Source: Flavobacteriales bacterium (lineage in GTDB: Bacteria > Bacteroidota > Bacteroidia > Flavobacteriales_F > PHOS-HE28). Taken from it: a stretch of DNA of 47,361 nt. Below, piece after piece: positions 1 through 47,361 of this stretch (within the stretch, counting starts at the first letter, position 1; the number at the start of each line of letters is the position of its first letter). The stretch spans positions 1 through 47,361 of the forward strand of contig JAGNUG010000017.1 in the NCBI GenBank assembly GCA_017987115.1, read 5' to 3'. Position numbers and translations under genes: made by a program. The notes under the pieces were generated by a model. That model searched no databases. It saw only the letters and a program-made list of their open reading frames with translations, and was not told the DNA's origin.

Positions 1-3000
1 CTGTTGCAGATCATTCCAACGGAAGAAAGAGGATCTGTTCTCGGCGATCGTACGGTTCGCGCTGAGTTCAATACGGAACCCACGGAAGGGCTCCAACGAG
101 AGTCTCGCATTGATTGTCTCGGTACGTGTGTTCGTGTATGGGCTGAAGATGGAAGGCGTTTGTACGAGCCACCCTCTACTCGCTGCAGTAGTAGCGAAAT
201 CACGTGCAATATTACCGTTCAGGTCATGGTTCTGTTGCCCTGTAATGAAACCGATCCCAGGCGCATTGAAATCATCCATTCCGAAAGCGTTGGTTCGCCG
301 ATCGTAGCCTGGAAGTAGGATACCTGAGTTCTGACTGTAGGTAACCGTTCCGTTCCGAATGATCATCAGTATCCGCGCTAATCCTTCAAGTGGATCGATC
401 TTGATCGGCTCTTTATCCGGAATGGAATCCTTATCCGTGGGTTTCGCTGCTGAAGATCGAGTGGACTTTCCTCCTCTACCTCGGCTCTTATCGTTGATAT
501 TCTTCAGGTACTTGAACTTATTGTAGAGGTTCACGAAATTGAATTGACCATTCACCGCAATATTCTGTGAGTTCTGGATCGTGGCGCCAAGTGTATCCTG
601 CGTCAAAGGCGCTCTGTCCCACTGGTACCCTGCGGTGTAGGACGTGTTGGCGGTCATCCAATCCGTCAAGGGCAGTTTATCCAACGGTAAGGTGTAGTTG
701 GCACTGATCACATGATCGTATCGCGTTACCTCTCCGAAATTGCCAATGCTACTCAACACACTGTCCTTCCAAAGCGCGTACTCGTCCTTCGTCTTACTAT
801 TCACACGACCTGGAGTTTCACCGATGAAGGCAAGGTTATTCGCATTGAAATCCACCTTGAGCGCACGTGTCAATTCATATCTGAACCCATACTGACTTCC
901 CCAATTGAAGTTCTTGTTGTACGTCGGCTTCGGTGCCAGCGTCTCAATGTCCGGATTCGGTCTCACCAAACGTTCCAAGTACATCCGATCGACCTGTGTT
1001 CGCAACGAAACCTGCTTAAAGCCCAAGTTGACATTGAACTCTTTGATCGGCTTCAACCATTTGCTTTTCCCGATGAACGACTTGAACGGTTCTATCGGAC
1101 GTGGCTTTGGATTGTGAACATAGCCCAAAGAGCCGCGATAGGTGCGCGTATTCTCATAGGCCGTATTAACGTCGAAGTATTCTTGATCCGAGTAGGAATA
1201 GCTCGCATTCAGGTTTTCCACATCATAGAAATGTTCCGGCTTCCCCTGGCCACGTTCCTTGCGGACATTCGTTAGGTTGATGCTTCGCCGTCGTGTATAG
1301 GTCCGTGATTGCTTCAACCGTTCTTTTCGTTCCTCTCTCGTGAGTGTCCGTGTAGCATCGTTGAATTCAATATCCGGATTGAGCGGATCGAACTGCGGTA
1401 GACTGACCTGTTCCGAGAAGCCAACATAGAGCGGCACTTTAACACCGGTGGATTCCGGGAGGAATTTTCCCATCTCCAAGTTAGCGGAAACATCCACGCC
1501 ATACTTCGTCTCGCGTTGACGCTCGCTCACGCGCTTATCAATGCTGCCCCAGAACGGTGTGCTGTAGTTACCCGCAACGCTGATCGTACCTAGATCCGCC
1601 AATTGTGCATTCACGCGCGCGATCGCTGCTCCGCCACCACTTTGATCGAAATCGGTCAATCGCAATTCATTCACCCATACTTCCAAACATTGTGGCAGCC
1701 CATCATCCGCACGCCAAGGGTTTTCCTCATCCCCGTTCTTCTGTGGATTGCGAACACCGATCATGATCGTGCTCATCTGGCTCAGGTTCGGATTTCCTTT
1801 CACAAATACCCTTCGGTCACCATCACTTCCGGCATAGCGGATGTTCCGCGCCACACCACCTTGATCGCGTTGGATCTTAAGGTCGTTCAACTTGGCGAAC
1901 TCGATGATCATATTGTTCTTCTCCGGCCAAACACTGTATGGATCCCGGTTGAAGAATTCAGACGGCTCCAAAGGAACCTCGTACTCATAATAGTTCTGAT
2001 CGTAATCATTGCCCAAGCGAACGAAGACGCTCGCATCACCGAATTCCAATAGATCGGCAGGATCACTGGACTCGGCATGGATGTACATCCTGAGTTTCTT
2101 GTAGCTACGAATATCGAACGAGACATTCCGGAAAGCAGCGCGCGAATCACCATCACGCAGGTTGCATACTTTCAATTGAAGTGACTGCTCATTCAGATTC
2201 CGCAAGTTGGCGCTGCTTACATCCACTTCTTTATTGATATCCGGAGGCAATACGTAGTTGATCGGTGTGCGATTCCCGTTCTCCTCCACGTTAACTGCGG
2301 CCACTGAAAAAGTCGTTGGGTCCGGATCACCTCCAGGTGGAACCTCTCCAGGTGCTTCCAAACTGAATTGATATTTGCGCCATTCCCCACGTATGAATTC
2401 CAACCGTGCAAAACGCATTGTAACAGGTTGTACCCAACCTTTAACTGATAACCGCATGAAGCGAATGCTGCGGAAATCCTGAATGCCGTTAACGACCTCA
2501 TCCGGCTGCCGTACTGGAACTTTGAATTGGTACCAATACACTTGCTTTGGTCCTTCGGGAGTATTCGCCGTTGCGAGGATGCGATCGGTAATGAAGTTCT
2601 GCCCTACCACCATATCCTGTGGGCGCATGCTCACTTTGTAGTGGAAATAGCTTTCGCTCTCCGTTAGGTTCTGATCCTGATTAATGTCCTCCGTAGAAGG
2701 CAGCGTGGTCTGTTGCGTTGGATAATCCTCAGGAGAATCCTCATCCGTTACTGAGTTTCCCTCAGGTGCATTGAACCGCTTATAGCGTTGCAAAATATCT
2801 GCGCCACTATTGTCGAAGTCGTTTCCTCTAAAGAACCGATAGTCATCATTGGAAGGGTCATTCTGGATCTGGCTCAATGCGCCTGTATTGGTAACCACTG
2901 AACCAATTGAGTTAATGTAAGCAGAGAAGAATGTGCTCTCGCTACGACCTTCCAGATCCAACTGAGAGCTTGCAAGACCATCCAGTCCTACGTCCTGGTA

Positions 3001-6000
3001 CTTATTGCTATTGCTCTCAACTATTGCAAATGCATTAACGACACTTTGCGTTGTAGGTACTACACCCCAAGCGGTCTCATCGGTCTCTTGAGCAAGATCG
3101 GTAAGGTTCTTCGGAAGGCCATTCTCAAACGACTTACGACCATCACGCAATACATCTTCGCTTAAATTACCCAGGTCGATATAGAGGTCACCACCGGTGC
3201 TATTCTGTGAATCCACGTTCGTAGCCGGTTCACCCGCACTGTTGCTGGCGTTATAGAACGGGTCCATTACCCAGAACTGGATCGTCTCAATATTACTTGT
3301 CTCAAAATCGGTGGTGGTGATCCTCCGTGTTATGGAAGCCCAGTTCTCCTCTGGTTGGAAGAGCTCACCATCCGCGGTCAAATTCGTAGTGTAGTTGTAC
3401 GGACCTCGTTCACTCGGATAATAGCTAAGGTCCAAAACCGGAATGTTCGCCGGTGTACCCGCTGGCAACTGTCTGTTGGGGAATACTTCCTGCTCCAACA
3501 CCTGCCGCATTCTATTGTCGCTTTGTATTGTGGAGTTGATGTTCGGCGGGGTAAGGTTGTTGTTCCGGAAGAACAATGGATCGACCACGTACCACGCAAT
3601 TTGCGCTCTTCTGAATCCAGCGGTTCGATCATCAACGAGATCACCGCCTTGAAATAGATCGGGTAAACCTTGTGGTATTGCACTGTGGAACCATAGGCTT
3701 TGGGTCCTGAGATCAATGGTACTAACGCTACCTTCGAAATCATCGATATAACTGGTACCCGATGCGCCAATGGCCTTGCTATGGCCGGGCAACAGATAGG
3801 CTCCTTCCACCGATGCTGAAATACTGCTCTCTTCCTTGGTGGCATAGAACGGCAGTTTGTCCACTAAGGTGGTGATGAACTGCGACTTCGTATTCCAATT
3901 CGCATCCAACCCGAAGACCGTATTGCTGATCGGCTCATCCCCCACATTCACCTTCTGTGTCAATGGGCGCTCGTACAGGTTCATAACGGTTCCACCGAGG
4001 GTAAGGTCCTTATTCACTTTATAATCGAAACGAGCACCCAACAACGTTTTGGTCTGAATGCTGAAGAGCGAGTTACTTTCCAATGCCACATCGACCGGCG
4101 TGCCGCTTTCCAGTATGCCTTGGTTCAGAATGCGTACGCGACCCAAGTTGTAATCCACAGTATAGTCCTGATTCTCCACCAAACGGACACCACCTGCTGT
4201 AACGGTAACCGAACCCTGCGGAATGTTCACACTGTTCAAGCTGATCACATCACTACTGGCAGATCGATAGCTCCCTTTCAACTTAAAGCGGTTCAACGCG
4301 GGCAGGTTACCTGCTGCAACCTTAGTGCTGTCATACAACGGTTGGAATACAATGGTCTCTCTGATCGATAAAGGCTGGATCGGATTGTTGGGATCAGGAC
4401 CGATCAATTGTTGGTCCAGATAACTGCCGAAGGGTTCGAGCACTGGGAAATAGATCCGCCCATTCTGTGATTGGATCGTTCCACCTGTTGTTGCGGCACC
4501 ATCCACAAAATCGAACCATCCATCAGGATTGGGTGCGTTGTTCGGATCAAGCCGATCCATACCTACTGCTTGGAGCAACGGTATCTGATCCAGCGGTGCA
4601 CGTGGAATATAATTGATGTCGACACCGGTCGTAGGGTTGTTGTAAATAAGGTCCAATCGGAAATTATCACGATTCACTTGAAATGCACCCAACGAATAAA
4701 CGTTCTTCATCATCAAGTCCCAAAGCGGGATCCGGGGATTGGTGATCGTGGCCTTCAACAACCTCAACATGAGCGCTTCCGGAGGGCTGATACCATCGGT
4801 ACTGAATTCACCCACCTGAAATGTCTGTCCTTGAAAGGTATATTGGTACGCCACTGCTAACACTTCGTCATTGTTCAGTGATTGGTTCAAGGAAATGAAA
4901 CCAAGACGTTCATTCATGTTGAACTCCGTTGGTAGCAGCAATCGGGCGCTTTCCACTTTTTCAAAGTGGCGCGCAGCGACCAACCCCAATGCTTGCAGAG
5001 CGCCAGTAGAATTCACGAAACTTCTGATGCCTGCATTTCCACTAACCACTGAATATAATGAGTTCTGCGCATTGGCAGCCTCCGATCCAGGACCATCCAT
5101 CACCAGCCCTGGTGGAAGATCAGAACTGAATCGACCATTGTCCAACGCTGCTTGAGAGGCATCCTCACCGAGGTCGGTAAACGCAACTATGTTCCGGGTC
5201 TGTTGGAAATCCTGCCTGGTATTGGTGACCCAGACCTCAATACGTGTGATCTGCACACCGCTATTGACCGTAGGCAAGGTCCGCATGGCCTGTTCATATT
5301 GCCCACGGAAATAATGGCTCAGGAAATAGTGCTTATTCCCCTCGTATTCATCCGCCTTGATATTGAAATTAGTTGTCTGCGCTCCACCTTGTGTTTGCAC
5401 GCTGCGTCGTTGACCTTTTTCCTGACTGAAGATACCTGTGGCAGTGAGCCGACCGAAACGCAGTTGTGCTTTCAATCCGAACAAACTCTGACTGCCTGTG
5501 ATCAATGTGCCTTGCAGCGGCAAGCTGACATTACCCGCCTCGATCTTCTGAATGATCTCATCCTCATAACCGGTATAATCCAACTTTACCTGATTCTCGA
5601 AATCGAATGTGGCCTGTGTATTATAGTTGGTATTGATCTTCAGCTTGTCTCCAATATTACCTACCAGATTAAGCTGTATCCGCTGGTCGAAATTGAAGGT
5701 GGTAATCCTCCGCTGATCGACAGGGATCCGAGGATTCTCGGTCTTGCTGATATTCAGGCCGAAGATGACCTCGGCAGATCCACGTGGTTTTATGGAGATC
5801 GTATTGCCACCGAAGATCCTGTCGAAGGCCTTTCCCTTGATATTGATATTGGGTACCAGGGATTTCTGCGCACTTTCACTATCCTGCTCTACACGATCCA
5901 GCCAGTAGTTGTCCATACTGCGCTCCATGTCGTAATTCAAATACTCTTCCAATGACATGCTCATTGGCGGTCTATAGTTGAATCCGTCACCGCCGCCTAC

Positions 6001-6285
6001 AGTGCTGCGCACTACGTATTGGCCGGTAATGGGATCATAGACCACTTCTTCGGTAATGTTCTCTGGATCCTCCAAATTGATACCGCCACCTGGAGGTTCT
6101 CCAGGAGCCAAGGGGTCAGTGATCGGCCAGGGCAACTCAACTTCCGGTGAATCCACCTGAAGGATCATTCCGGCCGCGAAAAGGTCGCGCGAATGAACCT
6201 CTGTACTGCAACAATACAGCACAAGAACAAGTAGCAGTTTAGCTACTAACACCAGCGTCCAATTGGCGGTTCTCCGAAAGTTCAT
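1..6285 (-). CDS. sprA: SprA, T9SS outer-membrane translocon protein (partial, C-terminus off left edge)
   Basis: The minus-strand frame opens at ATG 6285 and reads 2095 codons to the left edge without a stop seen in my reading. SprA (Sov in Porphyromonas) is the giant outer-membrane beta-barrel through which T9SS cargo crosses. The start MNFRRTANW is followed by a hydrophobic signal segment, a Pro/Gly-rich linker, then long beta-rich sequence with SprA hallmarks such as the YIDDFEGS motif (about residue 880) and many alternating polar/hydrophobic strands. Flavobacterial SprA is about 2400 aa, so roughly the last 300 residues are missing. It starts 15 nt after the ruvA stop, an arrangement common in Bacteroidota, so the two are probably co-transcribed. 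Two T9SS-cargo genes in this window support a working system. Confidence 0.93.
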   Translation of the reverse strand, partial: MNFRRTANWTLVLVAKLLLVLVLYCCSTEVHSRDLFAAGMILQVDSPEVELPWPITDPLAPGEPPGGGINLEDPENITEEVVYDPITGQYVVRSTVGGGDGFNYRPPMSMSLEEYLNYDMERSMDNYWLDRVEQDSESAQKSLVPNINIKGKAFDRIFGGNTISIKPRGSAEVIFGLNISKTENPRIPVDQRRITTFNFDQRIQLNLVGNIGDKLKINTNYNTQATFDFENQVKLDYTGYEDEIIQKIEAGNVSLPLQGTLITGSQSLFGLKAQLRFGRLTATGIFSQEKGQRRSVQTQGGAQTTNFNIKADEYEGNKHYFLSHYFRGQYEQAMRTLPTVNSGVQITRIEVWVTNTRQDFQQTRNIVAFTDLGEDASQAALDNGRFSSDLPPGLVMDGPGSEAANAQNSLYSVVSGNAGIRSFVNSTGALQALGLVAARHFEKVESARLLLPTEFNMNERLGFISLNQSLNNDEVLAVAYQYTFQGQTFQVGEFSTDGISPPEALMLRLLKATITNPRIPLWDLMMKNVYSLGAFQVNRDNFRLDLIYNNPTTGVDINYIPRAPLDQIPLLQAVGMDRLDPNNAPNPDGWFDFVDGAATTGGTIQSQNGRIYFPVLEPFGSYLDQQLIGPDPNNPIQPLSIRETIVFQPLYDSTKVAAGNLPALNRFKLKGSYRSASSDVISLNSVNIPQGSVTVTAGGVRLVENQDYTVDYNLGRVRILNQGILESGTPVDVALESNSLFSIQTKTLLGARFDYKVNKDLTLGGTVMNLYERPLTQKVNVGDEPISNTVFGLDANWNTKSQFITTLVDKLPFYATKEESSISASVEGAYLLPGHSKAIGASGTSYIDDFEGSVSTIDLRTQSLWFHSAIPQGLPDLFQGGDLVDDRTAGFRRAQIAWYVVDPLFFRNNNLTPPNINSTIQSDNRMRQVLEQEVFPNRQLPAGTPANIPVLDLSYYPSERGPYNYTTNLTADGELFQPEENWASITRRITTTDFETSNIETIQFWVMDPFYNASNSAGEPATNVDSQNSTGGDLYIDLGNLSEDVLRDGRKSFENGLPKNLTDLAQETDETAWGVVPTTQSVVNAFAIVESNSNKYQDVGLDGLASSQLDLEGRSESTFFSAYINSIGSVVTNTGALSQIQNDPSNDDYRFFRGNDFDNSGADILQRYKRFNAPEGNSVTDEDSPEDYPTQQTTLPSTEDINQDQNLTESESYFHYKVSMRPQDMVVGQNFITDRILATANTPEGPKQVYWYQFKVPVRQPDEVVNGIQDFRSIRFMRLSVKGWVQPVTMRFARLEFIRGEWRKYQFSLEAPGEVPPGGDPDPTTFSVAAVNVEENGNRTPINYVLPPDINKEVDVSSANLRNLNEQSLQLKVCNLRDGDSRAAFRNVSFDIRSYKKLRMYIHAESSDPADLLEFGDASVFVRLGNDYDQNYYEYEVPLEPSEFFNRDPYSVWPEKNNMIIEFAKLNDLKIQRDQGGVARNIRYAGSDGDRRVFVKGNPNLSQMSTIMIGVRNPQKNGDEENPWRADDGLPQCLEVWVNELRLTDFDQSGGGAAIARVNAQLADLGTISVAGNYSTPFWGSIDKRVSERQRETKYGVDVSANLEMGKFLPESTGVKVPLYVGFSEQVSLPQFDPLNPDIEFNDATRTLTREERKERLKQSRTYTRRRSINLTNVRKERGQGKPEHFYDVENLNASYSYSDQEYFDVNTAYENTRTYRGSLGYVHNPKPRPIEPFKSFIGKSKWLKPIKEFNVNLGFKQVSLRTQVDRMYLERLVRPNPDIETLAPKPTYNKNFNWGSQYGFRYELTRALKVDFNANNLAFIGETPGRVNSKTKDEYALWKDSVLSSIGNFGEVTRYDHVISANYTLPLDKLPLTDWMTANTSYTAGYQWDRAPLTQDTLGATIQNSQNIAVNGQFNFVNLYNKFKYLKNINDKSRGRGGKSTRSSAAKPTDKDSIPDKEPIKIDPLEGLARILMIIRNGTVTYSQNSGILLPGYDRRTNAFGMDDFNAPGIGFITGQQNHDLNGNIARDFATTAASRGWLVQTPSIFSPYTNTRTETINARLSLEPFRGFRIELSANRTIAENRSSFFRWNDLQQ

Positions 6286-6300
6286 CGTATTAACCAACGC

Positions 6301-6909
6301 TCAAAGATTCTTCAGGGTAAGCTTGATCAATTCCTCGACTGTGGGTGCAGCGCCCTTTGTATCCTTGAGCACGGTCTGTAATGCGCGTTCAGCTTTCATC
6401 CTATCCAACCCCAAAGAGATCAGTGCCGATAACGCTTCGGTGTGCAAGGTATTGCCCCCGGACCGAATAACACCTCCCGACGGTAACGCCACATTGGCCA
6501 ATTTCCCTTGGAGTTCCTGAATGATCCGTTGCGCCAGTTTAGGGCCGATACCTTTGATATGCTTGAAAGCCGCCTCGTTACCGGTAAGGATCGCTGTATA
6601 CACATCCGCAGCTGAAAGGCCACCAAGAATGGTCATGCCGATGGTTGCACTAACACCTTGGACTTCGATCAAACGACGGAACAATTGACGTTCATCCAAT
6701 TGTGCGAAACCGAAAAGCCGATGTTCACTGGATCCGGACCGGACGTCAACTGAAACGGAATAATGGACATGAAGACGTTGCTTTACGCCTGTCTCCAAAG
6801 CAGCTAACGTGGAAGCGGGCACATGAACAAGATAGCCAACACCATGGCAGTCAATCACCACGTGATCCTGCGCTTTTTCCAATAGTTCACCATTCAGGCT
6901 ATCGATCAT
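6301..6909 (-). CDS. ruvA: Holliday junction branch migration protein RuvA
   Basis: A 202-aa protein, normal RuvA length. RuvA binds four-way DNA junctions and recruits the RuvB motor for branch migration. The N-terminus MIDSLNGEL followed by a V.D..GVGY segment is the OB-fold domain I. Helix-hairpin-helix motifs follow, with GLSAADVYTAI and then KGIGPKLAQRIIQEL around residues 105-125. The C-terminal segment ALISLG...ALQTVL is domain III, which contacts RuvB. The frame stays open 28 codons upstream, but RuvA proteins begin at MI.xLxG, so ATG 6909 is chosen. sprA follows 15 nt downstream; ruvB lies separately at 18469-19494. Confidence 0.95.
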   Translation of the reverse strand: MIDSLNGELLEKAQDHVVIDCHGVGYLVHVPASTLAALETGVKQRLHVHYSVSVDVRSGSSEHRLFGFAQLDERQLFRRLIEVQGVSATIGMTILGGLSAADVYTAILTGNEAAFKHIKGIGPKLAQRIIQELQGKLANVALPSGGVIRSGGNTLHTEALSALISLGLDRMKAERALQTVLKDTKGAAPTVEELIKLTLKNL

Positions 6910-7061
6910 CCTGTCCCCACAAAAAATTAAGTACCTATTACAGGGGGTAAAATTCGCCTTATGTGCTTGGTGTAAATTCCTTGGAAAGGGCACGAAAATA
7001 ACGGAATGTATTGAATGGACGGAGCTAAAACGAAAATCAACGTTTACATTAACTTGGTGCC

Positions 7062-7766
7062 ATGCGCAAAATGCGGATCGTCATACTCAGCGGAGCGGGA
7101 ATAAGTGCCGAAAGTGGCCTACGTACTTTCCGTGACAGCGATGGACTTTGGGAGGAGTACCGAATAGAGGATGTTGCAACACCACAAGCATTCGCAAAAG
7201 ACCCCGCTTTGGTGCTCAGGTTCTATGATGAACGCCGCAAACAGGTGATCGAAGCGCAACCCAATGCGGCTCATCTGTCCATAGCTCAATTGGAGCATGA
7301 CTTCCATGTGGATGTCATTACGCAGAACATCGACGACCTCCACGAGCGTGCCGGAAGTACACGCGTGCTTCATTTGCATGGCGAGATCCGTTCGGCAAGG
7401 AGCAGTTCGGATGCCCGCTATGTTATTCCCATCGAAGGTGATTCCATACCGTACGGCGCACTTTGCCCGATGGGATCCCAACTAAGACCGCACATCGTCT
7501 GGTTCGGAGAGGAAGTGCCGATGATCCCTTTCGCTGCTAAGCTTATGGAACAGGCCGATGTGTTGATCGTCATCGGAACTTCACTGAACGTATATCCTGC
7601 GGCTGGGCTGATCCATTATGCATCATCCGGCTGCCAGATCCACGTTATTGACCCTCAGGCCATATCTGTTCAACGACAAGGAGTTGACCATAGGAATGAA
7701 AAAGCCAGCTTGGGCATGCCCAAGCTGGCTTCTGAACTAAAGACTCTTTTGACCAACGATCAATGA
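7062..7766 (+). CDS. Sir2-family NAD-dependent protein deacylase (sirtuin, probably class III)
   Basis: A 234-aa sirtuin that would remove acyl groups from lysine using NAD+. Visible motifs are the Rossmann GAGISAESGLRTFRD (residues 11-25), TQNIDDLHERAG (87-98), catalytic His in HLHGE (H106) and LRPHIVWFGE. FYDERR supplies Y55 and R58, matching the Tyr/Arg pair of SIRT5/CobB that binds succinyl or malonyl groups, so desuccinylase-type activity is plausible by analogy. The two CxxC pairs of the usual zinc module are absent; SARSSSD stands where the first pair should be and a single Cys remains in the second. A start at ATG 7071 is possible. Its last 7 nt overlap the end of the convergent gene at 7760-8524. 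Confidence 0.88.
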   Translation: MRKMRIVILSGAGISAESGLRTFRDSDGLWEEYRIEDVATPQAFAKDPALVLRFYDERRKQVIEAQPNAAHLSIAQLEHDFHVDVITQNIDDLHERAGSTRVLHLHGEIRSARSSSDARYVIPIEGDSIPYGALCPMGSQLRPHIVWFGEEVPMIPFAAKLMEQADVLIVIGTSLNVYPAAGLIHYASSGCQIHVIDPQAISVQRQGVDHRNEKASLGMPKLASELKTLLTNDQ

Positions 7767-8524
7767 GTTACCACGAACCGCTGACTGCGAAGCGAGGTTC
7801 CATTGCGTTCCAGGGCAGCAAAGTAGATACCGGAGGAAAGGTCCGTGGTCGGCAGAACATACCGTCCTTGGGTACCATTGATCCGTATCGTCTTCAGACG
7901 CTCACCAACCATGTTATAGATGACAAGCGAAGTGTTCGTTACGGAGCCGTTAAGTTCGATGTTGAATGCCACATCGTTGCCCAATGATGGGTTCGGAAAA
8001 ACCTGTATACTACGAACCACCTCAGTTTCTTCATTGATCCCGACTGCACCGGACCGGAATTCAATATCGCACCATACAGTATCCGTGGGGTTGTTCACAT
8101 CGAACCAAACGTACCGGTAAAGATTCACCCCAACTATGTTGCGAGGTTTATGATATGCATGGAAATTGCTAACGCTGGAATTCGCAGCAACGAGAAGAGC
8201 GTGCTGTGGAAAGGCTTCCCAAACCGGACTTACGCCAGCGAACCGAGCATTGTAACAGACACCCCAACAGAAATAATTCTCCGTTCCGGTCTGTACATCC
8301 AACTCGTAGCGACGAACGTTCAATGTCTTGCCTTCGCCCATTACGTGAACCTCAATATCCACTTCGAACGCCGTCAACGTATCAATGACCGAAGGGTCAA
8401 AAACACCTTCATAGACCACAACCTCGTTATTTACCATCGCACCGGAATCATCATGCAACATTATCTGCGCATTCAGTTGTGTCGTGAAGAAAACGAGTAA
8501 GCAAAGTGTAAGAAGTTGTTTCAT
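7760..8524 (-). CDS. Secreted protein with T9SS C-terminal sorting domain
   Basis: A 254-aa protein. The start at ATG 8524 gives a clear signal peptide (MKQLLTLCLLVFFTTQLNAQ); an in-frame start 8 codons upstream would bury it. The central region, about residues 25-165, has no motif I recognise and contains several Trp, Tyr and Cys residues. The last 80 or so residues are a type A Por sorting domain: VFPNPS, a beta-rich segment with YNMVGE, then LSSGIYFAALE and a short basic tail. This predicts export through the SprA pore and anchoring at the surface or release. The function of the cargo is unknown. An exact TAnnTTTG box lies at 8594-8601. Confidence 0.85.
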   Translation of the reverse strand: MKQLLTLCLLVFFTTQLNAQIMLHDDSGAMVNNEVVVYEGVFDPSVIDTLTAFEVDIEVHVMGEGKTLNVRRYELDVQTGTENYFCWGVCYNARFAGVSPVWEAFPQHALLVAANSSVSNFHAYHKPRNIVGVNLYRYVWFDVNNPTDTVWCDIEFRSGAVGINEETEVVRSIQVFPNPSLGNDVAFNIELNGSVTNTSLVIYNMVGERLKTIRINGTQGRYVLPTTDLSSGIYFAALERNGTSLRSQRFVVTH

Positions 8525-8835
8525 ATTTTGAATTTGTTGCTGATCCAATTCACTTGGAGGTACGTATTGAACTTTACGTCGGTGAACTCAATGCAAATGT
8601 AAGGTTCAATCTATGCGAAACGTGAGGATCTTCCGCTTAAATGCCATTCACCCTAACCGATAGGATTCCAAGCCTTTGTTCCTTCATGATGTTCCTAAAT
8701 ATGCTCCGGGCATACTTTCGGACCCGCTCAGACCTTCAACTCAATTTGATCGCGGCCAACCTCGCACCCTCGATCTTTGGCGCAGTCTTTGCCATCAACC
8801 AGATCATTGAACACTCCATCACCCGGAACAACCCC
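8525..8835. other. Divergent intergenic region between T9SS cargo gene and tlpA-like gene
   Basis: 311 bp with no convincing gene. It holds the minus-strand promoter candidate at 8594-8601. On the plus strand the frame of the thioredoxin gene extends upstream to 8641, but the extra 65 residues would bury a clean signal peptide, so I treat this stretch as non-coding. A near-match to the -10 box (TACTTTCG) lies around 8713 on the plus strand. No repeat or RNA structure stands out. Confidence 0.5.
8594..8601 (-). promoter_or_regulatory. Candidate Bacteroidota -10 box (TACATTTG)
   Basis: Exact match to TAnnTTTG on the minus strand, about 70 nt upstream of the ATG of the T9SS cargo gene. No well-spaced TTG -33 element is obvious, so the call rests on the -10 box and its position. 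Confidence 0.4.
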
Positions 8836-9330
8836 ATGAAACATATTCTTGCCATCATCGCCCTTTTCACATTTTCACTTACTGCGATCGCACAAGGGAA
8901 AGTACCTTCCGTAAACCTTCAGGACCTAGCAGGAAAAAAAGTGGATACGAAGACCTTCAGTAATGATGGCAAGCCAATGATCATCAATTTCTGGGCTACA
9001 TGGTGTGCTCCCTGCAAACGCGAGTTGGCCGCGATCGCTGAAGTATACGACGATTGGCAAGCGGAGACGGGCGTTAAACTGATCGCTATCTCCATTGATG
9101 ATGCCCGAAGCATGGCACGTGTTGCCCCTTATATCAATGGCCAAGCCTGGGATTATGAATTTTATCTGGACCCGAATGGTGATTTCAAACGAGCGTTGAA
9201 CGTGAATAATATTCCGCATACCTTTCTTGTTGATGGGAGCGGAAACATTGTTTACCAGCACAACAACTACGAGCCTGGTGACGAAAATGAACTGTACAGT
9301 AAAGTGCTCGAACTGAAGGGCAAGAAATAG
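8836..9330 (+). CDS. TlpA/ResA-like periplasmic thioredoxin-fold protein
   Basis: A 164-aa thioredoxin-fold protein. Starting at ATG 8836 gives an ideal signal peptide (MKHILAIIALFTFSLTAIAQ), placing it in the periplasm. The active site is W56-C-A-P-C60 in FWATWCAPCKRE, and the cis-Pro loop is NNIPHTFLVDGSG near residue 135; both are canonical for AhpC/TSA- or TlpA-like reductases. Such proteins reduce disulfides, for example in apocytochromes before heme attachment, which would suit a genome rich in c-type cytochromes; the substrate here is unproven. A strong intrinsic terminator follows 39 nt downstream, separating it from the DUF6029 gene. Confidence 0.88.
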   Translation: MKHILAIIALFTFSLTAIAQGKVPSVNLQDLAGKKVDTKTFSNDGKPMIINFWATWCAPCKRELAAIAEVYDDWQAETGVKLIAISIDDARSMARVAPYINGQAWDYEFYLDPNGDFKRALNVNNIPHTFLVDGSGNIVYQHNNYEPGDENELYSKVLELKGKK

Positions 9331-9369
9331 TTCGAATTGCCTTCGAGCAAGTTGCATTCACCATTATTG

Positions 9370-9410
9370 AAAAAGTCCGGTTCCATAAATTGGACCGGGC
9401 TTTTTTATTT
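9370..9410 (+). terminator. Intrinsic terminator after tlpA-like gene
   Basis: A 12-bp stem (AAAAAGTCCGGT paired with ACCGGGCTTTTT, one G-T wobble) with a 12-nt loop is followed by more T residues. It lies 39 nt after the tlpA-like stop codon. Confidence 0.8.
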
Positions 9411-9631
9411 TACTACAGAACCCGTCGTATTCTGTTCCATATTCCTGCTCAGCGGTCCATTGCACTAGGTTACTCAGGTCCTGAGGTCCTTGTTGCGGTC
9501 CAAGTTTGATGTGCGATATGGTTCAGAAATATTTCCTTTGAACGAAAGGAAATCTCGTTCTTGCAGCGTGTAACCGAATTTCCACGGGCCATAACTTTAC
9601 CGCAACCAACAAGAACGTCACTAGAATCCCC

Positions 9632-11341
9632 ATGAAGCCTTGCCCCTATTGCTTTTTCCGTTCACTGACCTTCTTCTTTGTTCTGATCTGTACACTAACC
9701 GCTCATGCACAGAACCGTACACAGATCAACGGAAATTTCAGTACGGATGTGCAGTACTACAATGTGGATAGCGCTATCGGTGCAATAGTTCCACCGGAAC
9801 GACTAGGAAATAATGCTTGGGGAAACATCATTGCAACGCATGGTAACTTTGAAGTGGGTGCACGGTTCGAGAGCTATAACCCTGCACTTGCCGGTTACCC
9901 AGCAGGATTGGCTTACAAGGGATCAGGGCTTGGCTATCGGTATGCCAAGTTCACGGTAAGTGACCTTGAGGTAACCGTGGGTAACTTCTTTGAGCAATTC
10001 GGGCAAGGACTGATCTTCAGAAGTTATGAGGAGCGCTACCTCGGTGTGGACAATGCCATGGATGGTGTACGCTTGAAATACCGTCCTTATCGTGGGGTGT
10101 ATTTCAAGGGCTTTGTTGGTGGGCAACGCGCTGCATTTGATAATGGGTTCACCAAAGGGCCAGGTGTAGTGCGTGGATTCGACGCGGAAGTGAGCATTTC
10201 GGAACTGCTTGATAGCGCATGGACAGCTACGAGCAACCTGATCATTGGCGGCAGCTTTGTAAGTAAATATCAAGAGGATCGTGATCCAATTTTTGTGTTA
10301 CCGGAGAACGTGGCATCTTTTGCTGTTCGCTTGAACTATACACGCCCGAAATGGAACTTCTACTCTGAATACGCTTATAAATTCAACGACCCTAACGGTA
10401 AGAACGGATTCATCTACAAACCCGGACAAGCGCTTATGGCGAACGCTACTTACAGCGTCAAAGGTCTAGGCATAAGCGCAGGTGCGCATTACTTCGATAA
10501 CATGTTCTACCAAAGTGACCGCAGTGCACCAACGCCGTTCGACCTGAACATCAATTTCTTGCCGCCACTTACTAAACAACATACCTACAACCTTCCAGCA
10601 ACGCTTTACCCGTATGCTACGCAACCCAATGGGGAAGTATCTGCGCAAGGTGAGGTGTTCTATATGATCAAGAAAGGCAGCACGCTGGGGGGGAAATATG
10701 GAACCAAACTGGCCGTTAATTATTCGGTGGCATATGGTATCGACACAATGCAATTGGGGTTAGCGGATGACACGACGCGTCTCTTTGGATACAGTTCGAA
10801 TTTCTTTTCGCCCAGTAAGCGGATGTATTTCCAGGACTTCAACATAGAGTTACGGAAGAAGATCAGCTCTTCTTGGACTTTGGCCCTCACGTGGTTGAAC
10901 CTTACGTATGATATCGATATCATTCAAGGCAAGCCGGAAAAACAGAAGGTCTATGCGGACATATTCGTGATAGAGGGATTGCATAACTTCAGTAAGCGTA
11001 CCTCGCTTCGTTTCGAATTGCAACACCTGAGTACTAAACAGGATCAAGGGAATTGGGCAACAGCTTTGGCAGAACTCACCTTTAGCCCGCATTGGTTCGT
11101 TGCTGTTATGGACCAATACAATTATGTTACACCGAACGCCACATTCCTGCAGGATGGCAAAACCGAAGTAGAACCGGAGCGCATCCACTACCCGATCGGT
11201 TCTGTTGGCTACATCCGTGGTGGCAATCGTTTTCAAATGAACTACGGGCGGCAACGTGCTGGTATCTTTTGTGTTGGCGGTGTTTGCCGACAAGTACCCG
11301 CCGCCAATGGCCTAACACTTTCTGTTACAAGTACCTTCTGA
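9632..11341 (+). CDS. DUF6029-family outer-membrane beta-barrel protein
   Basis: A 569-aa protein with a signal peptide ending near LTAHAQ (about residue 27). Long runs of alternating aromatic/polar strands and a C-terminal Phe (VTSTF) point to an outer-membrane beta-barrel. The N-terminal pattern NRTQINGNFSTDVQYY, with GNFFEQFGQGLIFRSYE and GVRLKYRP, resembles the Bacteroidota family annotated as DUF6029; I know of no established function. The Omp28-type lipoprotein gene starts 5 nt after its stop, so the pair is almost certainly one operon. A near-match to a -10 box (TAACTTTA) lies at 9592-9599. Confidence 0.8.
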   Translation: MKPCPYCFFRSLTFFFVLICTLTAHAQNRTQINGNFSTDVQYYNVDSAIGAIVPPERLGNNAWGNIIATHGNFEVGARFESYNPALAGYPAGLAYKGSGLGYRYAKFTVSDLEVTVGNFFEQFGQGLIFRSYEERYLGVDNAMDGVRLKYRPYRGVYFKGFVGGQRAAFDNGFTKGPGVVRGFDAEVSISELLDSAWTATSNLIIGGSFVSKYQEDRDPIFVLPENVASFAVRLNYTRPKWNFYSEYAYKFNDPNGKNGFIYKPGQALMANATYSVKGLGISAGAHYFDNMFYQSDRSAPTPFDLNINFLPPLTKQHTYNLPATLYPYATQPNGEVSAQGEVFYMIKKGSTLGGKYGTKLAVNYSVAYGIDTMQLGLADDTTRLFGYSSNFFSPSKRMYFQDFNIELRKKISSSWTLALTWLNLTYDIDIIQGKPEKQKVYADIFVIEGLHNFSKRTSLRFELQHLSTKQDQGNWATALAELTFSPHWFVAVMDQYNYVTPNATFLQDGKTEVEPERIHYPIGSVGYIRGGNRFQMNYGRQRAGIFCVGGVCRQVPAANGLTLSVTSTF

Positions 11342-11346
11342 CCGCC

Positions 11347-12207
11347 ATGAGAAAATCCCAACTATTTACCGCTCTAACCGTGTCCTTGCTGTTTACCGCA
11401 TGCGATATCGTAGAGGAACCCATACCACCTGGCAGCGCTGGTGGCAATGGGCCGGATACCAGTGGCACAGTTACACGACGTGTTCTGCTCGAGGACTATA
11501 CCGGCCATAGGTGCAACAATTGTCCTGGTGCAGCTGCGGTCGCACAATCACTTCATGATATCTATCAGGATGAATTGATCCTTGTTGGAGTTCATGCCGG
11601 TAGTTTTTCACCGCCCTACCCACCTATTGGCGATGGAGAATATGACACGGACTTCCGCACCCCGGCAGGGAATGCTTATGCACTGCAATTCGATGTTGCG
11701 TTTCAACCTGCCGGATTGATCAGTCGAAAGGAATTCGGGAATTTCATCGTACAGAGCGAAACGGCTTGGTCCTCCAATGTTGCCGACATCATTGGTGAAC
11801 CAGCGGATATGGATGTTCAATTCACGGACTTCAGCTATGACGCAACAACAAATACGGTGGAGACCACCATTAAGACAATTGTTCTGAACCCGGTGACCGG
11901 GGATCACTTCCTTACAGTATTCTTGACCGAGGATCATGTGGTCGATTGGCAATTGGACAGTGACTCTTCCCCACCGGATATACCTGACTACGATCACCGC
12001 CATGTACTCCGGGATAATTTGAACGGGACATGGGGTGAAGCGGTGATCAGCGGTAGTGCACTTGCGGGCGATACGATCACCAGCACATTCACCTATCAGC
12101 TTTCGTCCAATGTGCTTGATCCGAATAACTGTGCGTTGGTAGCATTCGTATCGCGCACCGATAACTACGAGGTGATGCAAGTTGCAGAGCAGAAATTCGT
12201 GGAGTGA
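11347..12207 (+). CDS. Omp28-related outer-membrane lipoprotein
   Basis: A 286-aa protein starting at ATG 11347, 5 nt after the DUF6029 gene. The frame is open much further upstream inside that gene, but only this start gives a lipoprotein signal peptide: a hydrophobic core then lipobox LFTAC with C19 as the predicted lipidated Cys. After a Gly/Pro linker comes RRVLLEDYTGHRCNNCPGA, typical of Omp28-related proteins: a thioredoxin-like start with a CxxC pair (C56, C59). The rest is beta-rich. The CxxC may be redox active, which would fit the nearby TlpA-like protein, but that is inference. Confidence 0.83.
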   Translation: MRKSQLFTALTVSLLFTACDIVEEPIPPGSAGGNGPDTSGTVTRRVLLEDYTGHRCNNCPGAAAVAQSLHDIYQDELILVGVHAGSFSPPYPPIGDGEYDTDFRTPAGNAYALQFDVAFQPAGLISRKEFGNFIVQSETAWSSNVADIIGEPADMDVQFTDFSYDATTNTVETTIKTIVLNPVTGDHFLTVFLTEDHVVDWQLDSDSSPPDIPDYDHRHVLRDNLNGTWGEAVISGSALAGDTITSTFTYQLSSNVLDPNNCALVAFVSRTDNYEVMQVAEQKFVE

Positions 12208-12457
12208 CCATCGTGTTCCGTAGATGCGGAAAGTCCTTTGCCCCCTTCAAATGGGTTGGTAAGCGGAAGGCGAAAACTCAAACTTTGGGCTATTCTGGTC
12301 AGTTTCAACTACTTTTATTTCAACAGTCATACTGATCAGCTCAAACCATCGTTATGCACCGTCAGGCTTGAAAAACAGGTGTTGAAAAATTTTGTGAAAA
12401 TTTAGAGCTTTCTCTTCTCCTCATATTGTACCTTCATGATCGCTAATTCAGAAAGTG

Positions 12458-12673
12458 ATGATGGACCAAGGCAGAAAGATGATGGATCTTAGTAAGCAGA
12501 TCCTAGAGAAAGTTAGCTTCGACAGACGTTTGTTCCGTAAGGAATTGATCAAAGCTCGGCGCTGGGTCAACAAGCACGATGATATTGTATTGAAGGCATG
12601 GTGCCTTGCCACTTTCGGCCACATGTACAAGGATGTGATCTTGGAGGTCTTCCAGACCACAATGCGTACCTGA
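12458..12673 (+). CDS. Small conserved-looking protein, function unknown
   Basis: A 71-aa frame rich in Lys, Arg and hydrophobics: MMDLSKQILEKVSFD, then FRKELIKARRWVNK and VLKAWCLATFGHMYKDVILEVF. It looks like a compact helical protein and resembles small cytosolic proteins I have seen in flavobacterial genomes, but I cannot assign a family. Starts at GTG 12455, ATG 12458, 12461, 12479 and 12482 are all in frame; the family-like part begins at 12482. No antisense gene explains this frame. It is convergent with queG, whose stop is 76 nt away. Confidence 0.55.
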   Translation: MMDQGRKMMDLSKQILEKVSFDRRLFRKELIKARRWVNKHDDIVLKAWCLATFGHMYKDVILEVFQTTMRT

Positions 12674-12749
12674 GGTTGATCGGACCTATTGTAGACCTTA
12701 TCCCGGTGATCCGGAGTCCCGATCTCTGCGTTTTTCTTGAACGCTGCGG

Positions 12750-13679
12750 TTATTCCATCTTTTTCAGGAATTCCAGATTCCGTTTCAGGCCTGCATATTT
12801 CGTGCGCTTAACAGCGCTACCTTCAAAGAGTCGATCGAAAACAACCTCTGTCATGCCGTGCCATTCATCGGCATTCATGGCCAATAGTTCTGGCTTGGAT
12901 GTGAATTGAGGCTCATTGTGGGGCGTACTGAACCGGTTCCAAGGGCATACTTGTTGGCAGATATCGCAACCGAATACCCAGTTCTCCATTTTCCCTGCGA
13001 ATTCGGTCGGGATCGTGTCCTTCAGCTCTATCGTCAGGTAGCTGATACAACGTGAACCATCCACTCCGTAGGGTGTGATCGCTTCGGTTGGGCACGCATC
13101 AATGCAGCGTGTGCAGGTGCCGCAATGGTCCATTACTGGTGCGTCGGGTGCAAGGTCCAGATCGACGATGATCTCGCACAGAAAAAAGTAGGACCCTTTC
13201 CCCTGCCTGATCACGTTCGTGTGTTTACCTACCCAGCCTATTCCGGAACGCTTTGCCCAGGCTTTTTCCAACACCGGTGCGCTGTCGACGAATGCGCGCA
13301 TGGCCACATCACCGAACTGTTGGTTGATGTATTCCATCAAAGGCTTCAAGCGTTGTTTCACGACCTTGTGGTAATCACGTCCGAAGGCATAGGTGCTCAG
13401 CTTCGGGGCTATGGAGTCCTGTTGCTCCATCGGTGTATGGTAGTTGTATGCCAAGCTGATCACGCTCTTTGCTCCCGGCACGATCAATCGTGGGTCCAAC
13501 CGAATATCGAAGTGGTTGGCCATGTAGTCCATGTTGCCGTGTTTTCCTTGGCGAAGCCATTGCTCCAAGCGCGGGGCTTCATCCTCCAAGAACTCGGCGC
13601 GCGAAATGCCACAGGCCAAAAACCCAAGCTCTTCCGCTATGGCCTTGATCGATCTGGCATTATCGGCAGTGTCTGACAT
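12750..13679 (-). CDS. queG: Epoxyqueuosine reductase QueG
   Basis: A 309-aa cytosolic iron-sulfur, cobalamin-dependent enzyme for the last step of queuosine synthesis: reduction of epoxyqueuosine to queuosine in tRNAs with GUN anticodons. Two [4Fe-4S] motifs are visible: C186-x2-C189-x2-C192-x3-C196-P, and C238-x2-C241-x3-C245-PWN paired with C211. FGRDYHK (99-105) and VDSAPVLEK (131-139, with the family's catalytic Asp at 132) are QueG signatures. The 379-aa E. coli protein has a C-terminal HEAT-like part that this shorter form lacks. A YhhQ-type queuosine-precursor transporter gene lies at 42436-43221. A -10-like TACCTTGG at 13684-13691 sits just before the ATG. Confidence 0.94.
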   Translation of the reverse strand: MSDTADNARSIKAIAEELGFLACGISRAEFLEDEAPRLEQWLRQGKHGNMDYMANHFDIRLDPRLIVPGAKSVISLAYNYHTPMEQQDSIAPKLSTYAFGRDYHKVVKQRLKPLMEYINQQFGDVAMRAFVDSAPVLEKAWAKRSGIGWVGKHTNVIRQGKGSYFFLCEIIVDLDLAPDAPVMDHCGTCTRCIDACPTEAITPYGVDGSRCISYLTIELKDTIPTEFAGKMENWVFGCDICQQVCPWNRFSTPHNEPQFTSKPELLAMNADEWHGMTEVVFDRLFEGSAVKRTKYAGLKRNLEFLKKME

Positions 13680-13820
13680 TCGGCCAAGGTAGGTGCCTTG
13701 GTGAATTCAGGGATGGCTTAATGAGTTTCAAGCTCTGTATGAAAACAAAATGGACCGATCACTAACTAAAAGACAATCCAGATCATGCGCTCAATGAAAA
13801 CATGATGCAATGCAAAAAGG

Positions 13821-15848
13821 CTACGCTATCGGCAGTTCAACGATCACTGTGGTGCCTTTGCCTGGTCTGGAATCCACGGATACCGTGCCGCGCATGCTGG
13901 CGGCTCGTTCGCGTATGCTGCGCATACCCATGCCAGCCGACGGTTTATTGGCATCAAACCCTTTACCGTTGTCCGTTACTACGATATTCAACGCTCTGTC
14001 GGTTCGTGTAATGGTTATGCTGATCTCGGTGGCCTTTGCATGCTTCATGCAGTTGCCCACTAGTTCCTGCAACACGCGGAACGCCGCGATCTCCATGGCA
14101 CGGGGCAATCCCTTTTCCAGACCGAACATGACCAGTTCCACATCGAATTCACCTTTTACTTCGATCGCATTCCGCAAATCTGTAATGGCTCCGCGTAAAC
14201 CGAATTCCGTTAGCGCACCGGAAAGCATGTCGTGACTTACTTGCCTCACTTCGCCCACGGCATGGTCCAACAGGTCGTGGACTTTTTGGTATTGTTGCTG
14301 TTGTTCACCTTGTATCAACGACAACCGGTTCTCCAGCGCACCGAACTGCAATTTGATCGCGCTGAGCATGGATCCCAAGCGATCATGAAGGTCCTTGGCG
14401 ATCCGCTGCCGCTCCTTTTCCTGCCCCTCCATCATGGCATTCAGGGCTCCGATCTCCTGCTCCTTCAACAATTCATGGATCCGTTGGTCGTGCAGCACTT
14501 TCTCTTGTTGCGCCAACCGTTTCCGGTGGATCATATTGCGATAGAACAATCCCAGTATGACCACTAGCGCGGCACATACACCGATCAGAATATCGCGTTG
14601 TAGACCCTTCCTTCTCTTCACCTCGCGTTCCTTTTCCAGTTCCACTGTTTGTATGGCGATGGTGCGTTCCTTTCGCTCCGTATCGTACACCACTTCCAAC
14701 TCGTTCATGTTCCGACTGAAAAGCATGGTCCTCAAGGAATCCTGTAATAAGCTGTATCGCGCAACGTTCAGGTAAGCCTCATTGGGGTTCTCCAATGCGA
14801 AATACCATTCGCCCAATCGCGAACGCGTTTGCTTTTCCAACTCCGCCAAACCCATACGCTTAGCTGTGGCCCCTGCCTTTTCCAACATGACCACAGCTTC
14901 ATTTTTCCGTCCTAAGCTCCACAAAGACTTGCTCCACATCTGGTGGACCTTGGCGATGCCAGCAGAATCACCCAAGACCTGTTTTTGGATGATTGCTTCA
15001 CGATATAGCTGGTCCGCTTTTTTATCATGACCGATGGCAGAATGGGCCGATGCCGAAAAGGTTAGCAGATCGGATGCTAAGTACGCATTGGTACTTTTCA
15101 TAGCCTGATACGCTGTGTCGTAGATCGCAATGGCTTCAGCGTATCGTTTGGTCATATACGCCACCGCACCCAAGTTCGAATAGGCACTATTCGCCAACCG
15201 TGCATGACCCAAAGCAGCTGCCTCGCGGGAACATTGTAGGTATGCATTCCACGCCTCTTCCATCCGGTCCTGATCGTAGAAAATATTCGCCTGATCGATC
15301 TGTGCCATCAACCGGCCATAATCATATCCGATGCTATCGGACAGTGTTTCCGCTCTCAAGAGGTCCGACAACGCCAAGTCATATTTCAACGCCATGCGTT
15401 GAACCTCCCCTCGCACGACCAACAGATCAATGTATTCCGGCAAGTAAACCGTCGTATCAAGCAACGACAAGGATCGTTCAATGGCCAGAAATGCTTTCGC
15501 TTTGATCTTCATTTTTTTGAAGACCATGGCCTGAACCAAAAAACCCATGGATCGGAGCTGGCTTTCATTGGCCGGCACTATGCGTTCCAGCGAATCCAGT
15601 ACGACCAGTGCCTGAGCCAGGCTATCCGCTCGAAAGTGAGCCGCACCTAAGCAAAGCAGCCCCAACCGCCTATCCGCTAATTCTTTGGAGCCATTCAATT
15701 TCCTGTAAAGCACAACGAATTCCTCCGGCAGATCATTGTTGAACACCTTCCTGAATGCGGCGTATGAGGCACTCGGTTCAGCAGCATTAGCTTGATCGCG
15801 AAAGCCGAAAACAATGGCGAACAACACGATAATACCGATCGATCGCAT
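13821..15848 (-). CDS. TPR-containing sensor histidine kinase (NarL/DesK type)
   Basis: A 675-aa membrane sensor kinase. Residues 1-22 form a signal peptide; 30-380 are helical tetratricopeptide-like repeats, predicted periplasmic; 419-436 is the single membrane segment; a coiled coil follows; then a HisKA_3 domain with phospho-acceptor H488 in KDLHDRLG, and a HATPase domain with the N-box (around N599), DNGKG (626-630) and GMGMRSIRERA (639-649). It starts 3 nt after the stop of the metalloprotease gene and is last in a four-gene unit that begins with a NarL-type response regulator, its likely partner. The stimulus is unknown; TPRs usually bind peptides or proteins. Confidence 0.92.
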   Translation of the reverse strand: MRSIGIIVLFAIVFGFRDQANAAEPSASYAAFRKVFNNDLPEEFVVLYRKLNGSKELADRRLGLLCLGAAHFRADSLAQALVVLDSLERIVPANESQLRSMGFLVQAMVFKKMKIKAKAFLAIERSLSLLDTTVYLPEYIDLLVVRGEVQRMALKYDLALSDLLRAETLSDSIGYDYGRLMAQIDQANIFYDQDRMEEAWNAYLQCSREAAALGHARLANSAYSNLGAVAYMTKRYAEAIAIYDTAYQAMKSTNAYLASDLLTFSASAHSAIGHDKKADQLYREAIIQKQVLGDSAGIAKVHQMWSKSLWSLGRKNEAVVMLEKAGATAKRMGLAELEKQTRSRLGEWYFALENPNEAYLNVARYSLLQDSLRTMLFSRNMNELEVVYDTERKERTIAIQTVELEKEREVKRRKGLQRDILIGVCAALVVILGLFYRNMIHRKRLAQQEKVLHDQRIHELLKEQEIGALNAMMEGQEKERQRIAKDLHDRLGSMLSAIKLQFGALENRLSLIQGEQQQQYQKVHDLLDHAVGEVRQVSHDMLSGALTEFGLRGAITDLRNAIEVKGEFDVELVMFGLEKGLPRAMEIAAFRVLQELVGNCMKHAKATEISITITRTDRALNIVVTDNGKGFDANKPSAGMGMRSIRERAASMRGTVSVDSRPGKGTTVIVELPIA

Positions 15849-15851
15849 GGC

Positions 15852-17267
15852 TTAAGGTCGATGACCTGCATCGAGTTTTACATCATTATTGAACTTGATC
15901 AGATCCGCGTTCATCTTCTTCATTCTGTTCTCCAGCCGAACAATTCGACGCTTGATTTGAATGGGAATAGCGGGCGACATGGTGCATGCTTCCGGGTGTC
16001 GCAAACAGATCTCCTTGCCCAGTTCGATCGCTGATCGTCGCGTTTGAGAAATGAGCTTTCCATGCAATTCGATCCGTTCGATCAACTTCTTCACGATGGG
16101 TGGTACTGGAGGATCCTCTTCGGCAGGCGGAGAACCCTCCTCCTCCTCGCCACAATCAGGATCACATATCGGAGACTCAACCTCGCTCACACTTGAGATC
16201 GATGGAGACCAACACCCCCCAGAGCTTGCGCCTAGATACCGGGATACGGTCTCTCCCAGATCTGTCACCACTTCCGGTGCCAGTATTTCGCGGATCAACC
16301 CGCTGCGGCAATGCAACGCAGGATAATCCCAACAAGTCCCATCACCGGACACATAGGCCAACTCCGCAACATCAGGGGGATAGACCCGGTGATAATAAGC
16401 TTCCATCTGCCGTTGAACAGCATCGATCACTGGTTCGATAGCGGTACCTGGATACAATTGCCGCAATCCCTCATCAATCGCCCATGCATCGGCCTGTACC
16501 TCACAAGCCGTGGCACGTCCTGATTCCTTTTCGCCAAAGACATGGCCTAATTCGTGCAAGACCATAAAAACCTTGTATTCTTCCCCTACTTCGGGATTCC
16601 GATAAAACGTGGATGGGATGAAGATCGTGGCTTCGGTTCCGGATCCTCCCGTACCGACACGATCAGGAAAACCAGCGATCGATGGAAGTGGTACCGAGCA
16701 GTTATCCCCGTTCGAAACGCTGGTAATGAGAAGCGCATTCAATGCATCATAGCTGAAGAGCTCGCTACATGCCACTCTATTTACAGCCGCGGTAAGTTCC
16801 AAGTCCGCAGGACAAGTCCCAGCGATGTCCAGAACTGCGCCTGCACAGGTTTCCACCTCGGGAGAGGGACTGTTATCCGAAATTTCGAGGACCTGCGAGC
16901 ACGCTTCGGGCATGGCATATACTGGTTTCCCGTTCCGTTCCTTGGCGAAATCACGTAATTCCTGATCCTGACGAATTGCACGCGCCTCACGCAATTGTTC
17001 GAGCTCTATCGGTGCAAGGTCCTTCAACTCCAAGCAGGTGCAGTAGCACGCGCTGTCCTTACCAGCGTACCAGACCACCCGTTCCTTCGGGATCAACCTA
17101 GCACATAGCCCATCCGTTCGCTGCCTCAGGTCGGCTTCGTTAGGGCATCTGCGCAGTTTTGGATGCAAAGGTTGTCCTTGAACTGAACCTAGCAGCAAGC
17201 CCATGATCATGAGGACCCACGGACGTGGCCTCAGGTACAGCACCTCGACGGACATTACCCTTTGCAT
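15852..17267 (-). CDS. Secreted HELGH zinc metallopeptidase-like protein of unknown family
   Basis: About 471 aa from ATG 17267; GTG 17270 and ATG 17255 are alternatives. A hydrophobic segment (PWVLMIMGLLLGSVQGQ) looks like a signal peptide. The middle holds a zinc-protease motif, H-E-L-G-H within FMVLHELGHVFG (near residue 239), and 13 residues after the second His an ExxxD in CEVQADAWA, consistent with the third zinc ligand of gluzincin-type peptidases. The protein is unusually Cys-rich, suggesting extracytoplasmic disulfides. An acidic Glu/Pro linker follows, then a basic helical tail. I do not recognise the family. It sits between a 121-aa orphan and the TPR histidine kinase, with almost no spacing, so a role in the same signalling process is likely but unproven. 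Confidence 0.68.
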   Translation of the reverse strand: MQRVMSVEVLYLRPRPWVLMIMGLLLGSVQGQPLHPKLRRCPNEADLRQRTDGLCARLIPKERVVWYAGKDSACYCTCLELKDLAPIELEQLREARAIRQDQELRDFAKERNGKPVYAMPEACSQVLEISDNSPSPEVETCAGAVLDIAGTCPADLELTAAVNRVACSELFSYDALNALLITSVSNGDNCSVPLPSIAGFPDRVGTGGSGTEATIFIPSTFYRNPEVGEEYKVFMVLHELGHVFGEKESGRATACEVQADAWAIDEGLRQLYPGTAIEPVIDAVQRQMEAYYHRVYPPDVAELAYVSGDGTCWDYPALHCRSGLIREILAPEVVTDLGETVSRYLGASSGGCWSPSISSVSEVESPICDPDCGEEEEGSPPAEEDPPVPPIVKKLIERIELHGKLISQTRRSAIELGKEICLRHPEACTMSPAIPIQIKRRIVRLENRMKKMNADLIKFNNDVKLDAGHRP

Positions 17268-17270
17268 CAC

Positions 17271-17636
17271 TCAACGTTTCACCCTGCGTGTCGTCTTAAC
17301 CACGCGGACCACCCGAATAGTGATCACCTTATCCGCGGTCGGCCCGCCACCAGACGCGTCCGCAACCGTTGGCTTTTCCTCTTCGAGTACGCGACCAGCC
17401 TCATCCAATACCTGCACGGTGATCTCACGTGGCCCTTTGCCTGTGTATATGATCCCCAGACGCCAAGTATCCTGCTCTTCCTGAGCCCCTCCTTGCACGT
17501 ATTTCAGCTGCCGTGTGTTCATGTCCCCGATAGCGGTAAGGTCATCCGCCAACACGTAATCCTTATCACGCGTTACGATCGCGGTGTATTCCATTCCTTT
17601 CTTCTTCGGTGTGATAGTTTGGATCTTCCAGCTCAT
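17271..17636 (-). CDS. 121-aa orphan protein in the two-component/metalloprotease operon
   Basis: The start MSWKIQTITPKKKGMEYTA is chosen at ATG 17636, 22 nt after the response-regulator stop; a longer frame to 17702 overlaps the regulator and is less likely. There is no signal peptide or membrane segment. The first 90 residues look like a compact beta domain (WRLGIIYTGKGPREITVQV), followed by a Gly/Pro-rich stretch and a very basic tail ending in KTTRRVKR. I recognise no family. Its last base abuts the metalloprotease GTG start and lies 3 nt before the preferred ATG, so translation is probably coupled. Confidence 0.6.
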   Translation of the reverse strand: MSWKIQTITPKKKGMEYTAIVTRDKDYVLADDLTAIGDMNTRQLKYVQGGAQEEQDTWRLGIIYTGKGPREITVQVLDEAGRVLEEEKPTVADASGGGPTADKVITIRVVRVVKTTRRVKR

Positions 17637-17658
17637 TTTCGTTCGGTTTAAGTTGATC

Positions 17659-18318
17659 TCAGTTGCTTGATAGTCCGTTGCCCCAACCCCGTTCCATGGC
17701 ATACTTGACCATTCCAGCGGTGTTGTGGATATCGAGTTTATGCATGATGTTCTTTCGATGCGTTTCCACGGTCTGTGGGCTTATGAACAGGTCTTCCGCG
17801 ATCTCTGAACTGGAACGACCAGCGCATACGCGCAGAAGGACCTCCTTTTCCCGTTTGGAAAGTGATACGTAATCCATGTCGCCAGTACGGTCCTTGTACC
17901 GGTCCGATCGTTCCAGCATCTGTTCCACGTCCTTGGCCAAGTACCGGTAGCCATCATGAACGGTCTGGATAGCCACCATCAATTCATCCTTGCCAACATT
18001 CTTCAATACGTAGCCACTTGCGCCAGCTGCCAACAATTCGTTCACGAACTCCTTATTGTTGTACATGCTCAATATGAGCACTTTACTGTTCTTACAACAC
18101 TTCAATAAGGCACGTGTGGCTTCGATCCCGTCCATTTCCGGCATGCTGATATCCATCAACACGACATCCGGATGCAGTTCCTTGCTCTTCTCAACTGCTT
18201 CGATCCCATTCGCAGCACGACCTATAACATTGATGTGCGGATGATGTTGCAACAAGGATTCCAAGCCATCCAGTATGATGGATTGATCATCGACGAGTAA
18301 CATGGAGATGGTTTCCAT
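17659..18318 (-). CDS. NarL/FixJ-family response regulator
   Basis: A 219-aa cytosolic DNA-binding regulator. The receiver domain has the acidic pair in LLVDDQ, the phospho-acceptor Asp in VVLMDISMPEMDG and Lys in GYVLKNV. The C-terminal LuxR-type helix-turn-helix reads LSKREKEVLLRVCAG, then SEIAEDLFISPQTVETHRKNIMHKL. ATG 18318 is preferred to an in-frame TTG at 18333 because it gives the standard short lead into the first beta strand. It heads a unit with the 121-aa orphan, the metalloprotease and the histidine kinase. An exact TAnnTTTG box at 18331-18338 precedes it. Confidence 0.93.
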   Translation of the reverse strand: METISMLLVDDQSIILDGLESLLQHHPHINVIGRAANGIEAVEKSKELHPDVVLMDISMPEMDGIEATRALLKCCKNSKVLILSMYNNKEFVNELLAAGASGYVLKNVGKDELMVAIQTVHDGYRYLAKDVEQMLERSDRYKDRTGDMDYVSLSKREKEVLLRVCAGRSSSEIAEDLFISPQTVETHRKNIMHKLDIHNTAGMVKYAMERGWGNGLSSN

Positions 18319-18330
18319 TGGTGGGTAGAA

Positions 18331-18338
18331 CAAATGTA
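18331..18338 (-). promoter_or_regulatory. Candidate -10 box (TACATTTG) for the response-regulator operon
   Basis: Exact TAnnTTTG on the minus strand, with 12 nt between it and ATG 18318. It would give a very short or absent 5' leader and supports the downstream ATG over the upstream TTG, which overlaps the box. Confidence 0.45.
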
Positions 18339-18468
18339 GACGGAAGGTATCGCTTCCAAAATACCCGGAAGTAGGTAATGTTCAGAGCCCATATCCATAG
18401 ATGAATTGCGGCGTGACACACCCATCCACCGTGCGTAATCGACCCAGCAACAAGGACCTCTGAAACTC

Positions 18469-19494
18469 CTACTCGAACAAACTACCCGGTTTCGCAACCG
18501 GTGCTTTGCCCAAGTGCTTATATGCTCGCTCCGTTGCGAGCCGACCACGAGGCGTGCGCATGAGGTAACCCTCCATGATCAAGAACGGTTCGTAAACCTC
18601 TTCGATGGTTCCTGCTTCCTCGCCAACAGCCGTGGCCACGGTATTCAAGCCGACGGGTCCGCCAGCGAATTTGTCGATGATCGCAAGAAGGATGCGGTTA
18701 TCCATTTCATCCAGACCATGGGCGTCCACATTCAAAGCCTTCAATGCGAACTGTGCGATCTTCAGATCAATGGTGCCATCGCTTTGTATCTGTGCGAAAT
18801 CACGAACGCGACGCAATAATGCATTGGCTATGCGCGGAGTTCCACGACTCCTTCGAGCGATCTCATCGGCCGCTGTATCCACAATGGGCACGTTCAATAA
18901 ACCTGCACTGCGCTTAATGATCCCCTTCAGCGTGGCCGAATCATAATAATCCAACCGACTATTAATGCCGAATCGTGCACGTAATGGCGCCGTGAGCAAA
19001 CCGCTGCGTGTGGTCGCACCTACAAGGGTGAACGGATTCAACGCGATCTGAACGGTACGTGCGTTGGGGCCAGCATCAATGACGAGATCAATGCGATAAT
19101 CCTCCATCGCGCTGTAGAGGTATTCTTCGATCACAGGTGTAAGTCTGTGGATCTCGTCTATGAACAACACATCATGCGGCTCCAGGTTCGTGAGCAACCC
19201 AGCAAGGTCCGCCGGTTTATCCAGAACCGGGCCGCTGGTCACGCGGAAACCAACGCCCATTTCTTGCGCTATGATGTTGGCCAGCGTGGTCTTCCCCAAT
19301 CCCGGTGGGCCATGCAATAGCACATGATCCAACGCTTCATCACGTTGTTTAGCGGCCTGTACAAAGATCTTCAGGTTGTCCGTTACGGCCTTCTGACCTG
19401 CGAATTCTCCGAACTGTCGAGGACGCAGCGATTGCTCAAGCTCCTTATCAGAACTGGAGCGTTGTTCATCGCGTACGTCGAAACCATCGGACAT
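18469..19494 (-). CDS. ruvB: Holliday junction branch migration ATPase RuvB
   Basis: A 341-aa AAA+ motor, normal RuvB length. Walker A is [12 protein letters not shown], Walker B is [10 protein letters not shown], sensor 1 is [20 protein letters not shown] and the arginine-finger region [21 protein letters not shown] follows. The C-terminal winged helix has GPVGL..A...[15 protein letters not shown]. RuvB hexamers drive branch migration on RuvA-bound junctions. An in-frame GTG lies 11 codons upstream, but ATG 19494 fits the family and is preceded by a -10-like TACCTTCG at 19499-19506. It is followed by 135 bp of non-coding sequence before the response-regulator operon. Confidence 0.96.
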
Positions 19495-19557
19495 GGGGCG
19501 AAGGTAATACGGTGTACCGTTGCGCACTTGCCTTATGCAAACTCCTACCTCAGGATG

Positions 19558-20184
19558 TTATTCACTGCTCTGAACTGCACGCCAAATATCTCCGAAGAAC
19601 ACCTTCAACCCGAACATATAGGTCGGTGCGGTGATCTGTTCGTCCAGGCTATCACGCGTGCGTATCGCTAAGCGAAAACCAAGACCGCCTCCTATCGCGA
19701 AATACTTCAGGAATTTGTAATGCACGGTCATTGCGGGTTCATATATGATAAGTCCGGTTCTTAGCAATTTCCGTTTACGACCTTCCGTGTCCTTGTAGAT
19801 CACCGATCCGGATCCAAAACCCAACTGCACCGGAATACGCACTTCCCAATTCCGCCGCTGGTAGAATGCGTAATCAACGTATGCCGCTATATACCCTATG
19901 CGTAACCGTGTGGTGATCGCCCCTTGTCCAGGAACCTCTCTTACCTGTTGGACCGGAGTGAACAAGAAACTGTAGCCAAGGCCATATTGGAATCTATGTC
20001 CGTGTTCGTAACCGACCTTGACACCAACAATACGCACATTCCTGTTACTGATGAATGAACCTCGCAGATCAGCTTTTACGACTAAACGTGGTTCCTCTTT
20101 CAGAAAAAGACCGATGCTATCCAGTAACTGCGCCTTGATGTTAAGAGCGCTTACAAGAATAAGAATAGCGATGAGGTAGCGCAT
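19558..20184 (-). CDS. Predicted outer-membrane beta-barrel protein, unknown function
   Basis: A 208-aa protein with a signal peptide (MRYLIAILILVSALNIKAQ). The mature part has many short amphipathic beta strands with aromatic residues (VGYEHGHRFQYGLGYSFLF, IGYIAAYVDYAFY, FAIGGGLGFRLAI), typical of small outer-membrane barrels in Bacteroidota. No named family is recognisable. It lies 63 bp upstream of ruvB on the same strand, so they may be co-transcribed, though their jobs look unrelated. A perfect 10-bp hairpin ends 7 nt before its ATG. Confidence 0.68.
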   Translation of the reverse strand: MRYLIAILILVSALNIKAQLLDSIGLFLKEEPRLVVKADLRGSFISNRNVRIVGVKVGYEHGHRFQYGLGYSFLFTPVQQVREVPGQGAITTRLRIGYIAAYVDYAFYQRRNWEVRIPVQLGFGSGSVIYKDTEGRKRKLLRTGLIIYEPAMTVHYKFLKYFAIGGGLGFRLAIRTRDSLDEQITAPTYMFGLKVFFGDIWRAVQSSE

Positions 20185-20191
20185 AAATGCG

Positions 20192-20221
20192 AAATGTCCG
20201 CTCCCAAAGGTGCGGACATTT
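20192..20221. terminator. Perfect hairpin between coxA and the outer-membrane protein gene
   Basis: AAATGTCCGC and GCGGACATTT form a perfect 10-bp stem with a 10-nt loop. It lies 145 nt downstream of the coxA stop and 7 nt upstream of the next ATG on the minus strand. The T-tract is only three bases, so it may be a weak terminator for the respiratory operon or a leader structure controlling translation of the next gene. Confidence 0.5.
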
Positions 20222-20366
20222 CTCTCTGCGCTTAACGATCGAACTCACTTTCGATCAACCATCCGGTGCGAATTGTGTGATCGATCTTTTGATCCGGACG
20301 AACCATGATCTGATCATCATTCAGGGCATACCATGGTTCGCCCCTACGCTGATCAATGACCTTTGG

Positions 20367-22157
20367 TCAATGTTCCTCTTCTCCTGGTTCCAATGGTGTG
20401 ATCTGGCTTACCCAATCCTCTGCTTTACCAGGCTTGCTGTAATCATATGGCCAACGATGAACAACAGGCAACGGACCAGGCCAGTTACCGTGCAAATGCT
20501 CCACAGGTGTGGTCCACTCCAATGTATTGCTCTTCCACGGATTTGGAACGGTCTTAGGCCCACGGAATATGCTGTAGAAGAAATTGTAGGTGAATACAAC
20601 CTGTGCCAAAGCTCCGATAATGGCGAAAATGGTGATCAGAATATTCAGATCAACAACACCATCGAACATCCGGAACTCACTGTAGCTGTAATAGCGACGT
20701 GGAGCGCCAGCCAATCCGATGAAGTGCATGGGGAAGAATACGCCGAACGCACAGATGAACGTCACCCAGAAGTGCGCATAGCCCAACTTGGTGTTCATCA
20801 TCTTACCATACATTTTCGGGAACCAATGGTAGATACCCGCGAACATTCCGAAGATCGCGCTCATTCCCATTACGATGTGGAAGTGAGCTACCACGAAATA
20901 GGTGTCGTGCACATTGATATCCAGCGCGCTATCAGCTAAGATGATGCCTGTTAATCCACCAGCGATGAACGTAGCTACAAGACCAATGCTGAACAACATC
21001 GCCGGGGTGAATATGATATTGCCTCGCCACAATGTGGTGATGTAGTTGAACACCTTCACGGCAGAGGGTATCGCGATCAACAACGTGGTGAAAACAAAAA
21101 CACTGCCCAAGAACGGATTCATACCCGTAATGAACATATGGTGACCCCAAACCAGGAAGCTGAGGAATCCGATCGCCAGTATCGATCCGATCATCGCCCG
21201 GTAACCGAAGATCGGTTTACGTGCGTTGGTGGAGATGATTTCCGACGTAATACCCAAAGCAGGCAGCAAAACGATATAAACCTCAGGATGCCCCAAGAAC
21301 CAGAACAAGTGCTGGAACAGGATCGGACTTCCGCCCATATTGTCCAACGCCTCACCAGCAATGTGAATATCACTCAAAAAGAAGCTGGTTCCCAATGAAC
21401 GATCCAATAAAAGCAACAATGCTGCGCTCAATAGAACGGGGAAACTGAGCACACCCAATACGGCAGTGAGCAATATCGCCCACATGGTCAATGGCATGCG
21501 CGTCATGCGCATGCCCTTGGTACGCAGATTCAAAATGGTCACAACATAATTCAACCCACCCATCAAGGAGCTGGCAATGAACAACGCCATACTCACTAGC
21601 CAAAGCGTCATACCCGTACCAGAACCAGGCATGGCTTGCGGCAATGCACTCAACGGCGGGTAAATGGTCCATCCACCAGAAGCCGGACCTCCTTCAACAA
21701 AGAGCGACGCCAACATGATCACACTGCTCATGAAGAAGAACCAATAGCTCAGCATGTTGATAAAGCCGGATGCCATATCACGTGCACCTACCTGCAAGGG
21801 GATCAACAGATTCGCGAACGTGCCGGAAAGGCCACCTGTGAGCACGAAAAACACCATGATGGTGCCATGGATCGTGACAAGCGCGAGATACATATTCGGA
21901 TTGAGCACACCGCCGGGTGCCCACTTATCGCCCAAGAAAAAGTTCGTGAACGCAAACCCTTCGTCAGGCCAAGCCAATTGCAACCGGAAGATCAATGACA
22001 TGATCACCGCTACCCATGCCATAATGATGGCAGTTACCAAGAACTGCTTGCTGATCATCTTGTGATCATGCGAGAAAAAATACTTCGACACGAAGCTTTC
22101 CTCGTGATGATGATGCGCTGCGTGAGCGTTTCCGTCTGTATGTGCAGTGGCCCCCAT
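20367..22157 (-). CDS. coxA: Cytochrome c oxidase subunit I (aa3-type)
   Basis: A 596-aa polytopic membrane protein with 12 or more predicted helices, the catalytic subunit that reduces O2 to water and pumps protons. Helix II carries the heme-a ligand H97 in TIHGTIMVF. The active site is H290-P-E-V-Y294, with the CuB ligand, the Glu of type A1 proton channels and the Tyr crosslinked to His; H339-H340 are the other CuB ligands. The two late-helix heme ligands lie in VVAHFHIVMG. The N-terminus is His-rich (AHAAHHHHEE, 12-20), possibly metal binding. It is last in the act-cox gene set, 23 nt after coxB. No subunit III or IV gene is in this cluster. Confidence 0.95.
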   Translation of the reverse strand: MGATAHTDGNAHAAHHHHEESFVSKYFFSHDHKMISKQFLVTAIIMAWVAVIMSLIFRLQLAWPDEGFAFTNFFLGDKWAPGGVLNPNMYLALVTIHGTIMVFFVLTGGLSGTFANLLIPLQVGARDMASGFINMLSYWFFFMSSVIMLASLFVEGGPASGGWTIYPPLSALPQAMPGSGTGMTLWLVSMALFIASSLMGGLNYVVTILNLRTKGMRMTRMPLTMWAILLTAVLGVLSFPVLLSAALLLLLDRSLGTSFFLSDIHIAGEALDNMGGSPILFQHLFWFLGHPEVYIVLLPALGITSEIISTNARKPIFGYRAMIGSILAIGFLSFLVWGHHMFITGMNPFLGSVFVFTTLLIAIPSAVKVFNYITTLWRGNIIFTPAMLFSIGLVATFIAGGLTGIILADSALDINVHDTYFVVAHFHIVMGMSAIFGMFAGIYHWFPKMYGKMMNTKLGYAHFWVTFICAFGVFFPMHFIGLAGAPRRYYSYSEFRMFDGVVDLNILITIFAIIGALAQVVFTYNFFYSIFRGPKTVPNPWKSNTLEWTTPVEHLHGNWPGPLPVVHRWPYDYSKPGKAEDWVSQITPLEPGEEEH

Positions 22158-22180
22158 GATATTCAGGTCCTAAATTCGGT

Positions 22181-23443
22181 TCAATGTGCTGCGGCTACCA
22201 CCGGCGCCGCTACTGGTACGATCACTTGCGTTGTATCGGCAGATGCCTCAGGAATCGTAACTTCCTCAACACCTCCTTGGAACGGCTTCTTCTTTGCTTC
22301 TTTCAGCCATGCATCATATTCTCCGGCTTCGGTAACCATCAACGGCATCTGCATGTTATAGTGGCTTGCTCCGCAGATCTTATTACACAGCAAAATGAAT
22401 TCGAATTGATCATCCTTCATTACGTGTGTGCGCATACTGTCACTTGTAATTGTAGGTGTCATCTTTATGGATGTGGTCATGCCCGGGACAGCATTCATCT
22501 GAGCGCGCAAATGCGGCATATAAGCGCTGTGCAACACATCCCGTGAGCGGATCAACAACTCAACCTCCTTGTGCACTGGCAAATAGAAGTCTTTCGTTAC
22601 AATGTCATCGGCACCACGGTTGTAGATGCTCTCATTTCCCATGGTCTTCAGGTCCTGGTCCATGACCGTCCTAAGATTCACAATACGGGCTTGAATACGT
22701 TGCTTCAATTCCAAGCTCTTTTCCAATTCATGCCGTTTTTCAGCTGGCAAAATCCCATGCGCTAGTGTGCTGTCGATCTCCGCGATCTCCACATCCAATT
22801 CACCCATTCGCTTCGCAACACTTTCAGGCGTAACGATCCCCAATGGATTATCGCTATTGATCAACCGGAAATCACTCGCGCCTAGCACACCGTCATCTCC
22901 AGGATAACGTGCGGTCCAATCAAATTGCTTCGCATAAAGTTCCACGCGCAGAGCATCGGGACCTGCAACTGTCGTGATCTTTTGCCAGCTGTTCAAACCG
23001 TAGATAATGATCACAGCCAGAACAGCAGCTGGAACAACGGTCCAGATCAACTCCAATGTATTGTTGTGCGGCTGCCAGAATGCTTTACGATTCTTATCGT
23101 ACTTGTACTTGCCTGCGAAATAGAAAAGCAACACATTCGTAGGAACGAATGCTACTAAGAGAATCCACCAGTTGAAATTCATCAACCAGTCGGTCTCCAC
23201 TCCGTGCTCACTTGCAGCCAAAGGCAACATTTCATCCCAGTACGCCCAAGTAAGCCACGCAAAGAATAGGAAGTAAGCAACACAGAACGCCCACATCAAC
23301 ATAGCGTTCATGCGATTATCGGCCGGTGAAATATCCTCCTCGCGCTTGCCTGTCAACCGTGCGGTAAGCTCATATACACGAGCCAATTGAGCGATGGCCA
23401 GCACGCCCATTACAACCACGAAAAGTATCAACAACTTCGTCAT
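22181..23443 (-). CDS. coxB: Cytochrome c oxidase subunit II
   Basis: A 420-aa subunit that takes electrons from a c-type cytochrome at the CuA site. Membrane segments lie near residues 3-20, 48-68, 90-110 and 132-150, more than the usual two. The CuA ligands are H305, C353, C357, H361 and M364 in CNKICGASHYNM; the usual Glu between the Cys residues is Lys, which should be tolerated because that residue ligates by its backbone carbonyl. Residues about 205-262 form a charged helical insertion predicted to be coiled coil. There is no C-terminal heme c domain, so this is not a fused caa3 subunit. The gene lies 10 nt after actF. Confidence 0.93.
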   Translation of the reverse strand: MTKLLILFVVVMGVLAIAQLARVYELTARLTGKREEDISPADNRMNAMLMWAFCVAYFLFFAWLTWAYWDEMLPLAASEHGVETDWLMNFNWWILLVAFVPTNVLLFYFAGKYKYDKNRKAFWQPHNNTLELIWTVVPAAVLAVIIIYGLNSWQKITTVAGPDALRVELYAKQFDWTARYPGDDGVLGASDFRLINSDNPLGIVTPESVAKRMGELDVEIAEIDSTLAHGILPAEKRHELEKSLELKQRIQARIVNLRTVMDQDLKTMGNESIYNRGADDIVTKDFYLPVHKEVELLIRSRDVLHSAYMPHLRAQMNAVPGMTTSIKMTPTITSDSMRTHVMKDDQFEFILLCNKICGASHYNMQMPLMVTEAGEYDAWLKEAKKKPFQGGVEEVTIPEASADTTQVIVPVAAPVVAAAH

Positions 23444-23453
23444 CGTTCAACTA

Positions 23454-24740
23454 TCAGATCTGGTGATGAATACTTTCATCTTTGTAAGGATGGTTCACCG
23501 GCGTGAGTGGTGCCTTTGTCAAGTTACTCAGCACAACGAACATGAACATACCCAAGAATGCAACGAACATTCCGATCTCCAATAAGCCTAGGCCATGGAA
23601 ATCATGTCCCAATGCGCCTGGCATGACCATCATGTTCGTATCCAACCAGTGTCCGAGCAATATTATTGAACCTACACCGATCAAGAATTTCGGGTTGCGT
23701 TTGGCATCGCGGCTCATTAACAGCACCATTGGCAATGCGAAATTAATGAAGAACGTACCCCACATTAACCATGGATGCGAATTGATCCGCTCCTGGAAAT
23801 AAGTTACTTCCTCCGGAATGTTACTGTACCAGATCAACATGAACTGACTGAAATACAAGTAGCTCCATAGGAAACTGATCGCAAACACCCATTTACCCAT
23901 GTCCTGGATATGGCTGTTGTTCACCTGTGGCAGGTATCCCTTACGCTTCAAGTAAAGCACAATGATGACAGCTGTGATCATGGAGCTTACCCACATTCCC
24001 GCGAAGGTGTACCATCCGAAGAGCGTACTGAACCAATGCGTATCAATGCTCATGATCCAGTCCCAAGAAAGCATGCTGCTGAATACTGCGAAACATACAA
24101 GGAACACGGCACTTCGACGATAGTTCAACAAGTGGCGCTTGACCAATGTTTCCCCGCTGAGCTGGTCCATTTCCAAACTTTGTTTGCGGAACCAACGGGC
24201 AAAGATCAAGAATGTTCCCAAGTACACGAGTGTGCGGATCCAGAAGAACGGAAGATTCAAATACGGCCTCTTCCCTGCAATGATCCCATCAAAATTCGGA
24301 TTGGCAACGGCACCTGCTACGGTTGCATCATTCGTATAGGATGCTTCGTGTCCTTCACCTACCATATATTCGCTATAAAGCGTGTGGTCCATCCAATGGT
24401 AAACATGGTTCAAGTGCAACGATGCCGCAATGAGAACAATGCACAATGTGATCGCACCGATCGGCAAGTAACCGTAGATACCTTCATATACGCGCTTGAC
24501 CATGACCGTCCACGCTGTTTCCGTTGCGTAGCCTAGTGCGTAGAAAAATAATGCGCCGAGACTTATCCCTAGAAAGAAGAAGCTGTTCACGAGTAAGCTG
24601 CTCCATCCACGCTGGCCCAGACTTTCCGCCGCATGGTGATCGCCCTTGGCGTAGAAGAAGCCGATAAGCATGGTCACCACGCCCAGCATTATTGCTGCCA
24701 TACTTAGGGTGCGGGCCCGTTTGCTGAAGGTGAAGTTCAT
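23454..24740 (-). CDS. actF: Alternative complex III subunit ActF
   Basis: A 428-aa integral membrane protein with about 10 hydrophobic segments and no cofactor motif. Its place after actE and before the oxidase genes, its length and the sequence character (SLLVNSFFFLGISLGALFFYALGYATETAW near the start, RSAVFLVCFAVFSSMLSWDWIMSIDTHW in the middle) fit ActF, a structural membrane subunit of alternative complex III. ActF and ActC share a fold and flank the quinol-oxidising core. It is spaced 13 nt after actE. Confidence 0.88.
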   Translation of the reverse strand: MNFTFSKRARTLSMAAIMLGVVTMLIGFFYAKGDHHAAESLGQRGWSSLLVNSFFFLGISLGALFFYALGYATETAWTVMVKRVYEGIYGYLPIGAITLCIVLIAASLHLNHVYHWMDHTLYSEYMVGEGHEASYTNDATVAGAVANPNFDGIIAGKRPYLNLPFFWIRTLVYLGTFLIFARWFRKQSLEMDQLSGETLVKRHLLNYRRSAVFLVCFAVFSSMLSWDWIMSIDTHWFSTLFGWYTFAGMWVSSMITAVIIVLYLKRKGYLPQVNNSHIQDMGKWVFAISFLWSYLYFSQFMLIWYSNIPEEVTYFQERINSHPWLMWGTFFINFALPMVLLMSRDAKRNPKFLIGVGSIILLGHWLDTNMMVMPGALGHDFHGLGLLEIGMFVAFLGMFMFVVLSNLTKAPLTPVNHPYKDESIHHQI

Positions 24741-24753
24741 CGCTGTTCCTTTA

Positions 24754-25440
24754 TCAATTGGCTACCACTGCGATAACCGTATCGGATACTGTAACTGGTG
24801 TGGCCGATGGCATTTTGCCATCCGCCTGTAGAAATTTCACATACTGGATGACCGTCCACCGCTCTTCTTTGTTAAGCTGTGAGGCGTGGCTACCCATTGC
24901 ACCCTTACCATACGTTAGGGTGTGGAACATCTTTCCTTCCGGTAATTCCTTCAATGGACCATTGTAAGCCAGTGGTGGTGGATGTCCGCCTTTATTGATC
25001 ACGGCCCCATCGCCCATACCTTTTTCGCCATGGCATTGGGTACACATCATCTCATATATCGCTTTTCCTTTCTCTACGGATGCTTCCGACATCGTGATCG
25101 GACTGCGCAAATTCAAGCCTGCTGCCTCATAGCCCTCCAGCGTGTTCGGATAGGCATAAGGTAAATTGTAGACCGCCTTACTTGCATCGTTCGCAAATAC
25201 GATCGTTCCAGGTACCGGTTTTCGGGCACTAGGACGCATACGTTGCTCCACCGCCAATTCATTGCTGAACCAATACGGATCCTGACCGTAGTCAACATAG
25301 GCTTCAACTGCAGGGCTGCGGTACATATCCGGCATGTACTCCACACCAGGGCTTTGTGTATCACCACCGCAGGAGGCCATCAGTACCACAACACCTACAA
25401 GAGTGCCAACGGTCTTAACTGTTTGCTTCGCGTTGCTCAT
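24754..25440 (-). CDS. actE: Alternative complex III subunit ActE, monoheme c lipoprotein
   Basis: A 228-aa lipoprotein. The signal peptide ends in lipobox LMASC, so the mature protein is probably anchored to the periplasmic face. One heme-c site, CTQCH in YEMMCTQCHGEKGMGDGA, and a downstream Met in GKGAMGSHASQL are consistent with His/Met ligation. ActE is one of the heme carriers that move electrons out of alternative complex III. It starts 3 nt after actD ends and is followed by actF. Confidence 0.9.
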   Translation of the reverse strand: MSNAKQTVKTVGTLVGVVVLMASCGGDTQSPGVEYMPDMYRSPAVEAYVDYGQDPYWFSNELAVEQRMRPSARKPVPGTIVFANDASKAVYNLPYAYPNTLEGYEAAGLNLRSPITMSEASVEKGKAIYEMMCTQCHGEKGMGDGAVINKGGHPPPLAYNGPLKELPEGKMFHTLTYGKGAMGSHASQLNKEERWTVIQYVKFLQADGKMPSATPVTVSDTVIAVVAN

Positions 25441-25443
25441 GGT

Positions 25444-25977
25444 TCAATACTGGCGTTCGTTGATCTCGAACACCGGGGTGCTACGCAACATGCTGGTAAT
25501 TGCATCAGAGCTATGTCCGTGGTTGTCAGCGGTGCGCACTTCGATGATGAACTTATCGTCCGTGGAACGTGGATCCGGATTGCGTGCAGGCATGCCGGGC
25601 AAGGTCTTATTGCGGATCAAATAGGTGATGGACATACCGTGGGCCGCACAAAGCACCGTGAATTCGAACATGACCGGCACGAATGCAGGGATGTTCTGGT
25701 ACAAGGTCATGTTCGGTTTACCACCGATGTTCATCGGCCAATCCCAGATCATGAAATAGGTGATACCCAAGATCGCCAAGGAAAGACCCGTGAGACCGTA
25801 CATGAATGCAGCGATCGCCAAGCGGGTCCTCTTGATCCCTATGATCGGATCGATACCATGCACCGGGAAAGGCGAGAATACGTCCTTCACCTTAACGCCG
25901 TTGGATACAAGCTTACGCGCTCCGTCCTTCAGCTGTTCTGGATCTTCGTAGACCGCGTATATGACCGAATTCGCCAT
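25444..25977 (-). CDS. actD: Alternative complex III subunit ActD (DUF3341)
   Basis: A 177-aa protein with two membrane helices (LAIAAFMYGLTGLSLAILGI and VPVMFEFTVLCAAHG) and the ActD/DUF3341 start: a soluble YEDPEQLKDGARKL segment and the FSPFPVHGID motif. ActD is a structural subunit of alternative complex III. Its ATG shares one base with the actC stop (TAATG), so translation is coupled. Confidence 0.9.
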   Translation of the reverse strand: MANSVIYAVYEDPEQLKDGARKLVSNGVKVKDVFSPFPVHGIDPIIGIKRTRLAIAAFMYGLTGLSLAILGITYFMIWDWPMNIGGKPNMTLYQNIPAFVPVMFEFTVLCAAHGMSITYLIRNKTLPGMPARNPDPRSTDDKFIIEVRTADNHGHSSDAITSMLRSTPVFEINERQY

Positions 25978-27365
25978 TAGTCGTGTTGATGGTTTGCAGC
26001 GTCTTTCTTATAGCTCTCGCCGCTGGTCTTCAAAATGGATTTCACCTCGTTCAGCGCCAATACCGGGAAGTAGCGGGCGAAGAGCAGATAGAAGGTGAAG
26101 AAAATTCCTATCGTTCCTAAAAATACGCCGGCATCGACCCAGGTCGGGTGGAACATATTCCAGCTACTTGGCAGGTAATCACGATGCAAACTGGTTACGA
26201 TTATCACAAAACGTTCGAACCACATTCCGATATTCACTATGATGCTCATGAAGAAGGTGAATGCCAGATTGGTACGCAGTCCTTTGAACCAGAAAACCTG
26301 TGGACTAACCACGTTACAAGTCATCATGGCCCAATAGGCCCACCAGTATTTACCGGTTGCACGGTTAATGAACGCATAGCTCTCGTACTCCACACCGCTA
26401 TACCAGCTCATGAATAGCTCAGTGATGTATGCCACACCCACAATGGATCCAGTAACAATGATCACGATGTTCATGTACTCAATGTGCTTCCGTGTGATGT
26501 ATGCTTCCAAGTGCATCACTTTGCGCATGACCAGCAGAAGCGTTTGCACCATGGCGAATCCACTGAATACAGCACCGCTAACGAAGTAGGGGGGGAAGAT
26601 GGTGGTGTGCCAACCAGGGATCACCGATGTTGCGAAGTCGAAACTCACCACGGAGTGTACCGAGAATACGAGCGGTGTGGCGACTCCTGCCAAAACCAAG
26701 CTCACCTCCTCGAACCGCGTCCATGCTTTCGCATTGCCTGTCCAGCCAAAACTGAGGATGCCGTACATCTTCTTCATACCCGGCTTGGTCACTTTGTCAC
26801 GAATGGTCGCAAAGTCAGGAATAAGACCGATGTACCAGAACACAAGGGATACACTGAAATACGTGCTAATAGCGAACACATCCCATAACAAAGGGCTGTT
26901 GAAGTTGACCCAAAGCGACCCGAATTGGTTTGGAAGTGGAAACACCCAATAGCCCAACCAAAGACGACCCATGTGAAGGAGTGGGAACATTGCCGCCATG
27001 ATAACGGCGAAAATGGTCATCGCCTCAGCAGAACGGTTCACGGCCATCCGCCATTTCTGACGGAACAAAAGCAACACCGCACTGATCAACGTTCCCGCGT
27101 GACCAATTCCGACCCACCATACGAAGTTGGTGATATCCCATGCCCAATCGACCGACTTATTCAATCCCCAAGTACCAATACCCTTGCTCAGCAAATAAAC
27201 GATACAGCCTATGCCATACAAGGCAATAAGTGCCGCAATGGAGGTAAGCACGTACCATCCCCGTGGCGCTTTCGCCTCAATGGGGCCTACGATATCCTGT
27301 GTAATATCGTGGTAGGTCTTGTGACCTAGGATAAGTGGTTGTCGGATCGCTGCTTCTGAATGCAT
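25977..27365 (-). CDS. actC: Alternative complex III subunit ActC (NrfD-like quinol-binding membrane subunit)
   Basis: A 462-aa polytopic protein of the NrfD/PsrC family with about 10 helices. It is the proposed quinol-oxidising membrane subunit of alternative complex III, set against the Fe-S part of ActB. The motif-rich early helices (SVDWAWDITNFVWWVGIGHAGTLISAV) and the later HTTIFPPYFVSGAVFSG stretch are typical. It lies 18 nt after actB and shares one base with actD. Confidence 0.93.
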   Translation of the reverse strand: MHSEAAIRQPLILGHKTYHDITQDIVGPIEAKAPRGWYVLTSIAALIALYGIGCIVYLLSKGIGTWGLNKSVDWAWDITNFVWWVGIGHAGTLISAVLLLFRQKWRMAVNRSAEAMTIFAVIMAAMFPLLHMGRLWLGYWVFPLPNQFGSLWVNFNSPLLWDVFAISTYFSVSLVFWYIGLIPDFATIRDKVTKPGMKKMYGILSFGWTGNAKAWTRFEEVSLVLAGVATPLVFSVHSVVSFDFATSVIPGWHTTIFPPYFVSGAVFSGFAMVQTLLLVMRKVMHLEAYITRKHIEYMNIVIIVTGSIVGVAYITELFMSWYSGVEYESYAFINRATGKYWWAYWAMMTCNVVSPQVFWFKGLRTNLAFTFFMSIIVNIGMWFERFVIIVTSLHRDYLPSSWNMFHPTWVDAGVFLGTIGIFFTFYLLFARYFPVLALNEVKSILKTSGESYKKDAANHQHD

Positions 27366-27383
27366 TTCTGCTTTTCGTATTGC

Positions 27384-30300
27384 TTAGCCGTGGTGGGCCG
27401 TTGCTTCTTCTTCTACGTTACGCACCTTCACGAGGTAATTCACATTGGGTTTTACACCAACTTCTTCCAACATATGGTAGCTGCGGGTGCTGCTCGCTTT
27501 GGCAAGTATTGTACTCTTCTTGTCGTTCAGGTCGCCGAATACGATGGCGCCGGTTCCGCAGCTTGCTGAACACGCTGTTTGGATCTCACCATCGATCACC
27601 GCACGACCAGACTTCTTCGCTTCCAATTTACCGGCCTGGATGCTCTGAACACACATGCTGCATTTCTCGATAACACCGCGGCCGCGTACTACTACGTCCG
27701 GGTTCAAGACCATACGGCCAAGATCGCTGTACGCCGGATTCACTTCAGCGAACTTATCGCTCACATAGTTGAACCAGTTGAAGCGACGCACTTTGTATGG
27801 GCAGTTATTCGCACAGTAACGCGTACCGATGCAACGGTTATACGCCATCATATTGAGGCCTTCGTTGCTATGTGTAGTAGCTGCAACCGGACAAACCGTT
27901 TCGCACGGTGCATGGTTGCAATGCTGGCACATCACCGGCATGAACACGACTTTCGGATTCTCGCTTGGCACCTCCATATCGAGGTACATGCTGATCTTGC
28001 CAATATCCTCGTGTTTTGCCCGCTCTTTGGTCATGTCGGAACTGTAATAGCGATCCAAACGCAACCAATGCATTTCACGGCTGCGACGAACTTCGTCCTT
28101 ACCAACAACCGAGATATTGTTCTCCACGTTACATGCTGTGATGCATGCACCACAACCAATGCAACTGTTCAGGTCAATGCTCAATCCCCAACGATGGCCA
28201 ACACCTTCAACAGGGTGGTCTTCCCAAAGATTGAATTCCGCAACCGGCTTCTTGTCGCTGCTGTTGATCACACCATCGCCGTTCACATCTTCATGCACCA
28301 CCATTTCGTGGGGGTGATTGAACGCACGGACGTCACCGCTCTTGAATACGCCCAATGATGTTTCCTTCACAATGCTGTGACGGTCCATCGCTGTCAAGTG
28401 CGTCTGTGTGATCGCAACAGGATATGTTTCACCCGTTGCCGTTACCAAAACATTGAGGTTCTCATAACCAACAGTGCCGTTCATGGTCGTGAACGGATAA
28501 GCATTGCGACCTACTGGACGTAGTACATCGTTCTCATCCGTCACACATGCAGCGCGACCAACGCGCTCGCCATTCGCCCCACGACCATAACCCAATGCTA
28601 TTGCAATGGTACCGACCTTCTGACCTGGCGATGGCACAACAGGCAATGTTACCTCGTAATCACCTGCTTTAACGGTAACCAAACTTGCCGGCGCCTGCTC
28701 TCCCAAATACGTATTCAGACCCATGCGCTCTACATCCACAAAGCTCATGCACACATAGTTATCCCATGTGATCTTGCTGAGTGGATCAGGCATCTCCTGC
28801 AACCATGGGTTATTGGCATGCTGACCATTACCCAAGGCTTCAGTGGTATACAATTGCAGTTCCCACTCACCCGCACCGGATGCTGCTTGTTTTACCGCTG
28901 ATGCAGCTGCGGAGGCGTTTCCGGAATAGGTGATCACCTCATCGGTTGAACCAGGTGCATCATAGCCACCATTCCCCAACGCCATGTTCCAGGTATCCTC
29001 GAACAGGCCGGATACTCCAGCCATGGCAGCGCTCCAATTTCCCTTGATGAAATCGTGATAACTACCACCGACACCACTCCAACGCAAAAGGCTTTCCTGC
29101 CATTGCCGTGTTTCGAACAACGGATTGATGGTAGGCTGAACCAAGGTGTAACGGCCTGGTTTAGGAAGGTGATCGTTCCAGGATTCCAAGTAATGGCTAT
29201 CCGGACAGATGTAGTTGCATAGACTACCCGTTTCATCGGCGTAACCACTGAAACTGACCGCAAATGTCTTCGCAACTCCGGTCTTGAAGTCCGCAGCATT
29301 CGGTAAGCTGTATGCCGGATTAACGCCAGCGATCAACACAGCACCAACGGTACCTGCGTTCATATCCTTTACCAATTGTGCAACGGCAGCATCATCACCT
29401 TGGCTGAAATTGGTGTGGTTCACCAGATCGATGGTATTGCCGTAGTTGCCCAACATCATATTGATGCTGTTGACAACGGTCTGCACACTTTCATTGTTGA
29501 TGCCACAAAGCACCACGCTACGACCACTTGCCGCTGCCAAGGCTTTTGCTGCATTTGCTGTAACTGCATCCACTTCGGCATTACTTCCTCCTATGGCCAC
29601 ACCGCCCGTGCTTTTCGCGATCTGATCGTGCAAGCTGATCACCGCCAAAGGCAATTCACTCACCTTCAACGCATGACGGACATCGGCATTAGCACCGGTT
29701 ATGCTCATACGCGCTTCGAACTGGAAGTGCTTGTTCATTGCTCCGTTCGGATCGCGGCGACTACCGTACTGCCATGTATTCTCCGTTGTGCTACCCCAGC
29801 TGCTCAAGAAATCAGCGCCTACACCTACAATTACGTCGGCTTTGGTGAGATCATAGCTAGGCATCACACGCTTTCCGAAGCTTTTCAGATTCGCATTCGT
29901 AACACCACTATAGCTGATGGTATCATATTGAACGTGCTCAACCGTTGGGAAACGTTCCTTCAATTTCGCAACGGCACCTTTCGTACTTGGGCTGATCACG
30001 GTATCAGATAGCACAACAATGCGTTTACCAGCTGTGGAAACTTCGTTCAACTTGGCACCGACCGCCTTGTCCGCATCGCTCCATGAAATATGGCTCCATC
30101 CGCCATCACCACCGCGCATTGCAGGTCGTTTCAAGCGCATGCTATCATACAACTCAAGAACACTTGAGTTGATCCGTGCATTTACGCTACCGACAGCCAA
30201 ATTCGGATTGCGGTTGATACCCATACGCGGGTTGCCCTTCACGAAGATCGGGCGTCCTTCACGTGTCTTTACAAGAATGCTGGCGAAATCTTCGCCATCA

Positions 30301-30596
30301 TAGAAGGTACTTGCATACCAGTTGGCCACACCGGGTGTGATCTCCTCCGGCTTATTCACATAAGGAATGCTCTTGATCACCGGTGTCTCGCAAGCAGCCA
30401 GCGTAGCTGCTCCGATCCCGAAGCCCAAGAACTTCAGAAAATCACGGCGGCCCGTGCTAGCGCCCGAGAAGTTCGGATCGCTCAGTACCTGGTCAATGGC
30501 CAGATCCTGAGGGAACTCGTTCTCACGGCCCTTGATCATTTCAGGGTCCTGCGTGAGGTCCCCTTGATCCATCCAATATCGCTTCGTGCTCGACAT
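27384..30596 (-). CDS. actB: Alternative complex III subunit ActB (fused molybdopterin-oxidoreductase-like and Fe-S protein)
   Basis: A 1070-aa iron-sulfur protein. ATG 30596 (MSSTKRYWMDQG) is preferred over a start 14 codons upstream that would overlap actA. A Tat-type motif (RRDFLKFLGFGIGAATLAAC) near residue 50 directs export and ends in a Cys that may be lipidated. The N-terminal two thirds resemble molybdopterin oxidoreductases, a domain known in this family to lack the cofactor. The C-terminal third has four cysteine clusters: CIGCGACITAC, CQHCNHAPCETVC, CIGTRYCANNC and CSMC...CSASC, matching three [4Fe-4S] and one [3Fe-4S] centres in characterised complexes. It passes electrons from quinol to the hemes of ActA and ActE. 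Confidence 0.94.
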   Translation of the reverse strand: MSSTKRYWMDQGDLTQDPEMIKGRENEFPQDLAIDQVLSDPNFSGASTGRRDFLKFLGFGIGAATLAACETPVIKSIPYVNKPEEITPGVANWYASTFYDGEDFASILVKTREGRPIFVKGNPRMGINRNPNLAVGSVNARINSSVLELYDSMRLKRPAMRGGDGGWSHISWSDADKAVGAKLNEVSTAGKRIVVLSDTVISPSTKGAVAKLKERFPTVEHVQYDTISYSGVTNANLKSFGKRVMPSYDLTKADVIVGVGADFLSSWGSTTENTWQYGSRRDPNGAMNKHFQFEARMSITGANADVRHALKVSELPLAVISLHDQIAKSTGGVAIGGSNAEVDAVTANAAKALAAASGRSVVLCGINNESVQTVVNSINMMLGNYGNTIDLVNHTNFSQGDDAAVAQLVKDMNAGTVGAVLIAGVNPAYSLPNAADFKTGVAKTFAVSFSGYADETGSLCNYICPDSHYLESWNDHLPKPGRYTLVQPTINPLFETRQWQESLLRWSGVGGSYHDFIKGNWSAAMAGVSGLFEDTWNMALGNGGYDAPGSTDEVITYSGNASAAASAVKQAASGAGEWELQLYTTEALGNGQHANNPWLQEMPDPLSKITWDNYVCMSFVDVERMGLNTYLGEQAPASLVTVKAGDYEVTLPVVPSPGQKVGTIAIALGYGRGANGERVGRAACVTDENDVLRPVGRNAYPFTTMNGTVGYENLNVLVTATGETYPVAITQTHLTAMDRHSIVKETSLGVFKSGDVRAFNHPHEMVVHEDVNGDGVINSSDKKPVAEFNLWEDHPVEGVGHRWGLSIDLNSCIGCGACITACNVENNISVVGKDEVRRSREMHWLRLDRYYSSDMTKERAKHEDIGKISMYLDMEVPSENPKVVFMPVMCQHCNHAPCETVCPVAATTHSNEGLNMMAYNRCIGTRYCANNCPYKVRRFNWFNYVSDKFAEVNPAYSDLGRMVLNPDVVVRGRGVIEKCSMCVQSIQAGKLEAKKSGRAVIDGEIQTACSASCGTGAIVFGDLNDKKSTILAKASSTRSYHMLEEVGVKPNVNYLVKVRNVEEEATAHHG

Positions 30597-30603
30597 GCGG
30601 CTC

Positions 30604-31923
30604 TTAGTAGTGGCACTTGGCGCATTCCCAGCCACCAAGTTCCTTAACAGTGATCTTATCGTCCTCTAGGTATTCCATCAATTGTTCGTGACCCATATCG
30701 GTCTCTTCCAATCGTGCCATTACTTCATCATAATAACCGTTACCGGCCATTTTAACTTCCTTGGTATTGTGGCAATCGATGCACCAGCCCATTGTAAGCG
30801 GTGACCATTGCTCAACTACGTCCATCTCCGTATCCACTGGACCGTGGCACTCCTGACATTCCAATTGGCCAATGACCACGTGCTGTTGGTGATTGAAATA
30901 AACGTGATCGGGCAGGTTGTGCACCTTTACCCAACGGATAGGCTCTTCCTCTCCGGTATAGCTCTGTGTAGCGGGGTCCCAGCCGATTGCGGCATAGATC
31001 TTTGCGATCTCCTTGGTACCGGTCTTTTTCCCCGTATCTACCGATTTATGGCAATTCATGCACACGTTGGTGCTTGGGATGCCTGCATGCTTGCTCTTGC
31101 TAGCACTGCTGTGGCAATACTGGCAATTGATCGCTAGGTTGTCCGCCCCAGCGTGTAGCGTATGGTCGAATGCGATCGGTTGCTCAGGCTTGTAGTGCGC
31201 TACTTCCTCACCACCGTAAACGCCGATGTTGAACGCTGCATCCCATAAGGCCAAAAAGCCCCAGACCACAAAGAACAATACGATGATCGTAGCAAAGGCC
31301 TTGTTCTTCCAAGCCCATCCTTTAGCACGCTGCCAGCGCGTTAGATCCTCCAATGCCGCACGACCCTCTGCTTCTCGAACCGCATTGTCCAAGCTGCGTT
31401 TTACACCACCTAAGGATGCTGCCACGATAGCAAGCAACAGTGCGATAACAATGAGCCATGTCCAAGCACTGCCAGCGCCTTCATCGTTCGAGGCTGTTTC
31501 TGGCCCAGGAGTCGGCCCTGGAGCTACTGGTGCAACATAATTGTCGGCGTAGTACAAGATCGCATCGATCTCTTCATCCGTTACGGCGTTGGCCGTCATT
31601 ACGCTTTTGTTCCATTTCTCAAACAAGGCAGTAGCGTAGGGATTCCCCGTTTTTAAGTATGCAGTGCTGTTCTTGATCCAAGCATGCAGATCACCTTGAC
31701 CATCCCAGCGCCCGATAGCACCCTTCAAAGCAGGGCCGGTCATATCCTTATCCGGCTTGTGGCAGCTTGCGCAATTGCCTTTGAATAGCTTTTCTCCGGC
31801 AGCATAGGTGGCCGCGTCGGCTCCTTGGGCTTGTACCGTAGACATGCCGAAAGCCAAGAAGAAAGCGAAAGTGGCGACTAGGAGTTTGATGGAATGTTTC
31901 GAGATCCTTGCTACAAGCGGCAT
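30604..31923 (-). CDS. actA: Alternative complex III subunit ActA, hexaheme cytochrome c
   Basis: A 439-aa first gene of the respiratory operon. A signal-like segment (VATFAFFLAFGMSTVQA) precedes a monoheme cytochrome domain with CASCH at C51. Two membrane helices follow at about 153-173 and 209-227, then a multiheme domain with CQYCH (C267), CMNCH, CQECH, CIDCH and CAKCH at the extreme C-terminus. That is six CxxCH sites. Characterised ActA from Rhodothermus is pentaheme, so the N-terminal domain looks like an additional fused cytochrome. The stop lies 7 nt before the actB ATG. Confidence 0.93.
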   Translation of the reverse strand: MPLVARISKHSIKLLVATFAFFLAFGMSTVQAQGADAATYAAGEKLFKGNCASCHKPDKDMTGPALKGAIGRWDGQGDLHAWIKNSTAYLKTGNPYATALFEKWNKSVMTANAVTDEEIDAILYYADNYVAPVAPGPTPGPETASNDEGAGSAWTWLIVIALLLAIVAASLGGVKRSLDNAVREAEGRAALEDLTRWQRAKGWAWKNKAFATIIVLFFVVWGFLALWDAAFNIGVYGGEEVAHYKPEQPIAFDHTLHAGADNLAINCQYCHSSASKSKHAGIPSTNVCMNCHKSVDTGKKTGTKEIAKIYAAIGWDPATQSYTGEEEPIRWVKVHNLPDHVYFNHQQHVVIGQLECQECHGPVDTEMDVVEQWSPLTMGWCIDCHNTKEVKMAGNGYYDEVMARLEETDMGHEQLMEYLEDDKITVKELGGWECAKCHY

Positions 31924-31966
31924 TCAGAGCAAATTGAGGGGGATGACCACATTTTTCATCCGGGCG

Positions 31967-31974
31967 CAAAAGTA
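31967..31974 (-). promoter_or_regulatory. Candidate -10 box (TACTTTTG) for the act-cox operon
   Basis: Exact TAnnTTTG on the minus strand, 43 nt upstream of the actA ATG, in the only sizeable gap before the eight-gene respiratory unit. No clear -33 TTG is seen at standard spacing. A dyad at 32030-32050 lies 55 nt further upstream. Confidence 0.5.
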
Positions 31975-32029
31975 AACGCCGGACCGAAAGGACGGCTATG
32001 CTTTGTGCTACTTGTAACGGGGTTGTCAC

Positions 32030-32050
32030 TATTTAGAGTGATTCTAAATA
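32030..32050. promoter_or_regulatory. Operator-like dyad (TATTTAGA-N5-TCTAAATA)
   Basis: Two perfect 8-bp inverted half-sites separated by 5 nt, in the divergent region between actA and the SPOR gene. The AT-rich arms and spacing fit a site for a dimeric regulator better than a terminator, since no T-run follows. The regulator cannot be named from sequence alone; a metal- or redox-responsive factor is a guess. Confidence 0.45.
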
Positions 32051-32182
32051 AGTAAACCTATTGGAACCCTTTATGGATCACGCCGTTGAGCAATTTCCGA
32101 CCGGTGCGACTATGGCCGATCCAATAGTACGTGGAGCATATTTATATCATGCCCCATTTCGTTCAGGTGAATTTGTTCGGCA

Positions 32183-32190
32183 TACTTTTG
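32183..32190 (+). promoter_or_regulatory. Candidate -10 box (TACTTTTG) for the SPOR-domain gene
   Basis: Exact TAnnTTTG, 5 nt before ATG 32196. If used, transcription would begin at or next to the start codon, giving a leaderless mRNA, and it argues against the in-frame ATG at 32061. Confidence 0.4.
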
Positions 32191-32195
32191 GCCTC

Positions 32196-32690
32196 ATGTT
32201 ACGCATGCGTTCCATTATTCATTTCATCCTGTTCCTCTGTACCGTTCTGCCTGCTCTTGCACAGGAAGATGATGAGCCTGTACGGTTATTCGAACCGTAC
32301 AAACCAGCGCAGATCATACTCGATACGGATTCGCCCGTTATTGACACCGTGCATGCCGTATTACCAATGAGACCGGGAAAGGTCACCTACCTGGTCTCGC
32401 CAGCCATTGAGAAGTTAATGTCCGATTATGCAGATCGGAAACACCCGCTCCGCGGATACCGCGTGCAGATTTTCCTAGGTGATCGAGCAGCTGCCGAGAA
32501 TATTAAGCGTGGGTTTCTACAAAAGCACGCCGAGATACCTGCCTATTTGAGCTGGCTAGCCCCGAATTTCAAACTTCGCGTGGGCGATTTCAGAACACGA
32601 CTCGAGGCTGAGAAAATGCTACATGAGCTGCGCACCACTTATCCGGGTTGTTTCATTGTTCCGGATGAGGTAGAGATGCCACGGTTATAG
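32196..32690 (+). CDS. SPOR-domain protein, exported
   Basis: A 164-aa protein from ATG 32196 (or ATG 32205, three codons later). A signal peptide (SIIHFILFLCTVLPALAQ) is followed by a short acidic linker and a C-terminal SPOR domain of about 75 residues: YRVQIFLGDRAAAENIKRGF, then AYLSWLAPNFKLRVGDFRTRLEAEKMLHEL and the final strand CFIVPDEV. SPOR domains bind peptidoglycan stripped of stem peptides at division sites. The frame is open back to 32061, but that start would bury the signal peptide. It is divergent from the respiratory operon. Confidence 0.85.
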   Translation: MLRMRSIIHFILFLCTVLPALAQEDDEPVRLFEPYKPAQIILDTDSPVIDTVHAVLPMRPGKVTYLVSPAIEKLMSDYADRKHPLRGYRVQIFLGDRAAAENIKRGFLQKHAEIPAYLSWLAPNFKLRVGDFRTRLEAEKMLHELRTTYPGCFIVPDEVEMPRL

Positions 32691-32728
32691 TACCAAATGC
32701 ACTTCGATCCCGAACTAGTCGGATCCGA

Positions 32729-32755
32729 AAAAGCCCGGTGTTCAGCCGGGCTTTT
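32729..32755. terminator. Bidirectional intrinsic terminator between SPOR gene and infB
   Basis: AAAAGCCCGG and CCGGGCTTTT form a perfect 10-bp stem with a 7-nt loop; the A-run and T-run serve both strands. It lies between two convergent genes (stops at 32690 and 32779), so one hairpin can end both transcripts. Confidence 0.85.
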
Positions 32756-32778
32756 CCATTTCGTTCGAACCACGCGAT

Positions 32779-35487
32779 CTACCTGTCGTCCAAGGTACGT
32801 TTTACCTCCACCATTTCGAAGGATTCCACGTTATCGCCTACTTTGATGTCGTTGAAGTTCTTGATGCTTAGGCCGCACTCGTAACCGTGAGTGACCTCCT
32901 TGGCATCGTCCTTGAAACGTTTAAGATCGCTGAGTTCGCCGGTGTATACCACGATTCCTTCGCGGATCAAGCGCACTTTATTGTTGCGGACGATCTTACC
33001 ATCCAGCACGTAACAACCGGCAACGGTACCCACTTTGCTGATGCGGAAGGTCTCGCGGACCTCGGCCGTACCAACGATCTTCTCAACCTCTTTCGGAGCG
33101 AGCATGCCTTCCATGGCTTGCTTGATCTCTTCAATGGCAGCGTAGATGATGGAATACAGGCGGATGTCGATCTCTTCGTTCTCGGCCAATTTTCGTGCAC
33201 CCGGTGTCGGGCGGACCTGGAAACCGATGATTATGGCGTTGGATGCGCTAGCAAGCAACACGTCACTCTCTGCAATAGGACCTACCGCACGGTGGATCAC
33301 ATTGACCTTGATGCTTTCCGTGGTGAGCTTCAATAACGAATCGGTGAGTGCTTCTACTGAACCATCCACATCACCTTTCACGATGATGTTCAATTCCTTG
33401 AAATCACCGATCGCCAATCGACGACCGATCTCATCCAAGGTAATGTGTTTGTGCGTACGAATGCCTTGCTCACGCTGCAATTGCTGACGACGTGTTGCGA
33501 TCTGGCGGGCATCGCGATCGTCTTCGAATACTTGGAACGTATCACCCGCATTCGGCGCTCCGTCCAGACCGAGAATACTTACGGGTGTGCCAGGCGTGGC
33601 TTCTTCCACTTGCTGCCCACGTTCGTTGTACATGTTCCGTACACGACCACTGTGCTGACCTGCAAGGATCACATCGCTCTTACGCAATGTTCCACCATTC
33701 ACAAGTAAGGTCGTGACGTAACCGCGGCCTTGTTCCAGTGTGCTTTCGATCACTACACCGATTGCGCGCTTTCCAGGATCGGCCTTGCGATCAAGGATCT
33801 CAGCCTCCAACAATACCTTTTCCAAAAGTTGGTCAACACCTGTTCCCTTCTTGGCACTGATCTCCTGGGTCTGGAATTTTCCACCCCACTCTTCCACCAG
33901 GATGTTCATCTGTGATAGTTCATCACGGATCTTCTCGGCGTTCGCTCCTTCCTTATCGATCTTATTGAACGCGAATACCATCGGTACACCAGCCGCTTGC
34001 GCGTGGTTGATGGCCTCACGTGTTTGTGGCATCACGCTATCATCCGCAGCAATAACAATGATCGCTATGTCGGTGACCTGTGCACCGCGTGCACGCATGG
34101 CCGTAAATGCTTCATGACCCGGTGTATCGAGGAACGTAATGCGCTTGCCACTTTCCAATTCCACGCTGTAGGCACCTATATGCTGTGTAATTCCACCTGC
34201 TTCACCAGCAATGACGTTGGCTTTACGGATATGGTCCAACAACGATGTCTTCCCATGGTCAACGTGACCCATTACGGTTACGATCGGCGGGCGCTCCACT
34301 ACGCGGTCCGGATCATCCTCCTCCAGCTGCATGTCCTGCTGAACATCAGCACCTACGAATTCCACTTTGAACCCGTATTCATCGGCGATCACGGATAATG
34401 TCTCGGCATCCAACCGTTGGTTGATGCTTACCATCATGCCCAACGTGAAACAGGCCTTGATGATGTCCGTGACCGGTACGCTCATCATGCTGGCCAGCTC
34501 ACTGGCCGTAACGAATTCCGTTACCTGCAATGTCTTTCCAGCCAATTCTTTCGCTGCTGCTTCTTCTTCGAAACGAACAAAGCGCTGATCGCGTTTGCCC
34601 TTACGCATCTTCGACCCACGGCTCTTTCCGGATCCGGTAAGGCGGGCCAATGTTTCGCTCACTTTGCGTTTTACGGCATTCTCATCCATTTCACCAGGCT
34701 TACCTGGTGCTGCTGGCTTTTGTGCTTGTTGAACGGCACGATCGATATTGACCGGACCGGGTTTTACAATGCGTTTGCGGCGACCACGCTCTTGTTTCTC
34801 GGTCGGCTTGCGTTCACGCTCTTTCGGTAGCTCTATCTTACCAAGTGTCTTGAGACCAGCGAGTTTTGCCACGTTCACACGAATGGTCTCCGGCTCGGCT
34901 GGTGTAGTCACTGTTGGCACAGGTGGGACAACTTCGGCAGGCTTTTCTGTTGAAGGGGCTATTGGTTCAGCCAGAACTGCCGGCGTTTCCTTCGCTTTAG
35001 CTGGCTCTTCGTTCGATGCTACTTTGGCTTTCGGCTTTTCCGTTTTGGGTTCTGCTGGTTTGGCAGGTGCCTTTTTGTCGAGATCGATCTTGCTCACCAC
35101 CTTAACTCCGGCCTTTTCCACTTTGGCCTTGATGGTCTCTGGCACTGGTGCCGGCGCAGCACTGGCCTGTGTTTCAGGCATGTTATGAATAATGACCACC
35201 TCCTCTTCCCGCGCTTTGGCCGCAGGACTTGGCGGTACATCCACCAATGAAATGGACTCGCGTTCTTGACGCTGTTGAACCACCTCTTGGCTTTTCTGTT
35301 TGATCTCCTTGTCCTTACCGAACTCGCTTTGCAGCAAGCTATAAAGCTCTCCAGGGATCTTGGTGTTGGGATTGCTTTCCACAGTATGGCCTTTCCCTTC
35401 CAGGAATTCCACAACCGTGTGTAGCCCCAGGTTGAATTCCCTGGTCACCTTGCTCAATCGTATCGCCTTTTCCGTCGCTTCACTCAT
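32779..35487 (-). CDS. infB: Translation initiation factor IF-2
   Basis: A 902-aa GTPase that brings initiator tRNA to the ribosome. The N-terminus ([25 protein letters not shown]) is the IF2_N domain, followed by a long Ala/Pro/Glu/Lys linker to about residue 260, a second IF2_N-like segment ([15 protein letters not shown]), then the G domain: G1 [14 protein letters not shown]3 DTPGHEAF, G4 NKID. Domains II-IV follow, ending in the fMet-tRNA-binding part with [17 protein letters not shown]. It is third in rimP-nusA-infB, 226 nt after nusA, and ends at a bidirectional terminator. Confidence 0.97.
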
Positions 35488-35658
35488 GCAGTACCTGCTA
35501 TTGGCCTTCCTATTAGGGCGATGGGTTCACCGTCCTTATTCATTAATTGATGCGAGCATCAACTACTTAACAAATGACATTTACATCTCACGTCACTTTC
35601 ATTGACCGAATGCGTGCTGGACATTCGGGTATTTCCGATCATTCGACCGGGCATTTTT

Positions 35659-35696
35659 CCGGTCTTTGACCGGATCGGGCGCACGATCGTGCGCCC
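35659..35696. repeat. Palindromic cluster in the nusA-infB spacer (REP-like)
   Basis: Two dyads sit side by side: CCGGTC-TTT-GACCGG at 35659-35673, and a perfect 20-bp palindrome GGGCGCACGATCGTGCGCCC at 35677-35696, followed by CTACG. The sequence is GC-rich, lies only in the spacer, and ends 17 nt after the nusA stop. It could be a dispersed intergenic palindrome (REP-like) or an RNA hairpin that tunes infB expression. With no T-run it is not a typical terminator. Confidence 0.55.
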
Positions 35697-35713
35697 CTAC
35701 GTGGAATTGGGCG

Positions 35714-36952
35714 CTACGCTTCCAATTCCTCGCGCAAAATGCGGATCACCTCGTTCACGGTCTCATCCTCCAGGTCGGTACGTTTTGCTAATTCGTCCAA
35801 CGGAATATCCAATACCGATCGTGCGGTGTCACATCCTATTCCTTTCAATACTGCAATTATCCACGGTTCGATCTCGTCGCCGAACTCGTCCAAGCTCACA
35901 TCATCCGTTACTTCATCCGTTTCGCGGTACACATCAATATCAAAGCCAGACAGCTTACCGGCCAATTTGATGTTGTGCCCTCCTTTTCCGATCGCCAATG
36001 CTACTTGGTCAGGCTTCATGTAGACCTCCGCACGCTTATTCACGGTATCCAACTTGATGTTGCCCACTTTCGCTGGGCTCAATGCACGTTGGATCAACAA
36101 TTCGTCATTCGCTGTGAAGTTGATCACATCAATGTTCTCATTGCGTAGCTCACGAACAATTCCGTGGATCCGGCTACCCTTCATCCCTACACATGCGCCA
36201 ACTGGATCAATGCGATCATCATAGCTTTCCACGGCCACTTTTGCACGCTCGCCGGGTTCACGTACAATACGTTTGATGGTGATCAGACCATCCGCTACCT
36301 CTGGAACCTCTTGTTCGAACAACTTCTCCAAGAATTCAGGCGCAGTACGGCTTAGGATCACGACAGGGCTGTTATTGCGCATGTCCACTTTCCATAGTAC
36401 AGCACGAACGCTATCACCCTTCTTGAAGAAATCGGTCTTGATCTGCTGATCCTTCGGCAAGATCAACTCGTTGCCTTCATCATCCAGGATCAACGTTTCA
36501 CGTTTCCAGATCTGGTAGACCTCACCAGTAACGATCTCACCTACACGCTCCTTATACTTATTGTAGAGGTGGTCTTTCTCCAACTCCATCAAACGGCCTT
36601 GTAGGTTCTGCTTCAGGCTAAGGATATTACGGCGACCGAAATCGTTGATCTTGATCTCTTGGCTCACTTCTTCACCGATCTCAAAATCCGCGTCGATCTT
36701 GCGGGCCTCGGCCAACTCGATCTCCAGGTCATCGTCTTCGCTCATTCCGTCCTCAACAATGATCCTATTGAGGAAGATCTCAAGGTCACCCTTGTCCGGG
36801 TTCACGATGATGTCCACGTTGGCTTCTTCTCCGAAGCGACGTTTTACAACACCACGGAACACATCTTCAAGAATACCCATCATGGTAACACGATCGATGT
36901 TCTTGATATCCTTGAACTCGCTGAAGCTCTCGATAAGGTTAACAGTACTCAT
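35714..36952 (-). CDS. nusA: Transcription termination/antitermination factor NusA
   Basis: A 412-aa RNA polymerase-binding protein. It has the N-terminal polymerase-binding domain (LIESFSEFKDIKNIDRVTMMGILEDVF), an S1 domain (GEIVTGEVYQIWKRETLILD), and two KH domains with GSRIHGIVRELRNENIDVI and AIGKGGHNIKLAGKLSGFDI. One helix-hairpin-helix-like tail remains (VLDIPLDELAKRTDLEDETV). It controls pausing and termination. It is spaced 7 nt after rimP, in the widespread rimP-nusA-infB order. Confidence 0.97.
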   Translation of the reverse strand: MSTVNLIESFSEFKDIKNIDRVTMMGILEDVFRGVVKRRFGEEANVDIIVNPDKGDLEIFLNRIIVEDGMSEDDDLEIELAEARKIDADFEIGEEVSQEIKINDFGRRNILSLKQNLQGRLMELEKDHLYNKYKERVGEIVTGEVYQIWKRETLILDDEGNELILPKDQQIKTDFFKKGDSVRAVLWKVDMRNNSPVVILSRTAPEFLEKLFEQEVPEVADGLITIKRIVREPGERAKVAVESYDDRIDPVGACVGMKGSRIHGIVRELRNENIDVINFTANDELLIQRALSPAKVGNIKLDTVNKRAEVYMKPDQVALAIGKGGHNIKLAGKLSGFDIDVYRETDEVTDDVSLDEFGDEIEPWIIAVLKGIGCDTARSVLDIPLDELAKRTDLEDETVNEVIRILREELEA

Positions 36953-36959
36953 TGTCCGT

Positions 36960-37424
36960 TCAATTGAACTTTATTGTTGCTTTTGTTGCACGTATCTCCG
37001 ACAAGGGGATCGTCGTGGTATCTGTATCCAATTTGGGTAACCGACCTTTTACTTTACTTGGGTGTTCTATGCGGATGGTCATTCCGGTGTCGTCGTATCC
37101 AACCAAAAGGCCACGTACTGTGCGGCCATCGATAAAATCCAGATCCACCAAACGGCCCGTATGTTTCTGGAATTGACGCGCAACCTTGAAAGGGCGGCCC
37201 ATACCCGGACTGGAGAATTGCAATTCCAGGTCGTCGGCAGCTTCACCAAGATCTTCGCGCACGGCCTTATTCAGCCGAACGAGCTCCTCCAGGGTTATGG
37301 CCTTGTCATTATCGACCTCCACAACGCACTTATCGCCCGCTCGCATTTCTACCGCAACTAAAAAGTGCGATGTATCCGCAAGGTGTTTTTCGACGATGTT
37401 CTGCACGTGTGCTACCGTGATCAT
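36960..37424 (-). CDS. rimP: Ribosome maturation factor RimP
   Basis: A 154-aa cytosolic factor needed for 30S subunit assembly. The N-terminal alpha/beta domain has VVEVDNDKAITLEELVRLNKAVREDL and the LQFSSPGMGRPFKVARQFQKHTGR motif; the C-terminal Sm-like beta barrel has GLLVGYDDTGMTI. It heads rimP-nusA-infB. A terminator-like hairpin at 37455-37474 and a -10 box at 37498-37505 lie upstream. Confidence 0.94.
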   Translation of the reverse strand: MITVAHVQNIVEKHLADTSHFLVAVEMRAGDKCVVEVDNDKAITLEELVRLNKAVREDLGEAADDLELQFSSPGMGRPFKVARQFQKHTGRLVDLDFIDGRTVRGLLVGYDDTGMTIRIEHPSKVKGRLPKLDTDTTTIPLSEIRATKATIKFN

Positions 37425-37448
37425 TAACGCTTCCAGTGCGGCTTAGGA

Positions 37449-37474
37449 ACAAAAAAGAGGGGCTTTCCCCTCTT
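37449..37474 (-). terminator. Intrinsic terminator hairpin upstream of rimP
   Basis: On the minus strand AAGAGGGG-AAAG-CCCCTCTT is followed by TTTT, a classic terminator. It lies 135 nt after the MORN-protein stop (37610) and 30 nt before the rimP ATG. It may end the MORN transcript, but because a candidate promoter (37498-37505) lies between that gene and the hairpin, it could also act in the rimP leader. Confidence 0.75.
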
Positions 37475-37497
37475 CCTCTTCTTCGCCGCTGACGGTG

Positions 37498-37505
37498 CAA
37501 ATGTA
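37498..37505 (-). promoter_or_regulatory. Candidate -10 box (TACATTTG) for rimP-nusA-infB
   Basis: Exact TAnnTTTG on the minus strand, 73 nt upstream of the rimP ATG. Transcripts started here would include the terminator hairpin at 37455-37474. Confidence 0.45.
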
Positions 37506-37609
37506 GCGTTTTGTTGGCAATTATTGTATGTATGCGGAAAGTTCAACGGTTCTGCTAACAACCAAGGAAAATGATCGACCGTATCCGAAGAAGTTGACTT
37601 GCGTGTGTT

Positions 37610-39343
37610 TCACCGCCCACCAGGCACACCACCTCCGCGTGGCTTATCCGTAGGCGGTGGCGGAGCCTTTTTCACTGCTCCATCTTCAAATTCAGTGGTC
37701 TTGGTGGGTTTACCATCCGAACCATAGAAGGTCATGGTGCCATGCAGGCGCCCATTCCTGTAACTCATTTCCTGAACTACACTTCCGCGCTGATCGAAGA
37801 CCTTGCAGGAACCATGAGGTTCACCATTCTGGAAGCTCTGTTCACGCATTTTCACGCCAGCATCATCGAAATAAGCCCAGTTTCCGTTAGGAGTGCCATT
37901 CAAGTACTGACCTTCACTGATGGTGAGGCCGTTGATGTTGAAGGTAGTCCATGAACCGCTTTTCTTGCCCTCTGCATAGCTACCTTGTTCTTTGATACGC
38001 CCACCAACAGCTTTGCCCGGAGGGCTTTCATGGTAGAGTTTCCAGGAACCATGTTTGAGGTCATCTTTATAGGTCCCTTCGTAATCTGGTTCACCGTCCG
38101 GGAACCAACCGAACCACAAACCATCCAGTTTGCCGGTCTTGAAGGTTCCCTTGGTCTGTACTTGTCCGGTCTCGAACCAACTCGTCCATTGCCCATTCTC
38201 TTTTCCATCCACGTACGGTCCTTCTTGCAATAGCTGACCGTTCTCGAAACGGGTGGTCCAGATACCATCCTTCATGCCATTCTTATACGTGCCCTTCTTC
38301 CACAATTCACCGCCTTCGTAGTAATAGACCCAATCCCCATGTTCTCTATCTGCTTCGAAACCTCCGGTGCTGCTCAATTGACCATTCGGATACCAATACC
38401 GCCATGTCCCTTGGCGTAGACCAATGGCGAATGGGCCTTCCATTTCCTTTTTCCCTGTGGGATCGAACCACTGCCATAGCCCTTCCTTCATGCCGTCCTT
38501 AAATGAACCTGTTGCGTTGATCTCTCCGCTTTTGTGCCACAATGTGTAAGGTCCATTGAGCTTACCCTTATCATAGGTGTCCAACTTTTCTTTATCGCCA
38601 TTGCTGAACCAATACTCCCATGTTCCGTGTTTTACACCACTTTGGTAAGCGCCTTTTGCCCGTGGATTACCGGCGGGATAATATTCCGTGAATGGTCCAC
38701 TTTTTACACCGAAGGCATACGTGCTTTCCTCTTGGATTTTACCACTACCGTAGTAGTTCCGCAATGTGCCATTGCCTTCCTTTATTGTCTGAACTCCGCT
38801 ACTGTCCCATGCTTCGGTGACCAACATCAACGTATCCTGCCAAACTTCGCGTAGCATGGGCATACTATCCGGATAGAAATAGGACCAAGTGCCTATCTTG
38901 TTTCCATTAAGATAATGGCCTTGTTCCATGATGTCCCCGCTCCGGTACCGACTTGTGCGCAAACTATCCAATACACCGCGTTTGAACCAGCCATCGTGTT
39001 CTACCACGCCATTCGGGTAGAATATCTTGACATGTCCGTCGCGTTCTCCGCTTTTGAATTCGGCCATCTCCATGAGTTTGCCATCGGGGTCATAGAACTT
39101 CCATTCACCCCATTCACGACCACTCACGAAGAGCCCTTCACTCTTCTTAATGGTTTTTTTCGCATCCCAATGGTCCACGAAAGGTTGCACGGCCTGTCCC
39201 CGGAGATCAATTGAGCCAATAAAAGAGCAACACGCTGCAATAACACAAAGCCCGAAAGCTGTCCGCAGTGGTCTGAACACATTGCGGAACGGTTCAATAC
39301 CGACTTGTTCGGAGTGCGACATACTCTGGATTCGTTCAAACAT
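37610..39343 (-). CDS. MORN/YwqK-type repeat protein, exported
   Basis: About 577 aa from ATG 39343 (ATG 39322 is the next choice). A hydrophobic stretch (AFGLCVIAACCSFIGSI) near the N-terminus looks like a signal peptide or anchor. The rest is a tandem array of some 18-20 repeats of about 22-24 residues, built on G.W..Y...G.....G.Y.nG...G.W, as in MORN and 'YwqK antitoxin-like' proteins of Bacteroidota. Examples are GTWEYWFSNGDKEK and GTWRYWYPNGQLSS. The tail is Pro/Gly-rich. Such repeats form extended beta sheets; a toxin-antitoxin role is only a family label and nothing next to it looks like a toxin. TACTTTCG at 39350-39357, 6 nt before the ATG, is -10-like. Confidence 0.82.
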   Translation of the reverse strand: MFERIQSMSHSEQVGIEPFRNVFRPLRTAFGLCVIAACCSFIGSIDLRGQAVQPFVDHWDAKKTIKKSEGLFVSGREWGEWKFYDPDGKLMEMAEFKSGERDGHVKIFYPNGVVEHDGWFKRGVLDSLRTSRYRSGDIMEQGHYLNGNKIGTWSYFYPDSMPMLREVWQDTLMLVTEAWDSSGVQTIKEGNGTLRNYYGSGKIQEESTYAFGVKSGPFTEYYPAGNPRAKGAYQSGVKHGTWEYWFSNGDKEKLDTYDKGKLNGPYTLWHKSGEINATGSFKDGMKEGLWQWFDPTGKKEMEGPFAIGLRQGTWRYWYPNGQLSSTGGFEADREHGDWVYYYEGGELWKKGTYKNGMKDGIWTTRFENGQLLQEGPYVDGKENGQWTSWFETGQVQTKGTFKTGKLDGLWFGWFPDGEPDYEGTYKDDLKHGSWKLYHESPPGKAVGGRIKEQGSYAEGKKSGSWTTFNINGLTISEGQYLNGTPNGNWAYFDDAGVKMREQSFQNGEPHGSCKVFDQRGSVVQEMSYRNGRLHGTMTFYGSDGKPTKTTEFEDGAVKKAPPPPTDKPRGGGVPGGR

Positions 39344-39650
39344 CGGGCACGAAAGTAATTCCTGCGACAAGTGCTAAATGACCTCCTCACAGTTACTCAT
39401 CAACAACGAATATCCGCGACGATCCTTGTGACAATAACACACCCACTTCGTCACAAGACCACTACAATGGGAGAACGTATCCGTGACCGTGGAGAATTAA
39501 CCATGTTGGTATTGGCTATTCTGAGTGTCATGGTATTGGTTTGGGGTTATTGGACGGCTTGAATTCTTGACCACTGCACTTCTGAACCGCGCAACCGGAA
39601 AACACAACTTCGATCAGTACGATTTCCGCTGTGGATATACCTTTACGTCC
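39344..39650. other. Divergent intergenic region, MORN gene / multiheme cytochrome gene
   Basis: 307 bp. Holds the -10-like box of the MORN gene at 39350-39357, a possible 31-codon membrane peptide (39467-39562), and the likely promoter region of the cytochrome operon. I see no strong hairpin or repeat. Confidence 0.45.
39467..39562 (+). CDS. Possible 31-aa single-pass membrane peptide
   Basis: ATG 39467 opens a 31-codon frame: a charged MGERIRDRGELT head followed by a hydrophobic helix (MLVLAILSVMVLVWGYW). The charge-then-helix layout looks like a real small membrane protein, but the frame is short, no ribosome site stands out and I know no family. It lies 88 nt before the cytochrome gene. 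It could be chance. Confidence 0.28.
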   Translation: MGERIRDRGELTMLVLAILSVMVLVWGYWTA

Positions 39651-41612
39651 ATGGTATATCCCCCGCGATCACGCTGTCGGTCCGTCGCATTGATCGCTTC
39701 ACTTATTTCCATTGTCCTATTGTTTGCCGCGTGGACAGAAGCCACACGTCCCGTTCTGGGTCCGCATAGTCGCATTGATCTTCTACGATTCGATCGTGCT
39801 ACCGATACCTTGGATTGGGTGGTCGGCACCTACTTCACCACCAGCGGTCGTTGCAAAGGCTGCCATGGGCGCGATGTACAAGGACTTGCCAGCATTGATG
39901 CACAAGGCACGGACGTTAACGTGGTCGACGATTGGCGCAGCACCATGATGGCGAACAGCGCACGAGACCCTTTTTTCAAAGCGAAGGTGAGCCATGAAGT
40001 GCTGGTCAATCCCGGACACCAGGGAGCGATAGAAAACAAATGCCTGAGCTGCCATGCACCGATGGCCATGCATGAAGAGCGCTTGCTTGGACATCCACCA
40101 TTCACTATGGCGATGTTGGACACGAGTAAATTGGGTAATGATGGCGTTGGTTGTTTGAGTTGTCATATGCAATCGCCTGAAGAAGCCGGACACGTTTTCA
40201 GCGGTGATCTGGAATTCGATTCCGCACGTGTTTACGGACCGTATTTCGATGACCAGATCAATCCAGCGATCATGGAGTTCTTCGTTCGGTACACACCGGG
40301 CTATGGCGAACACATCGTGAACAGCGAAGTATGCGCTGGCTGCCATACGTTGATAACCGAGACATTGGATCTTGATGGCAACATTACCGGAGATCAGTTC
40401 GTGGAACAGGCCACCTATCATGAATGGAAGAACAGCGTGTACAGCGTGAATGGTACGCAGTGCAATACCTGCCACATGCCACGCATCAATGACCCGATAA
40501 TCCTTGCTGCCGAATATGCATTCCTGAACCCTCAAACTCCGTTCGGGAAACACCATTTTGCGGGAGCCAACGTGCATATGTTGGAGTTGTTGAAGGCCAA
40601 TCGGGAAGTGCTTGACCTACGTGCAACGGAAGTGCAATTCGATAGTACGATCGAACGCACGAAACGTATGTTGCAGGACCGAACGCTGAACGTTCAATTG
40701 AGTTTGATCGATCGCACTTCCGACAGTATTTTCTATTCGCTACGGTTGGAAAATCGCGCTGGACATCGCTTCCCGAGCGGATATCCATCGCGGAGAGCAT
40801 TCATCGAATTCATTGTACTCAATGCTGAAAGCGATACCGTTTTCAAAAGCGGCAGAACCGATAGCAATTATGAAGTTGAAGGACATGATGCCGGTTACGA
40901 ACCCCATTATGATGTGATCAACAGGACCGATCAAGTGCAGATCTACGAGCTGGTCATGGGCGATGTGCTTGGGAACCCGACCACCGTTCTTGAGCGCGCA
41001 AAAACACCGATCAAGGATAACCGGCTTGTGCCACTTGGTTTTACAATGTCACACCCGAGTTATGACACGACGTTGATCGCCGGTGCTGCGTTGTTGGATG
41101 CCGACTTCAATCACGATAGTGGCGGTGTTGAAGGAAGTGGAACGGATCGCGTGGATTACCACGTTGCATTGAATGGGAATACGTCGGCGTTGCGTGCTTT
41201 CGCTACGATCTATTACCAACCCATACCACCGGCTTGGAACGATGAAATGTTCAGCTACAACAGTGCTGAGATCGATAGCTTCCGGGATATGTTGGATGCA
41301 AGCAATGGAACACCCTCATTCGTTGCAATGGATTCACTTTCGGTAGGACCGGTGGGGATGAATGATCTTGTCGGAGACCGCGTTTCATTGTTCCCGAACC
41401 CGGCCGTGAACGGAAGTGTTCGCGTTATAGCGACCAATGGTGATCGCATTGAAGTGATCGGTATGCATGCTGCGGATGGCCGATCGGTAGCTGTGCAAAA
41501 AACATCCATCGCAAATGGTCTCGTAATTCAGTTACCCGATGTTCCCGGTGTTTATTTCTTGACCCTCCGGATCAATGGTTCCATGACCCTGGAACGCTTA
41601 GTAAGACCATGA
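39651..41612 (+). CDS. Pentaheme cytochrome c with T9SS C-terminal sorting domain
   Basis: A 653-aa protein from ATG 39651; the frame continues upstream to 39525, but only this start puts a signal-anchor-like segment (SVALIASLISIVLLFAAW) near the N-terminus. Five heme-c sites follow: CKGCH (about residue 68), CLSCH (131), CLSCH (168), CAGCH (228) and CNTCH (271), in a layout like other multiheme redox carriers. The middle is beta-rich (LRLENRAGHRFPSGYPSRRAF). The last 85 residues are a T9SS sorting domain: SLFPNPAVNGSVRV, then LPDVPGVYFLTLRI and a short basic tail. So the predicted fate is periplasmic heme attachment and then export to the cell surface. It overlaps the MOSC gene by 4 nt. Electron donor and acceptor are unknown. 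Confidence 0.86.
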   Translation: MVYPPRSRCRSVALIASLISIVLLFAAWTEATRPVLGPHSRIDLLRFDRATDTLDWVVGTYFTTSGRCKGCHGRDVQGLASIDAQGTDVNVVDDWRSTMMANSARDPFFKAKVSHEVLVNPGHQGAIENKCLSCHAPMAMHEERLLGHPPFTMAMLDTSKLGNDGVGCLSCHMQSPEEAGHVFSGDLEFDSARVYGPYFDDQINPAIMEFFVRYTPGYGEHIVNSEVCAGCHTLITETLDLDGNITGDQFVEQATYHEWKNSVYSVNGTQCNTCHMPRINDPIILAAEYAFLNPQTPFGKHHFAGANVHMLELLKANREVLDLRATEVQFDSTIERTKRMLQDRTLNVQLSLIDRTSDSIFYSLRLENRAGHRFPSGYPSRRAFIEFIVLNAESDTVFKSGRTDSNYEVEGHDAGYEPHYDVINRTDQVQIYELVMGDVLGNPTTVLERAKTPIKDNRLVPLGFTMSHPSYDTTLIAGAALLDADFNHDSGGVEGSGTDRVDYHVALNGNTSALRAFATIYYQPIPPAWNDEMFSYNSAEIDSFRDMLDASNGTPSFVAMDSLSVGPVGMNDLVGDRVSLFPNPAVNGSVRVIATNGDRIEVIGMHAADGRSVAVQKTSIANGLVIQLPDVPGVYFLTLRINGSMTLERLVRP

Positions 41613-42439
41613 CACTAGCGTTGGCATCGATCCATATTTATCCGATAAAATCGCTGGGCGGTTATTCGGTTGAAAGCGCTCAGATCAAATCGCGCGGGCT
41701 CGAGCACGACAGACGTTGGATGTTGATCGACCACAATGGCCGATTCCTTTCGCAACGAGAGTACGGAGAATTAGCCTGCTTACACGTTTCACCGATCGCC
41801 GATCGTATGCGCGTGGTGGATATCCGGAACGGTGAAGAATTAAGATCGCAATGGACATTGGATCACGGCGAAACGGTTCGAGTGCGCATATGGGATGACA
41901 CACTGGATGCTATCCTCGCACCAAATGAGATCTGTGATTGGTTCAGTCATCGAACGATTGCTGGTACACGCTTGGTGTACATGCCCGATAGCTCCGTACG
42001 ACCTACCGATCCGAAGTTTGCACAAAGCCAAACTTCGCTGAGTGATGGCTATCCTTTCCTGCTGATCTCGCAGTCTTCTTTGGATGACCTAAATGAAAGG
42101 ATCTACTCAGGTAATACGGATGATAGTAATTATTCCGTGATCCCGATGGAACGCTTCAGACCCAACTTTGTGATCGAAGGTGGTGAACCGTTTCAAGAAG
42201 ATGATTGGAAAGAAATATCAATTGGTAAAACACGATTCGATCTGGTCAAGCGGTGCGCACGTTGTGTGATACCAACCACCGATCAGCGGACCGGTAAACG
42301 TACGAAGGAACCGTCTCAGACCTTGGCTACCTATAGGAAACGTGTAACCCTTGAAGGAGCTGTAAAAGTAGAGTTCGGAATGAATGCGATCTGTCTCAAT
42401 GGGAATGAGGTACACGTTGGCGATCTTGTGACCGTATGA
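41609..42439 (+). CDS. MOSC-domain protein (YcbX/mARC-like)
   Basis: A 276-aa protein of the MOSC beta-barrel superfamily, which binds the molybdenum cofactor through a conserved Cys. The N-terminal part (LASIHIYPIKSLGGYSVESAQI, then GLEHDRRWMLID) is the MOSC_N barrel; the MOSC domain has YPFLLISQSSLDDLN, then RFRPNFVIEGG and the KRCARCVIPTTDQRTG loop carrying the likely Mo-ligand Cys. Relatives reduce N-hydroxylated compounds. It starts inside the last codons of the cytochrome gene (ATGA overlap) and overlaps the next gene the same way. Confidence 0.88.
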   Translation: MTLALASIHIYPIKSLGGYSVESAQIKSRGLEHDRRWMLIDHNGRFLSQREYGELACLHVSPIADRMRVVDIRNGEELRSQWTLDHGETVRVRIWDDTLDAILAPNEICDWFSHRTIAGTRLVYMPDSSVRPTDPKFAQSQTSLSDGYPFLLISQSSLDDLNERIYSGNTDDSNYSVIPMERFRPNFVIEGGEPFQEDDWKEISIGKTRFDLVKRCARCVIPTTDQRTGKRTKEPSQTLATYRKRVTLEGAVKVEFGMNAICLNGNEVHVGDLVTV

Positions 42440-43221
42440 TCCATTCCATCCTTGCTGATAAGGCCACGCGACTATACCTGATCCTTGGTGGCTTCTTCGT
42501 GGTGAATGCGATCATGGCCGAAATGATCGGCGTGAAATTGTTCCAGCTCGAAACTGCGCTCGGTCTTTCGAAAGCGGACTTCACATTGCTTGGCCAACCG
42601 AACTTGAGCTTCGCTCTCAGTGTTGGTGTATTGCCATGGCCGCTCGTCTTCATTATGACCGATGTGATCAATGATTATTATGGAGTTCGTGGTGTACGTT
42701 TTCTGACATTGCTCACGACTGCGCTGATCGCATTCGCATTTCTCATTCTCTACGCAGCGATACACATTGCACCTGCTGATTTCTGGATCGGCACCAGCGC
42801 TGAACAAGGTGTACCGGACATGCAGGCGGCTTTTACGGCGATCTTCGGACAGGGTATGAACATCATCGTGGGATCATTGACCGCATTCGTTATTGGACAG
42901 CTTTTGGACGCATGGGTGTTCCGCAGCATTAAACGCGCTACTGGCGACAAACGGATCTGGTTGCGTGCAACCGGCAGTACCATCGTAAGCCAATTGATCG
43001 ATAGCGTGGTAGTGACCTACGTTGCATTCTTTGTTTTCAAAGGGTGGTCGTTCCAATTGTGTACAGCATTGGTACTCACGGCGTACTGTTACAAATTGGT
43101 GATCGCGGTGTTAGCTACTCCGTTGATCTATCTCGCACACACCGGTGTTGAGCGGTATCTTGGCCGACCCAAAGCCGAAGCTATGCGTGCAGCAGCCTTG
43201 CGAAGTAGTGACGAACAATGA
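42436..43221 (+). CDS. Queuosine precursor transporter, YhhQ family
   Basis: A 261-aa inner-membrane protein with about six helices. Family signatures include NAIMAEMIGVKLFQL, WPLVFIMTDVINDYYGVRG and, near the end, the GSTIVSQLIDSVVVTYVAFF helix followed by YKLVIAVLATPLIYLAH. Family members import queuosine precursors (preQ0/preQ1). It links functionally to QueG at 12750-13679, so this genome may combine salvage with the last synthesis step. It overlaps both neighbours by 4 nt. Confidence 0.9.
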   Translation: MIHSILADKATRLYLILGGFFVVNAIMAEMIGVKLFQLETALGLSKADFTLLGQPNLSFALSVGVLPWPLVFIMTDVINDYYGVRGVRFLTLLTTALIAFAFLILYAAIHIAPADFWIGTSAEQGVPDMQAAFTAIFGQGMNIIVGSLTAFVIGQLLDAWVFRSIKRATGDKRIWLRATGSTIVSQLIDSVVVTYVAFFVFKGWSFQLCTALVLTAYCYKLVIAVLATPLIYLAHTGVERYLGRPKAEAMRAAALRSSDEQ

Positions 43222-43742
43222 ACGATTCAGTGATCATAGAACCGATCCGAAAGGATGATCACGAAGGCCTATTCCGGCTTGTGGATAAGGAGCGCTCACG
43301 TTTGGAGACCTACTTTCCTGTTACCTGTTCACGTTGTTCCGACCCACGCCATACGCGACGGTATATCAAAGAAATATTAGCGCTCAGCGACAAACGCGAA
43401 TTTTTCTGTTTCCTACTGCGCGATTATGAAGGAAGTGATCCGATCGGCGCAGTGTTCCTTAAAGAGTTTGATTGGAGCATTCCGAAATGCGAAACGGCCT
43501 ATTTCATCAACTCGATATTCGAGAAACGCGGTGCTACCAGCTTAGGTGTAATGTGGGCCGTTGATCATGCTTTCACGAACCTCGGCGTTGAGAAAGTGTA
43601 TGCCAGGATCTCTCCGGAAAATATCGGAAGTATCAAAGTGGTCGAGAATTGTGGGTTCCAGCGGGAAGGACTTTTACGCCGGGATTTCAGGACGAGCAAG
43701 GGTGAACTGTTGGACGTCTATATGTACAGTTGTTTGCGTTAG
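43218..43742 (+). CDS. GNAT acetyltransferase, RimJ/RimL-like
   Basis: A 174-aa cytosolic protein of the GNAT fold. The N-terminal strands (VIIEPIRKDDHEGLFRLVDKE), the substrate strand WSIPKCETAYFINSIFEKRG, the acetyl-CoA region LGVMWAVDHAFTNLGVEKVYARISPENIGSIKVVENCGFQREG and the final GELLDVYMYS are typical of ribosomal-protein-type acetyltransferases. The substrate cannot be named. It overlaps the transporter gene by 4 nt and is last in the four-gene unit. Confidence 0.87.
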   Translation: MNDSVIIEPIRKDDHEGLFRLVDKERSRLETYFPVTCSRCSDPRHTRRYIKEILALSDKREFFCFLLRDYEGSDPIGAVFLKEFDWSIPKCETAYFINSIFEKRGATSLGVMWAVDHAFTNLGVEKVYARISPENIGSIKVVENCGFQREGLLRRDFRTSKGELLDVYMYSCLR

Positions 43743-43957
43743 ACCCCAATTCCTGATTTCCAGCACTTGGATCTTTGGACTATGTCTGTCTTTGGGTTGA
43801 TCCGTTCATCGTTCCATTGAGCTCAGGAAAGATTCCTGATTCCCGGGATCCACCAAGGGCGGATCGATCCGACTTCGGGTGATCAATGATCAGCTTTTGG
43901 CTCAGTGGCTGTTCCGAATGAGGCACTATTTGTAGATCTTTGCACTGCATCCCTACA

Positions 43958-44140
43958 ATGGCCAAGAAGCAAAAACGTGTAACCAAGAAAGAGCTGCTCA
44001 AGATCGAGAAGGGTGCGGTTCGTAAAGAGCAAAAGGAACAAGGCGCGCTGGATGGTCGTTTCCGAGAGAAGGTGGTGCCGAACAAGAAGCGCAAGGCCCA
44101 GCAATCCCGGGACAAGGAGATCGATGAGACGGATCTGTGA
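43958..44140 (+). CDS. Small Lys/Arg-rich protein, unknown
   Basis: A 60-aa frame from ATG 43958 (MAKKQKRVTKKELLKIEKGAV) with high Lys, Arg and Glu content and an acidic end (KEIDETDL). It is probably a helical nucleic-acid- or ribosome-associated protein, but no family is recognised. The start six codons upstream (43940) is less likely because MAKKQ is a natural N-terminus. It precedes the formate dehydrogenase genes by 99 nt. GATCTTTG, one base off the -10 box, lies 16 nt before the ATG. Confidence 0.55.
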   Translation: MAKKQKRVTKKELLKIEKGAVRKEQKEQGALDGRFREKVVPNKKRKAQQSRDKEIDETDL

Positions 44141-44239
44141 TGGCAGAACCAGTTTCGCAGCTTCATTACGCGCCAGAAAAATTCATTCCAGTCGACTCTT
44201 ATCCGGAAAGCCGATCCGGCTTAGTATCTTCGGAACCGC

Positions 44240-45922
44240 ATGTCCAAGAACATTACTTCGCTTAGCGGCCGAGATGGCAAAGAGCTCGACGACTCGCTCT
44301 GGGAACGGCTCCAACAGGCGGCCAATTCCGATCATGGTTCACCTTCGACCGAAATGCTTACCAAGGTGGCAGATGATTTCCTGGTTGGTGAAGCCGTCGC
44401 GTACGGAACAAGTTCGTTCTACGATTTCCTGAAGCGCGACAACAAGGATATTAAAGCATACGTGTGCAACGGAAGCACCTGTTTGGTCGCCGGAACGCAG
44501 GATCGCGTGCAGCGCGAACTGAAGCGTCATTTCAAAGCCGAAGAGATCGGGCATATGTGTTGCCTTGGTCGCTGCCATGAGAACAGTGCATTCAACGTCG
44601 GCGGAAAAAATTACAGTGGCGATGCGATCGATCACATCGATGCGTTGGTGAAGGGCAACAAAATTGAAGCCCAAGGCAAACACCACGTGGGCACCTCCAT
44701 GGAACGTCCGATACTGACCGCTCCCATGCCCGCGCTCGACGCGTTCTATGGGTTGTGGGAACGCGTGTTGAAGGCCGATCCGAAGGACATTCTCAACGAG
44801 ATCACCGTGGCTACGATCCGCGGGCGTGGTGGTGCTGGTTTCCCGATGGGATTCAAACTGCAGGCTTGTCGTGATGCGGAGGATAAAACTGGGAACGGAA
44901 CTCCGCGGAAGTACATTGTGTGTAATGCGGATGAAGGTGATCCCGCAGCTTTCAGCGATCGCTATTTGTTGGAACAACGTCCGCATTTGGTTCTGCTCGG
45001 AATGATGATCGCCGGATACTGCGCCGGTGCCGATACCGGTGTGTTGTACATCCGCGCCGAGTACCCAGAAGCCGTTGCGATCGTTAAGCAATCCGTGAAG
45101 GATATTGAAGCGAAAGGTTGGATCGGGAAGGACATTAAAGGCAGTGGTTTCAACTACCGATTCAAGGTGATCATGGCCGCTGGCGCATATGTGTGTGGCG
45201 AAGAAACCGCCTTGCTCAACAGCATCGAAGGCAAGCGTGGCGAAGTGCGTACACGTCCGCCCTACCCTGCACAACAAGGACTCTTCAACCGACCAACATT
45301 GGTGAACAATGTGGAAACACTTGCATGTGTTCCATGGGTGATCCAGAACGGAGGCGCGGCATTCACAAAGGTCGGCACCGAGAAAAGTAACGGCAGTAAA
45401 TTGGTCTCACTCGATAGCGCTTTCAATCGATCCGGCTTGTACGAAGTGGAATGCGGAACACCCTTGCGTAAAGTGATCGATGAACTCGGCCAAGGCTTCA
45501 AGAAAAAAGTAAAAGCATTACACATCGGCGGACCGCTCGGTGGTATTGTACCGTTGAGCAAGATCGATGCGCTCGGAATCGATTTCGAAAGCTTTCAGAA
45601 AGAAGGATTCCTGCTCGGTCACGCCAGCGTGTTGAGCATTCCGGAGAATTTCCCGATGGTGGAATACCTCGAGCACCTCTTTCAATTCACCGCCGTGGAA
45701 AGTTGCGGTAAATGCTTCCCCTGTCGCATCGGATCGAAGCGCGGTGAGGAGCTACTGAACCGGGCGCGCAAGAACAACGATAAGATCGATCGCGCACTCT
45801 TCAATGATCTTCTGGAAACAATGGAGATCGGTAGTCTCTGCGCCTTGGGTGGTGGGCTGCCGCTCGGCATCAAGAACGCGTTGCAGTATTTTGATGAGGA
45901 GCTGAAGGCGTATTTCCGTTGA
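44240..45922 (+). CDS. NAD-dependent formate dehydrogenase diaphorase subunit, NuoE-NuoF fusion (FdsGB-like)
   Basis: A 560-aa soluble flavoprotein. The N-terminal 150 residues are NuoE/thioredoxin-like with [2Fe-2S] ligands C76-x4-C81 and C108-x3-C112. Residue 160 onward is NuoF-like: the FMN loop RGRGGAGFP (194-202), the NADH motif NADEGDPAAFSDR (229-241), a second glycine-rich segment AGAYVCGEETALLNSIEG (314-331), and a [4Fe-4S] site C489-x2-C492-x2-C495 with C534. Such fused subunits occur in NAD-reducing hydrogenases (HoxF) and some formate dehydrogenases. The alpha subunit that follows has formate-dehydrogenase-like ferredoxin motifs, so I favour formate oxidation with NAD+ reduction. 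TATCTTCG at 44225-44232 is -10-like. Confidence 0.85.
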   Translation: MSKNITSLSGRDGKELDDSLWERLQQAANSDHGSPSTEMLTKVADDFLVGEAVAYGTSSFYDFLKRDNKDIKAYVCNGSTCLVAGTQDRVQRELKRHFKAEEIGHMCCLGRCHENSAFNVGGKNYSGDAIDHIDALVKGNKIEAQGKHHVGTSMERPILTAPMPALDAFYGLWERVLKADPKDILNEITVATIRGRGGAGFPMGFKLQACRDAEDKTGNGTPRKYIVCNADEGDPAAFSDRYLLEQRPHLVLLGMMIAGYCAGADTGVLYIRAEYPEAVAIVKQSVKDIEAKGWIGKDIKGSGFNYRFKVIMAAGAYVCGEETALLNSIEGKRGEVRTRPPYPAQQGLFNRPTLVNNVETLACVPWVIQNGGAAFTKVGTEKSNGSKLVSLDSAFNRSGLYEVECGTPLRKVIDELGQGFKKKVKALHIGGPLGGIVPLSKIDALGIDFESFQKEGFLLGHASVLSIPENFPMVEYLEHLFQFTAVESCGKCFPCRIGSKRGEELLNRARKNNDKIDRALFNDLLETMEIGSLCALGGGLPLGIKNALQYFDEELKAYFR

Positions 45923-45949
45923 TTGAGCCAGGAGCAAGAAAGAAATGCT

Positions 45950-45977
45950 AGCCGCAGATGACGCAGATTTCGCAGAT
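45950..45977 (+). repeat. Left inverted-repeat arm
   Basis: 28 bp starting AGCCGCAGATGACGCAGATT; three CGCAGAT units with starts at 45953, 45962 and 45971. The exact reverse complement is at 46547-46574. Confidence 0.9.
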
Positions 45978-46070
45978 CAATTTAGAACAGCAAAAGCAAG
46001 CATCCATTTGCCTTTAAGCCTATCAGCGTCCTCCACATTTAATATCAATGCTCATCGCTAACTTTCCACT

Positions 46071-46451
46071 ATGGAAACACGCGACCCACAGACCCATGCC
46101 ATCATAGGTGCGGCCATGACCGTACACTCAGAGTTGGGTCGGGGGTTCTTGGAGAGCGTATATCAAGAGGCTCTTGCGCTGGAGATGGATGAACTGGACA
46201 TCCCGTATGAGCGCGAGGTGATCATACCTGTATTTTACAAGGGCCATAAGCTCAACTCCTTCTTCCGCGCCGACTTCATTTGCTTTGGCGAGGTTGTCTT
46301 GGAACTGAAGGCGATCAGCACAACGACCAAGGCGGACGAGGCCCAGATCATCAACTCTATTAAAGCGACGCAACTACAGCGCGGCCTGCTGACAAATTTC
46401 GGCTCAACCCGCTTGCAATACTTCCGCAGAGTGCTAGGCTACGAGGAATGA
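46071..46451 (+). CDS. GxxExxY protein (PDDEXK_3-like nuclease fold)
   Basis: A 126-aa protein of the GxxExxY family. The name motif is G25-F-L-E28-S-V-Y31 after MTVHSELGR. Possible nuclease-fold residues are E28, D68 (RADF) and E78-x-K80 (LELKA), which match the PD-(D/E)xK layout assigned to this family. The hydrophobic strands YEREVIIPVFYKGH and VVLELKAIS are typical. No biochemical role is established that I know of; members are often numerous in environmental genomes. The gene lies alone inside an inverted-repeat cassette, 148 nt after the NuoF-like gene and 175 nt before fdhA. Confidence 0.85.
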   Translation: METRDPQTHAIIGAAMTVHSELGRGFLESVYQEALALEMDELDIPYEREVIIPVFYKGHKLNSFFRADFICFGEVVLELKAISTTTKADEAQIINSIKATQLQRGLLTNFGSTRLQYFRRVLGYEE

Positions 46452-46546
46452 TCTTCTGGCGAGCACCACGCGAACAAGAGACCGGCCGCAGATTTCGTGG
46501 ATAAATTCCACGCCGAGGGTTTCGCCTTCCTTTCCCCCCAATATTC

Positions 46547-46574
46547 ATCTGCGAAATCTGCGTCATCTGCGGCT
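46547..46574 (-). repeat. Right inverted-repeat arm
   Basis: Exact reverse complement of 45950-45977; three units read as ATCTGCG on the plus strand. It ends 52 nt before the next gene's ATG. Confidence 0.9.
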
Positions 46575-46626
46575 GCGTTCACAATTCCGTGCCTCGACCC
46601 AAGCCTCCTTATCTTCGTACTTACCC

Positions 46627-47361
46627 ATGAACACGACACCTACTTCAAAGGCTAATTCGCCTACATCACCCGTTGCCAAGACCGGCACTGCCCCAGCCGC
46701 ATCCAATGCCGTGAAGACCGACACCAAGGTCGCGTTCATCAATGGCAAAGCGACACCGATCGTCGAAGGCGAAACGATCCTCGATCTCCTGCGCCGCAAC
46801 ATGGGTCCGGATCCTGTGCCGACATTGTGCGATGCACCCAACTTGGAACCCTTCGGGTCCTGTCGTGTGTGCAGTGTGGAAGTTGCGTTGAAAGAAGATG
46901 GACCAAGCAAAGTGATGGCGAGTTGCCACACACCTGTTGCGAACGGACAGTACATCACCACGCACAGCGAGCGCATGAAACGCTTGCGCAAGAACATCGT
47001 GGAATTGGTGTTGACGAACTACCCGATCGAAAAACTGAAGACCGAGAACCACGGTGCCAACGAGTTGTACAATGTGGTGCAGCAAACGGGCTTCGACATG
47101 GACAGCGTGCGTTACCCGAAAGGTGCATTTCCCTTGGATGCCGCCGGGCCGGATAAGCAGTTCGCGCTCGACAACTCGCATTCGTACATGGTCACCGATC
47201 TGGAGAGCTGCATCAATTGTTACCGCTGTGTGCGCGCGTGCGATGAGGTGCAAGGCGAGATGGTGCTCACCATGGCCGGACGGGGTTTCGATAGCTGGAT
47301 CGCCAAAGGAACCGGCGAAAGTTTCAAGGACAGCGATTGCGTGAGTTGCGGTGCATGTGCC
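46627..47361 (+). CDS. NAD-dependent formate dehydrogenase alpha subunit, N-terminal part (cut by right edge)
   Basis: 245 codons are visible. After a 35-residue Ser/Ala/Thr-rich leader with no clear signal peptide comes a NuoG-like ferredoxin domain: ILDLLRRN, then LCDAPNLEPFGSCRVCSVEV and SCHTPV for a [2Fe-2S] site. Next is a His/Cys segment, then the ferredoxin-like CINCYRCVRACDEVQGEMVL, AGRGFDSWIAKG and DCVSCGACA, where the window stops. AGRGFxS...SDCVSCGAC is typical of FdsA/FdhA formate dehydrogenase alpha subunits, which continue into a molybdopterin domain of about 700 residues. HoxU or NuoG are the alternatives. TATCTTCG at 46610-46617 may be its own promoter. Confidence 0.82.
   Translation, partial: MNTTPTSKANSPTSPVAKTGTAPAASNAVKTDTKVAFINGKATPIVEGETILDLLRRNMGPDPVPTLCDAPNLEPFGSCRVCSVEVALKEDGPSKVMASCHTPVANGQYITTHSERMKRLRKNIVELVLTNYPIEKLKTENHGANELYNVVQQTGFDMDSVRYPKGAFPLDAAGPDKQFALDNSHSYMVTDLESCINCYRCVRACDEVQGEMVLTMAGRGFDSWIAKGTGESFKDSDCVSCGACA

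Follow-up and report, generated by a model that had tools for sequence, protein, structure and literature searches.

The cassette at positions 45950-46574 of the window (the whole stretch of 47,361 nucleotides that was analysed) is a member of a large and widespread family of roughly 0.5-kb cassettes, each of which carries a gene for a GxxExxY protein between inverted arms built of short words. These units apparently represent an undescribed kind of small genetic cassette. In the window, the cassette and the host operon in which it lies comprise the following features:

44240-45922, forward strand: fused FdsG/FdsB-like formate dehydrogenase subunit (Pfam, NCBIfam)
45950-45977, forward strand: upstream arm, AGC-CGCAGAT-GA-CGCAGAT-TT-CGCAGAT, that is, three tandem CGCAGAT words with 2-bp linkers
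46071-46451, forward strand: GxxExxY gene encoding a PD-(D/E)XK nuclease-like protein of 126 aa (TIGR04256, PF13366)
46485-46502, forward strand: an additional, degenerate copy of the arm words that pairs in part (78-85%) with the downstream arm
46547-46574, reverse strand: downstream arm, the exact reverse complement of the upstream arm
46627-47361, forward strand: N-terminal part of an alpha subunit of formate dehydrogenase (FdsA-like), truncated at the end of the contig

The initial annotation had described a pair of 28-bp arms that are exact reverse complements of each other and that enclose a GxxExxY gene and no transposase. All of this could be confirmed, with the open reading frame between the arms, the sole gene there, exceeding the cut-offs of both family models. 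The inverted repeat is exact over 28 bp and still 97% identical when extended to 32 nt, and the exact arms are spaced 569 bp apart. The three-word structure of the arms and the degenerate third copy of the words come as additions to the earlier description. Besides these arms, no inverted repeat with a score of at least 32 within 750 bp was found in the whole window. The placement of the cassette between FdsGB-like and FdsA-like genes was correct as well: the upstream neighbour is a 2Fe-2S thioredoxin-like domain fused to Complex1_51K (Pfam/NCBIfam), and the relative of the truncated downstream gene in genome G022 is a full-length formate dehydrogenase alpha subunit (TIGR01591, 802 bits at a cut-off of 666).

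The exact 28-bp arm does not occur a second time in its own genome, even if up to 3 mismatches are allowed, whereas its word design is common to 135 other cassettes. Counting a single arm sequence, as had been proposed initially as a test for the pairing of arms and GxxExxY genes, is therefore unsuitable, as it is the design and not the sequence that the cassettes share. The genome contains four GxxExxY genes, and two of the three paralogs of the window gene share the design: L003 has arms of the same style made of other words, and L001 has partial ones. L004, like certain GxxExxY genes elsewhere, has no detectable arms.

Within the genus, GxxExxY genes are present in 40 of 45 genomes. Their copy number is scattered, with 0-12 per genome. 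Among the 92 genes with usable flanks, 79% are surrounded by an inverted repeat with a score of at least 30 and 55% by one with a score of at least 40. The corresponding values for 250 other ORFs from the same loci are 0.8% and 0%, which amounts to an approximately 100-fold enrichment around GxxExxY genes, and pairing upstream flanks with foreign downstream flanks yielded 8.6%. The association was likewise found in a phylum-wide sample. Across phyla, 71% of 77 GxxExxY loci lie in inverted repeats compared to 3% of control windows; these loci represent more than 12 phyla, including Cyanobacteria, Planctomycetes, Verrucomicrobia, Chloroflexi, Cloacimonadota and Proteobacteria. The arms recur in complete as well as in draft genomes of many phyla. 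At the loci L017 and L031, long arrays of another word type, ACAGGAT, were observed around GxxExxY genes.

In the 136 cassettes with an assignable word, the word follows the consensus C-R-C-N-R-M-K, the first three positions of which are partly imposed by the search, as it demanded a C-N-C start. CACAGAG, CGCAGAG, CGCAGAT and CGCAAAG are the commonest words. Three word units per arm were found in 87 of these cassettes. The linkers measure 2-3 bp where the word has a final T, and where it has a final G, most are 1-2 bp long. Upstream of the gene, the word is present in gene-sense orientation in 130 of the 136 and in antisense orientation in 17, and the median outer length of a cassette is 531 bp. 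The type of word closely follows the protein phylogeny. On the tree of all 136 proteins, the last base of the word (T or G) changes 3 times, and membership in the GAT-type group changes twice, compared to 27 changes with shuffled labels. For the 67 proteins of the genus only, 2 word changes were obtained (shuffled mean 21.8, minimum 17). As a single genome may hold several GxxExxY proteins, each accompanied by the word of its own clade, the word is not set by the host. The tracking of the protein tree by the word type furthermore implies that arms and gene form one evolutionary unit. To judge from these sequence comparisons, the match suggests that the GxxExxY protein recognises its word, although it can also arise without any recognition, simply because arms and gene are linked. 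For residues co-varying with word position 2, there were only 7 independent pairs to compare, which is too few.

The protein encoded in the window matches TIGR04256 with 130.5 bits (cut-off 35) over the entire model and PF13366 (PDDEXK_3) with 123.3 bits (cut-off 22). In an alignment with 26 relatives, G25, E28, Y31, D68 and K80 are invariant, and E78 and Q92 are conserved to at least 90%. The family pattern of nuclease residues consists of a conserved D, an E-x-K and a Q-x3-Y; the window protein contains G25-E28-Y31, D68, E78-L-K80 and Q92, and departs from the Q-x3-Y motif in that the Y position is not a tyrosine. An AlphaFold2 model of the protein (pLDDT 93) has the Cas4 protein SSO0001 as its top structural match (Foldseek E 5e-4; VIA-align Z 9.9, rmsd 4.3 over 100 residues), and numerous further PD-(D/E)XK enzymes rank below it. 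As modelled, the protein adopts a PD-(D/E)XK fold of the RecB/Cas4 type and is a putative nuclease. For GxxExxY pairs with estimable dS, dN/dS amounts to 0.03-0.15, which indicates a clear purifying selection on the protein, vertically inherited sites included. The protein profile did not match any solved structure up to an E-value of 1. No PADLOC model (2023 library) matched the window protein up to an E-value of 0.1, an absence that is by itself no proof. No function of GxxExxY proteins was found in the open-licence literature searched, where the name occurs in passing in two papers, in one of them only as an annotation or domain label.

GxxExxY genes show a strong preference for the sense orientation. 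Where both neighbours could be resolved, 104 genes are co-directional with both and 11 are opposed to both (p = 4e-20). This bias fits a promoterless gene that depends on read-through, together with a role of the arms at the RNA level. In the minimum-free-energy fold as well as in the centroid RNA fold of the window cassette, the arms pair with each other (z = -4.7). Mismatches between arms are more often G.U than A.C (162 versus 119, p=0.012), a weak excess that is seen in the G/A class only and that could stem from strand-biased mutation. A comparison of seven loci with Rfam yielded no family match.

The formate dehydrogenase site was compared among the relatives within the genus, as had been recommended, and cassettes, gene-less hairpins and short or empty junctions were all encountered. 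The cassette is present in G000 and G037, with the latter containing a sister cassette that is located among several CGCAGAT hairpins and whose gene encodes a 74% identical protein and has an internal stop. In G023 the site is occupied by a gene-less hairpin only, which includes the CGCAGAT word, in G013 by a gene-less hairpin built of CGCCAAG words, and in G025 and G040 by unrelated genes. In other relatives, the junction is short or empty. Differences of this kind also exist between very close relatives, as illustrated by G022 and G024, which are 97.7% identical at the formate dehydrogenase locus. One spacer, with almost identical flanks, is filled by a CGCAACG cassette in G022 and by a gene-less hairpin of CACAGAG words in G024, while the hairpin found there in G040 consists of CGCTGAT words. 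At a second spacer, G024 has a cassette, G022 and G025 show nothing comparable, and the hairpin of G040 contains an S23-type word. At a third one, the cassette is again that of G024; G025 and G040 lack a cassette there, and G022 has other hairpins. These differing contents of orthologous spacers show that cassettes and hairpins turn over faster than their flanks diverge. The turnover supports a mobility of the cassettes, for which a mechanism may be proposed. At several sites the cassette was retained vertically under strong purifying selection, and this long retention would, together with the low dN/dS, also fit a function for the host. Right beside three elements (L286, L290 and L085), the upstream gene ends in differing stop codons (TGA or TAG), which looks as if the element, or its exchange, had touched the stop codon.

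Gene-less hairpins built of the same words as the cassette arms are abundant. The arm-end pattern was found in 41 of 45 genomes of the genus with up to 69 copies in one genome; the reversed control pattern yielded zero matches in the 45 genomes. Such hairpins also exist in genomes for which no GxxExxY gene was found, some of these genomes being incomplete. At a few positions (L101, 3′ of the gene; L239; G017:C189:146-435; G033:C1:402670-403193), arms or hairpins have grown into direct repeats in tandem with units of about 45-75 bp, which suggests that the arms duplicate readily.

The idea of a mobile unit, as put forward in the initial annotation, is not supported in the sense of a classical transposition, against which two results speak. 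No target-site duplication is present next to the arms (mean longest flank match of 3.99 versus 3.88 for shuffled flanks, n=126), and no near-identical, i.e., recent, copies of a cassette were found at different sites in the sampled genomes. What is supported is the notion of a self-contained intergenic unit of nuclease gene and repeats, given the arms at 71-79% of the loci, the match between word and protein clade, and the turnover at orthologous sites.

For the proposal that these cassettes are selfish or semi-domesticated, promoterless units bounded by a hairpin, which are excised from RNA and whose nuclease acts on its own words and thereby drives the exchange of hairpins and cassettes, we see about an even chance. 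Lacking a promoter of its own, a cassette would rely on transcription reading through from the host operon. Within the mRNA of that operon, the arms would pair to a stem of about 28 bp, which might be cut by RNase III as is the case for the intervening sequences of 23S rRNA, and such a cut would remove the insert from between the host genes, so that the cassette would be tolerated. The nuclease may recognise its own family's words or hairpin in the form of nicked or extruded DNA, and with its help hairpins and cassettes might then be copied, converted or exchanged among intergenic spacers. The route of insertion is the least certain step of this proposal.

A different reading, which we consider unlikely, takes the arms for a hairpin for mRNA processing or stability and the GxxExxY protein for an autoregulated nuclease of the host, inherited vertically within operons and immobile. 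The sense orientation within operons, the pairing of the arms in RNA, the strong purifying selection with retention at the same site and the lack of target-site duplications would all be expected from such a unit. Against it speak the differences between close relatives at one and the same spot, where an element may be present, missing or exchanged for an unlike one, as well as a copy number scattered between 0 and 12 per genome and the abundance of gene-less hairpins.

It appears even less probable that the hairpins are MITE-like, non-autonomous elements which are moved by an unrelated transposase, with the nuclease gene being a mere passenger. This idea derives from G017 and G033, where many of the hairpin copies, with CACGGAT words, form part of elements of about 200 bp which have the terminal repeats CAGGGCTATCGGGTC and GACCCGATGGCCCTG and are flanked by target duplications of about 10 bp. 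These elements (L294-L313 in G017; L315 and L318 in G033) contain three internal hairpins in a cloverleaf-like arrangement, and in one variant (L299 and L301) both ends are altered complementarily. The terminal repeats were considered as ends of the GxxExxY cassettes and rejected, as the exact core of CAGGGCTATCGGGTC is, among 313 loci, present only in four hairpin copies of G017 and in no GxxExxY cassette; the G017 and G033 hairpins thus probably ride on another element. Moreover, the cassettes lack target duplications, and a passenger would not be expected to keep a clade-specific word across phyla or a low dN/dS. Inverted repeats are common at gene borders, where they serve as terminators, but the chance that the arms are simply such a terminator or attenuator beside an ordinary gene, or a coincidence or an assembly artefact, is negligible. 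The arms span the gene from both sides, at about 100 times the frequency seen for control ORFs, are met again in finished and draft assemblies from many phyla, and carry words that match the protein tree.

The analysis provides the GxxExxY family with a defined partner sequence, a unit of defined size and a recognition code that can be tested, i.e., the word type by clade. It also links the GxxExxY cassettes to the S23 intervening sequences. Genes for S23/four-helix-bundle proteins (TIGR02436) were found in 44 of the 45 genomes of the genus, and most of 30 such loci (L125-L154) lie inside inverted repeats with a score of at least 30. Their arms consist of tandem words of 7-8 bp which are unlike those of the GxxExxY cassettes (CTGATTG, GTTAGTTGTC, GGTGAATGG and others) and which, as judged by eye for the 30 loci, go with the type of protein. 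It is tempting to assume one general class of promoterless cassettes bounded by hairpins throughout bacteria, in which a GxxExxY or S23 protein recognises the 7-mers of its own arms, spread among operon spacers occurs without a transposase, by exchanging one hairpin or cassette against another, and RNA processing at the arms spares the operon, but this generalisation is tentative and rather doubtful. If the proposed mechanism is true, the operons of many phyla would harbour a small class of elements that is new, selfish or domesticated in nature, and an origin would be supplied for many short intergenic hairpins.

The family models TIGR04256 and PF13366 cover the protein only, with the arms and the cassette being, as far as found, outside of their definition. 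The open-licence papers searched neither describe the arms nor connect GxxExxY genes with repeats, so that an earlier report elsewhere is possible, and the repeat words were not met as inverted arms in these papers either. REP/REPIN sequences and their RAYTs are similar in that one nuclease-type gene is flanked by hairpins and accompanied by many gene-less hairpins, and there, too, the type of hairpin goes with the RAYT protein. However, the RAYT (TnpA-REP) is an HUH (Y1) enzyme homologous to IS200, whereas GxxExxY proteins belong to PDDEXK_3, and REP/REPIN hairpins are palindromes tagged by GTAG/CGTC, unlike the three tandem 7-mers on either side of the GxxExxY gene. The TAACTGA repeats of Beggiatoaceae are also short intergenic arrays of a 7-bp word, of unknown origin and suspected to be mobile (PMC4679880). 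They differ in being direct and essentially non-inverted and in their word, and the text mentions no linked nuclease.

By analogy, the intervening sequences of 23S rRNA are the closest counterpart of the cassette. The one of Coxiella burnetii measures 428 nt, contains an S23 ORF, has a terminal stem of 28 bp and is excised by RNase III in vitro; S23 intervening sequences are considered to be selfish, with their origin being unclear (PMC4990558). The architecture of the two is almost identical: both kinds of element contain one small ORF, lack a transposase and end in inverted repeats of about 28 bp, which form a single stem, and with about 430 nt and about 0.5 kb, respectively, they are similar in size. 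Yet, the ORF of the intervening sequences encodes a four-helix bundle and that of the cassettes a PD-(D/E)XK homologue, the words are different, and the intervening sequences reside inside rRNA, whereas the GxxExxY cassettes occupy the spacers of protein-coding operons.
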